Shown piece after piece: positions 1 through 64,000 of a stretch of DNA of 64,000 bases; positions within the stretch are counted from its first letter, which is position 1, and each line of letters starts with the position of its first letter. The stretch lies in the NCBI RefSeq assembly GCF_003148465.1, contig NZ_QGGI01000007.1, positions 1-64,000 on the forward strand, written 5' to 3'. The notes under the pieces are model-generated. The model made no database searches and had not been told where the DNA came from. It saw nothing but the letters and a program-made list of their open reading frames with translations. This stretch comes from Oceanotoga teriensis (GTDB taxonomy: Bacteria > Thermotogota > Thermotogae > Petrotogales > Petrotogaceae). A program made the translations under genes and the position numbers.

Positions 1-121
1 AACAATTTAATTATAACCTATGGAGGTAAATATCCCTTTTAACATCGTTTAAAATTACTTTAAATAAACGTTTTTAGAATTTAGAAAGATACTATTTAAT
101 TATTTATTTACGGAGGGCAAT

Positions 122-2287
122 ATGAAATTTAACAAAATAGATATTATATTCATAAGCATACTATTATCTTTTATAATAATAATGACACTTGGAATAACAA
201 CATTCACAAATAAATCAATAGAATTACAACAAAATGAATTCAAAATGAGGCAAATTGGAAAAGTTGAAATCATAAAATCATCTATGTTCATTCAAATAAA
301 CACATTAATATCTCATATAGATACACTATCAAAATCAAAATATGCTCATTTAAGCATAAAAGATAGTATATTCATCCCAGAAATAGTAAAAGATGACTAT
401 ATGAATCACAATGAATTAATAGCCCATACATTTTTAGATAAAAATTTAAATCCAATCGGTTTCTATTCAAAAGAGACCAATGATAAAAACTCTGAAATTT
501 ATTCTGAATTGAGAAAATACATAGAAAACAATTATGATACTATAAAAAATATAGATGATATGCTGATAACAAATATAAAAGTGACAGATAATTATGAATT
601 CTTTTCAATAATAAAAAAAATTCCAACATATTCAGAAGTTAAATATTTAATATTCACAATAAACTTAAACTCACTCATAGAAAATTATATAAAAATACTT
701 CCAAATAATATAATGAAAAGCATATTCATAATAGATGAAAAAAAACAAATAATTCATGATCATGATGAATATGAAATTGGAAAAAATATTGAAGAAATAT
801 ATAAAGAAAACCCACAAATAATAACTTTAGCAAATAAAATGGTAAATAATGAAAATGGTACCGAAACATACTTCGTGAAAGAAAATGAAAAAACAATACA
901 AAAATTGATGTCATGGACAACTTTAAGTATGGATGAAAGAAAAATAATAATAGCGATGACAGAACCTCTAACAGAAATAAATCAAGTTATAACAAAATTA
1001 GAACTAATAGGAATAATATTAGGAGTAGTTCAATTAATGTTTTTAATGTTATCCTTCTATATATATTTTGATATAAAGAAGAAAATTGGAAAAGAACAAT
1101 CAAAAAAATTAGAAAAAATAATTCATGAAAGAACTAAAGAACTCGAAAAATCAAAAGAATTGATAAGTGATCAAAAAGAAGAACTTGAAGCCAGTAATGA
1201 ACAACTAATTGCCTATAATGAAGAATTAATAGCTCAAAAAGAAGAATTAGAATTTTCTTTTGAAGAATTAAATAAAGTAACTGAAAAATTTGAAGAAATA
1301 ATCCATATAATATCAAAAATAGATATAACAAAAAAGCCAAACAGAGATCAATTCTTATCAGACCTATTCAAGAGTGCCATGAAAATAACTCCAGAAGCTA
1401 ACTATGGAAGTGTATTCAAATACGAAAATGATAAAATTGTATTTATAGACTGTGTTGGTCATGATTTAGAAAAACTTCAAGCACTTGATTTAAAAATGGA
1501 AATATTCGATCCAATTCCAAGAGAAAGAGCTACAATAATAAAAAATATAAACCAATATACCTTGAACAATATGGAAGGATCCACAAAGAAAGAATTTGCA
1601 GACGGATCTAAATTAATGAAAGAAACTCTAACATTTGATTTAAAAATAGACGATGTAAAAATAGCTGGAATAAGTTTAGATATAGCTCTCGAATCTGAAA
1701 AATATTTTGGAAATGAATCCTTAAAAGTAATGGAAGCCTTTAGAAATATAGCAAATGCATTCTTTAAAATACAAAAATCTCAAGAAAAACTAGAAAAATA
1801 TGCAAATTATGATGAATTAACTGGAATATACAATAGAAGAATGGGAATGATAATTCTTGAGGAACAGATGAAATTCACAAAAAGATATTTAACTCCTCTA
1901 TCAATATGTTTTTTAGATGTGAATAATCTAAAAATAACAAATGATAAATTTGGTCATAATACTGGTGATAAACTTTTAACAGATATAACAATGATAATAA
2001 AACAAAATATAAGAGAAATTGATATTTTATGTAGAATGGGTGGAGACGAATTTTTAATAATATTCCCAAAATGTACAGAAAGAAATGCAGAAATGATATG
2101 GGAAAGAATAAAAAAAGACTTTGACACCATAAATGAAATAGATAAAAAAGACTATGAAATAAGTGTTGCACATGGAATTTACGAATATAAATTTAATTCC
2201 TTCATAACCCTTGACGAATTAATATCATTTGCCGATAAAAAAATGTACACAGAAAAAAGAAAAATGAAAAAAGATGATAAATGTTAA
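122..2287 (+). CDS. Membrane-anchored diguanylate cyclase with extracytoplasmic sensor, GAF-like and GGDEF domains
   Basis: It is predicted to make c-di-GMP from two GTP. An N-terminal membrane segment (about residues 8-28) and a second one (about 294-318) bracket an extracytoplasmic Cache-like sensor. A long coiled coil follows (about 320-400), then a GAF-like domain (about 405-550) and a GGDEF domain from DELTGIYNRR at 564. The active-site GGDEF is intact at 640-644, and an RxxD inhibitory site (REID, 631-634) lies exactly five residues before it, so product inhibition is likely. An upstream GGAGGG sets the start. The HD-GYP gene follows about 34 bases later and has a related GAF-like domain, so the pair probably answers the same signal with opposite outputs. 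The ligand is unknown. Confidence 0.9.
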   Translation: MKFNKIDIIFISILLSFIIIMTLGITTFTNKSIELQQNEFKMRQIGKVEIIKSSMFIQINTLISHIDTLSKSKYAHLSIKDSIFIPEIVKDDYMNHNELIAHTFLDKNLNPIGFYSKETNDKNSEIYSELRKYIENNYDTIKNIDDMLITNIKVTDNYEFFSIIKKIPTYSEVKYLIFTINLNSLIENYIKILPNNIMKSIFIIDEKKQIIHDHDEYEIGKNIEEIYKENPQIITLANKMVNNENGTETYFVKENEKTIQKLMSWTTLSMDERKIIIAMTEPLTEINQVITKLELIGIILGVVQLMFLMLSFYIYFDIKKKIGKEQSKKLEKIIHERTKELEKSKELISDQKEELEASNEQLIAYNEELIAQKEELEFSFEELNKVTEKFEEIIHIISKIDITKKPNRDQFLSDLFKSAMKITPEANYGSVFKYENDKIVFIDCVGHDLEKLQALDLKMEIFDPIPRERATIIKNINQYTLNNMEGSTKKEFADGSKLMKETLTFDLKIDDVKIAGISLDIALESEKYFGNESLKVMEAFRNIANAFFKIQKSQEKLEKYANYDELTGIYNRRMGMIILEEQMKFTKRYLTPLSICFLDVNNLKITNDKFGHNTGDKLLTDITMIIKQNIREIDILCRMGGDEFLIIFPKCTERNAEMIWERIKKDFDTINEIDKKDYEISVAHGIYEYKFNSFITLDELISFADKKMYTEKRKMKKDDKC

Positions 2288-2321
2288 ATACTTAAAATAT
2301 TAAATGCAGGGGTGGGGAAAA

Positions 2322-4223
2322 ATGAAATATAGACTAAAAACTGTATTATTCATTCTTATAATGATAATATTCTTGATTTCTATACTCCTAACGGGGTTTT
2401 ACAGTTACAAAATCTCCAAAAATGCTTTAAATGAAAAAGGGAAAATACTATTAAAAAATTCTGTAAAAAGTGCGATGGTTTTGGCAAAAGAAAAATACAA
2501 TGACCATATAAAAAAATATGGAAATGAAGAAAATTCAAAAATTTCTTTAGAAAATGCTCTATCGAGTATCCCTTCCGATCAAGAAAATGACTATTATATA
2601 ATATATGATTCAAAAGGAAATATAATAATGCATCCAGAAATAAAAAATCAAAATGCATATAACTATTCTGATGCAAAGAATCCAGAATTCAAAATGGTAC
2701 AAAAAACTATAGAAATTGCAAAAAATGGTGGAGGATATATAGAATACAATTGGAAATATCCAAAAAATACTTCTATAGGATTAAAAATATCATATGCAGA
2801 ATACTTTGAACCATGGGATTTGATAATAACTTCAACGGCTTATTATTCAGATTTCAATAAAGAAGCCGAAAAAATAAAAAACTATATGATAATATTCTCA
2901 ATAATATTCATATCACTTGGAATAATATACATAAACAATTTCAGTAAAAAAATTTCAAAACCAATCGAAAAAATATCCAAAGAAATGAAAAATTTTGACA
3001 TAAACCTCACAAAATCATATAATAGTGAAAAAAATAAGATAAAAGAAATTGAAGAAATAACCTACTCTTACAATAAAATGATAAAACAAATAAAAGACTC
3101 ATTCGATGAAATAGAATCTATGAATGAAGAAATTGAAGATAGTTATAAAGAAAATCAAAAATTGATGAATAAAATGGAAAATTTGATAAGTATTTCAACA
3201 AAAATATTTCAACAAACAGATAAAAAAAACTTCCTTGTAGAAGTCTTTGATAACTTGTTTGAATTTATTCCAGAAGCTGACTATGGAATAATATCGACTG
3301 TTGAACAAGATCGTATCATATTTTTAAAATCAAAGGGACATGATCTAAAAGGATTGAATTCATTAAAAATATCTATAAATGATTATGATTTTAAAAAAAA
3401 TGTTGAAATTATAAAAAATACAAAAACAATAAATAAAATATCCACAAAATATCCACAACTCCCAAATCATTTAAAAAATATATATAAAACTTTATTCATA
3501 CCAATAAGAACAGAAAATAAATTCTATGGAAATATAACTTTACATACATCATACGAAAGTAAGAGCAATTTCACTTCAGAATCATTTAGATTCGCAGAAT
3601 TTTTTTATAGTTTTATAAAAATGTTCATGACCTTAAAAGAATTTGATGAAATAGAGACAAAAACCCAAACAGATATAATAATATCCTTGATAAAAATGAT
3701 AGAATACAAAGATAAATATACGAAAGGCCATTCAGAAAATGTCGCAAAACTCGCAAAAAAAATGGCTATAGAAATGAATCTTCCAGAAAAAGAAATACAA
3801 AAAATATACCTTGCTGGTTTGGTACATGATATAGGAAAAGTACTCATAAAAGATGAAATACTTAATAAGCCTGGAAAATTAACTCCAGAAGAATTCGATG
3901 AAATAAAAAAACATCCCCTATATGCATATGAAGTGTTGAACAAAATGACAAGCATGAAAGAAATAGCAAAGATAGTAAAACATCATCATGAAAGATGTGA
4001 TGGCAAAGGATACCCCGATGGTTTAAAATGCGATCAAATACCTATATATTCAAAAATATTGAGTATTGTAGACACTTGGGATGCTATGACTAGCAACAGA
4101 ATATACAGAAATAAATTGACAAAAGAACAAGCACTTGAAGAACTTTATAAATGCAAAAAAACTCAATTTGATGAGAATATAGTAGAAATATTTTCAAGTA
4201 TGATAAAAAAAGAAGAATCTTAA
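2322..4223 (+). CDS. Membrane-anchored HD-GYP c-di-GMP phosphodiesterase
   Basis: The likely role is hydrolysis of c-di-GMP. The order is an N-terminal membrane helix, an extracytoplasmic Cache-like domain, a second membrane helix near residues 190-208, a HAMP-like/coiled-coil linker, a GAF-like domain (about 300-440) and a C-terminal HD-GYP domain. The HD pair lies in HDIGK at about 502, and the HHERCDGKGYPDGL motif ends with GYP at about 563-565, so the metal ligands appear complete. An in-frame ATG at 2304 is part of the ribosome site itself (GGGGTGGGG), so I place the start at 2322. The GAF-like region resembles that of the upstream cyclase (shared PEA.YG and GHDL..L patterns), which points to a duplicated sensor with opposing outputs. 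Confidence 0.9.
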   Translation: MKYRLKTVLFILIMIIFLISILLTGFYSYKISKNALNEKGKILLKNSVKSAMVLAKEKYNDHIKKYGNEENSKISLENALSSIPSDQENDYYIIYDSKGNIIMHPEIKNQNAYNYSDAKNPEFKMVQKTIEIAKNGGGYIEYNWKYPKNTSIGLKISYAEYFEPWDLIITSTAYYSDFNKEAEKIKNYMIIFSIIFISLGIIYINNFSKKISKPIEKISKEMKNFDINLTKSYNSEKNKIKEIEEITYSYNKMIKQIKDSFDEIESMNEEIEDSYKENQKLMNKMENLISISTKIFQQTDKKNFLVEVFDNLFEFIPEADYGIISTVEQDRIIFLKSKGHDLKGLNSLKISINDYDFKKNVEIIKNTKTINKISTKYPQLPNHLKNIYKTLFIPIRTENKFYGNITLHTSYESKSNFTSESFRFAEFFYSFIKMFMTLKEFDEIETKTQTDIIISLIKMIEYKDKYTKGHSENVAKLAKKMAIEMNLPEKEIQKIYLAGLVHDIGKVLIKDEILNKPGKLTPEEFDEIKKHPLYAYEVLNKMTSMKEIAKIVKHHHERCDGKGYPDGLKCDQIPIYSKILSIVDTWDAMTSNRIYRNKLTKEQALEELYKCKKTQFDENIVEIFSSMIKKEES

Positions 4224-4240
4224 AAAGATTCTTCTTTTTT
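4207..4240 (+). terminator. Intrinsic terminator after the c-di-GMP gene pair
   Basis: The hairpin AAGAAGAATCTT / AAGATTCTTCTT with a short A loop is followed by a run of T. It begins inside the last codons of the HD-GYP gene. Confidence 0.85.
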
Positions 4241-4388
4241 ATATTATTTTAATCTCAAAGCTTGCCCTTCCAAGAATTTCAAAGTTATTTCCATCATGCC
4301 AAACTTCACCAAAATACATTATTTCTTTTCCTTCTAAAGAATAAATATCATATCGCCATGAATATAATAAATTATCTATATAATGCAA
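4239..4388 (-). CDS. Possible 49-residue protein or gene remnant downstream of pyrE
   Basis: On the minus strand a frame of 49 codons opens at a TTG, about seven bases after GAGGG, and ends with TAA. The composition is protein-like (WRYDIYSLEGKEI, FGEVWHDGNNFEILG), but I recognise no family. Its ribosome site overlaps the terminator hairpin of the pyr operon, and its end overlaps the terminator of the convergent HD-GYP gene. It could be the 3' remnant of a longer gene, a real small protein, or chance. Confidence 0.25.
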   Translation of the reverse strand: MHYIDNLLYSWRYDIYSLEGKEIMYFGEVWHDGNNFEILGRASFEIKII

Positions 4389-4413
4389 AATAAAACCCTC
4401 ATATGAGGGTTTT
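4386..4413 (-). terminator. Intrinsic terminator of the pyr operon
   Basis: The hairpin AAAACCCTCAT / ATGAGGGTTTT directly follows the pyrE stop codon and is followed by TATTTT on the minus strand. Confidence 0.8.
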
Positions 4414-4415
4414 AT

Positions 4416-4982
4416 TTATTTTCTACTTCCGGGTTTTATAGGTTTATCTCCATTCTTACAAAATGGACAATCATCTTCTTCATAAATATCTGGTTTGATA
4501 TCAACTAAAGAAATTATTTTATCTCCATCTATTTCATCTATACTACCTCTATTCACTATACAAGCTTTATATATTTTTTTCGGTTTATAATTTTTTAAAA
4601 CTTCTATAACTTCTTTTGTAGATTTTCCAGTTGTTATAACATCTTCTACTATTAAAATTCTCAAATTTTCTTCCAATACAAATCCACGTCTTATATCCAT
4701 ATTTCCTTCTGAATTTCTTTCTGAAAATATAAAATTTTTTCCTAAAGCTTTTGCAGTTTCATATCCTATTATTATTCCGCCAAGAGCTGGAGAAACAACT
4801 ATATCTACTTCATCATCTAATTTGTCAGCAATCATCTCCCCAAACATCTCCGCATAATCTGGATACATCAATACTTTTGCACATTGTATATATGTATCTG
4901 AATGTTTTCCAGATGAAAGCAAAAAATGTCCTTTTAAAACAGCTTCAGTTTTTTCTAAAATATTCATTATATTATTTTTCAT
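4416..4982 (-). CDS. pyrE: Orotate phosphoribosyltransferase
   Basis: It joins orotate to PRPP to give OMP, step five of UMP synthesis. The PRPP-binding loop is clear (ILIVEDVITTGKST), as is the N-terminal SGKHSDTYIQ region. The C-terminus carries CPFC..G..PIKPGSR, a tail typical of the Thermus/Thermotoga/archaeal type of PyrE rather than the enterobacterial one. An ATG at 5000 is possible, but it sits in the ribosome site; GAGGAG lies about ten bases before the ATG at 4982, giving a protein of 188 residues. The gene overlaps the end of pyrF by 11 bases, so the two are probably translationally coupled. It is the last gene of the operon. Confidence 0.95.
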   Translation of the reverse strand: MKNNIMNILEKTEAVLKGHFLLSSGKHSDTYIQCAKVLMYPDYAEMFGEMIADKLDDEVDIVVSPALGGIIIGYETAKALGKNFIFSERNSEGNMDIRRGFVLEENLRILIVEDVITTGKSTKEVIEVLKNYKPKKIYKACIVNRGSIDEIDGDKIISLVDIKPDIYEEDDCPFCKNGDKPIKPGSRK

Positions 4983-5754
4983 AAATATCAATCTCCTCAT
5001 TAATATTATTTTTTAAAGTGATCAAACTTTTCTTTGGATCTTCAGAAAAAATAATACCTCTTGATGAATTAATCAATATATTTTTATTATATGTACTTTT
5101 AATAAGAGCTTTCAAATCTCCGCCTTGTGCACCTATACCTGGAATTAAATAAATTTCATTTTCTGTTATTTCATCTAAATCTTCTATACATTCTTGAGTT
5201 GCACCTGCAACTATTCCAACTCTATTTTCAAATAATCTATTCAATTCATTCGCCAATTTTGAAGTTTTTATATGAAGTTTATTTGGAATTATCAAATCTT
5301 GTGCACTTTTATTAGATGTCAAACTCAAAATAAATATATGTGAATCTTTAAATTCAAGATATGGAATCAAAGAATCTCTTCCCATATAAGGATTAACTGT
5401 TATAGAATCGATTTGCAAATGATCAAAATAATATTTTGCATAAGCTTTTGCAGTATTACCTATATCGCCTCTTTTACAATCTATTATTATTGGAGTATCA
5501 GTACTTTTGATATATTCAACTGTTTTTTCCATCATTTTAATACCCTTATATCCAATTTGTTCATAAAAGGCTATATTCAATTTATAGGTATTTGTATTCT
5601 CATAAGTAGAATCTATTATATATTTATTAAAATTGAAGATTTTTTCTTCATTCACTCCAAATTTATCTGAAATTTTTTCTATATCGCTATCAAGTCCAAC
5701 ACAAACTCTTGAATTCCTGAGATCAACATTTTTCAAATATCTATTATAAAACAT
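4972..5754 (-). CDS. pyrF: Orotidine 5'-phosphate decarboxylase, group 2 type
   Basis: It decarboxylates OMP to UMP, the last step of the pathway. The N-terminal VCVGLDSD and the catalytic IIDCKRGDIGNTA (Lys and Asp of the active-site tetrad) are present, with GIGAQGG and a phosphate-binding SSRGI near the C-terminus. The KRGDIGNTA form and a length of 260 residues fit the group 2 branch. The frame is open further upstream, but that part lies inside pyrD; AAAGGA about ten bases before the ATG at 5754 decides the start and gives an 11-base overlap with pyrD. Confidence 0.95.
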   Translation of the reverse strand: MFYNRYLKNVDLRNSRVCVGLDSDIEKISDKFGVNEEKIFNFNKYIIDSTYENTNTYKLNIAFYEQIGYKGIKMMEKTVEYIKSTDTPIIIDCKRGDIGNTAKAYAKYYFDHLQIDSITVNPYMGRDSLIPYLEFKDSHIFILSLTSNKSAQDLIIPNKLHIKTSKLANELNRLFENRVGIVAGATQECIEDLDEITENEIYLIPGIGAQGGDLKALIKSTYNKNILINSSRGIIFSEDPKKSLITLKNNINEEIDIYEK

Positions 5755-6670
5755 AATTATCAGTCCTTTCATGAGATTTAGAAACAATATCTTCAAAGTT
5801 CTTATTCTTAGATGATAAATAAAAAGCTGTATTTTTAATAATCTTATTAACAATTTCTGGATCCATCATCATAGCCGTCCCAACACCAATAAGATTTGCT
5901 CCAGCCATGGCCAATTCAATAGCATCTTCATGATTAAAAACTCCACCCATACCTATTATTGGTAAATATGGAAATTTTTCTCTTATTTTATAAATACAAT
6001 GTACAGCCATAGGTTTTATAAAAGATCCAGATACACCCCCAGTTTTCATTTTCAAAATAGGTTTACCTGTATTTATATCTATTTTCATACCTTTTAAAGT
6101 ATTGATCAAAGTAACTCCAGAAGCACCATTATAAACACCTATTTTAACGAGTTCTTCTAAATTACTTTCATAACCAAATTTCAAAAAAATAGGTTTATCT
6201 GTTGAATTACAAGATCTTTCAATAACTTTAGAAAGTAGTTTTTTATCATTTAGAAGTGTTGCTCCACCTTTATTTACATTTGGACATGAAAGATTTAATT
6301 CATAAAAATCTATATCATAATCATCAATTTTTTCTATCATATATTCAAAATCATATTCATTATATCCACCTATACTTATTATCTTTAAAGTATTATAATC
6401 TTCTATTCTTTTAATTTCATTTTCTATAAAATAATCTATTCCTTTATTTTCAAGTCCTATAGAGTTGAGAAGTCCATCATTCAAATTAACTATTCTCGGA
6501 GCTTTATTACCTATCTTGGGTTCTTTTGTTATTGTTTTAGTAGTTATTCCACCCAAATTATTTATATCTATTATTTCTGAAAGTTCTTCAAAGTTTCCAC
6601 AAGGTCCAGAAGCTATGATAAAAGGATTTTTTATTTTTTTATTGAATAAATTTGTTTCGAGAAGATTCAT
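5744..6670 (-). CDS. pyrD: Dihydroorotate dehydrogenase B, catalytic subunit
   Basis: This is the FMN subunit that oxidises dihydroorotate to orotate. The class 1 catalytic loop NLSCPNV, with cysteine as the base, is present, as are FIIASGPCG at the N-terminus and the FMN phosphate-binding IIGMGGV and GANLIGVGTA near the end. The length of 308 residues is normal. The pyrK stop and the pyrD start overlap as TAATG. The adjacent pyrK makes this the NAD-dependent class 1B heterotetramer, a cytosolic enzyme. Confidence 0.95.
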   Translation of the reverse strand: MNLLETNLFNKKIKNPFIIASGPCGNFEELSEIIDINNLGGITTKTITKEPKIGNKAPRIVNLNDGLLNSIGLENKGIDYFIENEIKRIEDYNTLKIISIGGYNEYDFEYMIEKIDDYDIDFYELNLSCPNVNKGGATLLNDKKLLSKVIERSCNSTDKPIFLKFGYESNLEELVKIGVYNGASGVTLINTLKGMKIDINTGKPILKMKTGGVSGSFIKPMAVHCIYKIREKFPYLPIIGMGGVFNHEDAIELAMAGANLIGVGTAMMMDPEIVNKIIKNTAFYLSSKNKNFEDIVSKSHERTDNYVL

Positions 6671-7377
6671 TATAAAATCACCTCTTTAATATTAAATAAA
6701 GGTCCATCTTTACAAACCATTTTAACTCCATCCACAGTATCAACAGGGCATCCTTTACACATACCTATTCCACAACCCATATTTTCTTCCATAGATATCC
6801 ACGCTGTTTGATAAGAATCTATTATATACTTTAAATATATAAACATTCCTTTTGGACCACATGAAATTATATTTATATCTTTTCCTTTATTTCTATTTAA
6901 AATATAATCAACGGGATTCATTCCATCTATTCTATCAACAAAAATATTATCATCATCAACTATGCTTTTTATACGATAATCAGAAAATCCAAAAACACTA
7001 TCTTCAATAATATTTGGATAGATTTTTTTTAAATGCATTAAAGGGGCACTTCCACAGCCCCCTCCAATCAAAATATATTTTTTATTAAAGTCTATAAACT
7101 TAGAAAAAGGAGAACCATAAGGTCCCCTAAATAAAAGTTCTTCTCCAATTTTTAGCTTTATTAAAAACTTAGAAAAATCTCCTGCATTTCTTATCAAAAC
7201 TTTAAATTCAAAATCCTTACAATCCATTACAGAAAATGGCTTAGAAAGATTATAACCATCTTTTGATTTCATCATCAAAAATTGTCCTGGCTCTATATCT
7301 AATTTTTTATCGGTTTTAAAAGTAATAACTCCATAATTATAAAAAGATTTGTTTTCGACAACTCTTGCTAAGTTCAT
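6670..7377 (-). CDS. pyrK: Dihydroorotate dehydrogenase B, electron-transfer (FAD/2Fe-2S) subunit
   Basis: It passes electrons from the PyrD FMN to NAD+. It has an N-terminal ferredoxin-reductase FAD domain (PGQFLMMK, KPFSVMD), a nucleotide-binding GGGCGSAPL, and a C-terminal cysteine cluster CGIGMCKGCP...C for the 2Fe-2S centre. The length of 235 residues is slightly short for the family. The start overlaps the pyrC stop as ATGA. Confidence 0.94.
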   Translation of the reverse strand: MNLARVVENKSFYNYGVITFKTDKKLDIEPGQFLMMKSKDGYNLSKPFSVMDCKDFEFKVLIRNAGDFSKFLIKLKIGEELLFRGPYGSPFSKFIDFNKKYILIGGGCGSAPLMHLKKIYPNIIEDSVFGFSDYRIKSIVDDDNIFVDRIDGMNPVDYILNRNKGKDINIISCGPKGMFIYLKYIIDSYQTAWISMEENMGCGIGMCKGCPVDTVDGVKMVCKDGPLFNIKEVIL

Positions 7378-8669
7378 ACCAAAACATCTTCTTTCGAATA
7401 AACTTTTTTACCTTTTATAAAAGTATATTCAACAACACCAGGAAGATCCATTCCCATAAAAGGAGTATTTTTACCTTTTGAAAATACTGTTTTATTATTT
7501 ACATTCCATGTTTCATTTTCATTCAAAATCACTAAATCAGCAAAATATCCTTCTTTTATATCTCCCTTTTTTTCTAAATTAAAGATTCTTGTTGGATAAT
7601 AAGTTACCTTTTCTATGAGTTTTTTTAATGAAATATCTTCTTCAATAGAAAGTTTCAAAAGAGAGGATAATAAAGTATCTAAACCACTTATACCATTTGG
7701 GGCATTCTGAAACTCTACTTCTTTTTCATAATCAGCATGTGGTGCGTGATCTGTAACTATTATATCTATTAAATCATCTTTTAAAGCTTGAATAAAAGTA
7801 TTTCGAGATTCTTCATCCGCCAATGGTGGATTAACTTTAAAAGATGTAGAATAATCTTTTAAATCTTTATCTGTAAATATCAAATGATTATGTGTAACTT
7901 CACAGCTAACCTTAACTCCATCTTTTTTTGCATTTTTTATTAAATTCAAACTTTCTTGAGTTGAAACATGAGCTATATGTACATGTGCATCTGTATATTT
8001 AGCAAGTTCTATATCCCTTGCAACCATTATAGATTCTGCAACAGAAGGTATTCCATAAATCCCATAAAAATTTGAATATTCACCTTCTCGCATAAAACCC
8101 GTTTTAGATAATTCTTTAACTTCTGCATGATTTATTATAGGTCTATTAGTCATTTTATAATATTCAAGAGCTTTAAGCATTATATGTGCATTTTCAACTG
8201 GATTACCATCATCTGAAAATGCTATTGCACCTCGTTTAGCCATATTAATCATCGGTGCAAGTTCAACACCTTGTGATTTTTTAGTAACAGCTCCTATAGG
8301 CAAAATTTCTGAAAGGCCATATAATTCAGATTTCATTTTTAAATATTCTACTAAATATTCATTATCTATAACAGGATCTGTGTTTGGCATTACTCCTACA
8401 GTAGTCACACCACCTTTAACTGCAGCTTTAAGTCCACTCTCTATAGTCTCTTTATATTCATATCCTGGTTCTCTGAGATGAACATGCATATCTATAATAC
8501 CAGGTATTAAAGTTTTTCCATTTAAATCAATACATTCATCATATACAAGAGAATCTGGTGTATCTTCACATGAAAATATCTTTTCAATAATTCCATTATT
8601 TAAAAGTAAATCAAACATTCCATCACATGATTTAGATAAAACTTTAGCATTCTTTAAAAAAATTATCAT
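7374..8669 (-). CDS. pyrC: Dihydroorotase
   Basis: It cyclises carbamoyl-aspartate to dihydroorotate. It is a class I amidohydrolase of 431 residues. The metal-binding DMHVHLREPGYEYKET and the later DHAPH are intact, and NHAE and HIAHVST supply further ligands. The start overlaps the pyrB stop as ATGA, so the operon is tightly coupled. Confidence 0.95.
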   Translation of the reverse strand: MIIFLKNAKVLSKSCDGMFDLLLNNGIIEKIFSCEDTPDSLVYDECIDLNGKTLIPGIIDMHVHLREPGYEYKETIESGLKAAVKGGVTTVGVMPNTDPVIDNEYLVEYLKMKSELYGLSEILPIGAVTKKSQGVELAPMINMAKRGAIAFSDDGNPVENAHIMLKALEYYKMTNRPIINHAEVKELSKTGFMREGEYSNFYGIYGIPSVAESIMVARDIELAKYTDAHVHIAHVSTQESLNLIKNAKKDGVKVSCEVTHNHLIFTDKDLKDYSTSFKVNPPLADEESRNTFIQALKDDLIDIIVTDHAPHADYEKEVEFQNAPNGISGLDTLLSSLLKLSIEEDISLKKLIEKVTYYPTRIFNLEKKGDIKEGYFADLVILNENETWNVNNKTVFSKGKNTPFMGMDLPGVVEYTFIKGKKVYSKEDVLV

Positions 8670-9598
8670 ATACCTTCACCGCCCATCATCTTATAAATCA
8701 AGGCTGTTCTCGTTGCAACACCATTTTTAACCTGTTCATTTATAACTGAATAATGCTTATCTGCTATACTACCAGAAAGTTCTACACCTCTATTTATAGG
8801 ACCTGGATGCATAAGTATTGCGTTTTTATTGGCATATTTTTCAAATAATTCTTCAGTAATTCCAAAATTTTCATTATACTCTTTAAGACTGGCAAATAAT
8901 CCATCTGTCTGTCTTTCAAGTTGCATTCTTAAACCCATAACAACATCTGATCCTTTAATCGCTTCAACAACATCATTTGTAAAATTCATATTATAAAGTG
9001 AAGATGATTTTGGTGTAAGTGTAGACGGTGAACAAACAGTTATATTTGCACCGAGTTTATTTAAAAGTTTGAGGTTAGATCTTATAACTCGACTATGATA
9101 ATAATCTCCTATTATTGAAATTCGTAAATCTTTAAAAGAACCAAATCTTTCAAAAATGGTAAAAGTATCGAGTAAAGCTTGTGTGGGATGTGCGTGAAGA
9201 CCGTCTCCAGCATTTATTATTTGAGCATCTGTAAACTTGCTTATAAAAGCTGGCGAACCAGGTTCTCTATGTCTTATAACATAAAGATCTATAGACATAG
9301 ATGACAATGTAAGAACTGTATCTTTTAAAGTCTCTTTTTTAGATAAAGCACTTGAAGAAGTATTAAAATTTAACACATTCATTCCTAAAAATTTTTCTGC
9401 AAGTTCAAATGAATTTTTAGTCCTTGTACTCGGTTCTACAAAAAGATTACAAACCGTCTTATCTTTAAAAATAGGCAATTTATTTACCGGTGAACTCATT
9501 CGTCTTTTGAATATTTTAGCAAGTTCAAAAAGTTCATAAACTTCCATTATTTCTAATTCGTCAACATCGTAGAGATTTCGTGCTCTCATGGCAATCAT
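8666..9598 (-). CDS. pyrB: Aspartate carbamoyltransferase, catalytic subunit
   Basis: It condenses carbamoyl phosphate with aspartate, the committed step. The carbamoyl-phosphate loop reads PSTRTKNSFE (commonly STRTR), with HPTQALLD and MHPGPINRGVEL downstream. The 310 residues hold only the catalytic chain: no PyrI regulatory chain is fused or adjacent, unlike the PyrB-PyrI fusion known in Thermotoga. The start is fixed by TAGGAGGAG six bases upstream. It is the first enzyme gene of the operon; the leader peptide and attenuator lie just before it. Confidence 0.95.
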   Translation of the reverse strand: MIAMRARNLYDVDELEIMEVYELFELAKIFKRRMSSPVNKLPIFKDKTVCNLFVEPSTRTKNSFELAEKFLGMNVLNFNTSSSALSKKETLKDTVLTLSSMSIDLYVIRHREPGSPAFISKFTDAQIINAGDGLHAHPTQALLDTFTIFERFGSFKDLRISIIGDYYHSRVIRSNLKLLNKLGANITVCSPSTLTPKSSSLYNMNFTNDVVEAIKGSDVVMGLRMQLERQTDGLFASLKEYNENFGITEELFEKYANKNAILMHPGPINRGVELSGSIADKHYSVINEQVKNGVATRTALIYKMMGGEGI

Positions 9599-9631
9599 AT
9601 TAATCTCCTCCTAAATTTATTTAATTTTATA

Positions 9632-9665
9632 AAAAAAACACTCATCTAAACAAAGATGAGTGTTC
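9632..9665 (-). terminator. Attenuator-type terminator in the pyr operon leader
   Basis: On the minus strand an 11-base-pair stem (AACACTCATCT / AGATGAGTGTT) with a six-base loop is followed by T8, 33 bases before pyrB. It lies between the operon promoter region and the first structural gene, so it must be read through for expression. The stop codon of the leader peptide falls at the end of its 5' arm and loop, so a ribosome arriving there would prevent the hairpin from forming. Confidence 0.85.
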
Positions 9666-9757
9666 CATAATTGATTTCATAAAGAGAAAATGATATCCCC
9701 TGTTTTAAAAACAGGTTATGGAGGAATATTGATTTTTTATTAAATTCATTGTTCATA
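9647..9757 (-). CDS. pyr operon leader peptide, 36 residues
   Basis: A 37-codon frame starts with ATG at 9757, five bases after a strong AGGAGGG, and ends with TAG at 9647-9649 inside the attenuator hairpin. The peptide begins MNNEFNKKSIFLHN and has no recognisable domain; its sequence probably matters less than its position. It resembles E. coli PyrL, whose translation overlaps the pyrBI attenuator. In that model low UTP slows RNA polymerase in U-rich leader sequence, the ribosome catches up, and the terminator cannot form. No PyrR gene or PyrR-type binding loop is visible here. Confidence 0.75.
9700..9716 (-). promoter_or_regulatory. Candidate transcription-pause hairpin in the pyr leader
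   Basis: The minus strand reads CCTGTTTTTAAAACAGG, able to fold into a 7-bp stem, followed within a few bases by U-rich sequence (ATTTTCTCTTTATG). A pause hairpin before a U tract, upstream of a terminator and inside a leader reading frame, is the layout of the E. coli pyrBI attenuator. Confidence 0.5.
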
Positions 9758-9833
9758 TTAACCCTCCTATCAATTTCTTATATATACTAACACTTTTAAA
9801 ATATTTTTATTTTACATAAAAATTAATTTTATT

Positions 9834-10796
9834 TTACATTTTAAGCACATCATCCTTCAAAATCTTAAAACCTTCATTCTCTATATATTTTAATCTTTCA
9901 AATTTCTTTATTAAACTATCTTTATTTTCTATAATATAATAATCATTATGACCTAAAAAAGGATATTCCAAAACTAATTCAGAAAAAATTGAAGATACTT
10001 CTAAAAATATTTCAATCACTTCTGAACTTATATTCAAAGAAGAACTTTTCTCTCTTAAATAATTTAAATAGTCATAAATAGCTCTTTTAGACTCATTATA
10101 AACTGAAAGACAGTACTTGAATCCAAATCTATCAAAATCTCCTTCCTTGATAGAAAACATTAAATTATCATATGCTTTTAAACCTTTAGAATAATACTTT
10201 GAAATATGAAATTTCTTATTCCATTCTCTAACTCCATATGCTAAAGAAGTTCTATAAGCTTTTTCATTGTCTATTTTAATAAAATCTTTTATAAAACAAA
10301 TATATAAATATGGAACTAAAGAAAAACCAAGATTTTTATATAAAAGAGGATCTGGATCATCATTTGCAACATCTTTTGCAAAAAAAACTTCATCTTCATC
10401 ATCATAACCATTAATAATTCCAAACTCTAAAATATCTGTTGGTGCCCATATAATAACAGGTGTATCTTTATCTATATAATTTTTTATTAAAGATATACAA
10501 TCATTTTGTAAATACCTATATGTATTTAAATCATTATTAAAATTTAATTTAAAATCTGAATAAATACCTACTCTATCGAGTTGATGAAAATGTTCACTTC
10601 CCCAATCATAAACAGTTACTCCACCAGCATCACATTTAGTTCCAATTACAAAATCAAAAGCTCTTCCAGAAATACCTAAAAGTTCAAAATTAGAGATATC
10701 ATCAAAACCCTTATATTTCAAAACAGATTTAACCGCGCCCATAAAAGAGTTCCACATATTAATTTTTTCAACATTTTTTAAATATTTTTTATTCAT
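9834..10796 (-). CDS. BtrH-like (cysteine-peptidase-fold) protein of unknown role
   Basis: The N-terminal half resembles the butirosin-biosynthesis BtrH N-terminal domain, a papain/C39-like fold. It has an opening W.SFMGAVKSVLKYKG, then ISGRAF.F and a V..W.PTD.LEFGI.NGYD stretch. The C-terminal half is helical. The catalytic cysteine expected near the start is not obvious, so an enzymatic role is uncertain; such domains are often found with regulators or sensors. The start at 10796 has GGAGGAT eight bases upstream and overlaps the WYL regulator by eight bases, so the two are coupled. Confidence 0.5.
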   Translation of the reverse strand: MNKKYLKNVEKINMWNSFMGAVKSVLKYKGFDDISNFELLGISGRAFDFVIGTKCDAGGVTVYDWGSEHFHQLDRVGIYSDFKLNFNNDLNTYRYLQNDCISLIKNYIDKDTPVIIWAPTDILEFGIINGYDDEDEVFFAKDVANDDPDPLLYKNLGFSLVPYLYICFIKDFIKIDNEKAYRTSLAYGVREWNKKFHISKYYSKGLKAYDNLMFSIKEGDFDRFGFKYCLSVYNESKRAIYDYLNYLREKSSSLNISSEVIEIFLEVSSIFSELVLEYPFLGHNDYYIIENKDSLIKKFERLKYIENEGFKILKDDVLKM

Positions 10797-11697
10797 AAAA
10801 ATCATCCTCCGAATACTCATTCATAAAACCCTTAATCATCTTTAAAAACTTTCTTTTCAACCAATTTGGTTTTAAAATTATAAATCTATTATTCCTCGAG
10901 AAAAGATCCATTATAAGTTTTTTTGAACTCTCAAACTGTATATAAAAATTATTTTCTATTTTCTTAAAACATTTAATTCCATTCAAATCATCATCACCAA
11001 AATACTTTATGATGGCTGTATAAGGCTTTGTATATTTAAAACTATTTTCATCATCTTTATACTCAGATTCATCAAAAAAACTATAAATAAACCTTTCCTC
11101 ATCTATAACTTCAAATCCAACAACTCTATCCAATCTAAAAACTCTTATATCATCTCTCAAATGACAAAATCCAACAAAATAATAATTAAATCTATTCTTA
11201 AAAATCTTATACGGAGAAATTATCCTTAAATCATTTTCAGAATTATATTTATGATAATTTATTTTTATTTTTTTATTCATTTTAATAGTATCATTTAAAG
11301 TATTATAAAAATCTAAAATATCTACAGGAATATCTACAAAAGGCATATCAAAATCTTTAACCTTAGAATCACCGCCAGAAAGTTTAAGAAATAAATCTGC
11401 TATATTTTGTGCAGAATCATCATTTATCTTAGAGTATCTTTCAGCCAAAAAAGATAATAATTCTTTATCTTCTTGTCTTATAAAAATACTTGGAAGATCA
11501 AAATCTTGAGAATAGACATAACCTTTAACTTTTTTAGAATATTCAATAGGAGCATTCAAAGAATATTTCATATATTCTATATCTCTATAAACTTGTCTTG
11601 AAGATATCTCAAATTCTTTAGATATCTTGTTCACAGTGGGGTAATTTTTATTTTTAATCATAGAATCAATCCACTGTATTCTGTGAAAATTACTCAT
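10789..11697 (-). CDS. WYL-domain transcriptional regulator (YafY/DeoR-like)
   Basis: The N-terminal winged helix (RIQWIDSMIKN..YPTVNKISKEFEISSRQVYRDIEYMK, about residues 4-50) is of the HTH_11/DeoR type. The WYL-type ligand domain follows (INYHKYNSENDLRIISPYKI.....YYFVGFCHLRDDIRVFRLDRV, about 145-205). The start follows GGAG by nine bases. The gene is transcribed away from the GyrI-like gene, and a palindrome over both promoters is probably its operator. The inducer is not evident. Confidence 0.85.
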   Translation of the reverse strand: MSNFHRIQWIDSMIKNKNYPTVNKISKEFEISSRQVYRDIEYMKYSLNAPIEYSKKVKGYVYSQDFDLPSIFIRQEDKELLSFLAERYSKINDDSAQNIADLFLKLSGGDSKVKDFDMPFVDIPVDILDFYNTLNDTIKMNKKIKINYHKYNSENDLRIISPYKIFKNRFNYYFVGFCHLRDDIRVFRLDRVVGFEVIDEERFIYSFFDESEYKDDENSFKYTKPYTAIIKYFGDDDLNGIKCFKKIENNFYIQFESSKKLIMDLFSRNNRFIILKPNWLKRKFLKMIKGFMNEYSEDDFYE

Positions 11698-11735
11698 AAA
11701 AATCATCTCCAAAAAATATAAATAAATCTAAAAAA

Positions 11736-11786
11736 ATTATATCAGTTTTATACTGACATAATACGTCAGATCAAAAAATGTATAAT
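11736..11786. promoter_or_regulatory. Divergent promoters sharing one palindromic operator
   Basis: The minus-strand promoter has TATAAT at 11736-11741, and the plus-strand promoter has TATAAT at 11781-11786. Between them lies the imperfect palindrome CTGACATAATACGTCAG (11753-11769), whose arms CTGAC/GTCAG cover the -35 region of both promoters. It is the natural binding site for the adjacent WYL regulator, giving coordinated and autogenous control. Confidence 0.65.
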
Positions 11787-11816
11787 TAAAATGAAATTAT
11801 ATGGGAGGTGGTTTTT

Positions 11817-12293
11817 ATGATAGAAGTAAAAAAATTTGAAACAAGAAAAGACATAAAAGTTATGGGGTTCAATACAAAAACAGACATGCAAAACGCTTCA
11901 AAAGATTGTGGAGACATATGGCATAAATTTGATGAATATTGGGGAAAAGGATATTTCAAAACAAAAAATGAATATTATGGAATAAGTCATGATTATGATG
12001 AAAAAACTGGAAAATTCAGTTATATGGCAGCTGTAACCCTAGAAGATGATGAAAAACCTTATGAAGAAATGGAAACCTTAAACATACCCCAAGCATACTA
12101 TGCAGTTTTTGAACATGTTGGAGATGTAAAAACTATGAGTCAAACTTTCAATAAAATATTTCAAGAATGGTTACCAAATTCAGAATACACTTATGATCCA
12201 AAAGGAAAAGATTTTGAACTTTATAATGAGGATTTCAAACCTCATCAAAAAGAAAGTAAAGTATATATATATTTACCTGTAATTAAAAAATAA
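11817..12293 (+). CDS. GyrI-like / AraC effector-binding-domain protein
   Basis: This is a stand-alone small-molecule-binding domain of 158 residues with the SHS2/GyrI-type pattern: MIEVKKFE at the start, a central Y.YMAAVTLED, then LNIPQAYYAVFEHVGDV and a C-terminal E.Y.ED FKP..KES...IYLPV. It has no DNA-binding domain. The frame opens at a GTG at 11808, but that GTG is inside the ribosome site GGGAGGTGG, so the ATG at 11817 is the start. It is divergent from the WYL regulator and likely controlled by it. It may bind a cationic or aromatic compound, as relatives of this fold do; the ligand is unknown. Confidence 0.8.
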   Translation: MIEVKKFETRKDIKVMGFNTKTDMQNASKDCGDIWHKFDEYWGKGYFKTKNEYYGISHDYDEKTGKFSYMAAVTLEDDEKPYEEMETLNIPQAYYAVFEHVGDVKTMSQTFNKIFQEWLPNSEYTYDPKGKDFELYNEDFKPHQKESKVYIYLPVIKK

Positions 12294-12338
12294 ACCTTGA
12301 AGGACAGATTAAAATCTGTCCTTCAAGGTTTATTTTTT
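12292..12338 (+). terminator. Strong intrinsic terminator
   Basis: A perfect 17-bp stem (AAACCTTGAAGGACAGA and its complement) with loop TTAAAA is followed by ATTTTTTAATT. Confidence 0.9.
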
Positions 12339-12433
12339 AATTATATTTAAGATTTTTTTAAGTATTTATGCAAAAAACTTTTTTTTATATTCATAATCCT
12401 TAATATTTTCGAATAATTACCTTAAATCAAACT

Positions 12434-12490
12434 TTGATAAAAAAATATAAAGTAGTAGAATCTATTTAGTTGCAATATGCACGCAACTAA
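12434..12490 (+). promoter_or_regulatory. Promoter and operator of the ROK/sugar-uptake operon
   Basis: TTGATA (12434-12439), a 16-base gap and TAGAAT (12456-12461) form a promoter. Immediately downstream, over the expected start point, is a perfect 8-base inverted repeat TTAGTTGC / GCAACTAA with a nine-base spacer (12466-12490), followed directly by the ribosome site GGAGG. Its position blocks initiation or escape, so the ROK protein encoded next probably represses its own operon here. Confidence 0.75.
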
Positions 12491-12504
12491 TTGGAGGTCG
12501 TGAA

Positions 12505-13626
12505 ATGTTTAATCTAAATGAAACACAACATAATATATTAAGACAAATATGGATGAAAGATTCCTTTACAAGACAAGAAATATCGAAAGAATTAAAAATA
12601 AATAGATCCACTGTTTCAAGAAATATTGAAGGTTTTCTCGATGAATCAATAATAATAACTGATGGAGAAATATCAGCAGGACAAAACGGTGGAAGAAAAA
12701 CTCAAAAATTAACATTAAATAATGATAGATTCTATGTACTTGGAATATCTATAATAAAAAGAAGAATCTTTTCAATATTGATAGATTTAAAGGGAAATAT
12801 TGTAAAAAAAGGTGAATTGAGAAAAAGTAGTGTTGGACAAAGTTTAATACAAGATCTAAAAGATGAAATAAAATCATATGAAAAATATTTTAATAAACTA
12901 TTAGGAATAAGTATTTCTTTACCCGGTGTTATAGATTCTAACAGCGGTTTAATAAAGCTTTCTACAAACCTTGAACTGCATAAGGTGAATCTAAAAAAAA
13001 CTATGGAGGATGAATTTGGAATTTATACTTTTATAGAAAATGATGCCAATTCAGGGGCTGCATCTTATCTATTATATTTAAAACTACAAATTCAAAATCT
13101 CTTGTATTTTATGTTCTTTTTTCCAGAAAACATATTAACCCTAAAAGGTATGGGTGCCGGTATAGTAATAAACAAAAAGTTATACAAAGGTAGTTTTTAT
13201 TCTGCAGGAGAAATTAAATTCAAACAAAATCTTCCAGAATACAAGAATAAATCTATAAGCATAGAAGATATCAAAAACTATGAAACTGTAGAATCGTCAT
13301 TAAAGGAAGATATAGAACTATTTATATCGAATCTCGCAGATAAAATATCCGAATATTCATTATTTATGAATCCAGATAAAATAGTGCTTGGGGGAGATAT
13401 ACTATTAATTCCAGGAAAAATAAAAAATATATTCATAAATAAATTATACGAAAATATGGAGAAAAATCATGAAGAATCATTCATTCTTTTGGACAACAAC
13501 AAAGTAGATACTATAGCAATTGGTTCAGCAATATCTTTTATGAATGAATTTATGAATGATTATGATTTTGCAAAAAAAATATTAAAAAAGATGAAAAAAG
13601 GTCATCTTAACAAAGTCTCTTTTTAA
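12505..13626 (+). CDS. ROK-family transcriptional repressor (NagC/XylR type)
   Basis: The N-terminal winged helix (SFTRQEISKELKINRSTVSRNIEGF, about residues 19-45) precedes a ROK domain with LGISISLPGVID, ENDANSGA and a GMGAGIVINKKLYKG glycine loop. The Zn-binding CxCGxxGC motif of ROK kinases is missing, so it should be a pure regulator and not a sugar kinase. Its 373 residues are slightly short. It heads the operon with a sugar ABC transporter and a GH84 enzyme, so an amino sugar or chito-type fragment is a reasonable inducer. A perfect inverted repeat precedes it. Confidence 0.88.
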   Translation: MFNLNETQHNILRQIWMKDSFTRQEISKELKINRSTVSRNIEGFLDESIIITDGEISAGQNGGRKTQKLTLNNDRFYVLGISIIKRRIFSILIDLKGNIVKKGELRKSSVGQSLIQDLKDEIKSYEKYFNKLLGISISLPGVIDSNSGLIKLSTNLELHKVNLKKTMEDEFGIYTFIENDANSGAASYLLYLKLQIQNLLYFMFFFPENILTLKGMGAGIVINKKLYKGSFYSAGEIKFKQNLPEYKNKSISIEDIKNYETVESSLKEDIELFISNLADKISEYSLFMNPDKIVLGGDILLIPGKIKNIFINKLYENMEKNHEESFILLDNNKVDTIAIGSAISFMNEFMNDYDFAKKILKKMKKGHLNKVSF

Positions 13627-13649
13627 AAATCTCTGGAGGTGGGAAAAGC

Positions 13650-14864
13650 ATGTTCAAAAAAGTATTTATTATCTTAACAGTAGTTCTTTTAGCTACTTTT
13701 GGATTTGCGAAAGAAAAGATAGTGTTCTGGAACTTTATGATGGATGAAGATACAGCAAGTTTGATATTAGACAAATTTGAAGAAAAAAACCCAGATATAG
13801 AAGTTGAATTCGTTCAATTATCTTGGGCAAACGGTTTCGATAAAATAGTTACTGCATTTGCAGCTGGTACAGCACCAGATGTACTCGAATTGGGAAACAC
13901 ATGGGTTGCAAATTTTGCAAATGAAGGTGTTTTAACAGATTTATCTATATATAAAAACGTAAGAGATGATATCGTAGGTTGGAATCAAGTTCAATTCAAT
14001 GGAAAATATTGGGGTTTCCCTTGGTTATTGGGTACAAGAGCTATGTACTATAACATAGACTTATTCATGCAAGCTGGTTTAGATCCAGAAAATCCACCAA
14101 AAACATGGAGTGAGGTTCTCGAAGCTGCAAAAAAAATCGATGCATTGGGTTCAGACGTATATGGTATGGGTATGGCAATAGGAGAACCTTATTCACCATG
14201 GCAAGAATGGTTCTTACCCGCAGTTTGGGGTAATAATGGTGATATAATGACAAAAAATTTAAAAACAGCTACATTGAATAGCCCAGAAGCAATTGAAGCT
14301 GCTCAATTCTATAAAGATTTATCAAAATATGCATTAAAAACAAAGATGAACGATTTACAAGCTGCTTTTGGTCAAGGAAAATTGGGTATGTTGGTAACTG
14401 GTGCAAATGTTATTTCAGACACAGCATCATCATATCCTGAAACAAATTTCTATGTTTCTTTTGTTCCAAAACCAGATAAAGGCGGATTCTCTGCATCATT
14501 CGCTGGTGGAGAAGTATTAACAGTACCAAAACAATCAAAACATAAAGAAGCAGCATTAAGACTTGTTAAATACTTAGTTGAAGCTGATGTAGCAATGGAT
14601 ATAACAAAAAGAGTTCCTGTAATATTCCCTTCAAACTCAAAAGCTGCTGAAGATCCTTGGTTTGAAGATCATCCATTAGAACAGATCTTCTTAGAACAAA
14701 ATGCAACAGCTGTTCCAGCATCTCCACATCCTAAGTTTGAAGATATTCAATCACTTGTAAGTACTGCTGTTGAAGAAATAGTATTAGACAATGCAGACAT
14801 AAAAAAGACTCTTGATAAATATAATACAAGAATACAAATAATATTAGACGAAACTAAATGGTAA
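13650..14864 (+). CDS. Sugar ABC transporter substrate-binding protein, family 1
   Basis: It is the exported ligand-binding component of the following permeases. It has an N-terminal signal peptide ending near TFGFA|KEKI with no lipobox cysteine, then the family 1 pattern VFWNFM.DEDTASLILDKFEEKNPDIEVEFVQ, AAGTAPDVLELG and a C-terminal lobe. The length of 404 residues is usual. Codon usage is more balanced than in neighbouring plus-strand genes (more GCT, GGT, GTT), which suggests high expression. GGAGGTGGG precedes the ATG. A hairpin after the gene may keep its message in excess over the permeases. No ATPase gene is in this operon, so a shared MsmK-like ATPase elsewhere is likely. Confidence 0.93.
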   Translation: MFKKVFIILTVVLLATFGFAKEKIVFWNFMMDEDTASLILDKFEEKNPDIEVEFVQLSWANGFDKIVTAFAAGTAPDVLELGNTWVANFANEGVLTDLSIYKNVRDDIVGWNQVQFNGKYWGFPWLLGTRAMYYNIDLFMQAGLDPENPPKTWSEVLEAAKKIDALGSDVYGMGMAIGEPYSPWQEWFLPAVWGNNGDIMTKNLKTATLNSPEAIEAAQFYKDLSKYALKTKMNDLQAAFGQGKLGMLVTGANVISDTASSYPETNFYVSFVPKPDKGGFSASFAGGEVLTVPKQSKHKEAALRLVKYLVEADVAMDITKRVPVIFPSNSKAAEDPWFEDHPLEQIFLEQNATAVPASPHPKFEDIQSLVSTAVEEIVLDNADIKKTLDKYNTRIQIILDETKW

Positions 14865-14879
14865 AATTATTTTTATAGG

Positions 14880-14905
14880 GACGGGAGTCATTCCCGTCTT
14901 TATTT
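14880..14905 (+). terminator. Intercistronic hairpin (partial terminator or stabiliser) after the binding-protein gene
   Basis: GACGGGA / TCCCGTC with a five-base loop is followed by TTTATTTTAGG, which runs into the ribosome site of the first permease. Such hairpins after binding-protein genes usually lower permease expression relative to the binding protein. Confidence 0.7.
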
Positions 14906-14920
14906 TAGGAGGGTATCGAT

Positions 14921-15796
14921 ATGCTAAGCAAAACCAAAAAAAGATGGAGCATCTTTCTATTTTTATCCCCCTGGATTATTTCTTTTTTGGTTTTTGAATT
15001 ATATCCATTAATATTTTCTGTATATATAAGTTTTACAGAATATTCAGGGTTAAATCCACAAAAAATATTTGTTGGTTTTTCAAACTATATACAAGCATTC
15101 AGTGATGAGGTATTTTTAATAGCTTTAAGAAACACTTTTATTTTCGTTATATTAACAATTCCTTTTACAATAGGTATCGCTTTAATATTGGCAATATTAT
15201 TAAATAATAAAAACCTTCCAGGTAGAAACTTCTTTAAAGCGGGTTTCTTTTTGCCATCTGTAATTTCAATGGTAGTTATATCTATGATGTGGCTATACCT
15301 ATATTCTGCAGATGGCCTTTTTATAAAATTGGGAACTATGATGGGATTTGATCTGCCTGCAAGGAGTTTTCTTGCTTCTCCAGATTCGGCATTGATGTCC
15401 ATAATGTTTATGGATGTGTGGGCGGCCTTTGGATACTATGTAATATTTATATTTGCAGGACTTCAAAATATACCAGAAGCTCTTTATGAAGCGGCGAGAA
15501 TAGATGGTGCAAGTTCATGGAAAATAGCTACAAAAGTCACTTTACCTATGATAAAACCAACTCTTTTTTTCGTAATATCAATAAACACTATAAGATCTTT
15601 TCAAATATTCTCAGAAATTTATACGATGACTGGTGGAGGACCAAGGAACTCCACACAAACAATGGTTCATTATCTATATGAAGTTTCATTCAAAAAATTT
15701 CAGCTCGGTTATGGATCAGCTATATCCTATATATTATTTATAATAATAATGATATTCACAATTATTCAAAAAAGAGCTCTTAGGAGTGATTATTGA
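14921..15796 (+). CDS. Sugar ABC transporter permease, MalF type
   Basis: It is an inner-membrane subunit of 291 residues with six predicted membrane segments. It has the cytoplasmic EAA loop EAARIDGASSWKIATKVTLPMI that docks the ATPase. The N-terminal WSIFLFLSPWIISFLVFELYPLIFS and the FVGFSNYIQAF loop are typical. AGGAGGG precedes the ATG, and its stop overlaps the start of the next permease. Confidence 0.93.
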   Translation: MLSKTKKRWSIFLFLSPWIISFLVFELYPLIFSVYISFTEYSGLNPQKIFVGFSNYIQAFSDEVFLIALRNTFIFVILTIPFTIGIALILAILLNNKNLPGRNFFKAGFFLPSVISMVVISMMWLYLYSADGLFIKLGTMMGFDLPARSFLASPDSALMSIMFMDVWAAFGYYVIFIFAGLQNIPEALYEAARIDGASSWKIATKVTLPMIKPTLFFVISINTIRSFQIFSEIYTMTGGGPRNSTQTMVHYLYEVSFKKFQLGYGSAISYILFIIIMIFTIIQKRALRSDY

Positions 15797-17046
15797 TGAA
15801 AAAAAAGACAAAAATGAGTAAAATAACAAAAGTAAACTTAATAATCCTTTCTATATTATTTGTTTTTTCTATGATCCCATTAATAATGACATTTATGACA
15901 GCTGTAATTCCTGAAGGAGATCTTTTCAATATAACAAAAGAAAAAACTCTTTTAGATTTTGAATTAAGTAAATTTTTTCTTAAAACTAAGATGAAAACAA
16001 TAGGAACATTTGACTATGATATATTTGAAGAAAATGATAAAAAATTTATAACGGTTGATATAAAAGAAAAAAATACTGGAATATCTTCTTTTGCAAGAGA
16101 TTTAGATATAAATTATTTAAGACATTTTGAATTAGAAATAAATCCAAATAAAAAATTGAATAACATACTTATAGGATTAAAAGATATTGACGGGAAATAT
16201 CAAATAGTGAGTTATAAAATAAACACAAAACCAAATGAATGGCAAAAAGTTAAACTTGAATTAAATCCTGAAGATTTTGGAGAAGTTGATACTAAACATA
16301 CTGCTGAAATTCAAGTATTATTTGATGAAGAAATAAAAGTATCCATGGATAATGTAATTCTAAAATATAAATTTCCTACATTCATGAACTTTAAAACTGT
16401 TTGGGAAGAAAATGATTTCGGACGATATATGTTAAACTCAACAATAATATCTATATCGGTAGTTTTAGGAAATTTAATATTCTGTTCATTGGTTGCATAT
16501 CCTTTTGCAAGAAAAGATTTTAAAGGAAAAGAAATACTATTCATGATAGTACTCGCAACTTATATGATTCCACCACAAATAAAGGTAATACCAATATTCA
16601 TACTAATGCAAAAACTAAATTGGATAGATACGTATCAAGCTTTAATAATGCCTACACTTGTAACACCGTTTGGAATCTTTTTGATGAGACAATATTTTGA
16701 GCAATTACCGAGAGAATTAGATCAGGCAGCTTATGTAGATGGTGCAAATGATTTTCAAATATTCACAAAAGTTGTAATGCCTTTAAGTGGTCCTGCTCTC
16801 GCAGTATTGGGGATAAACTCATTCATTGCAAGCTGGAATGATCTATATATGCCTTTGGTATTAACCACTTCAAAAGAAATGAGAACTGTACAAGTAGGTT
16901 TGGCAATGTTTCAAAAAATAAATGGTGTAAAATGGCCTTTGATTATGGCAGCATCAGCAATAGTTGGAATTCCTGTTATAATTGCATTCTTATTCTTCCA
17001 GAAAAAAATAATAGCAGGAATAACAGATGGAGCATTAAAAGGATAA
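15796..17046 (+). CDS. Sugar ABC transporter permease, MalG type, with an extra extracytoplasmic beta-domain
   Basis: The C-terminal 230 residues are an ordinary MalG-type permease with EAA loop DQAAYVDGANDFQIFTKVV. Between the first membrane helix (about 14-36) and the second lies an insertion of roughly 140 residues. It has alternating hydrophobic strands and ends ...W.KVKLEL......VSMDNVILKY, the look of a jelly-roll carbohydrate-binding or galactose-binding-like domain. At 416 residues it is much longer than a usual MalG-type subunit (about 280). The frame starts with TTG at 15793, but the ATG at 15796 sits seven bases after AGGAGTG and overlaps the previous stop (TGATG). Confidence 0.88.
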   Translation: MKKKTKMSKITKVNLIILSILFVFSMIPLIMTFMTAVIPEGDLFNITKEKTLLDFELSKFFLKTKMKTIGTFDYDIFEENDKKFITVDIKEKNTGISSFARDLDINYLRHFELEINPNKKLNNILIGLKDIDGKYQIVSYKINTKPNEWQKVKLELNPEDFGEVDTKHTAEIQVLFDEEIKVSMDNVILKYKFPTFMNFKTVWEENDFGRYMLNSTIISISVVLGNLIFCSLVAYPFARKDFKGKEILFMIVLATYMIPPQIKVIPIFILMQKLNWIDTYQALIMPTLVTPFGIFLMRQYFEQLPRELDQAAYVDGANDFQIFTKVVMPLSGPALAVLGINSFIASWNDLYMPLVLTTSKEMRTVQVGLAMFQKINGVKWPLIMAASAIVGIPVIIAFLFFQKKIIAGITDGALKG

Positions 17047-17063
17047 TATAAGAGGTGATAAAA

Positions 17064-18437
17064 TTGTCAGATAGTTTCGAATATAAAGGCGTTGTAGAAG
17101 GCTTCTATGGAAAGCCATGGACTTTCAAAGAAAGACAAGACATAATAAAATTTATGGGAAAAACTGGGTATAATATATACATATATGGTCCAAAAGCTGA
17201 TGAATTACACAGAGATTCATGGCGTGAAAAATATGATGATGAATTTATAAATGAATTCAAAAAACTCGTAGATATTGGTAAAGAATATGATGTCGATGTT
17301 TCAATAGCAGTATCTCCAGGATTATCTTTAATTCATTCGAGTGAAGATGATTTAAATGCATTATATGAAAAATATATGCAATTTGTAAACATAGGAGTTA
17401 ATACAATATCATTATTTCTCGATGATATACCTTGGAAATTACAACATGAAGAAGACATTAAAAATTATGAATGTCTTGCACAAGCTCAAGCAGATTTCAC
17501 CAATAAAATATATGAAAAATTGCAAAAAAAAGTTGAAAATTTAAAATTCATACTATGTCCAACAGAATATTGGGGAAAACCTCATGTTGAATACCATGAA
17601 GTACTTGGAGAAAAATTGAACAGAAAAATTGATTTAATGTGGACAGGTCCTAAAGTATGTTCTGAATACTTAACAGTAGATGATGCCATAAACGTTTCAA
17701 AGTCTTTCAAAAGAAAAATACTATACTGGGATAATTATCCAGTAAACGATTCTGTAATGGTTCCAGAAATGCATTTAGATGGATATATAAAAAGAGATAA
17801 AAAACTTTATAAATATTCAAAAGGTATAATCATTAATCCTATGAATCAAGCTTATGCATCAATATTCAGTTTAAAAAACATATCATATTATTTAAATAAT
17901 CCAGAAAAATATGATGAGAAAAAACACTGGTTAAAAACAATAAAATACTTTGCACCAGAAATATGTGAAGAATTCCAACATTTTGCAAAATACAATACAA
18001 AAAGTCCTATAAATGATAAAGATCCAGAAATCATAACAAACCTAATATCTGAATTCGAATATTTATACCATAAAGATGTTGAAAAAGCTTCTTTACTTCT
18101 AAAAAATGAATCAGAAAAAATTGAAAATAATTATCAAAAAATAAAAAAATACTTAGATAAAAATCTTTTAAAAGATATAGAAAAATGGCTTGAAGAATAT
18201 AGAACCATATCTCAAATGTTAAACGCATTATCAACATTGGTATCGAGCTATTATGAAATATTTGAAAATGCCAAAATAGAAAATATGAACAAAGTAAAAA
18301 GTAATATAAAAAATTTAGAAGATATAACTTTAAAAATGGTACAAGAAGAAACTTTTATCGGGGGTATTGAGTTAATAAAAACTCCTTTAAAATATTTAAA
18401 ATATGCAAAGGGGTTCATAAAACTTGTTGAATACTAA
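17064..18437 (+). CDS. GH84 beta-N-acetylglucosaminidase (O-GlcNAcase-like), cytoplasmic
   Basis: The family 84 catalytic domain spans most of the first 300 residues. YKGVVEGFYGKPWTFKERQ is at the N-terminus, then YIYGPKADELHR and the catalytic aspartate pair in ISLFLDDIPW, with TEYWG and LYWDNYPVND lining the site. GH84 enzymes use substrate-assisted hydrolysis of terminal beta-GlcNAc. There is no signal peptide, so it acts on imported substrate, fitting its place after an ABC transporter and ROK regulator. The helical C-terminus (300-457) is the family linker region. A GTG at 17055 lies within AGAGGTG; the TTG at 17064, six bases later, is the likely start. Confidence 0.88.
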   Translation: MSDSFEYKGVVEGFYGKPWTFKERQDIIKFMGKTGYNIYIYGPKADELHRDSWREKYDDEFINEFKKLVDIGKEYDVDVSIAVSPGLSLIHSSEDDLNALYEKYMQFVNIGVNTISLFLDDIPWKLQHEEDIKNYECLAQAQADFTNKIYEKLQKKVENLKFILCPTEYWGKPHVEYHEVLGEKLNRKIDLMWTGPKVCSEYLTVDDAINVSKSFKRKILYWDNYPVNDSVMVPEMHLDGYIKRDKKLYKYSKGIIINPMNQAYASIFSLKNISYYLNNPEKYDEKKHWLKTIKYFAPEICEEFQHFAKYNTKSPINDKDPEIITNLISEFEYLYHKDVEKASLLLKNESEKIENNYQKIKKYLDKNLLKDIEKWLEEYRTISQMLNALSTLVSSYYEIFENAKIENMNKVKSNIKNLEDITLKMVQEETFIGGIELIKTPLKYLKYAKGFIKLVEY

Positions 18438-18470
18438 AAAGGAGCTGTTAAAAACAGCCCCTTTTTATTT
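18436..18470. terminator. Bidirectional terminator between GH84 and amylase genes
   Basis: AAAAAGG.GCTGTT / AACAGC.CCTTTTT with one mismatch and an A loop is followed by ATTTT on the plus strand. On the minus strand the hairpin also ends in a T run after the amylase stop. Confidence 0.8.
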
Positions 18471-20987
18471 TAAATTTATCAATATATCATCCATTATTCT
18501 TGGAGAACCTTTTTCAGCTCCTCCATATGTCCAAATCTCTGGATTTAAATCCACATTCCTTAAAACAGCTTCTATACCATCATAATCCCAAGTTGTTATA
18601 TAAACGTTCCAATTATCTACATTATCAGTTTCGAATAAAGATAAAGGAATTAAAAAAGTTATTTCATTATTCTGCTTATCTACAACTATATCTGGCGTAG
18701 GAGTTATAACTTCTCCCCTATTATCTTCAGAACTATTCAAAGACCTATGAGCTGAACTCATCCATCCAGTTGCATAAATCATATAATCCCAATCTTTATT
18801 CTCTGGCATAAATCCATCTTGTTTAGGTAAAACTTTCTGGCCTATTTTATTTGGATCATCAAAATATATCATAAATACTAAATGATCAAAACCATTTGAA
18901 GGATTCCAACCATCTGTTATCTCTTTCATACCGATATTAAGTCTCATCATCTTTCCTATTTGATTTATACTAACTTTAGTTATATCATTCTGATTAGAAT
19001 ATGTACTATCTAAAGGATATGAATAATTACCATTAAATCCATTATCATCACCTATTTCATCTGAAATTTCTGCTAGATTCTTAACAGGAATATCAAAATT
19101 AACCCTATAAAGCTCAGAGTAACTCGTATAAATAGGAATTCTTCCATAAGCCTTAACTATTATAGTATGATCACCAGGAGTAAAATCATCGAGTTTTATA
19201 GAAACCTTAAAACTTTCATTCATCTTTTTGTTCAAATCTACAGATTTATACTCTTTTTCATTTCCATCAACTATTATTTTAACTTGCTTTGCATTATTGG
19301 CAATACCTTCAATAATAAAATCATTAGAAAACTCAGTTTTATCCTCTAAATTATTTATAATTACATTCAAATCACTTTTCTTAACCTTTGCAATTTCATC
19401 TGTAATCTTATAAACTCCAAAAGATTTATTATTCAATAAAATATTCAAAGGTCTCTCATAAACTATATCTTTATCATTTAAGTTTAAAATATAAACGGGA
19501 CTTAATTTAGTTCCATCTTCAACATCAAGATCTATACCTAAAGCATACTTTCTATTTTGAGCCGTATTCAAAAGAACTAAATACCTTTCAGATTCATAAG
19601 TTAAAGTATAAGCAAGTGCCCCTGGTCCATTCTTTTCAGAATAAAGAATATCTATTTTACCCTTTCTAAATACTTCATTTTCAACTCTTAATTTGTTGAG
19701 ATCTCTTATCATATTATAAATTGGACTATCTGAATTAAAATTATCCTTATCACCAGATGCAAAACCATCTTTAAACATAGTTGCACGAGTTTCTATAAAT
19801 AATTGTTCTGTACCATAATATAAAGTAGGAACTCCTGGAATAGTATAAATCAAAGATAGGGCTTGCTTCAAACTACTTATATCAGAAGTTGAATAAAATC
19901 TTGCCATATCATGATTATCTATAAATGTAACCATTCTTGAAGGATCATACTGTTTTTGTCTTTCAAGAAGTCTGAATGCCAAAAAATCGGTTGGTTTACC
20001 CTCTCTAAAAACTCTTGACATATCTGTATAAAGTGGAAAATCAAGCATAGATTTAAAACCATTATCTATATAATCTTTTATTTTAAGTTCTGCAGAATTA
20101 TCATATGGATCTGGAGTTAACCAAGCTTCACCATAAGTAAAAAAATCTGATTTTCCAACATCTCTTGCTTTATCATATATATTATCCTCACCATTAAAAA
20201 AATCATTCCAATAATCCATAGGAACATAAATAGCCGTATCTATTCTATAACCATCAACACCTAAATCTTCAATCCAAAAATTGTATGCATCCTTCAAAGC
20301 TCTTCTAACCAAAGGATTTTCTGTATTTAAATCATCCAACTGAGAAAATTCGGAATCATATACATTAGAAGGATCTATTTCAGAAGGCCAATGGTATACA
20401 TTCAACTCTCTTTGTTTTAAATCATTATAATCATTCTGATTAAAAGGATATGAGTCTGGACCACTTGGAACAGATTTTTCATTCTTCATATACTTACCAT
20501 CTTTATAAACGAAAAAATTTCCCGTATGATTTGCCACAATATCTTGTACTATATACATACCTCTTTTATGGACTTCATCGACAAGTTTTCTGTATAAATT
20601 TAAATCTCCAAAATGCTCATCAATATCTTTAAAATTTCTTGCCCAGTAACCATGATATCCACCATAATTAACCTCGCCATCCCACCATTGATTTGCAATT
20701 GGAGGAGTTATCCAAATAGTGTTAAATCCCATACCTTGAATATAATCAAGTCTATCTATAATCCCTTGAATATCTCCACCATTAAACTTATCATTAGTTT
20801 TGCCATACTCTATAGCAGAATCTGTTTGTACATCATTTTGATTATCTCCATTCTCAAATCTATCTATCATAATAAAATAAATAGAATTTTTACTCCAATC
20901 TGGAGATTCCATAGTTGAAGAAAACGTTATCACAGATAACAAAAAAAGTACTGAAATGATAAGAAAAACCCTAAATCTATTTAACAT
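18465..20987 (-). CDS. Exported GH13 alpha-amylase-type glycosidase with C-terminal glucodextranase-like module
   Basis: It hydrolyses alpha-glucans outside the cytoplasm. A signal peptide (about 1-24) precedes a GH13 barrel: FNGGDIQGIIDRLDYI, then the catalytic nucleophile in GYRIDTAIY, acid/base in FTYGEAW and third aspartate in FIDNHDM. After a beta C-domain and an Ig-like segment (about 555-640), the last 200 residues (DEIGDDNG....YSYPLD......NGFDHLVFMIYFD) match the C-terminal binding module of glucodextranases. The 840-residue length fits this multidomain form. GGAGGTG precedes the ATG, and a TATAAT 20 bases upstream would give a very short leader. It is a stand-alone gene, convergent with the GH84 operon. 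Confidence 0.9.
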   Translation of the reverse strand: MLNRFRVFLIISVLFLLSVITFSSTMESPDWSKNSIYFIMIDRFENGDNQNDVQTDSAIEYGKTNDKFNGGDIQGIIDRLDYIQGMGFNTIWITPPIANQWWDGEVNYGGYHGYWARNFKDIDEHFGDLNLYRKLVDEVHKRGMYIVQDIVANHTGNFFVYKDGKYMKNEKSVPSGPDSYPFNQNDYNDLKQRELNVYHWPSEIDPSNVYDSEFSQLDDLNTENPLVRRALKDAYNFWIEDLGVDGYRIDTAIYVPMDYWNDFFNGEDNIYDKARDVGKSDFFTYGEAWLTPDPYDNSAELKIKDYIDNGFKSMLDFPLYTDMSRVFREGKPTDFLAFRLLERQKQYDPSRMVTFIDNHDMARFYSTSDISSLKQALSLIYTIPGVPTLYYGTEQLFIETRATMFKDGFASGDKDNFNSDSPIYNMIRDLNKLRVENEVFRKGKIDILYSEKNGPGALAYTLTYESERYLVLLNTAQNRKYALGIDLDVEDGTKLSPVYILNLNDKDIVYERPLNILLNNKSFGVYKITDEIAKVKKSDLNVIINNLEDKTEFSNDFIIEGIANNAKQVKIIVDGNEKEYKSVDLNKKMNESFKVSIKLDDFTPGDHTIIVKAYGRIPIYTSYSELYRVNFDIPVKNLAEISDEIGDDNGFNGNYSYPLDSTYSNQNDITKVSINQIGKMMRLNIGMKEITDGWNPSNGFDHLVFMIYFDDPNKIGQKVLPKQDGFMPENKDWDYMIYATGWMSSAHRSLNSSEDNRGEVITPTPDIVVDKQNNEITFLIPLSLFETDNVDNWNVYITTWDYDGIEAVLRNVDLNPEIWTYGGAEKGSPRIMDDILINLK

Positions 20988-21006
20988 ATATTCACCTCCA
21001 GAGTAT

Positions 21007-21054
21007 ATTATACCTCAAAAATAAATTAAAAGACAGACTTTATAAAGTCTGTCT
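21007..21054 (-). promoter_or_regulatory. Amylase promoter with a perfect 24-bp palindrome over its -35 region
   Basis: TATAAT on the minus strand (21007-21012) lies 20 bases before the amylase ATG. Just upstream is a perfect palindrome at 21031-21054 (arms AGACAGACTTTA / TAAAGTCTGTCT), followed on the minus strand by TTTAATTTATTTTT. It can be read as an operator over the -35 region or as a terminator of upstream transcription; both may apply. Confidence 0.55.
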
Positions 21055-21084
21055 CGAGAAGCCCTTCAAATATAAATGTAATTT

Positions 21085-21112
21085 AAAAAAAGGCCCAGCC
21101 TATAAGACTGGG
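21085..21112 (-). terminator. Minus-strand intrinsic terminator upstream of the amylase gene
   Basis: The minus strand folds CCCAGTC / GGCTGGG around TTATA, a GC-rich stem, then CC and T7. It has no T run in the plus direction. It would stop any transcript coming from the small-gene region before it reaches the amylase. The 145 bases between it and the palindrome at 21265 are AT-rich, with nothing I can support. Confidence 0.75.
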
Positions 21113-21264
21113 GGGTTGTATGAACAAAAACAATAGGCTATATAATAAACTATAAAACACTTAAAAACATATACATTATATTATATTTTTATTAATCTTA
21201 TATAAACTAAACTCCATTTAAATTATATTTTTATTTATTTTTTATTAACCTTTCAACAAAAAAT

Positions 21265-21288
21265 ATATTCAATCAATTGATTGAATAT
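21265..21288. repeat. Perfect 24-bp AT-rich palindrome
   Basis: The arms ATATTCAATCAA / TTGATTGAATAT are exact complements with no loop. On the minus strand it is followed by ATTTTTTG, so it may be a second terminator hairpin behind the two tiny genes. It is also long and symmetric enough to be an operator. Confidence 0.6.
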
Positions 21289-21301
21289 TAATATTTGATA
21301 T

Positions 21302-21337
21302 AAAAAGAAAAATGGAATCCAATTAGGATTCCATTTT
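21302..21337 (-). terminator. Terminator of the two-gene small-protein operon
   Basis: The minus strand folds AAAATGGAATCC / GGATTCCATTTT around TAATT and continues TTCTTTTT. It begins 14 bases after the stop of the second tiny gene. Confidence 0.85.
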
Positions 21338-21350
21338 AAATGTATATGAA

Positions 21351-21455
21351 TTAGTATAATCTAAAAACATCAATGTAAGAATTTTCATACTTATAATTTT
21401 CTCTTGGATCATAATATAAAGAGCTAACTTTTTTCTTCTTAAATATTTTAAACAT
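21351..21455 (-). CDS. Second tiny gene of the pair, 34 residues
   Basis: ATG at 21455 lies nine bases after a consensus AAGGAGG that overlaps the stop codon of the first tiny gene. The peptide begins MFKIFKKKKVSSLYYDPREN and ends IDVFRLY; it is basic at the N-terminus and tyrosine-rich. I recognise no family. The strong ribosome site, the coupling to the upstream frame and the terminator immediately after it argue that it is translated. Confidence 0.6.
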   Translation of the reverse strand: MFKIFKKKKVSSLYYDPRENYKYENSYIDVFRLY

Positions 21456-21469
21456 ACTATTCAACCTCC

Positions 21470-21577
21470 TTATATTCTTCGAATTACTTCTAAGTAAATA
21501 TCTGATAATTCATTCAATCTGTTAAATCCTTCATAATAAGATTCTGCTTTTCTATTTATATATATATTTTTCTTCAT
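21470..21577 (-). CDS. First tiny gene of the pair, 35 residues
   Basis: ATG at 21577 follows TCAGGAGGT by eight bases. The peptide begins MKKNIYINRKAESYYEGFNR and ends LEVIRRI, probably one amphipathic helix in its second half. No family is recognised. Its TAA forms part of the next gene's AAGGAGG, so the two are translated as a unit. Upstream are two copies of a 19-base box that look like tandem promoters. Candidate roles include a regulatory peptide or a small membrane or ribosome-associated factor, but nothing in the sequence decides this. Confidence 0.6.
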   Translation of the reverse strand: MKKNIYINRKAESYYEGFNRLNELSDIYLEVIRRI

Positions 21578-21630
21578 TATTATTACCTCCTGAGAAATAT
21601 TTTTCATTCATCACTATCATAAACAATAGA

Positions 21631-21709
21631 TATAACCCTACGTCAACATGCAAAGAACTCTTTAAAAGATAAATTAATGTAAAATATCGGTATGACCCTA
21701 CATTAACAT
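21631..21709 (-). promoter_or_regulatory. Two 19-base direct repeats spaced exactly 60 bp, candidate tandem promoter/operator boxes
   Basis: The minus strand reads ATGTTGACGTAGGGTTATA (21631-21649) and ATGTTAATGTAGGGTCATA (21691-21709), identical at 16 of 19 positions. Each contains a -35-like TTGACG or TTAATG, and 19 bases further on comes TATGAT or TACATT. A 19-base spacer is typical of MerR-type activated promoters, so a spacer-remodelling regulator is possible. The sequence from 21710 to about 21900 is AT-rich and shows no gene. Confidence 0.45.
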
Positions 21710-21903
21710 TAAAAATATAATAGAATTAATACATCAAAAACTCTATAAACCTCATCAAATAACATTTATAAAAAAAGTTATTTTTTTCACTTTATCATTT
21801 TAAAAATAAAATTCTAAAAATTCAAATATTGCATATAAAATAATAGTTTGTAAATTAAAAATGAACTTGCAAAACCCCTTTCTAATCTCATTTATAAGCA
21901 ATA

Positions 21904-21944
21904 AAAAAAATAAAATGAGTGAAAAAATAAAAATCACTCATTTT
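21904..21944 (-). terminator. Terminator of the chemoreceptor gene
   Basis: The minus strand folds AAAATGAGTGA / TCACTCATTTT, followed by ATTTTTTTTATTG. Confidence 0.85.
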
Positions 21945-22003
21945 TATAAAAATTAAATATATTAAATTTAATTAATTTAATGTTATGAAAAATTACGAAA
22001 CAA

Positions 22004-23980
22004 CTATACTTCGAAAGAAGAAATACTCTTCTTTATACTATCATAAACACTTAAAAGATCTTTAGAAATAGCCTTTACATCATTTACTTCATCTGATTGA
22101 ATATCAAGTTCAACATTAATATTTTTAATATTTCTTTCTATATTAGTAATCATTTCAGAAGCTCTTTCAATTGCAACATTTATTTCTTCAGTTGAAGCAC
22201 TTTGACCTTTAGAACTTTCTTTTATATCATCTGTATCATGTTTAATCTCAGAAATTCTTTTAAGAATATCTTTAAATCTAAAGCTTATCTCTTCAATATT
22301 AGAATCAACATTGTTTATATACTCAGTTGTCATATTTGTAGAATTAGAAACAGCTTTAGATTTTTCATTCAATTCTTTAAGAATACTTGAAATCTTAAAT
22401 GTAGAATTAGAACTTTGTTCTGCAAGCTTTCTTATTTCAGATGCAACAACAGCAAATCCTTTTCCAGCTTCTCCAGCTCGAGCTGCTTCAATTGCTGCAT
22501 TTAATGCAAGTAAATTGGTTTGTTCTGTAATCGCATTTATAGATCCTATAATCTCATTTATACTCTTCATTTTTTCTATAAAATTATCGACATTATTCTT
22601 AGTTTCAATAGATTTTTCAGAAGTTTCTTTCATCAATTTTGAAATATCATTCAAACCAATTACACCCTTTTGAGCAGATTCTCTACCTTCAAAAGTAGAT
22701 TTACTTAATTCATCAGAAAGATGGTATAGAGCCTTTGCTGATGATGATATTTCATGAATACTCAAACTTATTTCTTCAACTACAATCGATACCTCTGAAG
22801 AACTACTTTCAATCAAACTATTATCTTTAGAAATTTTTATAGAATTTTGAATACTATTTTTAGAAGTGTTTTCAAGTGTCTGCATAGATTTAAACAAAGA
22901 ATCTAAAAGATCTTTAAGAGAAATAACTGTACTTCTAAAATTATTTGCCATAATATTAAAATTCTTTCCCATAATCGAAATTTCATCATTTCCCTTAATA
23001 TCTGTTTTAACATTAAGATTTCCCTTTGAAAATTCCTCCATACTCTTTGATATAGATATTATTGGTTTAGAAACTTTTGAAGAAACAAAAAAAGATATTA
23101 TAAAAGAAAAAATTACAGTTATTAAAGTTATCATAGACATTATATATATATACCTATCTCTGAGACTAAAAATTAATTCCTTTGGAAAATATAAAGACAA
23201 AAACCAACCATTATTCAATATTTTAGAATTTAGAAAATAATCTTTTCCAGATATATTTTCAATGACAAAATTTACCTCTTTATTATAATGCAAATTAATA
23301 TTATTATCTATAAAATTAACTGTAGAATTTCCCAATAAAAATTTTGTTCCTTCATTTATATCTTTTTCTATTATATTAATTAAATAATCAATTTTAAAAT
23401 TCAAAAGACTTATTCCAACAAAAGTTCCATCTTCAGAAAAAAATCCTTTAATAAAATCAACAGATTTATCCAGCTCTCTAAACAACCAGACTTCATCATT
23501 TTCAGGTTTTAAATTATAAAACCATGAATAATTTATATCATTTAAATCATTTAATTCGATACTGTTCTTTGAAAATTTTTCATCCTTATAATAAATAGAA
23601 TAAAGTTTTTTATCCCTTAAAAAATCAGGATTAATAATTATAAAACTCTCATTAATTCCTTCAACTTTTTCTATAAAAGACTTATAAAGTTCAAAATTAT
23701 TTTCAATATGTTTTGCAACTATTATATTAGAAAACTTAGCAAGCTCTAAATCTATCCCTCCCATAAAAGAATTGGTAAAATTACTATTCATTATCTCTTT
23801 TGTTTGAATAAAAAGTTCAAGAGAACTCTTAACTCTTTCTATTTCATATAAAGACTTTTCTTTTTGAGTATTTACAAGCATATTACTTACAAAATACGAA
23901 GAAATTAAAACTACCGTGATCAAAGAAACAAAAGTAATCAAAATATTCCCCAAACTTATCTTTAACCTTATTTTTTTCAT
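22004..23980 (-). CDS. Methyl-accepting chemotaxis protein with Cache sensor
   Basis: A transmembrane chemoreceptor of 658 residues. Helix 1 is at about 11-33, a periplasmic dCache-like domain at about 35-270, helix 2 at about 280-300, HAMP to about 355, then the cytoplasmic coiled coil. The signalling tip is well conserved: [20 protein letters not shown] and [18 protein letters not shown], which binds CheA/CheW. A GTG at 23995 is within the ribosome site GGAGGG; the ATG at 23980 is the likely start. The ligand is unknown. The gene diverges from a phosphatase-superfamily gene. Confidence 0.93.
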
Positions 23981-24024
23981 TTTACATCCCTCCACATTTA
24001 CAAAAAGTAAATATTGTTAATAAA

Positions 24025-24085
24025 ATTATACCATAACATTATATTTTAATTAAAATAAATCAATTAACAAAAAAAGTGTTATAAT
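24025..24085. promoter_or_regulatory. Divergent extended -10 promoters
   Basis: TGGTATAAT on the minus strand (-10 at 24025-24030) serves the chemoreceptor. TGTTATAAT on the plus strand (-10 at 24080-24085) serves the phosphatase-superfamily gene. Neither has a recognisable -35, so both look like extended -10 promoters. Confidence 0.6.
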
Positions 24086-24113
24086 ATATAACTTAATAAA
24101 AAGGAGGAAAAAT

Positions 24114-25370
24114 ATGATTAATAAAAAAAGCATAGATGCAATAGAAAAAAATAGAGATTCCATTAAGAAGTTTACAAAACCTGATTTTAAAAAATACTGT
24201 TTTGCTAATATTCCTGGAACTATATCAAAACTTCTTGGATTAAATTTAAATTATTCTCATCTTCCTGAAGATACAGTTGGAGAATATAAAACCTATAAAA
24301 AAGTAGTATTCATGTTTATAGATGCATTTGGATGGTCTTTTTTTGAAAGATACAAAGATCAATATCCAGCTCTAAAAAAATTGATTAACAATGGAATAGT
24401 CTCAAAAATAACTTCCCAATTTCCATCAACAACATCTGCCCATGTCACAACTATTCATACTGGAAAAAGTGTTGCTGAATCTGGCGTATATGAATGGTTT
24501 TATTATGAACCAGAGGTAGATGATATAATAATGCCGCTCTTAAACTCATATGCAAGAAACACAAAGAGCTTATTAAACGATGGATATGAGAACAATAAAC
24601 TATACCCAGAAAATAACTTTTATAAAAAATTAAAAGAAAATGGAAAAAATGTATACACTTATCAACCATCGAGAATAATTGGTTCAACTTATAATGACTA
24701 TATATTAAAAGATGCAGAAAAAATTGGATTTAAAACTTTATCAGAAGGATTAATAAAATTAAAAAATGATATAAAAACAAAAGACGGTCTATTCTTTTAT
24801 TATTATCCTGAAATAGATTCAATATGTCACTCATATGGTCCTAATTCAGAAGAATTCGATGGTGAAGTTCATAATTTCTTAACTCTATTAAATGATATCT
24901 TCATAGAAAAATTAAATTCTGAAGATACGGCAATATTAATAAGTGCTGATCATGGGCAAGCTTATGTTGATATTCAAAAACCTTATTACATAAATATAGA
25001 AATACCTGAAATAGAAAATTATATACAAAAAAATAAAAAAGGAAATCTAATAGTCCCCTCTGGATCTTGCAGAGACTTCTTTTTACATATAAAACCTGAA
25101 TATGAAGATTTTGTATTAAATCTCTTAAAAGAAAAGTTAAAAAATATTGCCGATGTAAGAAAAACAAAAGATATGATGAATGAAGGATATTTTGGATATA
25201 ATATATCTGAAAAATTTGAAAAAAAAGTTGGAAATTTGGTAATATTGGCTTATGAAGATAATTCAGTTTGGTGGTATGAAAAAGGTACATTTGAAGTATT
25301 TTTAAAAGGTATGCATGGTGGTTTATTCAGTGAAGAAATGGAAATTCCATTCATATTTTACAATAAATAA
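24114..25370 (+). CDS. Alkaline-phosphatase-superfamily phosphodiesterase/nucleotide pyrophosphatase-like protein
   Basis: A soluble member of the type I phosphodiesterase group, without a signal peptide. Metal ligands and nucleophile are visible in order: VFMFIDAFGW (Asp), PSTTSAHVTTIHTGK (Thr/Ser nucleophile region), Y.YYPEIDSICHSYGP (Asp, His) and ILISADHGQ (Asp-His). The 418 residues fit the family. The substrate may be a phosphodiester or a nucleotide sugar, but this cannot be decided here. GGAGG precedes the ATG, and an extended -10 promoter lies just upstream. It is a single-gene unit with its own terminator. Confidence 0.85.
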   Translation: MINKKSIDAIEKNRDSIKKFTKPDFKKYCFANIPGTISKLLGLNLNYSHLPEDTVGEYKTYKKVVFMFIDAFGWSFFERYKDQYPALKKLINNGIVSKITSQFPSTTSAHVTTIHTGKSVAESGVYEWFYYEPEVDDIIMPLLNSYARNTKSLLNDGYENNKLYPENNFYKKLKENGKNVYTYQPSRIIGSTYNDYILKDAEKIGFKTLSEGLIKLKNDIKTKDGLFFYYYPEIDSICHSYGPNSEEFDGEVHNFLTLLNDIFIEKLNSEDTAILISADHGQAYVDIQKPYYINIEIPEIENYIQKNKKGNLIVPSGSCRDFFLHIKPEYEDFVLNLLKEKLKNIADVRKTKDMMNEGYFGYNISEKFEKKVGNLVILAYEDNSVWWYEKGTFEVFLKGMHGGLFSEEMEIPFIFYNK

Positions 25371-25396
25371 AAGCTATCTTTAAAGATAGCTTTTAT
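25367..25396. terminator. Bidirectional terminator
   Basis: ATAAAAGCTATCTT / AAGATAGCTTTTAT is near-perfect and serves the plus-strand phosphatase gene and the convergent mgtE. Confidence 0.85.
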
Positions 25397-25397
25397 A

Positions 25398-26750
25398 TTA
25401 TATATTCAAAATCAACTTTGCAAAACCAAAATAAACGAGCAAAGCAGTAGTATCAACAATAGTTGTTATGAGTGGAGCAGCCATTATAGCTGGATCGAGT
25501 TTAAGTTTTTGAGCAAACATAGGTAAAATAGCTCCAATTATCTTAGAAATTACAACAGTCAAAAACAAAGTAATACCAACTAAAAAAGCAATCCTTATAT
25601 CTACACCTGAAATAAAATAAATTCTTAAAAAATTCAAAAAAGATAAAGCAGATGCCACTATGAGGCTCACTTTAAACTCTTTAAAAATAACTTTAAATAT
25701 ATCTTGAAATTTTATTTCATCAAGAGCCAATCCTCTTATGATTAAAGTTGATGCCTGAGATCCAGAGTTTCCTCCAGTATCCATTAACATTGGTATAAAT
25801 GAAGCTAAAATTGCAACTGATTCTAAAACTTCCTTAGATCTTCCTATCACAAGTTCTGTAAGAGATGCTGAAACCATAAGAATTATCAACCATGTTATTC
25901 TTTTTCTCGCGAGTGTAAAAGTTTTAGTATTCAAATAATCATCATTCAAGGGCTCAATAGCTGCCATCTTTTCAAAATCTTCTGTATTTTCCTCTTCTAT
26001 TACATCTATTATATCATCAACAGTGATAACTCCAGTCATCAAACCCTCATTATCAACCACTGGAATAGTATTCAAATCATACTTTCTAAACTTTCTTGCA
26101 ATATCCTCCTGATCATCAAGTGTTTTACAACTTATGATATCAGTTTCCGTCATTATATTTTTTACAAACTCTTTCTCATCTGCAATCAAAAGATTTCTAA
26201 GAGAAATTATTCCAACAAGTTTTCTATAAGAATTTAAAACATATGCAGTATAAATAGTTTCAACATCTTTAGCAACTTTTTTTATATGTTCAATACTATG
26301 TTCTACTGTCATACCTTCTTTTAAAGATACATATTCTAAAGTCATTATACTACCGGCTGAAAAATCAGGATAATTTAAAAATTTATTTATCATATTTCTT
26401 CTATTTTCATCTGTATTCTTAATAACTTTTTTAACAACTGCTGCTGGCATTTCTTCTATCAAATCAACCATATCATCAAAATGCGATTCTTTCAATAAAT
26501 ATTGTGTTTCCTCATCGGTTATCTTTTCAATAATTTTTTGTTGATAATCTTTATCAAGATAATAAAAAACATCAACTGCAATATCTTTAGATAAAAGTCT
26601 GAAAACTATCAAAGCTTCAACTGTTGGAAGCTCTTCTATTAAATCACTGATATGAACTATATTCATATCCTTCAAAATAGCTTTTAAATCAGAAAAATTT
26701 TTTTCTGATATGAAATTCATAATCTTCACAATATCATCTGTTTTAAACAT
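25398..26750 (-). CDS. mgtE: Magnesium transporter/channel MgtE
   Basis: An inner-membrane Mg2+ channel of 450 residues with the standard order: a helical N-domain (about 1-128), two CBS domains (about 135-255) that bind regulatory Mg2+, a connecting helix, and five membrane helices (about 280-448). The conserved PMLMDTGGNSGSQAS of the pore region is present, as is the LDPAIMAAPLITTIVD segment in the last helices. AGGAGGT precedes the ATG. It is preceded by a 29-codon leader peptide and alternative RNA pairings. No M-box riboswitch is seen. Confidence 0.95.
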   Translation of the reverse strand: MFKTDDIVKIMNFISEKNFSDLKAILKDMNIVHISDLIEELPTVEALIVFRLLSKDIAVDVFYYLDKDYQQKIIEKITDEETQYLLKESHFDDMVDLIEEMPAAVVKKVIKNTDENRRNMINKFLNYPDFSAGSIMTLEYVSLKEGMTVEHSIEHIKKVAKDVETIYTAYVLNSYRKLVGIISLRNLLIADEKEFVKNIMTETDIISCKTLDDQEDIARKFRKYDLNTIPVVDNEGLMTGVITVDDIIDVIEEENTEDFEKMAAIEPLNDDYLNTKTFTLARKRITWLIILMVSASLTELVIGRSKEVLESVAILASFIPMLMDTGGNSGSQASTLIIRGLALDEIKFQDIFKVIFKEFKVSLIVASALSFLNFLRIYFISGVDIRIAFLVGITLFLTVVISKIIGAILPMFAQKLKLDPAIMAAPLITTIVDTTALLVYFGFAKLILNI

Positions 26751-26756
26751 AATTTT

Positions 26757-26815
26757 ACCTCCTAAGTTCAGAGATAAAAATCAAAACCTTTAAAGGAGAT
26801 GATTAATACCCCTTT
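26757..26815 (-). promoter_or_regulatory. Alternative RNA pairings controlling the mgtE ribosome site
   Basis: On the minus strand AAAGGGG (26809-26815) can pair with CTCCTTT (26792-26798). Alternatively ATCTCCT (26794-26800) can pair with the mgtE Shine-Dalgarno AGGAGGT (26757-26763), with one G-U pair. The two helices share the CTCC segment and exclude each other, so whichever forms sets access to the mgtE start. The first helix lies inside the leader peptide frame, making its formation dependent on ribosome position. Confidence 0.5.
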
Positions 26816-26857
26816 ATAAATACAACTACTATCCGGAACAGAATCTTCATTACTCAT
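26768..26857 (-). CDS. mgtE leader peptide, 29 residues, acidic/proline-rich start
   Basis: ATG at 26857 lies seven bases after GGGAGGTG; the frame ends with TGA five bases before the mgtE Shine-Dalgarno. The peptide starts MSNEDSVPDSSC, then turns hydrophobic. Early acidic residues and proline are what destabilise translating ribosomes at low Mg2+ in the E. coli mgtA leader MgtL. A Mg2+-sensing leader for mgtE is therefore a reasonable inference. Homology to MgtL is not claimed. Confidence 0.65.
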   Translation of the reverse strand: MSNEDSVPDSSCIYKGVLIISFKGFDFYL

Positions 26858-26878
26858 AAATAATCACCTCCCAAACGA

Positions 26879-26936
26879 ATTATACAATAAAAACTTAAAC
26901 ATAAAAATCATTTTACATTAAATAGAATGTTATAAT
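26879..26936. promoter_or_regulatory. Divergent promoters for the mgtE leader and the Nudix gene
   Basis: The minus strand has TATAAT at 26879-26884, upstream of the leader peptide. The plus strand has the extended -10 TGTTATAAT, with TATAAT at 26931-26936, upstream of the Nudix gene. No clear -35 is visible for either. Confidence 0.55.
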
Positions 26937-26953
26937 AAAAAGGGGTGAAAAAA

Positions 26954-27475
26954 TTGGATAAATTTTTGAATGAAAATAAGATAAATATACCTTATAAAAA
27001 AATTAAAAAAAATGAAAAACAAAGACTTGCTGTAGTATGTTTTGCAGAAAATGAAGAAAATGAATATCTTTTATTGAACAGATATAAAGAGCCATTCAAA
27101 GGATTCTTAGTACCACCTGGTGGAAAAGTTGAAAAAAATGAAACCATTGAACAAGCTGTAAAAAGAGAGTTCTTAGAAGAAACTACATTCGAATTAGAAA
27201 ATATAGAATTTCAAGTATTAACATCTGAAACAGGTCCTGAAAATTACAATTGGATTCTTTTTATTTTTACTGCTAAAATAAAAAAACAATCTCTTAAAAC
27301 ATGTAATGAAGGAATTCTTGGTTGGTATAAAAAATCTCAACTAAAAAATTTAAAATTATCTTCTATAGATAAACTAACTCTTCCTTACATAATGGATAAA
27401 AATAAATATTTCATAGAATTAAATTATGATCAAGAAAAAAATCCCACAATATTAAATATACAAAAAATAAATTAA
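26954..27475 (+). CDS. Nudix hydrolase (MutT-like)
   Basis: The Nudix box is complete in GGKVEKNETIEQAVKREF followed by LEETTFEL, giving the GX5EX7REXXEE metal site. LAVVCF and LLLNRYKEPFKGFLVPPGG precede it, similar to 8-oxo-dGTP diphosphatases of the MutT/YtkD type, although the substrate is not certain. A GTG at 26945 overlaps the ribosome site AGGGGTG; the TTG at 26954, six bases after it, is the better start and gives 173 residues. Confidence 0.88.
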   Translation: MDKFLNENKINIPYKKIKKNEKQRLAVVCFAENEENEYLLLNRYKEPFKGFLVPPGGKVEKNETIEQAVKREFLEETTFELENIEFQVLTSETGPENYNWILFIFTAKIKKQSLKTCNEGILGWYKKSQLKNLKLSSIDKLTLPYIMDKNKYFIELNYDQEKNPTILNIQKIN

Positions 27476-27504
27476 ATCCAAGAGAAATTTCTCTTGGATT
27501 TAAT
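27471..27504. terminator. Bidirectional terminator, near-perfect palindrome
   Basis: AAATCCAAGAGAAA / TTTCTCTTGGATTT is an exact 28-bp palindrome, extended by ATT/AAT, between the convergent Nudix and DUF1475-like genes. Confidence 0.85.
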
Positions 27505-27508
27505 TCTT

Positions 27509-27841
27509 TCATTTAAGTTTATTTCCACCAAAAAATATTTTCATATCTCCATTAGATTCAAAAACATTCTTAATTATATAAAGTAAAACCAAAACATTAC
27601 CCAATATCAAAAAACCAATACTCCATAAAATCTTTGCCATCAAAGTATTCTCTCTATAGATAACCCAAAAAACCATGATCAAAAAACCCACATAAACATC
27701 TATTAAACTCACTATACCCCAAGCTATACCAAGTAAAATATTGCCTTCTTGAAAAAAATCTCCAAACCAAAAACCATAAATTAAAGTTAAAACCATTATC
27801 AAAAATAGAGTTATAGACCAAATTAAAATAGTTTTTTTCAT
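27509..27841 (-). CDS. Small integral membrane protein, DUF1475-like
   Basis: The 110 residues contain three membrane segments (about 5-22, 36-62 and 70-93). The conserved-looking LIYGFWFGDFF...GIAWGIVSLIDVYVGF matches my recollection of the DUF1475 family, whose function is unknown. The start overlaps the stop of the upstream exported protein as ATGA. It is the last gene of a four-gene unit with an MFS transporter. Confidence 0.7.
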   Translation of the reverse strand: MKKTILIWSITLFLIMVLTLIYGFWFGDFFQEGNILLGIAWGIVSLIDVYVGFLIMVFWVIYRENTLMAKILWSIGFLILGNVLVLLYIIKNVFESNGDMKIFFGGNKLK

Positions 27842-28677
27842 TTTAAGACAAATCCAATCATAACATTAAATGTAGTCAAATAATTTTCTGAATAATTCTC
27901 TTCAGATTGATTATAACTATCTTTATATTGAGAAGTTCCCTTTGCAGATCCTCCTATAACTCTAAACCCTAAATAAGTTTCTAAATAATCATTTAAATAC
28001 AAACCACTTTTTAATACAACATCATAAATAGAACCTTCAAATGCAAAATTAGAACCGTTTAGGAATGCTGAAGAAGCATAAAAACCATCTCCATCCATTT
28101 CAATATACCAATTATCAAAATTCTTCTTAACTCTTGCTTTTATTATCGGTACAGGACCAACATTTTGGGTAATTGCAAGTTTATTTCCCTCATTACTCTC
28201 AAAAACAATAGAAGCATTTCTAACCTGCAAAGAAAGTCCCGCACTCAAAAGCCATTCATCATTATTTATAAAGTCATATAGATAACTTACTCTCCAAAAA
28301 TCAAATCCATATTTAATCTTAGTAGGGCCACTAAAAGTAACATTATCATAAACTACAGGATCTTTAAAAAAAGTCTGAGTATTAACTGTTAAAGGTTGAT
28401 ACAAAAATATAATATTATGATTATTAAAAAAATTAGCAGATACATTATACCTACTATAAGGAAATAAAATATCTTGTCCACCAGTTTTAACTAAATCTAT
28501 AGAATCTCCTAAAACACCAGAATTTTTACCAGATCTTATAGTATGATATAAAACACTTGTAAATCCATTATTATAATCTAATTTGATTTCAAAAGGATTA
28601 TTCTCAGAATTTAAAAATGAAGAAAAAGAAATGAGACTGAACACAAAAATAAAACTCAAAATAAAAATTTTTTTCAT
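27838..28677 (-). CDS. Exported protein, probable outer-membrane beta-barrel
   Basis: A signal peptide (about 1-19) is followed by about 260 residues rich in alternating aromatic/hydrophobic strands (IKLDYNNGFTSVLYH, VSANFFNNHNIIFLYQP, TYLGFRVIGGS). It ends in a strand with a near-terminal aromatic, ...NVMIGFVLK. That pattern fits an outer-membrane (toga) beta-barrel. No specific family is recognised. AGGAGGG precedes the ATG. Confidence 0.6.
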   Translation of the reverse strand: MKKIFILSFIFVFSLISFSSFLNSENNPFEIKLDYNNGFTSVLYHTIRSGKNSGVLGDSIDLVKTGGQDILFPYSRYNVSANFFNNHNIIFLYQPLTVNTQTFFKDPVVYDNVTFSGPTKIKYGFDFWRVSYLYDFINNDEWLLSAGLSLQVRNASIVFESNEGNKLAITQNVGPVPIIKARVKKNFDNWYIEMDGDGFYASSAFLNGSNFAFEGSIYDVVLKSGLYLNDYLETYLGFRVIGGSAKGTSQYKDSYNQSEENYSENYLTTFNVMIGFVLK

Positions 28678-28692
28678 AAAATCCCTCCTAAT

Positions 28693-29079
28693 TTAATAAA
28701 TATACTCTTTGGATACTGTCGTCAAACTCTCTGAAAAAAGTAAAAAAGCCTCCGTTTTAAACTTTAAAAACCTACTATCAGAAGACCTATACCAATAATA
28801 AGTATTAAATGAAATACCTAAAAAGATATTTACACTGGCCTTAAACTTGTCAGTTAAAAAACTTTTACCATGAATATCTAATTCTTCTTCACCCAAATAT
28901 TCAACATTAAAAATATTAATCTTTAAATCATCTGGATTTATCAAAAAAAATTTAAAATTATCATCATATTCTTTAAAATATTTTATCAAAAAAAAGTCTG
29001 GATTTTGAAACCACATAGCATTTTTAGGCAAATTTAAAGATTCTGTTTTTATCAAAACATCTTTTTCAAAGATTTTCAA
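28693..29079 (-). CDS. 3' part of a frameshifted exported protein
   Basis: This frame is open from 29112 without a stop and has no good ribosome site of its own; the listed TTG is only the first possible start. Read from the A7 run it continues IVAVRKGDYVDLKIFEKDV, which extends naturally from the upstream reading frame. The joined product would be about 220 residues. I see it as the C-terminal part of one gene, expressed by slippage, or else a pseudogene half. No family is recognised. Confidence 0.5.
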   Translation of the reverse strand: MKIFEKDVLIKTESLNLPKNAMWFQNPDFFLIKYFKEYDDNFKFFLINPDDLKINIFNVEYLGEEELDIHGKSFLTDKFKASVNIFLGISFNTYYWYRSSDSRFLKFKTEAFLLFSESLTTVSKEYIY

Positions 29080-29105
29080 ATCTACATAATCACCTTTTCT
29101 AACAG

Positions 29106-29354
29106 CTACAATTTTTTTGATTTTAAAGAATCTTCATATATCCATTCCTGCAAAATATCATCAAAATAAATATATTCTTGAGAAATTTCATCAAGTTTTG
29201 ATTCATATGCAACTCTCTCATTCAACTTTTCGATATTCCAAATCATAGTAGATGTTGCACCATCGGTAAAAACATCGTACTCCAAAACATAAGAAAATAT
29301 AATGGAAAAAAATAAAAAATTAAATACTATTAAAATTTTTTTCAATTCAATCAC
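29106..29354 (-). CDS. 5' part of a frameshifted exported protein
   Basis: A GTG at 29354 overlaps the MFS stop (GTGA). A TTG at 29345, six bases after GGGAAGTG, is an alternative that would start MKKILIVFNFLFFSIIFS, a cleaner signal peptide. The mature part contains EYDVFTDGATSTMIWNIEKL. The frame stops two codons after an A7 run, one frame away from the downstream part. Alone it would be an 82-residue secreted fragment. Confidence 0.5.
   Translation of the reverse strand: MIELKKILIVFNFLFFSIIFSYVLEYDVFTDGATSTMIWNIEKLNERVAYESKLDEISQEYIYFDDILQEWIYEDSLKSKKL
29112..29118 (-). other. A7 slippery heptamer joining two reading frames
   Basis: The upstream frame reads TCA AAA AAA TTG TAG, so the heptamer is phased A_AAA_AAA, the classical -1 slippery arrangement. 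A -1 ribosomal shift, or one extra A from polymerase slippage, gives TCA AAA AAA ATT GTA GCT and 139 further codons. A sequencing or assembly error in the homopolymer is the main alternative. Confidence 0.6.
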
Positions 29355-30604
29355 TTCCCATTAATAAAAGATTTATTAATAACATAAAAATATAAATAAA
29401 ATAAAATAACAGAAAAAATAGTTAAAAAAGTAGCAAATAAAAAAAGCATATTATAACCATAATCTTTTATCAAAAAACCACCACTAAAAATTATCAAAGC
29501 TGAACCAAGTGTAGAAGAAATAGTTTGAACTGCTGACAAAAAAGTATGATACTTTTGTTTAACACTCTCAAGAGAAAATATAGTAATAGATGTTCTGCTT
29601 ATATTAGTAAAAGAAACTATTAAAATAAAACTCAAAGATGCTGCATAAACATTATCATAAATAATTATTGGAATCATAGAAAATATTAAAAGAATAGTAG
29701 ATAAAACAAAAGTATTCGCAAGTCCAAAATACTTTTTTAAAATAGGTGTACTCAATGCCGCTGGAATAATAATCAATTGTCCAAATCCCAAAATCCATCC
29801 TATGCTTGAAGTATCTATAAACAAAATCTTATCCAAATATACATTAATATAATTTCGCATAGAAATTTCGGATGCAATCATAAAAAATAAAACTAATGAA
29901 CTTATTATCATTATATTAAAAGGTATATTAGAAGTATTTTCATCATTATCTTCATCAATATAAAGATTAATAGAATCATCCATTTTATAAAATAAAAATA
30001 AAACAAATAATAATATCAAAGGTGTAATAAACAAAGTAAAACTATAAGGCAATGGACTCTCTTTAATATTTACATCAAAAAAATCAGAAAAAAACTTTGT
30101 AATATATCCAGAAAAAACACTTCCAATAAATCCTCCAATAGGTGTTATTGCAGATTTTGCAGAATATACATGTGTACGTTCAAACTCATTAGTATTTTTC
30201 ATAATGAATGGATTAACATTAACAATATAAAAAGCTATTCCCATACCTCCAATAAAATTATAAAAAAACAATAAAAATGATCTAATCTTATCAGGAAAAA
30301 ACATAACCGATGGAATGAGACCTATACCTATCAAAGAAAAAAGAATACCTAAAATCATGCTACGCTTTATACCAAGCTTATTGCCTAAAATAGCTGAAAT
30401 AGGTGTAAACATCAAAATTATAATAAGTCCAACACCACTAAAAACACCTATAAAAGCTTCATCAAAACCCATTCTAATGATATAAATATTTTGAAGTACA
30501 TTTGTAATACCACCTATCAATGAAAACCCAACTAAAAATTCTATCATCAAAAGTAATTTCATATTCTTATTTATATTTTTAAAAGCTTTAAAATAATCTT
30601 TCAT
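29351..30604 (-). CDS. Major facilitator superfamily transporter
   Basis: The 417 residues carry about 12 membrane segments in two halves around a charged central loop (YKMDDSINLYIDEDNDENTSN, about residue 210). The first cytoplasmic loop has the MFS pattern GNKLGIKRSM. The substrate is unknown. The frame is open 84 bases further upstream, but GGAGGTG precedes the ATG at 30604, which is the start. It leads an operon with the frameshifted exported protein, the beta-barrel protein and the DUF1475-like protein. Confidence 0.85.
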   Translation of the reverse strand: MKDYFKAFKNINKNMKLLLMIEFLVGFSLIGGITNVLQNIYIIRMGFDEAFIGVFSGVGLIIILMFTPISAILGNKLGIKRSMILGILFSLIGIGLIPSVMFFPDKIRSFLLFFYNFIGGMGIAFYIVNVNPFIMKNTNEFERTHVYSAKSAITPIGGFIGSVFSGYITKFFSDFFDVNIKESPLPYSFTLFITPLILLFVLFLFYKMDDSINLYIDEDNDENTSNIPFNIMIISSLVLFFMIASEISMRNYINVYLDKILFIDTSSIGWILGFGQLIIIPAALSTPILKKYFGLANTFVLSTILLIFSMIPIIIYDNVYAASLSFILIVSFTNISRTSITIFSLESVKQKYHTFLSAVQTISSTLGSALIIFSGGFLIKDYGYNMLFLFATFLTIFSVILFYLYFYVINKSFINGK

Positions 30605-30696
30605 GAAACACCTCCAAATACAAATCACAAGTTTCAAATATTTAAAACATATTAACAAAAAATTAAATCTTAACCAAAAATGAAACATAAAATAAC

Positions 30697-30725
30697 TTGA
30701 ATAATATAAATAAATTTGCTATACT
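30697..30725 (+). promoter_or_regulatory. Consensus-like promoter for a non-coding RNA
   Basis: TTGAAT (30697-30702), 17 bases, TATACT (30720-30725), with TG one base before the -10. It is among the best promoters in the window, and no reading frame with a ribosome site follows it. Confidence 0.75.
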
Positions 30726-30731
30726 TTAAGT

Positions 30732-30934
30732 GGAATTTTGTAATCTAAAGATTAACAAAACAAACATTATGTATATTTACACTAATTTATTAATCATGTT
30801 ACTTGTTTAACAATTTGGTAACGTGATTAATGGTATATTAGAGTGCAACAATAATAGAAACGAGTAGCAAGTAACAATAGTAAGCCCCTCAAATATTTAT
30901 GTTATGTGGAAGATAATATCTTCCACCTTTTTTT
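30732..30934 (+). ncRNA. Candidate free-standing structured RNA, about 200 nt
   Basis: The unit is a strong promoter, about 200 bases without a credible reading frame, then the terminator GTGGAAGAT-AAT-ATCTTCCAC with T7. Inside, a 5' hairpin (about 30736-30760) pairs TTTTGT with ACAAAA and AATC with GATT. A central hairpin pairs TTAATCATGTTAC with GTAACGTGATTAA around a loop, extended by CACTAAT with ATTAGAGTG. Conserved-looking islands with higher GC (GAAACGAGTAGCAAGTAAC, GTAAGCCCCTCAAA) lie in the 3' third. The 5' GTGGAA could also pair with TTCCAC of the terminator, closing the molecule. The length suggests a 6S-like regulator, but I cannot assign a family. Confidence 0.55.
30906..30934 (+). 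terminator. Terminator of the candidate RNA gene
   Basis: Perfect 9-bp stem GTGGAAGAT / ATCTTCCAC with loop AAT, then CT7. Confidence 0.9.
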
Positions 30935-30992
30935 ATCATTTTTTTAAAAAATCACTTGTTCAACAAAAAAAGAACATTTTTATAGAATTTAA

Positions 30993-31001
30993 TGTTATAA
31001 T
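30993..31001 (+). promoter_or_regulatory. Extended -10 promoter TGTTATAAT
   Basis: TGTTATAAT lies 35 bases before the next gene. The same nine bases occur upstream of the genes at 24114 and 26954, each without a clear -35. Confidence 0.6.
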
Positions 31002-31036
31002 AAAGTATATATAAACTAAATAGAAAGGTGATTTAA

Positions 31037-32506
31037 ATGAGGGGAAAAACCATAATTATTATCATTATATTAATAATTCTTATGATCTTAAGCTTTATTG
31101 GTGGATTAATGCTAAAAAAGAATAACTTTGAATTCATTCCAAATATTCAAATATCTGGAGATGTTCAAAATCCTGTAGATCAAAATATCTTAAAAAGTTT
31201 AAATATACAAAACATCGAAATAGATAAAAAAGATTATAAATCAATACTTTTAAATGAATTGATAGAAATTGCCAAACCACTCGAAAATGAATATGATGTA
31301 TATTTTTACTCTGCTTCATCTGATAAAGTGATAAAAATATCTGATAAATACTTAAAAGAATCTTTAATCGTATTCGATAAAGACAATGGACTAACATTGA
31401 TAAATGTAAATCATTCTCAAAAAACAAATATAAACAACTTAAATAAAATAATAATAAAATCTGCAAAAAATGAATTCAATGAAATAGGTTTAAATATAAT
31501 AGAACCCGAAAATAATATATTAAAATTAACTCCGGCAAATGCTCTATTAGATTATTCCTATGATCAAAAATTTGAAATTGAAAATATTGAAAACATAGAA
31601 AATAACAGTTCTTATAAGAGTACAATATATGAAAAAAAAGATATCTTAAATACTGAAAAAATTCCAAATATAAAAGGAAATAGAACCTTAATAATATCAT
31701 CAGATGGTGAATCTGTATATTATAAAGATGGATTCATCGAAATAAATCAAAATTCATTTGATTATATATCAAACAATGGTCAATTAATACTAAAAAATAT
31801 AAAAGGAATAATATTAAATTCTCCAGTATACTCAGTAAAAGATGCTTATACGGATAGCGTGCATTATATCAAACAAGATAAAAATGTTCTAATAATAATT
31901 ATAAGCGGGCTTGGATACCATGATTATTTAAAAGCAATAAATGATGGATATGCACCGTTTCTCGCTGAAAAAAATGTTGCCAGTAGAGCCCTAACTGTTT
32001 TTAAACCCGAAGAAAATACAGGAATGGCTGCAATAATAACGGGAAAATCACCCAATGAAAACAAAATATATGATAATTCATACAAAAAAATCTATACTCC
32101 AGATATATTTGAATACTTATCAAAATTTGGTATGACATCTGCTTATATAGAAGGCAATAATAAAATTTTAGATACAAGTATAGAACCAATAATAACAAAA
32201 GATTTAAACCAAAACCTTCAATACGATGATGAAACATTTCAAAAAACTATAGAAAATCTGGATAAAAACTTTATAATAAGTCATTTTCATTCCATAGAAG
32301 AAGAATCAAAAAAATCGGATACATCTTATGAAAGTATAATGAATCAAATGAAAATAATAGATGATTACATAAAACAAATATATGAACAGTTCGATGGTAA
32401 AATAATAATAACTTCAGATTATGGTATTTATAATGGTGAAAATGGTCCTAAATTTGGGCAGATGAGATATGAAAATATGTTTGTTCCATATTTAATACTT
32501 GAATAA
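31037..32506 (+). CDS. Membrane-anchored alkaline-phosphatase-fold protein with degenerate metal site
   Basis: One N-terminal membrane helix (about 5-26) anchors a 460-residue extracytoplasmic part. Residues about 275-489 follow the alkaline-phosphatase-superfamily order, but key residues differ from the soluble relative at 24114: VLIIIISGLGYHD has Ser where the first Asp is expected, NTGMAAIITGKS replaces STTSAHVTTIHTGK, and IITSDYGIY has Tyr where DHG is expected. It is therefore probably not a standard two-metal phosphatase. Residues 30-260 are unrecognised. AGAAAGGTGA precedes the ATG, and a terminator follows. Confidence 0.65.
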   Translation: MRGKTIIIIIILIILMILSFIGGLMLKKNNFEFIPNIQISGDVQNPVDQNILKSLNIQNIEIDKKDYKSILLNELIEIAKPLENEYDVYFYSASSDKVIKISDKYLKESLIVFDKDNGLTLINVNHSQKTNINNLNKIIIKSAKNEFNEIGLNIIEPENNILKLTPANALLDYSYDQKFEIENIENIENNSSYKSTIYEKKDILNTEKIPNIKGNRTLIISSDGESVYYKDGFIEINQNSFDYISNNGQLILKNIKGIILNSPVYSVKDAYTDSVHYIKQDKNVLIIIISGLGYHDYLKAINDGYAPFLAEKNVASRALTVFKPEENTGMAAIITGKSPNENKIYDNSYKKIYTPDIFEYLSKFGMTSAYIEGNNKILDTSIEPIITKDLNQNLQYDDETFQKTIENLDKNFIISHFHSIEEESKKSDTSYESIMNQMKIIDDYIKQIYEQFDGKIIITSDYGIYNGENGPKFGQMRYENMFVPYLILE

Positions 32507-32519
32507 TTTAAATTCCAAC

Positions 32520-32556
32520 ACTCTGATTTCCAAAATGGAAATCAGAGTTTATTTTT
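32520..32556. terminator. Terminator between the phosphatase-like and photolyase genes
   Basis: ACTCTGATTTCC / GGAAATCAGAGT with loop AAAAT is followed by TTATTTTTT on the plus strand. The photolyase stop overlaps it, so it may serve both directions. Confidence 0.85.
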
Positions 32557-33897
32557 TAAATCATCAATCTTTTCAACATATGAATCTATATCAAATTTTC
32601 TTTTAAGACCATTATCATTCATATATCTTATCTTTCCAAAAACATTTCTTTCTTTCCAAGCTCTATCATGTTTACCAAAACACCAAGCTATTCCAGTATA
32701 ACTATTTGGATCTCTACCATCTATTTGATATTTATCATTCAAATAAATAGCTATATTAAAAGCATCTTCAACATTAGAAGTCCATTCTAAAATCTTTTTT
32801 CCCCAATACATTCTCATATATCCATGCATTTTTCCAGTTATTTTCATTTCATTTTGAGCTGAATTCCAATATACATCATGAGTTTCAGCTTTTTCAAACT
32901 CTTCCAGAGAATAAACATATTCTCTGATATCTGATTCATGTTCTCTCAAAGTTTTAATAGCCCAATCATTAATACCTTTTACACTATCATAAAAAGGATT
33001 ATAAAAAATATAATTTATCGCAAGTTCACGTCTTACTAAAAGTTCTTCTAAAAATGGCTCGCAAATATCTCCCAACTTAAAAGCTTCAAAAGCTATTTCT
33101 ATTGGAGAAATATTTCCAAAATGAAGATATGGACTCAAATTTGATTGATAATCAAAAACAGGATCATTCCTTTTTTCATCATATTTTAAAATCTTATTAT
33201 TCAAAAATTCTATCAAATACACTTTGGCTTTTTCATAACCACCTTCAAAAAAACTACCTTTAACAGATAGATCCAAACTCAATGAATTCAAAATATCTTC
33301 AATACTATTAAAATCATCAAAATGCTTTTTTTTAACATCGATATCAAAACTACTTCCCCTATAAATAGATATTTTATGATCTCTTATATAATCATTTCTT
33401 AGTTTTAAATATTTTCTTCTCAATGTTGCGGCAGAATACTCCTCTTTATTAGAAACAGTTTCAATTGGAATCAAAACATTATCCTCAACTTGTACCAAAG
33501 GAATATTAATTCTTTCAGATAAAAAAGATCTCCATTCTCTTTGAATTTTCAAATAGCCTCTATCAGTAATTACACCTAAAGCTCTATTAGAAATGGCAAT
33601 AAAATCATCAAAACCATTCAAAATATAAAAACTTATATTCATATCTTTCAATTTTTTTTCAACCTCTAAAAGTCCTTCAATCAAAAACTTAAAATGTCTA
33701 AAATTTGCTTTTGGATATTTCTCATCCAAAATAAAAACAACTATCAAAGGAACATTCTTTTGATTTGATAAATCTATAGAATAATTGAGTGCAAGATTAT
33801 ATTCAACCCTAACAGATGCTTGCATCCAGTAAATCAAATATTCTCCAGATAAATTTTTTAAATTATTCAAATTTTTTAATCTATCTTTTTCAATCAT
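32542..33897 (-). CDS. Deoxyribodipyrimidine photolyase, class II type
   Basis: It repairs UV-induced cyclobutane dimers with light and FADH-. The N-terminal alpha/beta domain begins LIYWMQASVRVEYNLAL, a class II pattern. The C-terminal FAD domain carries NLSPYLHFGNISP, then KMHGYMRMYWGKKILEWT, with WCFGKHDRAW near the end. The 451 residues fit. The start overlaps the TudS/DUF1722 gene stop as ATGA. The pairing with a DUF1722 protein recalls E. coli ybgA-phrB, although that photolyase is class I. Confidence 0.9.
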   Translation of the reverse strand: MIEKDRLKNLNNLKNLSGEYLIYWMQASVRVEYNLALNYSIDLSNQKNVPLIVVFILDEKYPKANFRHFKFLIEGLLEVEKKLKDMNISFYILNGFDDFIAISNRALGVITDRGYLKIQREWRSFLSERINIPLVQVEDNVLIPIETVSNKEEYSAATLRRKYLKLRNDYIRDHKISIYRGSSFDIDVKKKHFDDFNSIEDILNSLSLDLSVKGSFFEGGYEKAKVYLIEFLNNKILKYDEKRNDPVFDYQSNLSPYLHFGNISPIEIAFEAFKLGDICEPFLEELLVRRELAINYIFYNPFYDSVKGINDWAIKTLREHESDIREYVYSLEEFEKAETHDVYWNSAQNEMKITGKMHGYMRMYWGKKILEWTSNVEDAFNIAIYLNDKYQIDGRDPNSYTGIAWCFGKHDRAWKERNVFGKIRYMNDNGLKRKFDIDSYVEKIDDLKNKL

Positions 33898-34868
33898 AAA
33901 TTTCTACCCTTTCCAGAATCACTTATGATATAAAGTTCTTTTGGATAAGGTTCAAAAAAAGTTTGATTCGAAAGATACTCTTCATTATATTTAATAATCC
34001 ATGATTTCAAAATATGATTTGGAACTGACAAAGGTACTCTTTTATCCTTATATGATTTCAATGTATCTAAAAAAAATTGTTTTTCATCTGAAGATATTTT
34101 ATCTTTAAAATATCCCATCACATGCATCAAAACATTTAAAGCCGTATTTGGATTTGGTATATTTTCAAAAACATTCAGAAAATGTTTTTCATAATCAAAA
34201 AAAACATCTTCAATACTTTTTTTATCTTTATTGGCAACTATTTTACCCAAAATTCTCAATTCTTTTTCATTATAAGAAAGAATCAAAAATTTATTCTTTG
34301 AATGAAATTCCACAAGATTTTTCATATTCATATTTTTCTTAACTTCTCTAAAAGAAGCTATAGAAAAAATCGCAGTAAAAAAATGATTCCTAATTCTAAA
34401 ATTATTAAGTCTTCCTTCATCTTCAATGGGTTTGGGACAAAAAAAATCATAAATTTTTTTACCAAAAAATCCTTTTCCTTTACTGGAAATTGGTGCTCCT
34501 TTTTCGGTATTTCTATACACTTTAACCTGATTTAATCCACAAGAAGGCGATCTACTCTTTAAAATAAATCCATCTACCTCTTCAAGATTATTTATAAAAT
34601 CTTCAGAAAATTCATTCATTTCAAAAGTAAAATCTTTATCTGTTTTTATTTGTTTCAACTTAAAAGTGGATAATCCATCATCACTAACAACTCTAACGGC
34701 ATCTCTTGGAATACTCAAACCTATTTCTACTTCTGGACATACAGGTATAAATTCTACATAATCTTTAAGCATCTTAACAACTTCACTTGATATAGATTGT
34801 CCATTATATCTACACTCCGCAAACTCTATACACTTAGATAAAACTACCTTTGGTTTAACAAAATTCAT
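33894..34868 (-). CDS. TudS-like (DUF523) and YbgA-like (DUF1722) two-domain protein
   Basis: The N-terminal half is DUF523, the family of the 2-thiouracil desulfurase TudS, with candidate Fe-S cysteines in VVLSKCIEFAECRYNG, PVCPEVEIG and KSRSPSCGL. The C-terminal half (about 175-324) is DUF1722 (LVEFHSKNKFLILSYNEKELRILG...VMGYFKD). The fusion is common. AGGAGG puts the start at the ATG at 34868 rather than the TTG two codons earlier. Tight overlap with the photolyase suggests a shared role in repairing or clearing damaged or modified bases; this is inference. Confidence 0.85.
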   Translation of the reverse strand: MNFVKPKVVLSKCIEFAECRYNGQSISSEVVKMLKDYVEFIPVCPEVEIGLSIPRDAVRVVSDDGLSTFKLKQIKTDKDFTFEMNEFSEDFINNLEEVDGFILKSRSPSCGLNQVKVYRNTEKGAPISSKGKGFFGKKIYDFFCPKPIEDEGRLNNFRIRNHFFTAIFSIASFREVKKNMNMKNLVEFHSKNKFLILSYNEKELRILGKIVANKDKKSIEDVFFDYEKHFLNVFENIPNPNTALNVLMHVMGYFKDKISSDEKQFFLDTLKSYKDKRVPLSVPNHILKSWIIKYNEEYLSNQTFFEPYPKELYIISDSGKGRNL

Positions 34869-34896
34869 AAACAAACCTCCTAAAAACTATACTATT

Positions 34897-35670
34897 CTAC
34901 CTTTTTGGAAACCAAGGAAAAAAAATTGATGTTTTACTTGCATATTCTTGAAAATCTGGATTATCCTTATACTTCTTCTCAAGCAAAGGAACACCAGAAA
35001 CAAATAAAAGAAGATAAGTTATAACAACGGGAGTAATCAAAGTAAAAAAATCTTTAGATGATTCTATAGAAATCAAAAAAATTCCCCACCATTGTACAGA
35101 TTCCCCAAAATAATTTGGATGTCTCGTATACTTCCATAAACCTGTTTTCATAACTTCACCTGGTTTTTTATTTCTAACAAATTTCTTTAATTGCATATCA
35201 CCAATACTTTCAAATAAAAAACCAAAAATCCATAAAATCAATCCAATAAAAGCTAAAACACCAAAATCAGATGCAGAAGAATAATTTACCGATATTATCG
35301 CATAAGATATTAAAAGCATCAAAAAACCTTGAAGCATAAAAACTTGAAAAAATGCTTTGGTTGGAATATTCGTTTTCCAGCCCTTCTTCATATTTACATA
35401 CCTATAATCTTCAGGTTTACCAGCATTTCTAACATATAAATAAACACCAAGTCTCATACCCCATATAGTTATCAATATAGTTGTAAGTAATGAATGAATA
35501 CCAAAATTACTCTCCAATAAAAAAGTAATCCATGCTATCAAAACAAAACCTGGTCCCCAACCTATATCAACTATAGAATACTTATCTTTAGATTTAGCTA
35601 TAAAAAATATAATAACCATATATAAAAAAACTCCCAAAATCGCTGTAAGATAATAATTCAAAAAACTCAT
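34897..35670 (-). CDS. DUF1295 / steroid 5-alpha-reductase-like membrane protein
   Basis: The 257 residues have six or seven membrane segments. The C-terminal signature [20 protein letters not shown] is the isoprenylcysteine-methyltransferase/5-alpha-reductase fold motif that binds NADPH or [18 protein letters not shown] near the N-terminus is also characteristic of DUF1295. The substrate is unknown. It sits 13 bases after the DAK2-DegV gene and 28 before the TudS-like gene. Confidence 0.87.
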
Positions 35671-35683
35671 AAAATCTCCTCCT

Positions 35684-37492
35684 CTAATTTAAAACAGCTC
35701 CTATACTAACAGCACCTCTTCCAGAATTCATTCCAACAATGGCAGAAATATCCATAATATATTCTGGTTTAATACCAATTCTTTTTTCAACAAGATCTGC
35801 CATCTTCAAAGCACCTTTCATATTATGAGCATGAACTACACAATAAGAATTCAAATCAGTCCCGCTATTACTAAAATTATCCAACATATCAACGATCTTC
35901 TTAAAATTTGCTCTTTCACTAAACGCTTTCCCATAAAGCTTTGAGTTTCCTTCCTTATCAACAGAAACTATAGGCTTTAAATTCAATAATTTAGCCATAA
36001 AACCTTTCAAAGGAGAAACACGTCCTCCTTTTACCATATACTTTAAAGTTTTAACCGAAACAAGATTAATAGTTTTATTTCTCAAACTTTCTATAAGATT
36101 TACAACTTCATCATGCTCCATACCTTTTTCAATAGCTCTCACAGCTCTTAAAACAAGCATTCCTAAACTCGCAGATAAATGTTTTGAATTTATAACAGTG
36201 ATTTTTTTATTTTTTATCTTTTCTGAAGCTTTAAAACTGTTATACCATGTACCACTAAATTCTTTAGTCAAATGAATTGCAATAATAGAATCATAATGAC
36301 TTGACAAAAAAGAATAAAGATTTTGAAAAGATTTAACAGTTGGTTGTGAAGATTTAGGAAAGGTTTCTTCACTATCAACCAAATCATAAAACTGATCCGG
36401 TTTAATAGTAACCTTATCCAAGAAATGTGACTTACCAAAATACAAAGACAGTGGCAAAATATGTATATTATATTTATCAATAATATCTTGAGGAAGATCG
36501 CATGTAGAATCTGTAACTACAGCTATACGTCTCTTTTTTTTATCAAGATTATTTATTTTATATTGAAGTTTCATATCATCAACTTTTTCCTCGATTATGT
36601 CTCCATATTTCTTTAAAGTATAAAAAAGTTTAGAAGGGTCATTCGTATGAATATGAATTCTACATTTATCATTTCCAGAAACAACTACTAAAGAATCACC
36701 GTAACTCTTAATAGATTCTTTAATAGCTACAGCATCTATCCTCTCATCATTCTGCAAAAGTGCTTCCGTACAATATCTAAATTTTATATCATCTATATTT
36801 CCAACAAAATGATTTTCTTCTATACTATTATAAAAAACAGAAGAATCTGAATTATCAGAATAATATTCACTATTAAAAAGATTTTCTTTAAAAGCTTTTG
36901 TAATTCCTTCAACAAAAGTAACAAAACCTTTTGCTCCAGCATCAACTACTCCTGAATCTTTTAAAATTTGAAGTTTTTCTGGAGTTTTTTCAAGAGATTT
37001 CTTAGCTTCATCAAGAGAATAAATAAATAAATCCGTAAAATTCAAAATATTATTCCTCAAACTATGCATTGAATGAACCCAATCACTTATTACTGTGAGC
37101 ATAGTCCCTTCCACAGGTTCATTAACAGCCGAATATGAATACTCAACAGCATGATTTAAACTCATTATAAAATCATCTATATTGAGTTTTTCTTTATCAC
37201 CTATACCTATACTCAAACCATTTATAAACTGAGCAAAAATTGCACCTGAATTTCCTCTTGCACCTAAAAGAGCTGAATCAGCTATAGATCTCAAAGTTTC
37301 AGAAACAGATACAGATTTAATACTTTTCTCTATTATTGAATGCATAGTAGAGGCAAGATTAGTACCAGTATCTCCGTCAGCAACTGGAAAAACATTTATA
37401 TCATTCAAATTTTGTTGACTCTTAATAACTTCTTTACCACCAGAAAAAAATGCATAATATATTTTTTCACCATCTATAATTTCAAGCTTCAT
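35684..37492 (-). CDS. DAK2 (DhaL)-DegV fusion, putative fatty-acid kinase fused to its acyl-binding partner
   Basis: Residues about 1-195 are a DhaL/DAK2 domain with the ADP-Mg site [20 protein letters not shown] and [12 protein letters not shown]. Residues about 200-310 match the FakA middle region. Residues about 320-602 are a DegV (FakB-like) domain with [14 protein letters not shown] and SSQPTVKSF. Fatty-acid kinase normally uses separate FakA and FakB proteins, so here kinase and acyl carrier are on one chain. GAGGAGG precedes the ATG. It heads a four-gene operon from a strong promoter with a hairpin at the 5' end of the transcript. Confidence 0.88.
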
Positions 37493-37533
37493 TTTAATTC
37501 CTCCTCATAAAAAGTTAAAAAGAATAACAAAAA

Positions 37534-37599
37534 GCCAGGGTACATATCAAATGCACCTGGCCCCAAAAAAATTATACACTATATTAACATAAAAGTCAA
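37534..37599 (-). promoter_or_regulatory. Promoter with a hairpin at the extreme 5' end of the mRNA
   Basis: On the minus strand TTGACT (37594-37599), 17 bases and TATAAT (37571-37576) form a near-consensus promoter. Initiation should fall in T7GGGG (about 37561-37566). The first 28 transcribed bases fold GCCAGG.TGCAT / ATGTAC.CCTGGC with minor mismatches, followed by TTTTTGTT. This could be an early terminator (attenuator) or a 5' stabilising stem. Confidence 0.7.
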
Positions 37600-37626
37600 A
37601 TAATAAAATAAAACATTTTATTTGTT

Positions 37627-37673
37627 TACCTTAAAACAAAAAGATTTGAAATAAAAAAAACTTAAGGTATAAT
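37627..37673 (+). promoter_or_regulatory. mgtC promoter flanked by an inverted repeat
   Basis: TTGAAA (37646-37651), 16 bases, TATAAT (37668-37673). The perfect arms TACCTTAA (37627-37634) and TTAAGGTA (37662-37669) bracket the -35 and overlap the -10, so a regulator could bridge the promoter. Confidence 0.6.
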
Positions 37674-37703
37674 TAGAAATATAAAGTAAAAGGGGGAACT
37701 TTT

Positions 37704-38372
37704 ATGGACTTTTTGACAATCTTTTCAACAAATTCACATATAATTGTATCCATGATATTTGCCACTATATCAGGTGCTCTAATAGGATACACAAGAGAAA
37801 AGATGAACAGACCAGCAGGAATAAGAACTCATGCAATATTATCACTGGGAGCATCTATACTAACCTATATGTCAATGAATACTTTCTATATAGAAGGTAC
37901 AGGCGATCCAGGACGTGTTACGGCACAAATAGTATCTGGAATAGGTTTTCTTGGTGCAGGAACAATATTAAAATATCAAAACAAAGTAAAAGGATTGACA
38001 ACCGCAGCTACACTTTGGATATCTGCAGCAATTGGAATATCCTTTGGAGCAGAAGAATATTTCATAGGATGGTTTTCAACTGGATTAACTTTTATAGTTG
38101 CCATATCCAACTCAGTTATAAAAAAGAGAAAAAGGGACACTTTAACTATTCAAGTAGATTTAAAAAGCAAAAAATATATAAACAGTGTTGTAGAAGTTCT
38201 GTTAAAATATCATGTTAAGTTAAAAGAACTCGATTATGAAGAAAGTAATGATAAAGTATTTTATTTAACCTTAACAAATGTAATAGAAGACAAAATTCCT
38301 TATGTAAAAAAAGACTTAATACTACTTGAAGGCATTGAAAACGTGATAATTCATACAGATGATGATGATTAA
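37704..38372 (+). CDS. MgtC/SapB family membrane protein
   Basis: Four or five N-terminal membrane segments carry the MgtC pattern: ISGALIGYTREKMNRPAGIRTH, VSGIGFLGAGTILK and KGLTTAATLWISAAIG. The C-terminal 80 residues form the cytoplasmic ACT-like domain. Members affect Mg2+ starvation survival and ATP synthase. The 222 residues are normal. The window also has mgtE, but the two are not linked in an operon. Confidence 0.9.
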   Translation: MDFLTIFSTNSHIIVSMIFATISGALIGYTREKMNRPAGIRTHAILSLGASILTYMSMNTFYIEGTGDPGRVTAQIVSGIGFLGAGTILKYQNKVKGLTTAATLWISAAIGISFGAEEYFIGWFSTGLTFIVAISNSVIKKRKRDTLTIQVDLKSKKYINSVVEVLLKYHVKLKELDYEESNDKVFYLTLTNVIEDKIPYVKKDLILLEGIENVIIHTDDDD

Positions 38373-38374
38373 TA

Positions 38375-38420
38375 TTGACTAAATCATAAAAAATATTCTA
38401 TAATTAATTAGTATGACTAA
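38375..38420 (+). promoter_or_regulatory. pepF promoter with a small palindrome at the start point
   Basis: TTGACT (38375-38380), 18 bases, TATAAT (38399-38404); then the palindrome TTAGT-ATG-ACTAA at 38408-38420, just after the expected start point. Confidence 0.65.
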
Positions 38421-38440
38421 CTATAAAGGGGGATATTTTA

Positions 38441-40195
38441 ATGTCTAATTGGAAATTAGATTTTTTTTATGAATCTGCGAAGGATGAAAACATAAAAAAA
38501 GATCTCGATCAAACGGTAAAAAACGTTATAAAAGTAAAAAATGAATACTATCAAAAACTATCAAATCCAGAATTAACACCTGAAGAACTCAAAAAATTCT
38601 TTGAAGAACATGATAAAGCCTTAGAAAAAGGGTTACTCGCAATACAATTTGCTCACTTAAACTACTCAAGATCTACAATAAATGAAGACGCACAAAAATT
38701 ATTTTCATTGGCTATGGATTATGAAACAAAAATTGATATGGAATTATCTTTTTGGAAACCTGTTTTATTAAAACAATCGGAAGAAAAACTAAAAGAACTC
38801 ATGAATTCAGAAGAATTAAAAGACTATAAACATGTAATAGTAAAACTAATACAATCAAAAGAACATATACTAAGCGAAGAAGCTGAAAGAGTTATATCTG
38901 CACTCGATAATTCATCAAGAAGTGCTTTTGGAGAATTATATGGAAGACTAACAAACTCATATGAATTTCAAGTAACGATAGATGGTCAAATAAAAGAAAT
39001 GACAGGCCCACAAGTTAGATCTTTAAGAATGAACCCAGATAAAGAAATAAGAAAAAATGCTATGAATGAATTCTTTAACAGATATGAAAAAGACAAAATA
39101 ATAATAGAAAATATTTATTCATCTATTGCAAAACATTATGACACAGAATCCAAATTAAGAAACTTTAAAGAACCTATATCGATGAGAAATCTTGCAAATG
39201 AAGTAGATGATGAAATAATAAAAACAGTAATAGATGTAACAACCAAAAGAACACCTATGGTACACAAATATTATAAATGGAAAGGCGAAAAACTTGGAAT
39301 AGATATGACTTTAGCTGATATATATGCTCCTATGTCAAAAGTAAACAAAGAATATACCTTTGAAGAATCAAAAAAAATAGTTCTCGAATCCTATTATGAA
39401 TTTGATGAAGAAGTTGGAAAAATAGTAGAATCATTCTTTGATGATGGCAGAATAGACTCAGAAATAAAAAAAGGTAAAAGAGGTGGTGCTTTCTGTTCAT
39501 ATATCATTCCTAATTACAAACCTTTTGTACTGATGAACTTTACTGGGAATATGAGAGATGTTATGACACTTGCACATGAACTTGGACATGGAGTACATGG
39601 AACATTATCTTCAGATCAAAACATGTGGAACTATCATACACCATTAACTATGGCTGAAGTAGCTTCTGTATTTGGAGAAATGCTCGTCATGGACAAAGTA
39701 TTACCAAATTTATCCGAAGATGATAAACAAGCCTTTATAGCCTCAAAAATAGAAGATATGTTTGCAACTATGTTTAGACAAAATATGTTTGCAAGATTCG
39801 AAATTCAATCCCATAAAATGATCCAAGAAAACGGTGGAGCAAACTGGGAAGAACTTTCAGAACTATATAAAAATGAATTAGAAATAATGTTTGGAGACTC
39901 AGTTAAAATGACAGAAGAATATAAATATGAATGGGCAAGCATACCTCATATATTCAATGTTCCATTCTATGTTTATGCATACAACTTTGCAAATTTAATG
40001 GTAATAGCCTTATATGAAAAATACAAACAAGAAGGAAAATCATTCGTTCCAAAATACAAAGAATTATTGAGAAGCGGAGGAAAAGACTCTCCAGAAAAAT
40101 TACTCGAAAAACTCGGAATAAACTTAAAAGAAAGATCTTTCTGGGAAAAAGGTTTTGACTTTGTAGAAAGAGAATTGATAAATAAATTAAAATAA
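38441..40195 (+). CDS. M3 family oligoendopeptidase F-type metallopeptidase
   Basis: A cytosolic zinc peptidase that cleaves short peptides. The HEXXH site is in AHELGHGVHG (about residues 380-385), with the downstream glutamate in TMAEVASVFGE. At 584 residues it fits the pepF/M3 clade, and GGAFCSYIIPNYKPFVLMNF upstream of the zinc site is typical. There is no signal peptide. GGGGGAT precedes the ATG. It is a single gene with a consensus-like promoter and a strong terminator. Confidence 0.93.
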   Translation: MSNWKLDFFYESAKDENIKKDLDQTVKNVIKVKNEYYQKLSNPELTPEELKKFFEEHDKALEKGLLAIQFAHLNYSRSTINEDAQKLFSLAMDYETKIDMELSFWKPVLLKQSEEKLKELMNSEELKDYKHVIVKLIQSKEHILSEEAERVISALDNSSRSAFGELYGRLTNSYEFQVTIDGQIKEMTGPQVRSLRMNPDKEIRKNAMNEFFNRYEKDKIIIENIYSSIAKHYDTESKLRNFKEPISMRNLANEVDDEIIKTVIDVTTKRTPMVHKYYKWKGEKLGIDMTLADIYAPMSKVNKEYTFEESKKIVLESYYEFDEEVGKIVESFFDDGRIDSEIKKGKRGGAFCSYIIPNYKPFVLMNFTGNMRDVMTLAHELGHGVHGTLSSDQNMWNYHTPLTMAEVASVFGEMLVMDKVLPNLSEDDKQAFIASKIEDMFATMFRQNMFARFEIQSHKMIQENGGANWEELSELYKNELEIMFGDSVKMTEEYKYEWASIPHIFNVPFYVYAYNFANLMVIALYEKYKQEGKSFVPKYKELLRSGGKDSPEKLLEKLGINLKERSFWEKGFDFVERELINKLK

Positions 40196-40225
40196 TAAAA
40201 TTTTCAAACCTTTACAAAAAAACAA

Positions 40226-40263
40226 AAAGATACCTCCAAAAAAATTGGAGGTATCTTTATTTT
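40226..40263. terminator. Bidirectional terminator between pepF and alaS
   Basis: AAAGATACCTCCAA / TTGGAGGTATCTTT with loop AAAAA, then ATTTTT on the plus strand; it serves both convergent genes. Confidence 0.9.
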
Positions 40264-40269
40264 TAAAAA

Positions 40270-42885
40270 TTATATAAACTTTTTAATATTAGAAACAACT
40301 TCATTGACTTTAGATGGATCTTTCCCACCAGCTTGAGCGAAATCAGGTCTTCCACCGCCACCGCCACCTAAAAACTTAGCAATATTCCTTGCCATATTTC
40401 CAGCATGAAAAACATCAATGGCATCCTTAGAAACCTTCACAACAAAATTAACTTTATCTGACTTATTAAAAAGTATAACAGCACCACTTTTTACTTTAGA
40501 AAGCAAAGTATCACTTGTATTTCTTAAAACATCCGAATCAACATCCTCTAAAACTCCTATTATCAATGGCTTACCATCTATATCAACCGCTGAATTCATA
40601 AAAGAATCGAGATTAGATGTTGCAAGTTTTGATTCAAGTTTCTTTATAATTTTATCCTTATTTTTAGAATCTTCTAAAATAGAAACAATCTTATCATAAA
40701 CACTATCAACTGTTCCATCTACAATATTATTTATACTCTTCAAAATAGTTTCATAATTATTAAAAGCTTCAAGAGTTTTAATACCTGTAATAGCCTCAAT
40801 TCTCCTAATACCTGCTGAAACAGAAGATTCAGAAACAATCTTAAAAAGTCCTATTTCACCAGTATTTGAAACATGAGTACCTCCACAAAGTTCTGAAGAA
40901 AAATCTCCCATTTTAACTATTCTTACCTCATCACCATATTTTTCTTCAAATAAAGCTATAACATTCATATTTTTTGCCTCTTCAAGGCTTTTAACATCTG
41001 TTATAACAGGCATAGCTTTTAGAATTTGATCATTCACTATTCTTTCTATTTCAGAAATTTGAACATCTGTTAATCCTTCATAATGAGTAAAATCAAATCT
41101 AAGTCTATCAGGTCCGACATAAGAACCAGCTTGTTTAATATGATCTCCAATTACCTGTCTCAATGCCGAATGCAAAAGATGAGTTGCAGAATGATTTCTC
41201 TTAACATCATTTCTAAAATTTTCATCAACTAAAAGTTCCACATCATCATTCTTATCAACATTTCCTTTAACAACTCTAATTCTATGTGCAATTACTTCAT
41301 TATAAACAACCTTAACAGATAAAACTTCGGCTTCAAAAGAATCATTTCTAATAATACCTCTATCAGAAATCTGACCACCTTTTTCAGCATAGAAAGGTGT
41401 ATTTGAACAAATCAAATCAACCTCATTACCTTCAAAAGCAGAATCTATAAAACTGTTGCCATCTATCAAATACAATACTTTTGAAGAAGAACTTAATTTA
41501 TCATAACCTTCAAAATTTGTTCTTAATAATTCTTCACCAACTATCTTATAAGCTTCATTCTTAGAATCATATTCTTTAGATCCAGCTGCAGATCTTGCTC
41601 TTTCTTTTTGTTCATTCATAAACATATCAAATCCATCTTCATCAATACTCAAAGAATTATCCTCTGCTATTTCTCTTGTTATATCAACAGGAAATCCATA
41701 AGTATCATAAAGTTCAAAAACAATATCTCCAGAAATAATATCTGTTTTTATATCTTTTATAATATTATTTAATTTTTCTATACCCTTATCAAGGGTCTCT
41801 AAAAATCTAGTTTCTTCAGCATCAATTATCTTATCGATAAAATCCTTTTTATCCTTTATTTCAGGATAAAAACTTCCCATATCCAAAATAACCTGATCAA
41901 CTATATCATTAAAAAATTTATCCTTCATTCCCAATAAATTTCCATGTCTTATAGCCCTTCTTATAATTCTTCTAAGAACATACCCTCTACCTTCATTAGA
42001 AGGTAAAATTCCTTCTGAAATAATAAAAGCTGCTGCTCTTGCATGATCAGCAATAACTTTTATGGAAACATCCTTTTTATCATCTTGACCATAATTAACC
42101 TTCAAAACTTTTTCTATCTTTTTAATTATATTTGAAAAAACATCTGTATCAAAATTAGAATAAACATTCTGTATAGCTGCAGTAATTCTTTCAAGTCCAG
42201 CTCCAGTATCTATATTTTTTCTTTGCAATGGTGAAAAAGTTCCATTTTCATCTGCATAGAACTCTGTGAAAACTATATTCCAAATTTCTACAAATCTTCC
42301 ACATTCACAAGCTGGTGAACAATTTGAAGAATCCGGACAATTATTTGTATATCCTGTATCAAAATAAATTTCACTCGATGGTCCACATGGACCAGTAGGT
42401 CCAACAGGTCCCCACCAATTTTCACTTTTATCAAATTTCATAATTCTATCTTCAGGAACACCTACAATATCTTTCCATATTTTAAAAGCTTCATCATCTT
42501 CTAAATAAACAGAAGGCCATAATTTATCCTCTGGCATATGCAAAACATCCGTTAAAAATTCCCATGCCCATACAATAGCTTCTTCTTTAAAATAATCTCC
42601 AAAAGAAAAATTTCCAAGCATTTCAAAAAAAGTCTGATGTCTTGCTGTTCTACCAACATTATCTATATCATTAGTTCTTATACATTTTTGACATGTTGTA
42701 ATCCTTGTATAAGTAGGTTCCATCTTACCCCAAAAAATTGGTTTAAAAGGTACCATACCAGCAACAGTAAACATAAGTTGTGGATCATTAGGAACTAATG
42801 GAGAACTGGCAAGTCTTTTATGACTCTTACTTTCAAAAAAAGATAAAAATTTTTCTCTTATATCCTTATAGCTCATCCATTCCAT
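40270..42885 (-). CDS. alaS: Alanyl-tRNA synthetase
   Basis: It charges tRNA-Ala. The class II catalytic domain opens with DIREKFLSFFESKSHKR, followed by FFEMLGNFSFGDYFK and GPTGPCGPSSEIYFD. The zinc-binding editing domain has NHSATHLLHSAL and CGGTHVSNTGEIG. The C-Ala domain ends GGGGGGRPDFAQAGG. At 871 residues it is full length. A TTG at 42900 lies in the ribosome site GGGAGG, so the ATG at 42885 is used. It is the last gene of the frr-uppS-cdsA-pilin-alaS operon. Confidence 0.97.
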   Translation of the reverse strand: MEWMSYKDIREKFLSFFESKSHKRLASSPLVPNDPQLMFTVAGMVPFKPIFWGKMEPTYTRITTCQKCIRTNDIDNVGRTARHQTFFEMLGNFSFGDYFKEEAIVWAWEFLTDVLHMPEDKLWPSVYLEDDEAFKIWKDIVGVPEDRIMKFDKSENWWGPVGPTGPCGPSSEIYFDTGYTNNCPDSSNCSPACECGRFVEIWNIVFTEFYADENGTFSPLQRKNIDTGAGLERITAAIQNVYSNFDTDVFSNIIKKIEKVLKVNYGQDDKKDVSIKVIADHARAAAFIISEGILPSNEGRGYVLRRIIRRAIRHGNLLGMKDKFFNDIVDQVILDMGSFYPEIKDKKDFIDKIIDAEETRFLETLDKGIEKLNNIIKDIKTDIISGDIVFELYDTYGFPVDITREIAEDNSLSIDEDGFDMFMNEQKERARSAAGSKEYDSKNEAYKIVGEELLRTNFEGYDKLSSSSKVLYLIDGNSFIDSAFEGNEVDLICSNTPFYAEKGGQISDRGIIRNDSFEAEVLSVKVVYNEVIAHRIRVVKGNVDKNDDVELLVDENFRNDVKRNHSATHLLHSALRQVIGDHIKQAGSYVGPDRLRFDFTHYEGLTDVQISEIERIVNDQILKAMPVITDVKSLEEAKNMNVIALFEEKYGDEVRIVKMGDFSSELCGGTHVSNTGEIGLFKIVSESSVSAGIRRIEAITGIKTLEAFNNYETILKSINNIVDGTVDSVYDKIVSILEDSKNKDKIIKKLESKLATSNLDSFMNSAVDIDGKPLIIGVLEDVDSDVLRNTSDTLLSKVKSGAVILFNKSDKVNFVVKVSKDAIDVFHAGNMARNIAKFLGGGGGGRPDFAQAGGKDPSKVNEVVSNIKKFI

Positions 42886-42900
42886 AAAAATTCCTCCCAA

Positions 42901-43302
42901 TTAAAAATCAATAAAAATAGAAGGCCTTCCTTCGACTTCAGTATTGATCTCCTTATCTACTTTTTTAAAATATTTTATATCTGGTTCATCTAGATCATAT
43001 ACGACATACAATCTTTTATTATATTCTTTTAATATGATATTAGAGTCTATCTTTGGATTCAACAATTCTTCATTTTTTAAATCATCTATAGTTAAACTCT
43101 TATCTTTTCCTTCGATTAAAACATACTGAATTGTAGCACTCTGAACTTGCCTCATCTCCGTTAAAATCTTTGTAGCATTTGCTTGCTTAATAACACCACC
43201 AACAACTGGAACAGCAATAGAACCTATAATTGCTATTATTCCAAGAACTATCAAAACTTCTAAAATAGTAAAACCTTCCCTACCCTTCATAAACAATTTC
43301 AT
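42901..43302 (-). CDS. Type IV pilin-like (pseudopilin) protein
   Basis: The class III signal GREGFTILEVLIVLGIIAI, with cleavage after Gly and Phe at +1 and Glu at +5, precedes a soluble domain of about 100 residues with NATKILTEMRQVQSATIQYV. It fits a type IV pilin or type II secretion pseudopilin. No prepilin peptidase or assembly ATPase is nearby, so it must use machinery elsewhere. The ATG at 43302 is only two bases from AAGGGGG, so the TTG at 43296 (eight bases) may be the true start. Its place between cdsA and alaS is unusual. Confidence 0.85.
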   Translation of the reverse strand: MKLFMKGREGFTILEVLIVLGIIAIIGSIAVPVVGGVIKQANATKILTEMRQVQSATIQYVLIEGKDKSLTIDDLKNEELLNPKIDSNIILKEYNKRLYVVYDLDEPDIKYFKKVDKEINTEVEGRPSIFIDF

Positions 43303-43321
43303 AACCCCCTTATGAAACTAT

Positions 43322-44176
43322 TTAAATCCAGAATATTCTCAATAAAAAATACCACATTGGAGTAACCATTAAAAGGCCATCTATTCTATCCAACAATCCA
43401 CCATGTCCTGGAAGAATATCGCTTGAATCTTTTACATTATAATGCCTTTTAAAAATTGATTCAATTAAATCTCCAACAGTATCAAAAACGCCAACCATTA
43501 TGGCAAAAAATATCATATAAAATGGATTTATTATATTCTTAAAATTAAGATAATTTCTAATCATTTCAAACAAAAAAATATAGACATAAGTACCAAAAAT
43601 TCCACCTATAAAACCTTCCCAACTTTTTTTAGGTGAAAATGTTGGTGATATCTTATGCTTTCCAAAGTTCAAGCCAAAAAAATAAGCCGCAGCATCATAC
43701 ATCCAAACAGAAGTCAATGCTAAAATAGCCATACTTGAACCATAATTTATATGAAGCATAAAAAAATTTGAAAGAAAAAAAGAAATATATAAAAGGCTAA
43801 TTGCTCCAGCACTTATAAGTTTTTTAGCCATTCTTATATCTTTTATATTCAATAAAACACTAAAACTCAAAACAAAAAATGCAAGAAAAAATATAGTTTC
43901 TGCCTCAAAAGGCAATATACCCTGATACTCTGCTTCAATTGCAAAACCATATATCAAAGATGCAGTTCCAACTAATAAAGTCATAAAAAGCTTAAAAACA
44001 TTCTTATCTTTAAGCTCTTGAGAAGCCATCTCTATAAACTCAAAAGAAGCCAGCATAACTATAGTAGTAACCAACCCTATTAAAGTAGGATAAAGCAAAA
44101 AAGATAAAACCACTACTGGCCCTATAATAAAGCCTGATAGAGATCTGATAAAAATATCTTTTTTATTCACACCCAT
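43322..44176 (-). CDS. cdsA: Phosphatidate cytidylyltransferase
   Basis: It makes CDP-diacylglycerol from phosphatidate and CTP. The 284 residues hold about eight membrane segments and end with the CdsA signature SIFKRHYNVKDSSDILPGHG followed by GLLDRIDG. The ATG at 44176 lies eight bases after AGGAG; the frame opens earlier with GTG and ATG inside the ribosome site. It overlaps the end of uppS by 14 bases. Confidence 0.94.
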   Translation of the reverse strand: MGVNKKDIFIRSLSGFIIGPVVVLSFLLYPTLIGLVTTIVMLASFEFIEMASQELKDKNVFKLFMTLLVGTASLIYGFAIEAEYQGILPFEAETIFFLAFFVLSFSVLLNIKDIRMAKKLISAGAISLLYISFFLSNFFMLHINYGSSMAILALTSVWMYDAAAYFFGLNFGKHKISPTFSPKKSWEGFIGGIFGTYVYIFLFEMIRNYLNFKNIINPFYMIFFAIMVGVFDTVGDLIESIFKRHYNVKDSSDILPGHGGLLDRIDGLLMVTPMWYFLLRIFWI

Positions 44177-44885
44177 TTTCATCACTCCTGTTTATACCGC
44201 CAAACCTTCTAACTCTTTTATTATAAACTTTTAAAGCTTTAATATACTCTTCATAATCAAAATCTGGCCATAAAACATCAGTAAAATAAAATTCAGAATA
44301 TGCTGATTGCCATAATAAAAAATTACTCAAACGCTCTTCACCAGAAGTTCTAATTATAAAATCAGGATCTGGAACATCATTCAAATACAAATTAGATAAT
44401 ATATCCTCTTCTGTAATAAAAGATTTCCCCTGTGATATAAGTTTATTAACACTATCAACGATCTCCTGTCTTCCACCATAATTCAAAGCCATTATTAAAT
44501 CTATTTTATCATTATTTAAACTCTTATTTTCTATTCTCGAACAAGCATTTTGAACTTCTAAAGGCAATTTATCTATCCTACCAGAAAACCTCATTCTAAC
44601 GCCTTTAGATATAATTTTCAACATTCTCGTTTCAAGATATTTAACAAACAACTTAAACAAAAAATTAACCTCAGACTCCGGCCTCTTCCAATTCTCAGTA
44701 GAAAATGAATATAGGGTGAGATACCTCACCCCTAAATCTGCAGACCATTCTATTACATTTTCAGCAACTTGAGCACCAACTTCATGCCCAAAATTTCTTT
44801 TCTTTCCTTTTTTTTGAGCCCATCTTCCATTACCATCCATAATAATTCCAATATGATTTGGTATTTTCAAATCTTCTATAATCAA
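44163..44885 (-). CDS. uppS: Isoprenyl transferase (undecaprenyl diphosphate synthase)
   Basis: A cis-prenyltransferase that makes the lipid carrier for cell-wall synthesis. The conserved HIGIIMDGNGRWAQKKGKKR (catalytic Asp) and YLTLYSFSTENWKRP are present, with RTSGEERLSNFLLWQSAYSE near the C-terminus. At 240 residues the length is normal. It starts with TTG, overlapping the frr stop (TTGA); GGAG lies about 11 bases upstream. Confidence 0.95.
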   Translation of the reverse strand: MIIEDLKIPNHIGIIMDGNGRWAQKKGKKRNFGHEVGAQVAENVIEWSADLGVRYLTLYSFSTENWKRPESEVNFLFKLFVKYLETRMLKIISKGVRMRFSGRIDKLPLEVQNACSRIENKSLNNDKIDLIMALNYGGRQEIVDSVNKLISQGKSFITEEDILSNLYLNDVPDPDFIIRTSGEERLSNFLLWQSAYSEFYFTDVLWPDFDYEEYIKALKVYNKRVRRFGGINRSDENGCE

Positions 44886-45442
44886 GATTCCATGATCTCC
44901 TTTTCTTTTTTAGCAAAAATTTCATCAACTTTCTTTTCATGATCCTTCAAAATATTTTGAATTTCATCTTCAACCTTTTTTGCATCATCCTCAGGAAGAT
45001 CTCCATTATCTTTATCTTCTTTCACAAGTTTAAGTTCATCTCTTCTAATATTTCTCAAAGATACTTTAGTATCTTCAAGCATATCTTTCGCAATCTTAAC
45101 CCATTTCTTTCTATCCTCAACAGTTGGAGCAGGAAAATTAACTCTAACTACAACACCATCATTAATAGCATGAAGACCAAGATTAGAAGAATTTATAGTT
45201 TTCTCAATCTTTTCAAGTAAAGATTTATCCCAAGGTGTTATAGAAACAGATCTATCTTCACCAACTGTAACAGTTGAAGTCTGACTTACAGGAGTTGGAG
45301 CCCCATAATAATCAACCATCATATCTGCAAATAAAGATGCAGAAGGTCTTCCTGTTCTCAATTTTTTTAATTCATCTCTTAAATGATTTACACTCTTTTC
45401 CATTTTATCGGTAACTGATTTGGAATAAGCATTTTTAGCCAT
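44882..45442 (-). CDS. frr: Ribosome recycling factor
   Basis: It splits post-termination ribosomes with EF-G. The 186 residues have the standard helical-bundle pattern: MEKSVNHLRDELKKLRTGRP at the start, DYYGAPTPVSQ and NFPAPTVEDRKKWVK in the middle, and NIRRDELKLVKEDK after them. The frame is open five codons earlier, but GGAGGTGG five bases before the ATG at 45442 sets the start. It is the first gene of the housekeeping operon. The usual upstream rpsB-tsf-pyrH genes are not here. Confidence 0.97.
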   Translation of the reverse strand: MAKNAYSKSVTDKMEKSVNHLRDELKKLRTGRPSASLFADMMVDYYGAPTPVSQTSTVTVGEDRSVSITPWDKSLLEKIEKTINSSNLGLHAINDGVVVRVNFPAPTVEDRKKWVKIAKDMLEDTKVSLRNIRRDELKLVKEDKDNGDLPEDDAKKVEDEIQNILKDHEKKVDEIFAKKEKEIMES

Positions 45443-45679
45443 CAATTCCACCTCCAATTAGTATTAAAATATTCATTATATTATATCATATTTGACAATA
45501 ATATGAAATACTCTTTCACAATACTACAAACATAAAAATTAGAAAAAAGTTATAAAAAATAGTTTTAAAAACAAAATTAATAATAATTAACTCTAAATAA
45601 AAAAATTCAAATTTTAAAAAATAGAAAAATTAATGTAAAATAAAATGAGAAATGATTCATATATCAAGAGGTGAAAAAT

Positions 45680-47848
45680 ATGAAAATGGGCAAAAAAATA
45701 ATAATATCAAATATGATATTATTCATAAGTGGATTCATAATATTTTTTATTATCATGCAGAACCAATTAAAAACGGAGATAGAAAGATATAATATACAAA
45801 TACTAAAAAATAGCACAGATTTAAAATATGAATATTTCATGGATTTTTTTGAAAATCTTGAGCAAGATCTAATACTACTATCTAAAAGACAAGAAATATA
45901 TAAAACCTTAAACATGATGAACTATAATTATCAAAACAACAAAATACGCTATAAAGAAGATTTTCAAAAAAATTTAAAAAATATATACATCGAAAAAAAT
46001 CCTTTTAAAGAAAAAGAAAAAATGAAAAGTTCATTCGATATAGATGAAATACTTCCAATAGAAACCATACAAATGATAGCTGAATATGATACTTTACATG
46101 AACAAATACAAAAAATACTGTATGAAATAATAATTCAAAAAAAATATGATGATATAAAATTCATATCTTTAGATAAAGATATAATATACACAACAAAAAA
46201 AGATTCTGATTTTGCAAAATCCATAAAAAATGAAAATGGTCCATTAAATGATTTAATCAAAGAAATATCAGAAGATGAAAACAATAATATCCATATAACA
46301 GACTTTTATGAATACAATGATAAAATAGTCAGTTTCATTGGAATAAAATTAACCGATGAATACTCAAGTTCATTGGGTTATCTAATAATACAAATAAACA
46401 ATAAATTAATAGATGAAATAATGAATTCCAAACAATCAAACACAGAAACCTATATAGTTGGTAAAGACAATCTTATGAGAAATCAATCAATATATACAAA
46501 TAAACCAACAACATTAAATCAAAAAATACAAACTGAACAAGTAAAAAATGCTTTAAACAATCAACAAGGAAATATGATATCAAAAAACTATTTAAATCAA
46601 AAAGTAATAAGCACGTATAAACCATTCAATTATAAAGAAATAAACTGGGCAATAATAGGCGAAACTTCTTATCAAATACTTGATCAACAAATACAGAAAC
46701 TTATAAAACAATTCATACCAATATTGATAATCATAATAATCATTATAACTATTACAGGATTCATAATATCCAAAAAAAACATAGACCCAATAACAAAATT
46801 AAAAGAAAACATAGACAAATTTTCAAATGGAGATCTAACTCAATCATTCAAACAAAAAGGCAATTATGAAATAAATTCTATAAGTAATTCACTGAACAAA
46901 ATGTCAAAAACATTAAATCAATCAATAAATCAAATATATCAAAAATCTAAAAAACTTGAAATCATATCTTCAAAAATAAAACAATCATCCCAAGACATAT
47001 TCGATGAATATGAAAAAACAAAAAACAGTATAGAAAATTTAGATAAAGATTCACAAGAAACAACCGCCTCAATAGAAGAAGTAAGTTCTTCCATACAAGA
47101 AATGTATTCAGCTTCAAATGAAATATATGAAAATATAAAAGATATAAATAAAAATATGGAAAATCTAAACCATATAAGTTCCGATACACAAGACAATATA
47201 GAAAAAATAAAAAATATATCACAAATCACAAAAGACCAATCATCCAAAAATAAAAAAATAGCCTTAAAAATTGAAGATAATATAAAACAATTAGAAAAAA
47301 TATTAAAAGTACTCGATACAATATCAAAAAACACCGATTTACTGGCATTAAATGCATCAATAGAAGCTGCACGTGCTGGAGAAGCAGGAAAAGGATTTGC
47401 GGTTGTAGCACAAGAAGTAAGAACACTTTCAACAGAAAATCAAAAATTTAACAAACAAATAGAAAAAATAATAAATCAAATAAAAGAAGATTCAAAAATA
47501 AATCTTTCAGAATCGCAAAAAACTAATGAATTAATAATAAACACTGAAGAATATACAAATAACATAAAAACAACTTATAAAAAAATGGAAAACAAAATAG
47601 AACAAACAATAGAAAAAACAAAAAAAATAGAACATTATATAAAAACATTAAACACAATAAATGGAGAAATAGCAGAATCGATGACAAGTGCAACTAATGC
47701 AATAGATTCAATATCTAATAAAACAAATTCAATAGCTCAAACATTAAAATTACAAAATCAAAAAAACACTGAAAATAAAGAACTTTCAGACCAGGTAAAA
47801 AAATTAACAGACGATTTAAAATCAGAATTCAAAAAATTTATATTATAA
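45680..47848 (+). CDS. Methyl-accepting chemotaxis protein with Cache-type sensor
   Basis: The 722 residues comprise membrane helix 1 (about 8-26), an extracytoplasmic sensor to about 345, helix 2 (about 350-370), HAMP, and a long signalling coiled coil. The tip reads [20 protein letters not shown] then [13 protein letters not shown], which is well conserved. The protein is very rich in Lys, Asn, Gln and Ile, as expected from the A/C-rich codon use of plus-strand genes here. A GTG at 45671 is part of the ribosome site AGAGGTG; the ATG at 45680 is the start. It is a single gene with a terminator. Confidence 0.92.
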
Positions 47849-47851
47849 AGA

Positions 47852-47886
47852 GAAAGCAGAACCTAAAAAGGTTCTGCTTTCATTTT
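47852..47886. terminator. Bidirectional terminator
   Basis: GAAAGCAGAACC / GGTTCTGCTTTC with an A-rich loop, followed by ATTTTC on the plus strand; it separates the chemoreceptor from the convergent HD-GYP gene. Confidence 0.88.
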
Positions 47887-49073
47887 CTATCGAATGAAAA
47901 ACTATAACAATCATCAGAATCATGATATAAACTATAAATCTTTTTAATCTCATCGATAGAATCTAAAAAAGCCCCAATTATAATTGGATCAAATTGTTTC
48001 CCACGTTCATTAATTATTATTTTTAAACTATCTTCAAAAGAAAAAGAATCTTTATAAGGCCTCTCAGAACAAAGTGCATCGAAAGTATCAGCGACAGCGA
48101 GTATTCTACCAGAAATTGAAATATCATTACCTCTAAGTCCATTTGGATAGCCAGAACCATCATAATTTTCATGATGATGCAAAATAATATCTTCAGCAGT
48201 CTTAAAAAAATTCATATCGATAGCGGGATGCATATTCTTCTCAATAGATTTCAATAAATCGTAACCAATCAAAACATGTTTTTTAATCTCTTCAAACTCT
48301 GATTCGGTAAGTCTTGATGGTTTAAGCAAAATACTATCAGAAATTCCTATCTTACCAATATCATGTAAAGGTGCAAACCAAAATATTTCTTTGATCAAAT
48401 CTTTACTATTTATAATACCTTTATCAAAAAGTCTCTCAGCGATAATCTTTGAATAATGTGCAACCCTCTTAACATGTGCACCGGTTTCAAGATCTCTTGT
48501 TTCAAGAATTTCAATAAGTCCGTTCATCGTCGTATTAACCATCTTAAAAGCCATAAATTTATTCAAAAGGCTATACTTTATAACATTAGTAAACAACTCA
48601 AAAATATATAAATAAGAACTATCATAAAATGATTCTTCATAATTAAAAACACTAATAACACCCAAAAAATCACCATTATTAATAATAGGTACAGCCATCA
48701 TAGACTTATTTCCATTCCCATAAAAATCTGACAAAAACTCATCATCTTTAAAAATAGAAATATCATCAACAACAATACTTTTACTACTCTCCATAATATT
48801 TTTCATGAAGAAACTAATATTTTCATTAAAAAAATAACTGCAATCATCTTTTTCAGAATTAAATAAAATATTGCAATCTTGATTCAAAAAATAAAAACCC
48901 ATAGTATCAACATCAAAAAAATTATTCAAAAAATCTTTTAAAAATCTCAGATAATCTTCAATATAAAGGACCTCTTCTGAATCAGAAAAAAATTTATTCA
49001 GCTTTTTTTGATCATTTATAAAGTTTTTCATCCCCACATAGCCTTTAATATGCTTTAAAAAGAAAGATATCAT
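47880..49073 (-). CDS. GAF / HD-GYP domain phosphodiesterase
   Basis: A cytosolic protein of 397 residues. A GAF-like domain (about 35-180) with SMMAVPIINNGDFLGVISVF precedes an HD-GYP domain with LHDIGKIGISDSILLKPSRL and HHHENYDGSGYPNGLRG. The metal and GYP residues are complete, so c-di-GMP hydrolysis is likely. AGAGG seven bases before the ATG at 49073 supports that start; an internal ATG 14 codons on is less well placed. It is divergent from the unrecognised HTH protein. Confidence 0.9.
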   Translation of the reverse strand: MISFFLKHIKGYVGMKNFINDQKKLNKFFSDSEEVLYIEDYLRFLKDFLNNFFDVDTMGFYFLNQDCNILFNSEKDDCSYFFNENISFFMKNIMESSKSIVVDDISIFKDDEFLSDFYGNGNKSMMAVPIINNGDFLGVISVFNYEESFYDSSYLYIFELFTNVIKYSLLNKFMAFKMVNTTMNGLIEILETRDLETGAHVKRVAHYSKIIAERLFDKGIINSKDLIKEIFWFAPLHDIGKIGISDSILLKPSRLTESEFEEIKKHVLIGYDLLKSIEKNMHPAIDMNFFKTAEDIILHHHENYDGSGYPNGLRGNDISISGRILAVADTFDALCSERPYKDSFSFEDSLKIIINERGKQFDPIIIGAFLDSIDEIKKIYSLYHDSDDCYSFSFDRK

Positions 49074-49329
49074 TCAAAAACCTCTTTCCGGACCCCTATA
49101 AAAATATAATAAAAATAGAATAATAAACTATATATGTATACACAACTAAATATTACATTATATAAAATGATATAACAAAAAAACATGTTTTCTAAAATAT
49201 AATCCAGAATAACGTTATAACAATTAAAAAAAAATTTACATCAAAAAAACTCATATAATGTATACACTCAATTTGTTAGTATAAAAAAGATTTAAAAATA
49301 TATCATACTTAAATTAAGAGGTGGGGCCA

Positions 49330-50895
49330 ATGAAAAGTATAGAAAAAGCCATATATGAAATACACAAATATGGTTTTTTTGCACAAAATTTGAGGGATTA
49401 TTTAAGCAAAAATTTTTGTAATAAAGATTTGAAAATGTATATACAAATAAAAAACATATACGATGTCTATGAATTCGAAAATACAATACTAAAAATAAAT
49501 CAAAATATATCCAAAATCAAAAACAAAAACATATACTATATGTTACTTGGATTAAAAATGATGTCTCTATTCAGCATAAAGGATCTCGATTATATAGTAT
49601 ATTACAAAATACTAAAAAAATCACAAAAAAAAATGCCTCCAATGTCAAGAGATATATTAAAAGGTATGTTTCTATACATAGAATCAAGAAATGGGGGATT
49701 AAAACAAAGCAAATTCTGGGGAAGTTTTTCATCAGATGATTATCTTTATATAAACTTCTTATTTGGAAAGGCTGATGGATATACAAATATATCAAAAAGA
49801 AAAAAAATACTCTCTGAAGTGGCCGTCAAAGCCAAAAAAATACCAAATCCATCTTTAATAAACGCATCATTGAACAATCTTTTAACTTTAGAAAAAAGCG
49901 ATAAATTAAAATGCATAATATCAAAAATAAATCTATACTATGCATCCTATTACTTTTCAACTAATAGAAAAATAATAAATGCTTATCAACAATATATATA
50001 TACTTTAAAAGAAAATGATAGTTTCATATATTATATGGAACTATATATATTCTCTTTAATGATAAAAAATGAAAAAGATGAATTTCAACAAAATCTAATA
50101 AATACAGACACAAAAGAAACTATAAAAAAATTAGAAATAGACAAAAGTTCTTATTCAATAACAAATGAAGATATAATAGAAATAAAAAAATATATAAAAA
50201 AAAATAATCTTTCAAAAACGGCAAAAAATCTTGGATTATCCAGAAGAACTCTTTATAAAATTCTAAATGGAGAAACAAAAAGAATAAAATCGCAAACGAT
50301 ATATAAAATAATGGAAGAAGATGAAACATATTTCAAAAATCAAATAGAACAAGAAAGATTCAAAATAATATTAGACGAAAATATCGAAGAAATTCTATTC
50401 AATGCAAAAAAAATAAAAAAAGAAACAATAATAATAAATATACTCTCTACAATGATGACCCTAGAAGATCCAAATTTAAATAGATTAAAAAGACTCATAA
50501 AAGCCATAAAAAACACAGATATAAAAAAATTAAAAATATCCGACAAAATAATACTATTACAAGCTACCGAAGAGTTCGAATCTCCATTTGTAAAAGCAAG
50601 AAAAGATCTTGTAAAAAAAGCTTTTGAAAAAATAGACAATAAAACCATATACAAAATATATGAATACTACACACAAGATATAAATCTTCAAGAAAGAAAA
50701 ATTCTAAGTCAAATAATATTTGGAATAACACGTTTCAAAGACACAAATTATGAAATGAAAAATCTCTACCCTTTACCAAAAAACAAACACTTCAAAAATA
50801 AAGATGTAAATAAAGCATTATGGAATATATTTCCAGAAAAAAAGCGTGAAAAAGCTTTCAAAATATACATAAATTTAATAAAAAAAATAAAATAA
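49330..50895 (+). CDS. Unrecognised 521-residue protein with a central helix-turn-helix
   Basis: A single clear motif lies at about residues 275-325: EIKKYIKKNNLSKTAKNLG followed by LSRRTLYKILNGETKRI, a Fis/XRE-like DNA-binding helix-turn-helix. The flanks (1-265 and 330-521) are helical, Lys/Ile/Asn-rich and match no family I know; the N-terminal part has the feel of a TPR-like superhelix. A central DNA-binding motif between two helical arms is unusual for a regulator. A GTG at 49321 sits in the ribosome site; the ATG at 49330 is the start. It is convergent with the TPR giant and could be its regulator or partner. Confidence 0.6.
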   Translation: MKSIEKAIYEIHKYGFFAQNLRDYLSKNFCNKDLKMYIQIKNIYDVYEFENTILKINQNISKIKNKNIYYMLLGLKMMSLFSIKDLDYIVYYKILKKSQKKMPPMSRDILKGMFLYIESRNGGLKQSKFWGSFSSDDYLYINFLFGKADGYTNISKRKKILSEVAVKAKKIPNPSLINASLNNLLTLEKSDKLKCIISKINLYYASYYFSTNRKIINAYQQYIYTLKENDSFIYYMELYIFSLMIKNEKDEFQQNLINTDTKETIKKLEIDKSSYSITNEDIIEIKKYIKKNNLSKTAKNLGLSRRTLYKILNGETKRIKSQTIYKIMEEDETYFKNQIEQERFKIILDENIEEILFNAKKIKKETIIINILSTMMTLEDPNLNRLKRLIKAIKNTDIKKLKISDKIILLQATEEFESPFVKARKDLVKKAFEKIDNKTIYKIYEYYTQDINLQERKILSQIIFGITRFKDTNYEMKNLYPLPKNKHFKNKDVNKALWNIFPEKKREKAFKIYINLIKKIK

Positions 50896-50929
50896 AAAAG
50901 ACATGATCAGAAAAACTGACCATGTCTTT
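50890..50929 (-). terminator. Terminator of the TPR giant gene
   Basis: The minus strand folds AAAGACATGGTCAG / CTGATCATGTCTTT around T5 and continues TTTATTTTATTTT. In the plus direction the T run is short. Confidence 0.85.
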
Positions 50930-50933
50930 AAAA

Positions 50934-53900
50934 TTAAATGCAAAGCTTATCTAAATAACTCTTTATCAAATCAAGTCTATCATGATTCATATCAATTGCC
51001 TTTCTCAAATGACTTGAAAAATCCGTAGTAGTTCTAATACCCTTATCATAAAAAAAATCAAGTTTTTTCAAAGCCTTAGTAAAATCATCTGTATATATCA
51101 ACATATAAATATAGCATTCAAGAAGTTGAATATCATCAAAAGAATTATTAGAAATAGAAGAATTCAAAAGCTTCAAAGCTTTATCATAATTCAAACCTCT
51201 TTTAAACAAAAAACCTGCATAATTACCAGAAAAATAAACATTATCTTTAGAAACTTTCTCAGCTTTGATATAAAACTCATTTGCCTTATCATAATCACCC
51301 ATCAAATCATAAGTAAAAGCAATATTAACAAACAAATCAGAACCCTCATACTCTTTATCATAATCTGCTGCATTAAAAAACATTTCAAGAGCCTCATCAT
51401 ATTTCTTAAGATTCAAAAAATTAACACCATAATTTATATAAAAATTCAAACTCAAAAAACCTGCAGAAAATGCCTTCTTATAAAATTTATCGGCTTCATC
51501 AAATCTACCTAAATTCCTTAAAACATCGGCATATTCAGAAAAATCAAAAGAATATTTCATATCAATAGCTTTTTCATAAAAAATTTTAGATTTATCATAA
51601 TCTCTTATAAAATAAAAATAAAGATACCCAAGATGTGTAAAAAATTCCGGATTAGAATCTCCTTCAATTTCAAGAGCTTCATCTTTTATCTCTTCAAATC
51701 TATTAAATTGAAGATTCTGTGCTAAAAAATAAAGATAATCATAAAAAACATAATAATTATAACCAATATCAACAGCCTTATCAAACAAATCCATTATATC
51801 CCTTATAACTTCATTATTCTGCCATTTAGCCAAAGCATACTGATAATAAGCATAATAACTATCAGGCATAATATCAATCGCCTTCTCAAAATAAATCTTA
51901 GATTTATTATAATTCTTCAAAGCTTTCAAAACCATAGCATAATAAACATTAGCATAATAATTATAAGGATCTACCTTAAGAGACTTATCGAGATACTTCT
52001 TAGCAAGTTTATAATTATTCTCCTGAAAAAATAAAATTTTCGCATAAAAATAATTAAAAGTTGGATTTGTATTATCTATCCTCAAAGCTTTCTTAACAAG
52101 TTTTTTAGACCTATCATGATCATTAATTATATCCAACATAACTCCATAATTATAATAAATAAATGCATTATTCGGAAAACTTTCAATACCTTTATCATAA
52201 ACTAATTCAGCCTTCTCAAAATTATTACTCTTCTCTAAAAAAATAGCATAATTAATTATCAAATCTGGGAAAACCTCTATTTCCAAAGCCTTTTCATAAA
52301 ATTCCTCTACTCCATCTAAATCGCCAACATTTTCAAGATACTTGGCATATTCATAAAAAAGTTTAGCACTATCTGGAAATTTTTTAATAAATTTTTTAAA
52401 CTCTTTATCTACCTTTTTTGGAAAAAATTTCTGTAAGAAAAATAAGTAATTAACATGTATATTATCAAAAAACGATAATTTCTTCATACCTTCTTTATAA
52501 AAATTCAAAGCCTTATCAGAATCATCAAGATGTTCATACAATAAAGCAAGATTATTAAAAGCAAAAATATTAGTATCATCCATTTCTAAAATTTTCTCAT
52601 AATAATAAATAGACTCTTCAAAATTGTTCAAATCAGTCAAAAGTAATGCAAGATTCATATAAGCCATAACATAAGAACCATCATTTTCTATAGCCTTCTT
52701 ATAAAATTCTTCAGCTTTATTTAAATCTCCTCTCTTCTGACATAAAAGTGCATAATTATAATATGCATGAGGATAATCAGGAAAATCAGAAATAATCTTC
52801 TTATAAAATTTCTCGGCTTCATCCTCTCTTCCAGTTTTTTCCAATAAAATACCATAATTATTATAAATATTCTTAAAATCTGGATTTTTACCAATTGCCA
52901 TCTTATAAACGCTCTCAGCTTCATCATATCTTTCCAACTTTTCCAAAGCGAGTGCATACTCATTATAAGCCATATAAAAATTAGGATTTATATCTATAAT
53001 CCTTTTAAAATAATCAGTAGATTCATCATAAAATCCAAAATTAACCAAAAAAATACCATAATTATATAATAAACTAATATTATCCGGAGACAAATTAATA
53101 GCCTTCAAATAATTCTCTTTAGCATTCCTAAAATCATTTATCAAAGCATAAGATTTAGCAATCTCACCAAAATAAAGATAATTAGTATCATCTTCTTCAA
53201 TCGCCTTCTTTAAACAATCTATAGCTTTTTCATACTCTTTAAAATCATTCAATAAAAGAGCATACTCATAATAAAAATAATTATTTAAATCACCAAACTC
53301 CTTGTATCTCAAAAACATATCCATACTCTTATCAAAATCGCCATACTCTCTCAAAAAAATAGCGTATCTAATCAAAAGATAAGGATTCTTATCTTCATCA
53401 GAATCAAAAAGTTCTACAGATTTATTAAAAAATTTATTAGCTTCATCAAAATCTCCATAATCATACATCAAAAGAGCATAATTCTCGTAAACATATGAAG
53501 ATTCATCAATCTTTAAAGCCTTATCATAATAAATTTTTGCCTTATCGAGATCACCAAGACTAAAATGCAAAAATCTTGCATAATTAAAAATAACCTCAAA
53601 ATCATTATCAAATTTTTCAGCAGAAAGCTCCAAAATCAAAGCTGCTCTTCTTATATCAGATTCCTCTAAAAAAGCTTTTTTAACATCTTCATCATCAAAA
53701 AAAGAATCTACAAGTTCACTTATCTCTTCATTCGCTTTAACAAAATCACTATTATATTCTTCTATCTTCTCATATTCATTCTTCCAATAAAATTCAACCC
53801 TTGAAGAATTCATACTCAAAGAATCTATACCTAAAATATCTTTACACAATTTTTTAACAAAAATAGAATAATCTTCAACCTTTAAAAATTTCAAATACTC

Positions 53901-54392
53901 TTTATTAAGCATCTTAGCTAGATCATCCAAAACACCTACAAAATAAATATCAGTCTCATAATATTCCTTAAAATAATTCTTCAAAGCCCTATCCTCACTC
54001 GATACTCCTATTAAAACAGGAGTATAATTAGCCAAAATACTATCAAGAGTATTAGCCCAATTATGGGATAAAATATCAGAATTCAAATCAGTGTTCAAAT
54101 TTATGATAGTAGGTTTATCAGTGGGAAAAGATAAAAATATAGAAATAGAATCCTTTGAACAAACAACAGGATTAACATTAGTATATTTATAAAAAGCCTC
54201 TTCAGAATACTTTGAAAAATATGAATTAACTAAAATATTACTATCTGTTTTTTCGCAAAATTTTGCAATATACCCCATAAAAACTTCATTAGTTTTTTCA
54301 TTCAAATCTGAACCAATAAAAAAAGCATATCTCTTATGAGAAGATTTACCCGTAAGATATTCTATAAAAGTATTATAATCAATATTTATCAT
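50934..54392 (-). CDS. Giant TPR protein with SIR2-like N-terminal domain
   Basis: The 1152 residues begin with a domain of about 190 residues. PTIINLNTD, then NWANTLDSILANYTPVLIGV and SSEDRALKNYF resemble the second half of SIR2-like domains; the classical NAD-binding GAGxS and catalytic His are not evident, so it may be degenerate. From about 235 to the end there are roughly 25 tetratricopeptide repeats of 33-35 residues (typical unit YNYALL...GD...KA..FY.KAIE.D). There is no signal peptide or membrane helix, so it should be a cytosolic scaffold or sensor. GAGAGGTG puts the start at 54392, five codons inside the frame. An extended -10 TGGTATAAT lies upstream. Confidence 0.75.
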   Translation of the reverse strand: MINIDYNTFIEYLTGKSSHKRYAFFIGSDLNEKTNEVFMGYIAKFCEKTDSNILVNSYFSKYSEEAFYKYTNVNPVVCSKDSISIFLSFPTDKPTIINLNTDLNSDILSHNWANTLDSILANYTPVLIGVSSEDRALKNYFKEYYETDIYFVGVLDDLAKMLNKEYLKFLKVEDYSIFVKKLCKDILGIDSLSMNSSRVEFYWKNEYEKIEEYNSDFVKANEEISELVDSFFDDEDVKKAFLEESDIRRAALILELSAEKFDNDFEVIFNYARFLHFSLGDLDKAKIYYDKALKIDESSYVYENYALLMYDYGDFDEANKFFNKSVELFDSDEDKNPYLLIRYAIFLREYGDFDKSMDMFLRYKEFGDLNNYFYYEYALLLNDFKEYEKAIDCLKKAIEEDDTNYLYFGEIAKSYALINDFRNAKENYLKAINLSPDNISLLYNYGIFLVNFGFYDESTDYFKRIIDINPNFYMAYNEYALALEKLERYDEAESVYKMAIGKNPDFKNIYNNYGILLEKTGREDEAEKFYKKIISDFPDYPHAYYNYALLCQKRGDLNKAEEFYKKAIENDGSYVMAYMNLALLLTDLNNFEESIYYYEKILEMDDTNIFAFNNLALLYEHLDDSDKALNFYKEGMKKLSFFDNIHVNYLFFLQKFFPKKVDKEFKKFIKKFPDSAKLFYEYAKYLENVGDLDGVEEFYEKALEIEVFPDLIINYAIFLEKSNNFEKAELVYDKGIESFPNNAFIYYNYGVMLDIINDHDRSKKLVKKALRIDNTNPTFNYFYAKILFFQENNYKLAKKYLDKSLKVDPYNYYANVYYAMVLKALKNYNKSKIYFEKAIDIMPDSYYAYYQYALAKWQNNEVIRDIMDLFDKAVDIGYNYYVFYDYLYFLAQNLQFNRFEEIKDEALEIEGDSNPEFFTHLGYLYFYFIRDYDKSKIFYEKAIDMKYSFDFSEYADVLRNLGRFDEADKFYKKAFSAGFLSLNFYINYGVNFLNLKKYDEALEMFFNAADYDKEYEGSDLFVNIAFTYDLMGDYDKANEFYIKAEKVSKDNVYFSGNYAGFLFKRGLNYDKALKLLNSSISNNSFDDIQLLECYIYMLIYTDDFTKALKKLDFFYDKGIRTTTDFSSHLRKAIDMNHDRLDLIKSYLDKLCI

Positions 54393-54468
54393 AAAAACAC
54401 CTCTCATTATTTATATATATATCATAATAATAACAAAAAAATAATAACAAACTATAAAATTATACCAC

Positions 54469-54518
54469 TTGACAATAAATAAAAAAAATATTAAAATATA
54501 TATGAATATATGCTCATA
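54469..54518 (+). promoter_or_regulatory. arsR-type gene promoter and metal-responsive operator
   Basis: TTGACA (54469-54474), 16 bases, TAAAAT (54491-54496), then ATATGAATATATGCTCATAT (54499-54518), a 7-6-7 inverted repeat with one mismatch over the start point. It is an ArsR/SmtB-type operator, 18 of 20 bases identical to that of the ATPase gene. The opposite strand carries the TPR gene's -10 at 54458-54463, so the divergent promoters nearly touch. Confidence 0.8.
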
Positions 54519-54533
54519 TATAGAGGTGAAAAA

Positions 54534-54923
54534 ATGGAAAAAATAAATAAACCAGAAAAAAAAGAAACAGATGTATGTAAAAATAACATTGTACATAGAG
54601 ACATACTAGAACAAATAAAAGATAAAATACCTGCAGATGAAATACTATTCGATCTTGCAGATTTCTTCAAAATATTTGGAGACACTACAAGAATAAAAAT
54701 ATTAAATCTATTATTTCAAGCAAAAGAATTATGCGTATGTGATATATCAATAGCATTAAACATGTCACAATCATCTATATCTCATCAATTAAGAGTTTTA
54801 AGACAAGCAAAAGTTGTAAAATACAGAAAAGATGGAAAAGTTGTTTATTATTCTCTCGATGATGAACATATAGAACAAATATTCAATACTGGAATGGAAC
54901 ATATCACAGAAGAAACATTTTAA
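54534..54923 (+). CDS. ArsR/SmtB/CadC-type metal-sensing repressor
   Basis: A 129-residue winged-helix repressor. The DNA-binding core is GDTTRIKILNLL then MSQSSISHQLRVLRQA. Two possible metal sites are visible: ELCVCDIS in helix 3 with an N-terminal cysteine (DVC), as in the Cd/Pb site of CadC, and D-E-H...H-I-T-E in the last helix, as in the Zn site of SmtB/CzrA. GAGGTG sets the start at 54534; the frame opens eight codons earlier in the operator. It probably represses itself and the ATPase. Confidence 0.92.
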   Translation: MEKINKPEKKETDVCKNNIVHRDILEQIKDKIPADEILFDLADFFKIFGDTTRIKILNLLFQAKELCVCDISIALNMSQSSISHQLRVLRQAKVVKYRKDGKVVYYSLDDEHIEQIFNTGMEHITEETF

Positions 54924-54935
54924 AAAATAAAAAAA

Positions 54936-54981
54936 TTGATATAATTTTTATTATATCTTATATATGAATAAATGTTCATAT
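54936..54981 (+). promoter_or_regulatory. Promoter and operator of the metal ATPase gene
   Basis: TTGATA (54936-54941), 17 bases, TATATA (54959-54964), overlapped by ATATGAATAAATGTTCATAT (54962-54981), a perfect 7-6-7 inverted repeat. The ArsR-type protein encoded just upstream is the expected ligand. Confidence 0.8.
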
Positions 54982-55005
54982 GTACATATTTAAAGGGGTG
55001 AAAAA

Positions 55006-57120
55006 ATGGAAAAAACTCAAAAAACAAAATTATCCTTAGATGGTTTAAATTGTGCTAATTGTGCTGCAAAAATAGAAAATAAAGTAAAAAATTTAGATGG
55101 AATAAAAAATGTAGAATTAAACTTTATAACTAAAACCCTTTCTTATGAAAGCACAAATACAGAAGATATAAATAAAATAAAAAAAATAGTAAACAAATTA
55201 GAACCAGATGTAAAAGTATATGAAGAAGGAAAAAATGAGTTCCATGAACATTCTCATGAACATGAACACTCTCATACCCATACTCATGAACATGGAAATT
55301 TCAATCTAAAAAAAGAAATTATAAGAATAAGTATTGGATTAATATTTTTTATAGCAGCAATAATAACAAATCAACAAATGATAATAAAAATATCATTATA
55401 TCTTGCAGCATACCTAATAATAGGTGGAAAAGTACTCATAAGATCTGCAAAAAATATAATGAGAGGAAATGTATTCGATGAAAATTTTCTAATGGGAATT
55501 GCTACTATAGGAGCTTTTGCAATAAAAGAATATCCCGAAGCAGTTGGAGTAATGCTATTCTATGAAATTGGAGAATTCTTACAAAACTTAGCCGTTGATA
55601 ATTCAAAAAAATCCATAAAATCTCTTTTAGATATAAGACCTGATTATGCAAACCTAATAAAAGGACAAAACATAGAAAAAGTAAGTCCTTCACAAGTAAA
55701 AGTAAATGACATAATAGTTGTAAAACCTGGAGAAAAAGTCCCTATGGATGGAAAAATAATACAAGGTCAAACAATGATGGATACCTCTGCAATAACAGGT
55801 GAATCAGTACCAAGAACAGTAAAAGAAAACGATGAAATACTAAGTGGATTCGTAAATCAAAATGGACTAATAAAAGTAAAAGTTGAAAAAGAATTTTCAG
55901 AATCGACAGTATCAAAAATACTAAATATGGTAGAAAATGCATCTGCAAAAAAAGCTAAAACAGAAAAAATGATAACAAAATTTGCAAAATATTATACTCC
56001 GGCAGTAGTATTCTTTGCATTGGGACTGGCTACTATACCAGTATTGATGGGCGGAACATTTTCTGATTGGCTTTATAGAGCTTTAATATTCCTTGTAATA
56101 TCATGTCCTTGTGGACTCGTTTTATCAATACCTCTTGGATACTTTTCAGGAATAGGAACTCTATCAAAAAAAGGTATACTAATAAAGGGCGGAAATTATT
56201 TAGAAACCATAAAAGACCTCGATACAATAGTATTTGATAAAACAGGAACAATAACACAAGGAGTCTTCGAAGTTGTAAAAATAAAACCAGAGAACATAAC
56301 AAAAGAAGAATTATTAAAAACAGCTGCATATGCTGAAAAACATTCAAATCATCCCATTGCTCAATCAATAAAAAAAGAATACAATCAACAAATAGATGAA
56401 ACAAAAATAAAAAAATATGAAGAAATATCAGGACATGGAATAAAAGCTAAAATAGAAGAAAAAACTGTACTCGCTGGTAATTCAAAATTAATGGAAAAAT
56501 TTGGAATAAATTACAAAGAAAACAATAACTCTGGAACAATAGTACATATAGCCATAAACGGTCAATATTCTGGATACTTAGAAATATCAGACAAAATTAA
56601 AAACGGTGTAAAACAAACTATAAAACAATTAAAACAACTTGGAATAAAAAACACTGTAATGCTTACAGGTGACAATAAAAAAGTAGCTCAAGCAGTAACA
56701 AAAGAAGTAGGTATAGATGAATACTATGCAGAATTATTACCAGATCAAAAAGTTCAAAAATTTGAACAAATAAAAACAAATAAAAAAATAGCCTTCATAG
56801 GTGATGGAATAAATGATGCACCCGTACTAACGAGATCCGATATAGGTATAGCTATGGGAGGATTGGGTTCTGATGCCGCAATAGAAGCAGCAGATGCAGT
56901 TATTATGGATGATAATATACAAAGAGTTGTAGATGCTATAAAAGTATCCAAAAAAACTGCAAAAATCACTTGGGAAAACATAATAATAGTACTTGGAGTA
57001 AAAATAGTATTCTTAAGTCTCGGTGCACTTGGAATGACAAACATATGGGGTGCCGTATTTGCAGATGTTGGTATAGCATTAATAGCAGTATTCAATTCCT
57101 TAAGAATATTTAAAAACTAA
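55006..57120 (+). CDS. cadA: Cd2+/Zn2+/Pb2+-exporting P1B-type ATPase
   Basis: An inner-membrane pump that expels soft divalent metals. Order: an N-terminal heavy-metal-associated domain with LNCANC, a His-rich linker (HEHSHEHEHSHTHTHEHG, about residues 83-102), then membrane helices with the transport-site CPC (about 367-369). The phosphorylated aspartate is in DKTGT (about 411), with HSNHPIAQSI, GDGINDAP and a last-helix aspartate in AVFADVGIAL. That combination marks the P1B-2 (Zn/Cd/Pb) class. At 704 residues it is full length. It is controlled by the adjacent CadC-like repressor. Confidence 0.95.
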   Translation: MEKTQKTKLSLDGLNCANCAAKIENKVKNLDGIKNVELNFITKTLSYESTNTEDINKIKKIVNKLEPDVKVYEEGKNEFHEHSHEHEHSHTHTHEHGNFNLKKEIIRISIGLIFFIAAIITNQQMIIKISLYLAAYLIIGGKVLIRSAKNIMRGNVFDENFLMGIATIGAFAIKEYPEAVGVMLFYEIGEFLQNLAVDNSKKSIKSLLDIRPDYANLIKGQNIEKVSPSQVKVNDIIVVKPGEKVPMDGKIIQGQTMMDTSAITGESVPRTVKENDEILSGFVNQNGLIKVKVEKEFSESTVSKILNMVENASAKKAKTEKMITKFAKYYTPAVVFFALGLATIPVLMGGTFSDWLYRALIFLVISCPCGLVLSIPLGYFSGIGTLSKKGILIKGGNYLETIKDLDTIVFDKTGTITQGVFEVVKIKPENITKEELLKTAAYAEKHSNHPIAQSIKKEYNQQIDETKIKKYEEISGHGIKAKIEEKTVLAGNSKLMEKFGINYKENNNSGTIVHIAINGQYSGYLEISDKIKNGVKQTIKQLKQLGIKNTVMLTGDNKKVAQAVTKEVGIDEYYAELLPDQKVQKFEQIKTNKKIAFIGDGINDAPVLTRSDIGIAMGGLGSDAAIEAADAVIMDDNIQRVVDAIKVSKKTAKITWENIIIVLGVKIVFLSLGALGMTNIWGAVFADVGIALIAVFNSLRIFKN

Positions 57121-57125
57121 AAATT

Positions 57126-57176
57126 AAAATGGACTATTCTGATACAAATCAAATCAGAAAAAGTCCATTTTTTTAT
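57126..57176 (+). terminator. Terminator after the metal ATPase gene
   Basis: AAAATGGACT...CTGAT / ATCAG...AGTCCATTTT with a small internal mismatch, followed by T7. Confidence 0.85.
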
Positions 57177-57254
57177 ATATCAAATGAAATTTAAATCCTC
57201 CAACAAAAAATACGATATAATATAAGTAAATACATCATAAAATGGGGGTTAAAA

Positions 57255-58844
57255 ATGAGACGTCAAATAAACCAAATATCTCTATTATTAAACATATTAT
57301 GTATAATATATCCCATATTGAGAATATACTATCCAAATCAAATAATAGAAATAATAGCTACAATAACAATACCATTCACACTCTTATTAAACTACTTCAT
57401 AGTATACTTATATAATTTTAAAAGATTAAAAGCATATAAATATCCAAGAATATTTTTAAAAACATCTATAATAGGTCTATTAATGATAATCGCAGGAAAC
57501 TTCTTAAAAGGGGCTTCATATTCATCCCAAATAAAACAAACATGGCATATATGGACTATAATATACATAGGATACTACTCAATATTCATAAGTGCTATAT
57601 ACAACAACATAAAAACACTTGGATACAATAAATACTTCATAAAAATAAATAATAGCAAAAAAAACATAATAAAAAATTTAATATCATTAATATACATATT
57701 AATGATAATCGCAATAACCATAATAACTTATACAAAAATATATGTTTCAACCATTGAAATGATAATACCAGAACTCTCAATAACCTTTGCAATAATAACT
57801 ATACCTTTAGGATTACTTATATACTCTACAAATCCAAAATCAGAAATAAACAAAAAAATCTCTGTAATATTCATAATAATATTCTCAATACTATTAACAA
57901 TACCATTAATAGCTAATCTAACAAATATAAACAAAATAGATCTAAAATTTTCAAATACATTTGGAAATCAACAAAACTCAAAATTCAGAAAAGTTCATTT
58001 CTCATTCACAGATTATCTACTTGGAATAAAAATACCAGAAATAGAAATAAAAAAAGATATTACCTATTATAAAGATACAAAAGGTTATGAAAACAATATA
58101 GAACTAAAATTTGATGCATATATACCCAAAAACAAAAATAAAGAAAATCCTGTAATAATAAGAATACATGGTGGTTCATGGGTTGGAGGAAACAAAGGAT
58201 TCTATAATATGCTACAAATAAACAAATATTTTGCATCACAAGGATACACTGTATTTGATATACAATATGGATTAACAAATACATCCATATTCTCAAAAAA
58301 TTCAGAAAAAATAAAAAATAGAACTGGCAATTTCACAATAGATGATATGATAAAACATATAGGATATTTCACAAAATACCTCGAACAAAACAAACAAAAA
58401 TATAATGCCGACACCTCAAAAGTAATAATAAGTGGAGGATCTTCAGGAGGACAACTTGCAACAGCAATTGCTTTAAGCTATGAAAATGAAAAATACAAAA
58501 ACTGGTATGATCAAAACATAAAAATAAAAGGTATAATACCTTTATATCCAGCGTATACAATAGCTTCAAAAATAGGAATAGAAGGAGAAAAAGAACTAAT
58601 ATCACCAGAAAAATTAATAAACAAAAATAACATTCCCATATTGATATATCAAGGAACAAAAGATACCTTCGTTCCAGAAGAAATAATAAAACAATTCGAA
58701 AAAAAATACTCAGAAAACAATAAAATAATGACAATATATTTTCCATACTCTGGCCATGCAAACGATATATACTTTGAAGGATATTATAATCAAATATTCT
58801 TATACTATATGGAAAGATTCATACAATACTCAATATCAAAATAA
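57255..58844 (+). CDS. Polytopic membrane protein with C-terminal alpha/beta-hydrolase (esterase) domain
   Basis: About seven membrane helices occupy residues 1-215. The C-terminal 300 residues are an alpha/beta hydrolase of the carboxylesterase/lipase type: oxyanion motif RIHGGSWVGG, nucleophile elbow ISGGSSGGQLA, acid in YQGTKDTFVP and His in FPYSGHAND. The membrane domain is not a family I recognise; the hydrolase should face the outside or a membrane substrate. GGGGG precedes the ATG, and TATAAT lies at 57216-57221. It is a single gene with its own terminator. Confidence 0.8.
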   Translation: MRRQINQISLLLNILCIIYPILRIYYPNQIIEIIATITIPFTLLLNYFIVYLYNFKRLKAYKYPRIFLKTSIIGLLMIIAGNFLKGASYSSQIKQTWHIWTIIYIGYYSIFISAIYNNIKTLGYNKYFIKINNSKKNIIKNLISLIYILMIIAITIITYTKIYVSTIEMIIPELSITFAIITIPLGLLIYSTNPKSEINKKISVIFIIIFSILLTIPLIANLTNINKIDLKFSNTFGNQQNSKFRKVHFSFTDYLLGIKIPEIEIKKDITYYKDTKGYENNIELKFDAYIPKNKNKENPVIIRIHGGSWVGGNKGFYNMLQINKYFASQGYTVFDIQYGLTNTSIFSKNSEKIKNRTGNFTIDDMIKHIGYFTKYLEQNKQKYNADTSKVIISGGSSGGQLATAIALSYENEKYKNWYDQNIKIKGIIPLYPAYTIASKIGIEGEKELISPEKLINKNNIPILIYQGTKDTFVPEEIIKQFEKKYSENNKIMTIYFPYSGHANDIYFEGYYNQIFLYYMERFIQYSISK

Positions 58845-58870
58845 AGATGCTTTGGCATCTTTATTTTTTT
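58841..58870 (+). terminator. Terminator after the membrane esterase gene
   Basis: ATAAAGATGC / GCATCTTTAT with loop TTTG, followed by TTTTTTT. Confidence 0.88.
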
Positions 58871-58927
58871 ACAAATACAATAATTTGATATAATATAATA
58901 ATGCTAAAAAATTCGGAGGAAAAATTA

Positions 58928-61900
58928 ATGTACAAAAAAAATATAGTTAAAACTTGGTGGGGTCTAAAATGGATAGAATCGCTTGAAAACATAGACAAAA
59001 ATAAAAATAGACTGCCACGTGGTAGAACTTATTTCAATAAAGGCAATGTAATAGACATAAACTACAAAGATGGAATGATAATATCAAAAGTAAAAGGTAA
59101 TTACAAAGACCATTATAATCAAACAATAAAATTGAATGCTTTCAAAAAAGATGAAAAAAATAAAATAAAAGCCATATTAAAAAACAGAAAAGATTTTATG
59201 GCACAACTATTAATAGGATTTTTTCCTCCAGACTTATTTGAAATATTAACCCAATCACAAATACATTTATTTCCGGAAAAATGGGCTGATATACTATCAA
59301 AATGTTCATGTCCGGATAGGGCTAATCCTTGTAAACACCTTGCAGCTGTTTTCTATTCTTTTGCCCATGAATTCGATAAAAACCCTTTTCTTATATTTGA
59401 ACTTCATGGACTCAAAAAATCAGAAATAGTAGAAGAAAGCGAAGAAAATATAATAAAATTCTCAAAACAATTCAAAATAAAAAAAGAAATAAAAGAACCA
59501 GAAATAATAGCAGAACCGCTTGAAATACAAAACCTATTAAATCTACTTCCAGATGATATACTATTCACAAATATAGACCTAAAATCAGATTTAAAAAAAT
59601 TATATGAAGAAATAAACCAAGATGAAAACATAAAAATAGAAAACTTAAAATTAACAGACTTAGAAATAAAAATAAATTATAATCAACAAAATCCCAAAAT
59701 ACAATTAAAAACCAATATAGACTATTTAAATCATGAGTACAATTACTATGATTTCTTTGAAATACTCGAAAAAGCTAATTATTACAACTTAGAAGATTCA
59801 AACATAAAATTCTTTTCAAAACTATTAAAATACTTTGAAATAATAAAATATACAAAATCCTTTTTACCTCAAGCACAAAAAATAGATGAAACAAACTTCC
59901 ATATAACTTATAAACCATATACAATAAATGAAACATATAAAAAATACCATGAATACTTAAAATCTTTAATAAAAGAACCCATAATAAAAAACAAAAATGA
60001 AATAGCAGATCAAGATTTCATAATAAATTTTCTCTTCAATCTATACATAAAAAACAAAATAAAATACATAATAGAACCCAAAGAAAACAAAATACATGAA
60101 TTATTTTTTACAAATTATATATACAAACCAAAAAAATTTGATGAAAAAAACACGTTTACATCAATAAAAAACTATCTCGAACCAATAACAATAGATGCAA
60201 ATGAATTTTTTATATTCAACATAAAAAATTACAAAAGCAAATACTCATTATCCATAGACATAGCAAAAAAAGATGATCCCTTTACAACAAAAGAATTGAG
60301 AGAACATCTAAGACAAAACAATGATCAAACAATATTAAAAAAACTTGCAATAATATCCAAATATTCTCCATTTATAATGGAATACTTAAACTTAAAATTC
60401 AAAGATCTAATAATAGAACCATCAGATCTTTCAGACTTAATAATAAACACTAAAAATATAATAAAACTATTAAACAGTCGAATAAACTATCCAATTGGAA
60501 TGGAAAAAATATATACACCTGAACTTATAATAAAAACAAAAACAACCGAAAAAGATATAACCTTAGAAACCATATCAAAACAATTAAACTTTGATTTCAA
60601 TTTCAAAATAGGAAGTACAGAAATAGAATTCGAAGAATTCATAAAAAAATATAATACAGAAAATGGAATCAAAAAAATAGAAAACCAATACTTCGTATAT
60701 GAAAAACATGCAATAGAAAACATAAAACAAATAGTAAAAAAAATAAAAGAATTAGATAACATAAGTTTATTCAAATTCATACTATCAAAAAATATATTTG
60801 GAATAGACATAATAATAGATGAAAACCTAAAAAACTACATAAAAAACTTTAAAAAATATAAACAAATAAACATACCAAAAAAATTAAATGCCACATTAAG
60901 ACCATATCAAAAAAAAGGATATAAATGGATATACACAAACTTTGAAAAAGGATTCAACATATGTCTTGCAGATGATATGGGTCTTGGAAAAACAATACAA
61001 ATACTATCTGTGATACAAAAAATAAAAGAAAATAAAAAATTAACAAATCCATCAATAGTAATATGTCCAACATCATTACTTGCAAACTGGGAAAAAGAAT
61101 CATCAAAATTTACACCAGAAATAAAAACACATATATACCATGGAAATGAAAGAGATATAGAAAAAATAAAAGAAAATGAACTAATAATAACATCTTATGG
61201 AATAATAAGAAGGGATATAGAAAAACTTCAAAAAATAAAATTTCAAATATGTGTAATAGATGAAGCTCAAAACATTAAAAATCCATATACCTCACAAAGT
61301 ATAGCGGTAAAAAAAATAAACTCACAACACAAAGTAGCTCTTACAGGTACACCTGTTGAAAACAAATTATTAGAATTATGGTCAATATACGATTTCTTAA
61401 TGCCGGGCTTTCTTGGAAATCAAGAAGACTTCAAAATAAATTATGCATATCCAATAGAAAAGCTAAGTAGAAACGCAGAAAAAAAATACTTAAAAAATGC
61501 CATAGAACCATTTTTAATGAGAAGATTAAAAACAGATAAAAAAATAATAAAAGACTTACCAGAAAAATTCGTATACGATGAATACGTATATTTAACACCA
61601 ATTCAAAAAAAATACTATCAAAAAATAATGGATCTAAAATTTTCAAACATAGAAAAAAATCATCAAAAAAGAAAAGCTCATATATTTGCTCTAATAACAG
61701 CATTAAAACAAATATGTAATCATCCAGCTAATTATGACAAAAATTTTATACAAACAATAAACTCATCAGGAAAAATGCAAAAAACTATAGACATACTACA
61801 AACCATAATAGAAAATGAAGAAAAAGTAATAATATTCACACAATACACAACAATGGGCAATATACTACAAAAATTAATAAAAGAATACTTTAAAATGGAA

Positions 61901-62287
61901 ATACTATTCTTTCATGGATCTTTAAACCAAAAGCAAAGAAATGAAATGATAGAAAAATTCGAAACAATATCCAAATACAAAGTAATGATAATATCATTAA
62001 AAGCTGGTGGAACGGGACTAAATTTAACCGCTGCAAACCATGTAATACATTATGATTTATGGTGGAATCCTGCCGTAGAAAATCAAGCAACAGACAGAGT
62101 ATTTAGAATAGGACAAGAAAAAAATGTAATAGTACACAGACTAATAACTACGGGAACATTCGAAGAAAAAATAAATGAAATAATAAATAAAAAAGAAAGA
62201 TTAACAAAAGAAATAATTACAACATCCGAAAAATGGATAGGAGACTTAACCAATGAAGAACTTAAAAAACTCTTCACATTAAAATAA
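58928..62287 (+). CDS. SWIM zinc-finger SNF2-family ATPase/helicase
   Basis: The 1119 residues start with a SWIM zinc finger (KCSCPDRANPCKHLAAV, about residues 130-146). A long helical linker follows, then an SNF2 motor from about 655: ADDMGLGKTIQ (Walker A), VIDEAQNIKN (DEAQ box), ALTGTPVENK, and a helicase C lobe with SLKAGGTGLNLTAA and ATDRVFRIGQ. Bacterial SWIM/SNF2 proteins are thought to translocate on DNA, but their role is unclear. GGAGG puts the start at 58928. TATAAT at 58889-58894 may be the promoter. It is a single-gene unit, with no defence genes next to it. Confidence 0.9.
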   Translation: MYKKNIVKTWWGLKWIESLENIDKNKNRLPRGRTYFNKGNVIDINYKDGMIISKVKGNYKDHYNQTIKLNAFKKDEKNKIKAILKNRKDFMAQLLIGFFPPDLFEILTQSQIHLFPEKWADILSKCSCPDRANPCKHLAAVFYSFAHEFDKNPFLIFELHGLKKSEIVEESEENIIKFSKQFKIKKEIKEPEIIAEPLEIQNLLNLLPDDILFTNIDLKSDLKKLYEEINQDENIKIENLKLTDLEIKINYNQQNPKIQLKTNIDYLNHEYNYYDFFEILEKANYYNLEDSNIKFFSKLLKYFEIIKYTKSFLPQAQKIDETNFHITYKPYTINETYKKYHEYLKSLIKEPIIKNKNEIADQDFIINFLFNLYIKNKIKYIIEPKENKIHELFFTNYIYKPKKFDEKNTFTSIKNYLEPITIDANEFFIFNIKNYKSKYSLSIDIAKKDDPFTTKELREHLRQNNDQTILKKLAIISKYSPFIMEYLNLKFKDLIIEPSDLSDLIINTKNIIKLLNSRINYPIGMEKIYTPELIIKTKTTEKDITLETISKQLNFDFNFKIGSTEIEFEEFIKKYNTENGIKKIENQYFVYEKHAIENIKQIVKKIKELDNISLFKFILSKNIFGIDIIIDENLKNYIKNFKKYKQINIPKKLNATLRPYQKKGYKWIYTNFEKGFNICLADDMGLGKTIQILSVIQKIKENKKLTNPSIVICPTSLLANWEKESSKFTPEIKTHIYHGNERDIEKIKENELIITSYGIIRRDIEKLQKIKFQICVIDEAQNIKNPYTSQSIAVKKINSQHKVALTGTPVENKLLELWSIYDFLMPGFLGNQEDFKINYAYPIEKLSRNAEKKYLKNAIEPFLMRRLKTDKKIIKDLPEKFVYDEYVYLTPIQKKYYQKIMDLKFSNIEKNHQKRKAHIFALITALKQICNHPANYDKNFIQTINSSGKMQKTIDILQTIIENEEKVIIFTQYTTMGNILQKLIKEYFKMEILFFHGSLNQKQRNEMIEKFETISKYKVMIISLKAGGTGLNLTAANHVIHYDLWWNPAVENQATDRVFRIGQEKNVIVHRLITTGTFEEKINEIINKKERLTKEIITTSEKWIGDLTNEELKKLFTLK

Positions 62288-62316
62288 AAACGGGCTTTAA
62301 AAGCCCGTTTATTATT
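62288..62316. terminator. Bidirectional terminator
   Basis: AAACGGGCTT / AAGCCCGTTT with loop TAA, followed by ATTATTTT (plus) and TTTATTTT (minus); it separates the SNF2 gene from the convergent exported protein. Confidence 0.88.
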
Positions 62317-62323
62317 TTCAAAA

Positions 62324-63934
62324 TCAATAATTATAATCTGAAGACATAGCCGTCATCAAAAACATAGAAAGTAAATTAACAATATCATCACTCATAAAAT
62401 TAACAAAACTAATCTCAGAATCAAAATAATTATCTACATTTAAATAAAAAACTAAATCATTATTTTCAACCTTTAAAAAATCTGTATATTCAGAAATATT
62501 ACTTACTATCTCGGATATATTGAAATAACCTTGTTCAAGCTTAGCAAATTCAGACATAACAACATTAAAAATCTCAGGTTTAAACCTTAAATTCATAGCC
62601 CCAACATCAAAAGGATCCTTATAAGCTGGATAATTAAATGTCATATTCATATCCAAACCTAAAACTAACGGCTCTACAACTTCTCCTGGTTCTTCATAAC
62701 CAGTACTCATATCAATATTAAACATCATTCTAAACTTAAAGTTCATAACATCCTTATAAGAATTTAAAAATTCTTCAACAAAATCTCTAAAATTATAAAC
62801 TTTAACACCATTAATAGACATCCAAAATTCAGATACAATATCTTCCAAATCTTCTTCCATCAAAAATTCATCAAAAGAAACATTCAAAAAGCCTAAAATT
62901 GGATTAGCATATCTAAAATTATAATTCTCTTTCAAAACTTTATCAAAATCTTCCTTAATCCCATAAGAATCAGGATAATAATAATAAACAAAATCATCTG
63001 CTTCAGATGTATTCATAAAATAATCTACTAAATCTGCATATCTCTTATTAACAAATAAATCAGAAGTTTCAAAATCATCTATCAACAACATCCCTCTCAT
63101 AGCATAATCAGAAATAGTAAAATATTCATAAGAAGGTGGAAGAATCAAAATTTCTGGAATAAATATATCTCTCAAAGAAATCCATTCTGAATCACCATCT
63201 ACAGCAGCTAATTTCTTCAATAAAGGTTCAAAATCCTCTGGTTCTACATACTCCATTTGAGAAAAAACAGAATTAGCTTCAGGTCTTATTAAATCTTCCT
63301 CATCTGGATCTGATTCAAAATAAGAGAAAAAGTTATGATAATACTCCAACATACTTGGATTATCATTCATATAAACAAAAGTATTTGCTAAAATGTCTAA
63401 TATCTTAAGAGTTCTATAATCAAAAGCAAAGTTACCAACTGTTTCATAATCAAATTCTACAAAATATGGATCAGAATCAACATTAATAAATTTCACAAAA
63501 TCATCATAAGCTTCCTTAGATAAAAATACCAAAGAATCCTTATTCTCATCCAAATCTTTCAATTCATCTTTAATAGAAACCATTAAATCATAAACATCAG
63601 AACTTTTTAAACTCTTAAAAAATTCTTCAAGTTTTTCTAAATAATCTTCATCATCAAATTCGCTATCAAAATCTTCAGAATATATATCCTCAGAATACAA
63701 ATTCATGATATCTTCAAGATCTCTCAACAAATACTCATTGCCAGCCCAATCAAAATTATAAAAATCATAAATAACCTTTGCAACATTCAAAGAAAAATTC
63801 CCCTTATCAGTACTCATGGCAGAATTTATCCTATTCAATTCAGAACTATCAAAAGAATTCATAGTATAAGAACTACCAAAAGACAAAATAAAAGTAAAAA
63901 TAATAAACAATAAAACAGTAAGCCTCTTTGACAT
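62324..63934 (-). CDS. Exported acidic protein of unknown function
   Basis: A signal peptide (about 1-22, RLTVLLFIIFTFILSFGSSY) is followed by 510 residues rich in Asp, Glu, Phe and Tyr (for example EDFDSEFDDEDYLEKLEEFF), with no cysteine lipobox and no membrane helix. It looks predominantly helical at the start, with a beta-rich end (LGLDMNMTFNYPAYKDPFDV). I recognise no family. AAGGAG lies nine bases before the ATG at 63934; the ATG at 63943 is too close to it. It is the first gene of its unit; the last 57 bases of the window hold only its AT-rich upstream region. Confidence 0.6.
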   Translation of the reverse strand: MSKRLTVLLFIIFTFILSFGSSYTMNSFDSSELNRINSAMSTDKGNFSLNVAKVIYDFYNFDWAGNEYLLRDLEDIMNLYSEDIYSEDFDSEFDDEDYLEKLEEFFKSLKSSDVYDLMVSIKDELKDLDENKDSLVFLSKEAYDDFVKFINVDSDPYFVEFDYETVGNFAFDYRTLKILDILANTFVYMNDNPSMLEYYHNFFSYFESDPDEEDLIRPEANSVFSQMEYVEPEDFEPLLKKLAAVDGDSEWISLRDIFIPEILILPPSYEYFTISDYAMRGMLLIDDFETSDLFVNKRYADLVDYFMNTSEADDFVYYYYPDSYGIKEDFDKVLKENYNFRYANPILGFLNVSFDEFLMEEDLEDIVSEFWMSINGVKVYNFRDFVEEFLNSYKDVMNFKFRMMFNIDMSTGYEEPGEVVEPLVLGLDMNMTFNYPAYKDPFDVGAMNLRFKPEIFNVVMSEFAKLEQGYFNISEIVSNISEYTDFLKVENNDLVFYLNVDNYFDSEISFVNFMSDDIVNLLSMFLMTAMSSDYNY

Positions 63935-64000
63935 AATTTTCATCTCCTTAAAAAGTATTAGAATATCTAATAATACACTAATTTCTATACCATTTTACTA

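Follow-up and report, generated by a model that had tools for sequence, protein, structure and literature searches.

Upstream of the pyrimidine biosynthesis operon of Oceanotoga teriensis, a short frame behind a strong Shine-Dalgarno (SD) sequence ends within a transcription terminator, and this raises the question of whether the operon is controlled by a translating ribosome that follows RNA polymerase through the leader. Enterobacterial pyrBI is the textbook case of nucleotide sensing through the distance between ribosome and polymerase, and this mode of control is known mainly from enterobacteria. We examined the locus in the window, by which we mean the whole stretch of 64,000 nucleotides that was analysed, and in 103 genomes of the phylum. 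On the minus strand of the window the genes run in the order pyrB-pyrC-pyrK-pyrD-pyrF-pyrE, from 9598 down to 4416. They were named with NCBIfam, with pyrK assigned by its best match, below the cut-off, and by its position:

8666..9598, minus strand: pyrB, aspartate carbamoyltransferase catalytic subunit (NF002032, 348.8 bits, cut-off 263)
7374..8669, minus strand: pyrC, dihydroorotase (TIGR00857, 400.9 bits)
6670..7377, minus strand: pyrK, dihydroorotate dehydrogenase electron-transfer subunit (best match NF000798, 117.5 bits, below the curated cut-off), between pyrC and pyrD
5744..6670, minus strand: pyrD, dihydroorotate dehydrogenase (NF005574, 298.2 bits)
4972..5757, minus strand: pyrF, orotidine-5'-phosphate decarboxylase (TIGR02127, 212.9 bits)
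4416..5000, minus strand: pyrE, orotate phosphoribosyltransferase (TIGR01367, 185.1 bits)

The small chain of carbamoyl-phosphate synthase (PF00988), the enzyme that would supply PyrB with carbamoyl phosphate, was not found in this genome (G000), which is estimated to be 99.86% complete.

Within the 170 nt ahead of pyrB, AGGAGG and an ATG open a frame of 36 codons, and the same interval holds a hairpin of 7 bp, a stretch mildly rich in U and a terminator. These elements are listed here with a candidate promoter element and a predicted partner of the SD:

9779..9784, minus strand: candidate -10 element TATATA of the pyr promoter, read from the sequence with low confidence
9763..9768, minus strand: Shine-Dalgarno AGGAGG of the leader frame (duplex -10.7 kcal/mol)
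9646..9756, minus strand: leader ORF of 36 aa, MNNEFNKKSIFLHNLFLKQGISFSLYEINYGTLIFV, with its ATG at 9756 and no Pfam family
9720..9724, minus strand: CCTCC inside the leader frame, partner of the leader SD in the predicted fold
9699..9715, minus strand: hairpin CCTGTTT-TTA-AAACAGG within the leader frame (7 bp, 3-nt loop), a candidate pause hairpin
9679..9693, minus strand: pyrimidine/U-rich stretch TCATTTTCTCTTTAT in the interval between hairpin and terminator, weakly above local composition
9631..9665, minus strand: intrinsic terminator, the putative attenuator (hairpin core 9663-9638, -13.7 kcal/mol, with an A:T extension and T8 at 9638-9631)

The leader stop codon, TAG at 9648-9646, lies at the junction between the loop and the 3' arm of the terminator hairpin, and the terminator region (9720-9622) folds with a z-score of -5.65, none of 200 shuffles folding equally well. 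An earlier note on this DNA had described a strong SD, a 36-residue frame and a stop codon inside a terminator hairpin with T8, and the frame at 9756-9646 and its surroundings bear this out. The upstream hairpin that it had reported is also present (9715-9699); the U-rich stretch is real but weak, with U making up 38% of the 40 nt preceding the terminator versus 34% further upstream, which is modest given the AT-rich genome. In the predicted fold of the isolated RNA the leader SD has a pairing probability near 1, and its pairing with CCTCC is possibly a secondary control on leader translation. The preceding gene, on the same strand and of unknown family, ends at 9834, which leaves 78 nt to the leader start, and the scan found no terminator between this gene and the pyrB leader, so that the position of the pyr promoter is uncertain; no good -35 element matches the TATATA at 9784-9779, and the promoter scan lists no promoter exactly there.

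Of 71 ordinary genes from these genomes, 46 had their stop codon inside a terminator or at most 14 nt from one. Where the window frame stops is therefore not diagnostic by itself, and a stop within the hairpin was dropped as stand-alone proof. Of the 71 ordinary gene-terminator pairs, just 3, all of them weak candidates, had a frame that runs through the terminator. Our detector consisted of a terminator and an SD-led frame of 20-70 codons reaching its hairpin, with an SD duplex of at most -6 kcal/mol. For the window leader, a short frame behind an SD extended to the terminator in 3 of 300 dinucleotide shuffles (p=0.010). The control set comprised 94 strong terminators from the window and 400 kb of its own and related genomes; six of the 93 others passed the detector (SD -6.0 to -7.6), several of which resemble tRNA gene fragments, and the SD of the window leader was by far the strongest of the 94. 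As a positive control, E. coli pyrL passed with an SD of -10.3, a start-to-hairpin distance of 88 nt and a frame running through the hairpin. A Fisher-combined, frame-only test gave a modest p=0.014 with starts that had been selected for openness, and we placed weight on the selection-aware shuffle test and the other-terminator control rather than on this value. An Rfam scan of the window gave no match above threshold.

Using a PyrB search over the 103 genomes, with the PyrB type defined by E up to 1e-40, we found the type of the window in 13 genera. One of them, that of G021, has the pyrB nearest to that of the window, but the gene breaks off close to a contig edge; this genus was excluded, and the comparison covers more distant relatives. 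In each of the 12 remaining genera, which span seven families, an SD-led short frame runs into, to or beyond a terminator before the operon, compared with 0.74 genera expected from shuffles (P about 2e-16); set against the 6 of 93 other terminators, the 12 of 12 pyr leaders give a Fisher value of 1e-11. The frames measure 30-56 codons in the genus representatives, and the first gene behind the leader is pyrB or, in families f2, f5 and part of f7, pyrR. Across 641 leader codons there are four in-frame stops, at or near the hairpin, versus 48 and 42 in the other two frames. The frame passes right through the terminator in G003, G005, G041, G045, G047, G048, G054, G057-G060 and G100, and in the G057 group a single frame crosses two tandem terminators and stops at the start of pyrB. 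It is these through-running relatives that carry the argument for the group, and the window locus belongs to it by layout. Between genera the leader peptides show no match beyond the stretches that the terminator stems encode, so the retained elements are the frame, the SD and the terminator. Conservation of frame and hairpin rather than peptide sequence was the check that the earlier note had named, and its outcome is strongly positive. G040, in which the frame enters the terminator and the SD is poor, was not taken as the f5 representative, and the genomes of f10 genus g35 were not counted, the terminator before PyrBI there belonging to a long upstream gene. Within the family to which the window belongs, genomes with a fused PyrBI lack the attenuator leader and were likewise left out; four distant PyrB loci from a contig scan had, by eye, no such leader upstream.

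Conservation of a pause signal is less uniform. The mid-frame hairpin is missing in f5 leaders and in those of f8 genus g25, and the leaders of f5 and f8 are poor in U; with the U tract weak and the hairpin missing in these groups, UTP-dependent pausing is without the support of a conserved pause signal. In six f7 leaders that precede pyrR, from three genera (L076-L080, L083), a covarying in-frame hairpin with a short A-rich loop is followed by a U-rich stretch, and in a small hand-made alignment 88% of cells were paired versus 71% after shuffling (0 of 500 shuffles); this hairpin could act in pausing or be bound by PyrR. The pause at E. coli pyrL is independent of NusA and of a stable hairpin (PMC9291695), and the missing conserved hairpin is therefore not fatal to a pyrBI-like model. 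Of the pyrBI-like, translation-coupled attenuation that had been proposed for this locus, the layout stands, with all 12 genera and a geometry like that of pyrL, whereas a conserved pause hairpin and U tract do not extend across the phylum.

We regard the leader of pyrBCKDFE as probably a translation-coupled transcription attenuator that is pyrBI-like and independent of PyrR. We infer that ribosomes translate the frame, that their coupling to the polymerase governs readthrough and that the signal is the UTP-dependent speed of elongation, the choice of UTP following from the function of the operon and its resemblance to the E. coli system. Under this model, a ribosome would begin the 36-codon frame while the leader is still being transcribed. 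Scarce UTP would slow the polymerase in the leader and leave the first ribosome close behind it, and such a ribosome, at the stop codon, would cover the 5' arm of the terminator, so that no hairpin forms and the operon is transcribed; with ample UTP the polymerase would outrun the ribosome, the hairpin would form and transcription would end before pyrB. In E. coli, low UTP slows the polymerase in a U-rich leader, the ribosome follows and the terminator is blocked (PMC10135430, PMC5021804, PMC4824070). The anatomy of the window leader would permit the same course of events. The trick of a trailing ribosome that cancels a terminator probably also arose, or long existed, in this distant phylum. 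On the wider scale, leader-peptide, ribosome-coupled and PyrR-independent attenuation may be the ancestral pyr control of the phylum, keeping only frame, SD and terminator and including the tandem-terminator variant, which we hold to be a serious possibility short of a probable one.

A role for PyrR bears directly on this reading. The genome of the window encodes PyrR (NF003548, 225.4 bits, cut-off 218), with pyrR on another contig and unlinked to the pyrB operon. The PyrR loop has no match in the pyrB leader even with three mismatches, and the Rfam PyrR model (RF00515) reaches 26 bits there versus a threshold of 54, with a fit confined to the terminator and AU-rich stems. An exact AGTCCNGNGAGGCT occurs just once in the genome (G000:C13:66478-66491; L046:1514-1527), immediately ahead of the SD of uraA, which encodes a uracil permease, a placement suggesting that translation of uraA may be under PyrR control. 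The earlier observation that no PyrR motif is seen thus holds for the leader but not for the genome, which has both pyrR and a predicted PyrR site before uraA. Bacillus subtilis PyrR attenuators (RF00515) likewise act on pyrimidine operons, and both PyrR and a single canonical loop are present in this genome; unlike in that system, the loop is not in the pyrB leader and is placed before the uraA SD. Among the relatives, most leader-bearing genera encode PyrR, and the operon behind the attenuator begins with pyrR in G003, G005, G040, G041 and G049-G054, where PyrR may act on the leader. No PyrR match was found in G045-G048, G088, G100 or G102, in which the leader type is present (the leader of G046 itself is cut off); in four or more genera, then, the leader occurs without a detectable PyrR, so it needs no PyrR in general.

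Van de Casteele et al., writing in 1997 (J Bacteriol), reportedly proposed that PyrR and a translating ribosome act together at the pyrR-pyrB-bbc-pyrC leader of Thermus ZO5. There, as here, the translating ribosome is proposed to prevent terminator formation, with no antiterminator; in Thermus PyrR is the proposed effector and pyrR lies in the operon, whereas here pyrR is unlinked and the leader lacks the loop. Carried over to the window, this model would keep the same coupled attenuator and replace the signal, with UMP/UTP-bound PyrR blocking leader translation or road-blocking the ribosome so that the terminator forms. PyrR is indeed encoded in this genome and in most leader-bearing genera, in some genomes directly behind the attenuator, the leader SD is predicted to be sequestered, and the covarying hairpin of the six f7 leaders could be a protein site; the absence of a PyrR loop from the pyrB leader, the sole perfect loop at uraA and the four genera with the leader and no PyrR argue against it, and we consider it unlikely for the window. 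The relatives G003, G041 and G049-G054, whose operons begin with pyrR, appear to resemble Thermus ZO5 more than the window does.

That the frame is an ordinary small gene or a chance frame beside an ordinary terminator, without attenuation, is improbable. The frequency of stops near or in terminators of ordinary genes and the same-strand gene ending just 78 nt upstream speak for such a view; against it, the layout precedes the same operon in every testable genus with unrelated peptides, the frames of several lineages cross the terminator up to the start of the first gene, and a strong terminator right before a biosynthetic operon serves no ordinary purpose. Attenuation of the amino-acid type (trp/his) or by an arrest peptide, in which stalling at particular codons would switch between antiterminator and terminator, appears highly improbable. 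A leader peptide and a terminator do exist, and in one intermediate predicted fold AGUGUU (9794-9789) pairs over a long range with the 5' arm of the terminator; this motif is probably untranscribed, however, because it lies upstream of the candidate -10. The leader also has no single-amino-acid runs, no peptide is conserved between genera, and the stop falls within the terminator, whereas in amino-acid attenuators the leader stop lies more than 20 bp ahead of it (PMC4824070).

The comparison with pyrL of E. coli and Salmonella is consistent with the pyrBI-like reading. Both leaders have a strong SD (-10.3 there, -10.7 here), a frame of about 40 codons, a similar start-to-hairpin distance (88 nt there, 93 nt here) and a strong terminator with a T run that lies within or overlaps the frame directly before pyrB. 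In contrast, the stop codon lies inside the hairpin here and 27 nt past it in E. coli, and the operon is pyrBCKDFE rather than pyrBI, with PyrR encoded elsewhere in this genome. The peptide aligns to enterobacterial pyrL with a local BLOSUM62 score of 18, within the range among unrelated leaders, and the likeness would thus be one of mode of action rather than descent; the convergent evolution proposed earlier fits such unrelated peptides. Translation-coupled attenuation outside the enterobacteria was reportedly proposed earlier in the Thermus ZO5 model, though with PyrR as a component. The coupling idea is accordingly not wholly new outside enterobacteria, and it is its breadth in this phylum that appears new; a partial literature search found no paper on pyr attenuators in Thermotoga. 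If the reading is correct, a recurrent PyrR-independent version would show tight transcription-translation coupling serving regulation in a distant phylum and would offer a natural reporter for comparing coupling between phyla. It would also constitute a leader type missed by structure-based RNA libraries such as Rfam, because neither RNA sequence nor peptide is conserved.

Several further observations concern individual loci. In the nearest relative, G021, transposase-like sequence at the start of the contig breaks pyrB near codon 95 (L010:1-343, G021:C9), with pyrC intact after it; a search for a second piece of this pyrB found none. The same genome carries the perfect PyrR loop AGTCCNGNGAGGCT before the SD of its uracil permease gene (G021:C2:194037, L047). 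Upstream of the fused PyrBI gene (L014, L021, L023, L030, L031), an inverted repeat separates the -10 region from the Shine-Dalgarno, which recalls the start-site switching of E. coli pyrC, and in G024 (G024:C7:278973-280552) the fused PyrBI gene is apparently broken by an in-frame stop and a frame change. In G037, a fragmented genome with 6% contamination, a purine riboswitch (RF00167, 71.7 bits; L012:126-228, G037:C377) and a terminator precede pyrB, which is followed by a pyrI-like frame, so that a purine signal stands ahead of pyrimidine genes. Upstream of pyrB in L091-L095, one leader frame contains two tandem terminators, and a small AGUCC/GGGCU hairpin there would be a competitor for the 5' arm of the first. 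In G040 and G041 (L082 and L081) the leader frame of the pyrR-pyrB operon is separated from the promoter by a tRNA gene-like sequence.
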